DNA of 6,092 bases from Candidatus Delongbacteria bacterium. GTDB lineage: Bacteria > UBA4055. The stretch spans positions 1-6,092 of the forward strand of contig JAFGVM010000027.1 in the NCBI GenBank assembly GCA_016937995.1. The letters are read 5' to 3'. Made by a program: the position numbers and the translations under genes. The notes beneath the pieces are model-generated. The model was not told the origin of the DNA. It did no database searches and saw only the letters and a list, made by a program, of their open reading frames with translations. Below are positions 1 to 6,092 of this stretch, piece after piece (position 1 is the first letter of the stretch; each line of letters opens with the position of its first letter).

Positions 1-30
1 CGCGAATTCAATGATGAGGGTGTTTTATAA
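1..30 (+). CDS. Possible 3' end of an upstream rightward gene (partial)
   Basis: Frame 1 reads REFNDEGVL and then TAA at 28-30. A strong rho-independent terminator follows about 20 bases later, so some rightward gene probably ends here. Nine residues are too few to identify a product. Frame 2 is also open until TGA at 34-36, so the frame itself is uncertain. The inference rests mainly on the terminator. Confidence 0.35.
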   Translation, partial: REFNDEGVL

Positions 31-50
31 ATTATGATCTGATATTTTTT

Positions 51-76
51 AAAGGGAGTGTTCACTCCCTTTTTTT
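51..76 (+). terminator. Rho-independent terminator of the upstream gene
   Basis: A nine-base-pair stem (51-59 with 64-72, core AGGGAGT/ACTCCCT) closes a GTTC loop and runs into an uninterrupted T tract at 70-76. It separates whatever lies to the left from the selenoprotein gene, which therefore probably has its own promoter. Its ascending arm shares nine bases (AGGGAGTGT) with the SECIS-like hairpin at 366-378. Confidence 0.85.
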
Positions 77-91
77 ATGCGATAAATATCA

Positions 92-120
92 TTGATAATC
101 TTGAAATTGATATGTATTTT
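92..120 (+). promoter_or_regulatory. Candidate promoter for the selenoprotein gene
   Basis: TTGATA at 92-97 (5 of 6 to TTGACA) is separated by 17 bases from TATTTT at 115-120 (4 of 6 to TATAAT). An alternative -10, TATAGT, lies at 120-125 but has no good -35. The position, between a terminator and the start codon, makes sense. In such AT-rich DNA the match is weak evidence. Confidence 0.3.
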
Positions 121-136
121 ATAGTGTAACTAATTT

Positions 137-142
137 GAGGTG
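137..142 (+). promoter_or_regulatory. Ribosome binding site deciding the start of the selenoprotein gene
   Basis: GAGGTG at 137-142 is a good Shine-Dalgarno match. It overlaps the upstream in-frame GTG at 140, which therefore cannot be the start it serves. The next GTG at 146 sits five bases after the GAGG core. Starting there gives MKKCFII..., a normal signal peptide beginning. Confidence 0.6.
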
Positions 143-145
143 GAA

Positions 146-1687
146 GTGAAAAAGTGTTTTATTATTGTATTACTGATTGCACTTATTACGATCAATGCTG
201 AATATTTACCCGGTGATCATATCCCTGATATGCAGTTCACTGACACAAATATAGATTCTTCAGGCACTGTAATATACTCAGATCAAAGTACTAAGGACAT
301 AATATCTTCTGGAAAAATTGTTGTAATCAGCTTTTTCGGGGTCGGTTGAAGTACATGTCTTTCAGAGGGAGTGTCCCTAAAAAATATTCAGAATGATATA
401 GGAACCGACAGTGTCTATTTTATTGGAGCTACTCCGACTCAAGGATTTTCTGATAAAGACCTTAACGGAGATTTCTGGAGGAATATTTATAATGCAGGAT
501 TAAAATATCAAATATCAAATCATGATGAACTGGGAAAAGAGATGGTGATGTTCTCCACCACACAGTATACACCACAATTAGTTATTATCGGACAGGATTC
601 TAAATTGGTATTTTCTCATTTTGGTATGATTGATGAGGATAGTATAAGAGTAGAGATCAGAAAAGCACTTGATGGTTTTGGAAATTTACAACAGACTAGA
701 AAATTAGATAATATTTTTATTAATGGATCCAGATCTGTTATTGATCTCAATGCAAATTTTGCTACTGTGGATTTATCAAATATTGTTTATGAAATTTTAT
801 CTGTCACTGACAATACGATCATTGATGCAGACCTTATAGATTCGCAACTGATATTAAGCAGAGGCTCTAATACTGGAATGACCAATATAAAGATAAAAGC
901 TGCTAATATGTCAGAATCGGTAATAGATTCATTTGATGTAATGAGATATCCTGCGAATGCAAATATCCTGGACTTTGAATCGGGGAATTTATATGATCAT
1001 TGGTTCCATGAAGGTGACGCTGACTGGTATCTAGACTCTGATACTGTTTTTGAGGGTGAAGGGTGTGCCAGATCAGGTTATATTGATGCTCCAGGCGATG
1101 GAGAAGTGAATTATACTTTGTTAAAGACAACATTTGAATCAACACTTGATGATACTGTCAGTTTTGCTTATAAAATATCTTCTCAGTATGAAAGTGATGG
1201 ATTTGAAGTTCTCATAGACGGGATATGGGTGGATTTTCCTGACAGCAGATGGTCAGGTGAAGTGGACTGGTCTTTTGCGGAATATCCTGTTCCTGCAGGC
1301 AAGCATACTATTGAATGGGATTATTTTAAATGGGATTATAACTATTCAGGCAAAGATGCAGCCTGGATAGATATAATAAGGATCCCTGGAATAATTACAG
1401 GCATTGAGCATGTTGTTATACCAACAAAAACTCATTTGAACGGGAATTATCCAAATCCTTTCAACAATGAGACAGTTATTAAATATCAATTGAACAGTTC
1501 TAGCAAAGTTAAGCTGTTTGTTTTCAATATTAATGGGGAATTTGTTTCTGAATTGATCAATGAGAAACAAAACAGTGGACAGCATCAGGTGATTTTTAAT
1601 GCAGAAAATATTAACAGTGGTGTTTATTTCTATAGATTAGAAGCAGGAACTGAGGTCCAGACCGGGAAAATGATGTTTTTGAAATAG
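146..1687 (+). CDS. Secreted thioredoxin-like selenoprotein (UxxC) with Ig-like, MAM-like and sorting domains
   Basis: One reading frame of 513 residues plus TAG, read through TGA at 347-349 as selenocysteine 68. Residues 1-18 (MKKCFIIVLLIALITINA) form a signal peptide. Residues about 20-175 look like a redoxin/thioredoxin fold: strand IVVISFFGVG, then Sec68-Ser-Thr-Cys71, and a cis-proline loop YTPQLVIIG with Thr142-Pro143. Residues about 185-268 resemble an Ig/cadherin-like domain. Residues about 273-415 resemble a MAM/concanavalin-like sandwich (DFESG...W, AWIDIIRIPG). Residues about 430-513 are a type IX-style C-terminal sorting domain (NYPNPFNNETVIKYQL, SGVYFYRLEAG). The likely role is thiol-disulfide or peroxide chemistry outside the cytoplasm, possibly at the cell surface; the substrate is unknown. 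The start GTG 146 is chosen from the ribosome binding site; GTG 140 is the alternative. The gene stands alone, convergent with mtnA. A nonsense mutation or sequencing error is the alternative to Sec, but the position and hairpin make it less likely. Confidence 0.85.
347..349 (+). other. In-frame TGA read as selenocysteine (Sec68)
   Basis: The frame reads Val-Gly-TGA-Ser-Thr-Cys, so the TGA replaces the first, nucleophilic cysteine of a thioredoxin CxxC. The redoxin fold continues without break on both sides: the beta strand before it, and the helix and cis-Pro loop after it. UxxC motifs are an established class of bacterial thioredoxin-like selenoproteins. It is the only TGA inside any complete gene here, and no complete gene here ends in TGA. 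Confidence 0.85.
360..384 (+). promoter_or_regulatory. Bacterial SECIS-like hairpin downstream of the TGA
   Basis: AGGGA (366-370) pairs perfectly with TCCCT (374-378) around a three-base GTG loop (371-373). A short lower stem, TTT 360-362 with AAA 382-384, can form across an internal loop. Bacterial SECIS elements are known to lie inside the coding region just after UGA, with a small apical loop and a G in its first two positions. Here the loop G is the first base and 21 bases separate it from the TGA, inside the range known for such elements. The stem is short, so function depends on the cell's SelB. Confidence 0.7.
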
Positions 1688-1752
1688 TGGTCAGTATCCA
1701 GTGGAAGATTCCCATGCCTTCCCCTCTACGATAAATCATTGTGGATAAAGAA

Positions 1753-2790
1753 TTATATTTTTTTTAATCCCTTAAGCTGTTCAGCAGTAAATATCCCTTT
1801 TTCAGTTATAAAACCGGTAATTAATCTTGCCGGAGTAATATCGAATCCATGATTAAGAGCAGGTGATGGTGTATGTGTAAGCGGTACACCTTTTTCAAAC
1901 TTGATCTCATCTTCGCTTCTTATTTCAATAGGTATCTCTTTACCAGATAAAATCCCGAAGTCAATAGTTGAGATGGGAGCAGCTATATAAAAAGGTATAT
2001 TGTTATCATAAGCTGCCAGGGCTTTCAGATACGTTCCTATCTTATTTGCAGTATCGCCGTTCAGAGCAATTCTGTCAGCTCCTGTTATAACAATATCAAC
2101 ATCACCGTTCTGCATAAGAAGTCCACCAGCATTATCAGTCACAACAATATGTGAAATTTTTTCATGATAGTATTCCCAGGCAGTGAGTTTGCCTCCCTGA
2201 TTTCTTGGTCTGGTCTCATCTACCCAGACATGAATGTCCATTCCTCTTGAAACTGCCTCAAAAACCGGTGCGGAAGCAGTTCCGTGATCAACAGTTGCCA
2301 GCCAGCCTGCATTACAATGCGTAAGTACATTCACTGATCCGTTATTATTCAATTCTCTGAGGATGGTATAGCCGTACTCTCCGATCCTTTTACAAGCTTT
2401 GATCTCGCTTTTATAAAGTTCATCAGCTTTGAATAAAGCATCTTCTGAAGGATCTTCTGTATTTGAATTCAATGCATGTTCATAAACCAGATCAACTGCA
2501 AACTGCAAATTAACAGCTGTTGGACGGGCATTCTTAAGTGCTGTGATCTTATTGTTCAATCTCTGGTGATCATCTCCCGATTCTTTAAAAGCGTAATATA
2601 CTCCATAAGCACCTGCAACTCCGATCAACGGTGCTCCACGAACTTTCATGCTCTTAATTGCATCAATGATATCATCGCTGGATCTCAGGTCAATTATCTT
2701 GAATTCTTCTGGTAGCAGTGTTTGATCTATTATTTTAGCGATCCCATTTTCGAACCACAGAGAAGTATATTTCTTACCGTTGTATTTCAT
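1753..2790 (-). CDS. mtnA: S-methyl-5-thioribose-1-phosphate isomerase
   Basis: A full-length 345-residue member of the MtnA/eIF2B-alpha family. The enzyme converts the aldose 5-methylthioribose-1-phosphate to 5-methylthioribulose-1-phosphate in the cytoplasmic methionine salvage pathway. Related enzymes act on 5-deoxyribose-1-phosphate. Diagnostic blocks are VRGAPLIGVAGAYG (50-63), THCNAGW with catalytic Cys159 (157-163), DETRPRNQG (191-199), ITGADRIALNGDTANKIGTY with catalytic Asp239 (235-254), and FDITPARLITGFITEKGI (316-333). The DNAGGLLM and SPALNHGFDITPARL variants resemble the subgroup I associate with alphaproteobacterial MtnA. The N-terminus (LWFENGIAKIIDQTLLP) aligns with the family, supporting this ATG, although the Shine-Dalgarno is weak (GAGA about 11 bases upstream). 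No other salvage gene is in the window. It lies downstream of the channel gene but beyond that gene's terminator, so it is probably transcribed separately. The 65 bases between its stop and the selenoprotein stop hold no convincing terminator. Confidence 0.93.
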   Translation of the reverse strand: MKYNGKKYTSLWFENGIAKIIDQTLLPEEFKIIDLRSSDDIIDAIKSMKVRGAPLIGVAGAYGVYYAFKESGDDHQRLNNKITALKNARPTAVNLQFAVDLVYEHALNSNTEDPSEDALFKADELYKSEIKACKRIGEYGYTILRELNNNGSVNVLTHCNAGWLATVDHGTASAPVFEAVSRGMDIHVWVDETRPRNQGGKLTAWEYYHEKISHIVVTDNAGGLLMQNGDVDIVITGADRIALNGDTANKIGTYLKALAAYDNNIPFYIAAPISTIDFGILSGKEIPIEIRSEDEIKFEKGVPLTHTPSPALNHGFDITPARLITGFITEKGIFTAEQLKGLKKI

Positions 2791-2815
2791 TTACCGGATT
2801 CTCAATTATTTGTTT

Positions 2816-2846
2816 GAAAGATAGAATTTAATATAGATTGGTGCAA
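2816..2846 (-). promoter_or_regulatory. Candidate promoter for mtnA
   Basis: Read on the minus strand, TTGCAC (2841-2846) is followed by TATCTTTC (2816-2823), 17 bases from hexamer to hexamer. This is a weak sigma-70 match. It is also one mismatch from the Bacteroidota-type TTG / TAnnTTTG arrangement. A promoter is expected here because the terminator at 2863-2889 isolates mtnA from the gene upstream of it. Confidence 0.35.
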
Positions 2847-2862
2847 TCGTAAAAAAATATTA

Positions 2863-2889
2863 AAAAAGCCGTGAAATTCACGGCTTTTT
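2863..2889 (-). terminator. Rho-independent terminator after the MscS-family gene
   Basis: A perfect 12-base-pair stem (2863-2874 with 2878-2889, core GCCGTGA/TCACGGC) closes a three-base loop. A and T runs flank it on both sides, so in principle it works in either direction. It begins six bases beyond the channel gene's stop codon, and no plus-strand gene needs it. Confidence 0.93.
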
Positions 2890-2894
2890 AGTAT

Positions 2895-3956
2895 CTAAAC
2901 TAATTCTTTCTTATATATAGTCTGAGTCGGATAAGCAAATTCCAATCCGTTTTCATTGAACTGTCTAAGGACCTGCAGATTCACCTTAGATTGTGTAGCC
3001 AGAATATCAGCTTCTTTTCTAATGTAATATATAAACAATATCCCCAGATTGAAATCACCCCAGTTATTGAAAGAAATTATTCTGTCTAGAGTCAAGCAAT
3101 CCTGATTAGCATTTACAATATCATCAAGTATCTTCATTGCCAGTTCCATTTTGTCGGGAGTGGTATCGTAGGTCAATCCTAAACTTACAGATACCTTTCT
3201 GGAAGGTTCAATAGAGATGTTTTCAATACTTGATTCAGAAAAATTAGCGTTTGGAACAGTTATGATCCTTCCCATCAGAGTTTTTATTCTTGTACTTCTT
3301 ATACCTACTTCAGTAACAAAACCATCCTGACCGCTGATGATTATCCTGTCACCGAGCTTAAAAGGTTTATCAAGGAAGATCATTATCCCACCGAAGATAT
3401 TTTTTACAGTGTCCTGAGCTGCTAATGCTAAAGCCAGTCCACCTATTCCAAGACCAGCTATTAAAGCCATGATGTCAAATCCTGCATTATCAAGACCTAT
3501 TATAATACCCATAGACCAGAGAAGTGCTTTCATCCCTTTGCGTATAATAGGTACTATCTGATCATCAAAAGTATTTTCAGACTTTACAGTATATGGTATG
3601 ACAAGTTCTGTAAAAACAGCATCTATTGCTCTTACAAGCAACCATGTAATATTAAATATCAGGATGAATGTAAAAGCATGAGCTATAATAGTATGAGTTT
3701 TTGGGGAAAAAGTAAGTCTGTCAAGCCCCAACCATGCACCACCAATGATGAAGGCATATATTATCGGTTTTTCAAGTACTTGTATCAGTACATCATCCAG
3801 TCTGGTTTTAGTTTTGGATATAAGTTTTTTTATGACCGCACTAAATATCCAATATATTATTTTTGATACTATAATACCTCCGATAATGAAAAGCAGAGAT
3901 ATGAACCAGTCTTCAGCTGTGTTGTTGTAATATGTCTTAGCTAAAAATTCTTTCAT
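2895..3956 (-). CDS. MscS-family mechanosensitive ion channel
   Basis: A 353-residue inner-membrane protein of the small-conductance mechanosensitive channel family, which opens under membrane tension and releases solutes during osmotic downshock. Hydrophobic segments lie at about 17-40, 64-80, 93-115, 143-158 and 161-192. The last is the glycine- and alanine-rich pore helix (ALIAGLGIGGLALALAAQD, 164-182) followed by the hallmark NIFGGIMIFLDKPFKLGDRI (186-205). The cytoplasmic beta domain follows (VTEVGIRSTRIKTLMGR, 214-230, then VPNANFS), then the alpha/beta vestibule, ending in NENGLEFAYPTQTIY. It has about five predicted membrane segments, two more than E. coli MscS, which is common in the family. 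The start is supported by a strong ribosome binding site. It has its own promoter and terminator, so it is probably monocistronic. The closest named subfamily cannot be fixed from sequence alone. Confidence 0.93.
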   Translation of the reverse strand: MKEFLAKTYYNNTAEDWFISLLFIIGGIIVSKIIYWIFSAVIKKLISKTKTRLDDVLIQVLEKPIIYAFIIGGAWLGLDRLTFSPKTHTIIAHAFTFILIFNITWLLVRAIDAVFTELVIPYTVKSENTFDDQIVPIIRKGMKALLWSMGIIIGLDNAGFDIMALIAGLGIGGLALALAAQDTVKNIFGGIMIFLDKPFKLGDRIIISGQDGFVTEVGIRSTRIKTLMGRIITVPNANFSESSIENISIEPSRKVSVSLGLTYDTTPDKMELAMKILDDIVNANQDCLTLDRIISFNNWGDFNLGILFIYYIRKEADILATQSKVNLQVLRQFNENGLEFAYPTQTIYKKELV

Positions 3957-3963
3957 GAATATT

Positions 3964-3968
3964 TCCTC
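3964..3968 (-). promoter_or_regulatory. Ribosome binding site of the MscS-family gene
   Basis: On the minus strand GAGGA lies seven bases before the ATG at 3954-3956. This is the clearest Shine-Dalgarno in the window and fixes that start. Confidence 0.85.
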
Positions 3969-3982
3969 TTTATTTTTTTGAG

Positions 3983-4012
3983 AATATAATAAATTTTAAA
4001 GCTAAATGTCAA
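3983..4012 (-). promoter_or_regulatory. Sigma-70-like promoter of the MscS-family gene
   Basis: On the minus strand a perfect TTGACA (4007-4012) is followed after 18 bases by TATATT (3983-3988, 5 of 6 to TATAAT). Transcription would begin near 3975, leaving a leader of about 20 bases that contains the ribosome binding site at 3964-3968. The agreement of promoter, leader, ribosome binding site and start codon makes this the best-supported promoter here. Confidence 0.75.
3985..3990 (+). promoter_or_regulatory. Possible -10 box for the methyltransferase gene
   Basis: A perfect TATAAT on the plus strand, 73 bases before the annotated ATG, overlaps the -10 of the divergent channel promoter. No good -35 lies 16-18 bases upstream (TTTCCT at 3962-3967). 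TATGAT at 4017-4022 is an equally weak alternative. Chance is likely in such AT-rich sequence. Confidence 0.25.
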
Positions 4013-4063
4013 GGTGTATGATGCTTTCTATTTTAGAAGAATTCTTGCTTATTTATTGATAAA

Positions 4064-5272
4064 ATGATAAATTCATTAATTAAAACAAGGCAAAAAGTTA
4101 TGTTAGATGAATTACAAAATTTCATAAATGATTTTAAAGAATCTCTTGAAGGTCATACTTTTGTTAAGATGATCCTCAGCAAACCCTATGAAAAGAGTTA
4201 TGATATAAAAAAGATCACAGTTAATATGGTTGAGATCAGATCTTCAAGGATGCTCTCGTTTCTTTTTACCTACAAAACAAAAGATGTAACAAAGAATTAT
4301 ACATTTGATGATGGTTTAGTCGAAGTTGAAAAACTTCTCAATGAAAGTATGAAAAATTGCGCTCTTTTCACTACAGAGAGCACAATTGATCTAAATATTT
4401 CTAAAAAGAAAAAAGTTCTCATCAGCAGATCAAAGCCAATATATAAATCCTTGATCGAGCCTGAGATCAACAGGATGAAGAAGAGGAATATTACTATTGA
4501 AAATAATGTATATCTACACAAGTTAGGTGTTGCAACTTCGAAGAATATATTAATTAAGAATATGCAGGGCAAGTTCAAGCAGATCAACAGGTTCGTTGAG
4601 ACTATAGATGGTCTTATAAAGTCTTCAGTTTTGAAAGATACCCGAAATATCACTGTAGCTGATATGGGATCGGGGAAGGGGTATCTTACTTTTGCAGTTT
4701 ATGATCATTTAGTAAATAACTTGAAGATCACTGCAGAAGTCACTGGAGTGGAGCTGAGACAGGGGTTGATCGATACTTGTAATGTTATTGCAAACGAATG
4801 TGGATTTGCCGGCCTTAAATTTGTACAAGGGACAATAAATGACTATACAGGACAGGCTTCTCAAATGCTTATAGCGCTCCATGCCTGTGATACTGCTACT
4901 GATGATGCAATTTTCAAAGGAATTACTACGGGTTCTGAGATAATCGTTGTTTCACCTTGCTGTCATAAACAGGTTAGAAAAGAATTGAATATTACTAACG
5001 AATTGAAAGAGATCACTCAGCATGGGATTTTGGAAGAACGTATGGCTGAAATGGTAACTGATACAATGAGAGGATTGATGCTGGAAGCTTACGGTTACAA
5101 GACGAAAATATTCGAATATATCTCTGATGAACATACTCATAAAAACTTAATGATATCTGCTGTTAAAACTTCTAATAAAATAGACAAAGATGGAATTCTA
5201 AATAGATTGATTGCATTAAAAAAGACTTTCGGGATAGAGAAATTCTATCTTGAAGAGCTGATGAAAAATTAA
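4064..5272 (+). CDS. Class I SAM-dependent methyltransferase, Methyltransf_32-like
   Basis: A 402-residue cytoplasmic protein. Residues about 1-170 form a charged, lysine-rich region that I do not recognise and that may bind the substrate. The Rossmann methyltransferase domain begins near 195: motif I VADMGSGKGYL (198-208, SAM binding), acidic end of strand 2 at VTGVELR (Glu230), then ALHACDTATDDAI (271-283) and VVSPCCHKQVR (295-305). The paired LHACDTATD and PCC motifs mark the family related to eukaryotic GSTCD- and TRM13-like methyltransferases. Its bacterial members are mostly uncharacterised; an RNA substrate is a plausible inference only. No Shine-Dalgarno precedes the ATG at 4064. An internal ATG at 4100 (Met13) has AAGG nine bases upstream and may be the true start, giving 390 residues. 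The gene is divergent from the channel gene and ends one base before the convergent FGE-like gene. Confidence 0.85.
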   Translation: MINSLIKTRQKVMLDELQNFINDFKESLEGHTFVKMILSKPYEKSYDIKKITVNMVEIRSSRMLSFLFTYKTKDVTKNYTFDDGLVEVEKLLNESMKNCALFTTESTIDLNISKKKKVLISRSKPIYKSLIEPEINRMKKRNITIENNVYLHKLGVATSKNILIKNMQGKFKQINRFVETIDGLIKSSVLKDTRNITVADMGSGKGYLTFAVYDHLVNNLKITAEVTGVELRQGLIDTCNVIANECGFAGLKFVQGTINDYTGQASQMLIALHACDTATDDAIFKGITTGSEIIVVSPCCHKQVRKELNITNELKEITQHGILEERMAEMVTDTMRGLMLEAYGYKTKIFEYISDEHTHKNLMISAVKTSNKIDKDGILNRLIALKKTFGIEKFYLEELMKN

Positions 5273-5273
5273 T

Positions 5274-6092
5274 TTATTTGTTTCTGACGAGCCTGATACC
5301 AATAGACCCTGAAGATATCTCAGCATTTCTCCTGGTAACTCTCATCCAGTCTTTACCATCATGGAAGTAACCGCCTCTATAGACATGACCTTTCGAACCT
5401 GTTTTGGGTCCTTTTGGATTATCTTCTGGGCTTTCTCTGTAATAATTTTCATCATACCAGTCCCAACACCATTCATTGGTATTCCCGCTCATATCAAAAA
5501 TTCCCAGCTCGTTCGGTTTTAGTTTTCCAGGGGGGTTCATACGATTATTACTGTCAGGATAATAATAATTCCCCCATGCCACTTCTTTTTCATCATTACT
5601 ACCACTGTAGATAAACCCTTTACTTTTATTTCCGCCTCTTGCAGCATACTCCCATTCAGCTTCTGTGGGCATCCTGTATCCGTTATTATTCCATTTACAT
5701 CTCACGATGTAATTGTTTAAAGTAGATTTGTTAAAAGGATCCTTTCTATCCTTCACAATTAAATAGCACGAATCAAGTCCTTCTCTGTTGCTGATCAAAT
5801 TACAGAATTCAGCTACCTCAAGAAATGATACATAGCAGACAGGTAACTCGGGATCGCATTCTTCATCATAAGCTAACCAATGTTTACCAAAATGTTCTTT
5901 TACGGGTTCATATCCCATAAATTCAGTCCATTTTCTCTGGGTCACTTCGTATTTTGCAATATAAAAACTATCTATCTTTACAGTATGCACAGGTTTCTGA
6001 TTTTCCAGATCATCCTGTGATCCCATCTTAAAAGACCCTCCTTCCACAGCGACCATTTGAAATCCTGATGATGAAGTAAAATCTTTAAATTC
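5274..6092 (-). CDS. FGE-sulfatase (SUMF1-fold) domain protein, N-terminus beyond the window
   Basis: The visible 272 codons contain an almost complete formylglycine-generating-enzyme-like domain. Numbering from the ATG at 6056, its blocks are MVAVEGGSFKMGS (1-13), FYIAKYEVTQRKW (31-43), LPVCYVSFLEVAEFCNLIS (71-89), YRMPTEAEWEYAARGG (127-142), NELGIFDMSGNTNEWCWDWY (182-201) and VYRGGYF...RVTRRNAE...GIRLV (225-257). The frame stays open from that ATG to the window edge (EFKDFTSSSGFQ). Family members often have a signal peptide or another domain before this point, so I annotate it as partial. AGGA six bases before the ATG at 6056 makes that a possible start. The two C-terminal active-site cysteines of true FGE are absent: no Cys follows Cys197. 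It is therefore probably not a sulfatase activator but one of the many FGE-fold proteins with binding or unknown roles. Confidence 0.87.
   Translation of the reverse strand, partial: EFKDFTSSSGFQMVAVEGGSFKMGSQDDLENQKPVHTVKIDSFYIAKYEVTQRKWTEFMGYEPVKEHFGKHWLAYDEECDPELPVCYVSFLEVAEFCNLISNREGLDSCYLIVKDRKDPFNKSTLNNYIVRCKWNNNGYRMPTEAEWEYAARGGNKSKGFIYSGSNDEKEVAWGNYYYPDSNNRMNPPGKLKPNELGIFDMSGNTNEWCWDWYDENYYRESPEDNPKGPKTGSKGHVYRGGYFHDGKDWMRVTRRNAEISSGSIGIRLVRNK

Follow-up and report, generated by a model that had tools for sequence, protein, structure and literature searches.

Prokaryotic selenoproteins have mostly been described as cytoplasmic or periplasmic enzymes. That UxxC redox selenoproteins are established, as the original prediction for the locus described here took for granted, is borne out by a 2026 catalogue of prokaryotic selenoproteins; in its excerpted part, it includes a UxxC redoxin (PF08534), a thiol-disulfide isomerase-like/TlpA-like (cd02966), and a Prx-like family, so that a protein of this kind is already known (PMC13188914). 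The same excerpts give the rules for the bacterial SECIS (bSECIS) hairpin: a loop of 3–9 nt with G in the first two positions, a stem of 4–16 bp, and a distance of 16–37 nt from the UGA (PMC13188914).

Here, we report a gene from Candidatus Delongbacteria, located in a 6,092-nucleotide stretch of DNA (the window), in which an apparent stop codon almost certainly encodes selenocysteine (Sec) as an active-site residue of an exported redox protein. Like the Redoxin (PF08534) and cd02966 selenoproteins in the catalogue excerpts, the window protein combines a putatively bSECIS-directed Sec in a UxxC motif with a redoxin/TlpA-type thioredoxin fold; compared with these entries, for which the excerpts name no T9SS tail (type IX secretion system sorting tail), the window family carries a type IX secretion system (T9SS) tail in nearly all complete members, measures about 250–600 residues, and reaches up to seven copies per genome. 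The ResA/TlpA/DsbE oxidoreductases have the same fold (ResA, Z 17.1) and the redox motif in the same place, whereas the window protein would have Sec for the first Cys, possesses C-terminal beta-rich domains and a T9SS tail, and is only about 15–20% identical to them. The Prx-like thiol:disulfide oxidoreductase selenoproteins (PF00578) carry UxxC on an AhpC/TSA-like fold, as here; however, the excerpted catalogue gives no export by a T9SS-type tail for them, and the profile matches of the window family are weak. T9SS type A cargo (TIGR04183/PF18962) shares with the window protein a (here putative) signal peptide and a sorting domain over both curated cut-offs. The gene comprises the following features, given with the evidence for each:

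140–1687, + strand: single Sec-redoxin gene with a T9SS-type sorting tail (translation with TGA as U, full-length homologues, purifying selection)
146–199, + strand: signal-peptide-like N-terminal segment, MKKCFIIVLLIALITINA (sequence; similar hydrophobic N-termini in homologues)
200–682, + strand: ResA/TlpA-like redoxin domain (sub-threshold PF08534, joined ORF only; AlphaFold2 model; ResA match)
347–349, + strand: UGA predicted to be decoded as selenocysteine, first position of the UxxC motif, U70-S-T-C73 (TGA invariant in orthologues; Cys in its place in L066 and in the TlpA paralogues; genome with Sec machinery)
356–358, + strand: predicted resolving cysteine of UxxC, TGT (invariant in alignments A2 and A4)
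366–378, + strand: bSECIS-type hairpin AGGGA-GUG-UCCCU, loop 21 nt past the UGA (position kept in L047 and L048; family covariation)
572–574, + strand: putative cis-Pro codon, P145 in ...YTPQLVIIG (invariant in A2, A4, and the Cys homologues)
1448–1684, + strand: T9SS type A sorting domain (Por_Secre_tail), residues 437–515 (PF18962, TIGR04183)

Standard gene calling yields exactly the two same-frame ORFs that had been predicted to result from it, 140–349 (69 aa) and 371–1687 (438 aa), parted by the TGA at 347–349 and the six codons for S-T-C-L-S-E. If the TGA is read as Sec, a single ORF of 515 residues is obtained (...VVISFFGVG-U-STC-LSEG..., with G-U-S-T-C as the motif), which ends at the TAG at 1685–1687. 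The start at GTG140 given in the original prediction is possible, but on the basis of the sequence GTG146 is more likely: GAGG at 137–140 stands six bases 5' of it, and the resulting M-K-K-C-F terminus (MKKCFIIVLL...) agrees better with the way in which the homologues begin. Beyond what had been predicted, the protein has a putative signal peptide and a C-terminal sorting domain and belongs to a larger gene family. The neighboring genes in the window are an IF-2B/MtnA-like gene (1753–2790, − strand), an MscS-type channel (2895–3956, − strand), a Methyltransf_32 protein (4064–5272, + strand), and an SUMF1/FGE-sulfatase-like gene truncated by the contig end (5274–6092, − strand); no selenium connection was evident for any of the four (window 1753–6092).

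Thirteen genomes of the phylum, all belonging to one family, were searched with a domain profile; relatives were found when the contigs were queried with an alignment, and a single-sequence query gave none. Homologues with one in-frame TGA each numbered 48 and occurred in 11 of the 13 genomes, with one to seven copies per carrying genome: six in the source genome (G000), seven each in G001 and G004, six each in G007 and G010, five in G002, four in G012, three in G005, two in G011, and one each in G003 and G009. In every one of the 48 copies, the in-domain TGA falls at the redox motif, as UxxC in 38, CxxU in eight (for example, ACYSUSG and ACFSUTG), and UxxxC in two (SUGSMC). Full-length homologues are 29–69% identical to the window protein and have one TGA each. 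Six close orthologues (L084–L089, 43–69% identical) keep the TGA in the same alignment column with largely saturated synonymous sites, and this, together with the 48 out of 48 TGAs at the motif, excludes chance. TGC or TGT in close relatives had been named as evidence against Sec; these relatives retain TGA instead, and the hairpin of the family covaries. Cys takes the place of the TGA in one member (L066, G007:C184, with CVPC), as it does in the ordinary TlpA paralogues. Three members (L073 in G007:C94, L072 in G004:C91, and L083 in G007:C219) have neither Sec nor Cys at the motif and are possibly non-catalytic. As a side observation, three family Sec redoxin genes stand in tandem in the source genome (L076, G000:C50:57643-62315), 3' of a triosephosphate-isomerase-like ORF, and the same arrangement with four copies is present in G010:C74. 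A CxxU-type member (L081) adjoins selA on the small contig G000:C3, which also bears thioredoxin-reductase-like and rubrerythrin/ferritin-like genes.

The original prediction placed the TGA at the first Cys of a CxxC in a redoxin fold, and both the alignment and the structural model agree with this: the CVPC of L066 and the CxxC of TlpA match the U70 column, and the AlphaFold2 model of the redoxin domain (built from eight natural sequences; pLDDT 78) is thioredoxin-like. In this model, residue 51 (U70) sits between strand 41–46 and helix 52–68, i.e., immediately N-terminal to the helix after the central strand, the position of the first CxxC Cys in thioredoxins. Structural comparison of the domain model with VIA-align gave ResA 2h1b as the best match (Z 17.1, 136 residues aligned, rmsd 2.1). 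Please note that the full-length AlphaFold model (pLDDT 66, pTM 0.51) is poor, with low confidence over the redoxin part, and supports no reading further than that the middle and C-terminal regions are beta-rich. As for the claim that joining the two ORFs restores a redoxin, Pfam Redoxin (PF08534) matches only the joined protein (18.5 bits over residues 25–160; 21 bits for the domain alone), with no match in either half separately; the score, however, stays under the gathering value of 26.6. The cis-Pro loop anticipated downstream is present, P145 being invariant in A2, A4, and the Cys homologues; its cis geometry would follow by analogy with the thioredoxin fold.

The Sec reading also depends on selA, selB, selC, and selD in the same genome, as the original prediction had pointed out, and SelA (549 bits), SelB (334 bits), and SelD (354 bits) are indeed encoded there together with a tRNA-Sec (58 bits; called by ARAGORN as tRNA-SeC with anticodon TCA). 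The SelD of the source genome (L015, G000:C37:2048-2968) itself has one in-frame TGA, like known Sec-containing SelD. Across the phylum, SelB is above the cut-off in 11 of the 13 genomes and below it in G009 and G010, which are fragmented assemblies yet have TGA copies. In G006 and G008, SelB exceeds the cut-off, but no TGA copy of the family is present.

The hairpin of the window conforms in its geometry to the bSECIS rules as excerpted (loop GUG, 5 bp, 21 nt), and its A-GUG-U agrees with the N1-G-U-N-N2 loop pattern, likewise as far as the source excerpts give it. Its energy is −5.8 kcal/mol locally, a value matched by 9% of control TGAs, and −7.5 to −8.1 kcal/mol in longer stretches, in which additional bases take part in the fold. 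Folded singly, the window segment gave a shuffle p of about 0.05 with a z that was not significant, and an Rfam scan of window 300–500 returned no match; to our knowledge, Rfam has no bacterial SECIS model. Since the window hairpin is not significant alone, it is the family that carries the SECIS claim. The bSECIS rules plus an energy threshold of MFE ≤ −7.5 kcal/mol are satisfied by 37 of the 48 TGA copies, 38 of 800 control TGAs, and none of the 16 Cys paralogues, and the best-hairpin score is also different in Sec and Cys copies. The covarying hairpin of the relatives lies 17–21 nt 3' of the UGA. In the subfamilies with loops at 17 and 20 nt, the stem pairing holds in 83/96 and 60/60 cells, respectively, with several pair types; when the partners were slid, the pairing fell to 23–49 and 17–38, and the observed value was reached by 0/2000 shuffles, with the reservation that the stem positions were picked after the hairpins had been seen, which somewhat favors them, and that the slid control keeps the relatedness but not that choice. 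No Watson-Crick covariation is visible in the window's own subfamily, which has only three sequences. The rare codons GCG, CCG, ACG, and GAG are favored at U+5 to U+8 and nowhere else nearby, showing that the RNA is under selection.

Could the TGA be a real stop, whether of a pseudogene, by a sequencing error, or between two genes, with the downstream ORF read from GTG371? Gene calling does give two ORFs, and the hairpin of the window, taken by itself, is weak. Yet the TGA column is common to the close orthologues, the codon recurs at the motif in 48 copies from 11 genomes and is therefore not the sequencing error against which the original prediction had asked to be checked, both of its flanks are under purifying selection (pN/pS 0.12–0.33 or dN/dS 0.08–0.15, dS being saturated in most pairs), the STCLSE codons between the TGA and GTG371 are conserved, and truncation at this point loses the active site and the preceding strand. 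We consider a real stop very improbable; in particular, a pseudogene or a sequencing error is ruled out by the recurrence of the TGA and the selection on both flanks. A genome-wide reassignment of UGA (e.g., to Trp or Gly), with a residue other than selenocysteine, would look identical where an in-frame TGA is translated as sense. The source genome, however, has RF2 (prfB, 472 bits), indicating that UGA is also an ordinary stop, and UGA terminates two members of the family elsewhere in the phylum (G003:C42 and G010:C74), the homologues there ending in ...LLVK or ...MLK. Moreover, the TGA occurs once per family domain and invariably at the place of a Cys in the homologues, and SelB and tRNA-Sec are present. 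With RF2 and the UGA stops, reassignment is ruled out, and we give it practically no weight.

The sorting domain of the window protein scores 41.3 bits with PF18962 (cut-off 27) and 42.4 bits with TIGR04183 (cut-off 23), and a P-N-P-F-N type sorting tail is found on nearly all family copies whose C-terminus is present. The source genome encodes the translocon protein SprA, the T9SS component that was searched (649.9 bits with its neighbours in frame, cut-off 200). Judging from the tail, the protein would be exported. The best explanation overall, in which we have very high confidence, is one exported selenoprotein with SECIS-directed Sec at UGA 347–349 and a redox role of the ResA/TlpA kind. 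Briefly, SelB with Sec-tRNA(Sec) would bind the hairpin at 366–378, and the ribosome would insert selenocysteine at the UGA; the signal peptide would take the full protein into the periplasm, from which the T9SS, guided by the C-terminal tail, probably carries it across the outer membrane to the cell surface or the outside. There, U70 would serve as the attacking selenol and C73 as the resolving thiol, the redoxin domain being most likely a thiol/selenol-disulfide oxidoreductase.

Two variants keep Sec in the protein and change its role or its place. The protein may be mainly a peroxidase, peroxiredoxin-like, rather than a disulfide oxidoreductase: AhpC/TSA and Redoxin profiles match members of the family, peroxiredoxins reach a Z of about 15 in the fold comparison, and Sec increases peroxidase activity in known enzymes. 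We regard this as unlikely, as ResA structures are the top fold matches (Z 16–17), the UxxC lies at the thioredoxin CxxC site in alignment with the CxxC of TlpA, and the peroxiredoxin TxxC/U motif is lacking. Retention in the periplasm or the outer membrane, with the tail as an anchor and the maintenance of c-type cytochromes or other secreted proteins as the task, is a tentative but quite conceivable possibility: ResA and TlpA act as thiol reductases at the surface or facing the periplasm, and surface attachment is a frequent fate of proteins with T9SS tails. An exported oxidoreductase of the ResA/TlpA kind is the reading that we prefer.

A sample of 386 genomes contained further UxxC redoxins outside the phylum, with strong hairpins 3' of the TGA (L156, L157, L158, L161, L163, and L173), so the UxxC redoxin is not restricted to Delongbacteria. 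These come from other phyla or families, and three are long multidomain proteins of the exported type: L158 (G013) has a T9SS-like tail, and L156 and L157 (G231 and G089) have other long extracytoplasmic parts; L161, L163, and L173 are shorter and TlpA-like. As to what has been described, no selenoprotein was found among T9SS cargo in the literature searched, where a search for selenoproteins with Delongbacteria/Cloacimonetes, type IX secretion, or sorting domain returned nothing relevant either. No report of a T9SS-tailed selenoprotein family was found in the open-access literature, an absence that is no proof of novelty. The catalogue table as excerpted names no such multigene family (PMC13188914), Pfam has no family corresponding to T9SS-tailed Sec redoxins, and in NCBIfam no family is over the cut-off except the sorting tail and generic domains. 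We rate the T9SS-tailed multigene family as the novelty here, the UxxC redoxin selenoprotein itself being known from the catalogue excerpts.

Standard annotation would split every gene of this type and lose the active site; mis-annotation is therefore probable for about 48 genes in the 11 genomes. For the evolution of the bSECIS element, the family offers a natural series with many paralogues that differ in their stems, loops at two or three positions, and a Cys comparison within the genome. Here, an entire gene family combines Sec with T9SS sorting tails, and the literature searched reports no selenoproteins from this phylum. It is an evenly balanced proposition, in our view, that this phylum-wide, expanded set of T9SS-exported selenoproteins (UxxC, CxxU, and UxxxC; one to seven copies) constitutes a surface redox system of Delongbacteria, with similar multidomain exported UxxC redoxins in other phyla (L156–L158). 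If this is true, Delongbacteria would make extensive extracellular use of selenocysteine.
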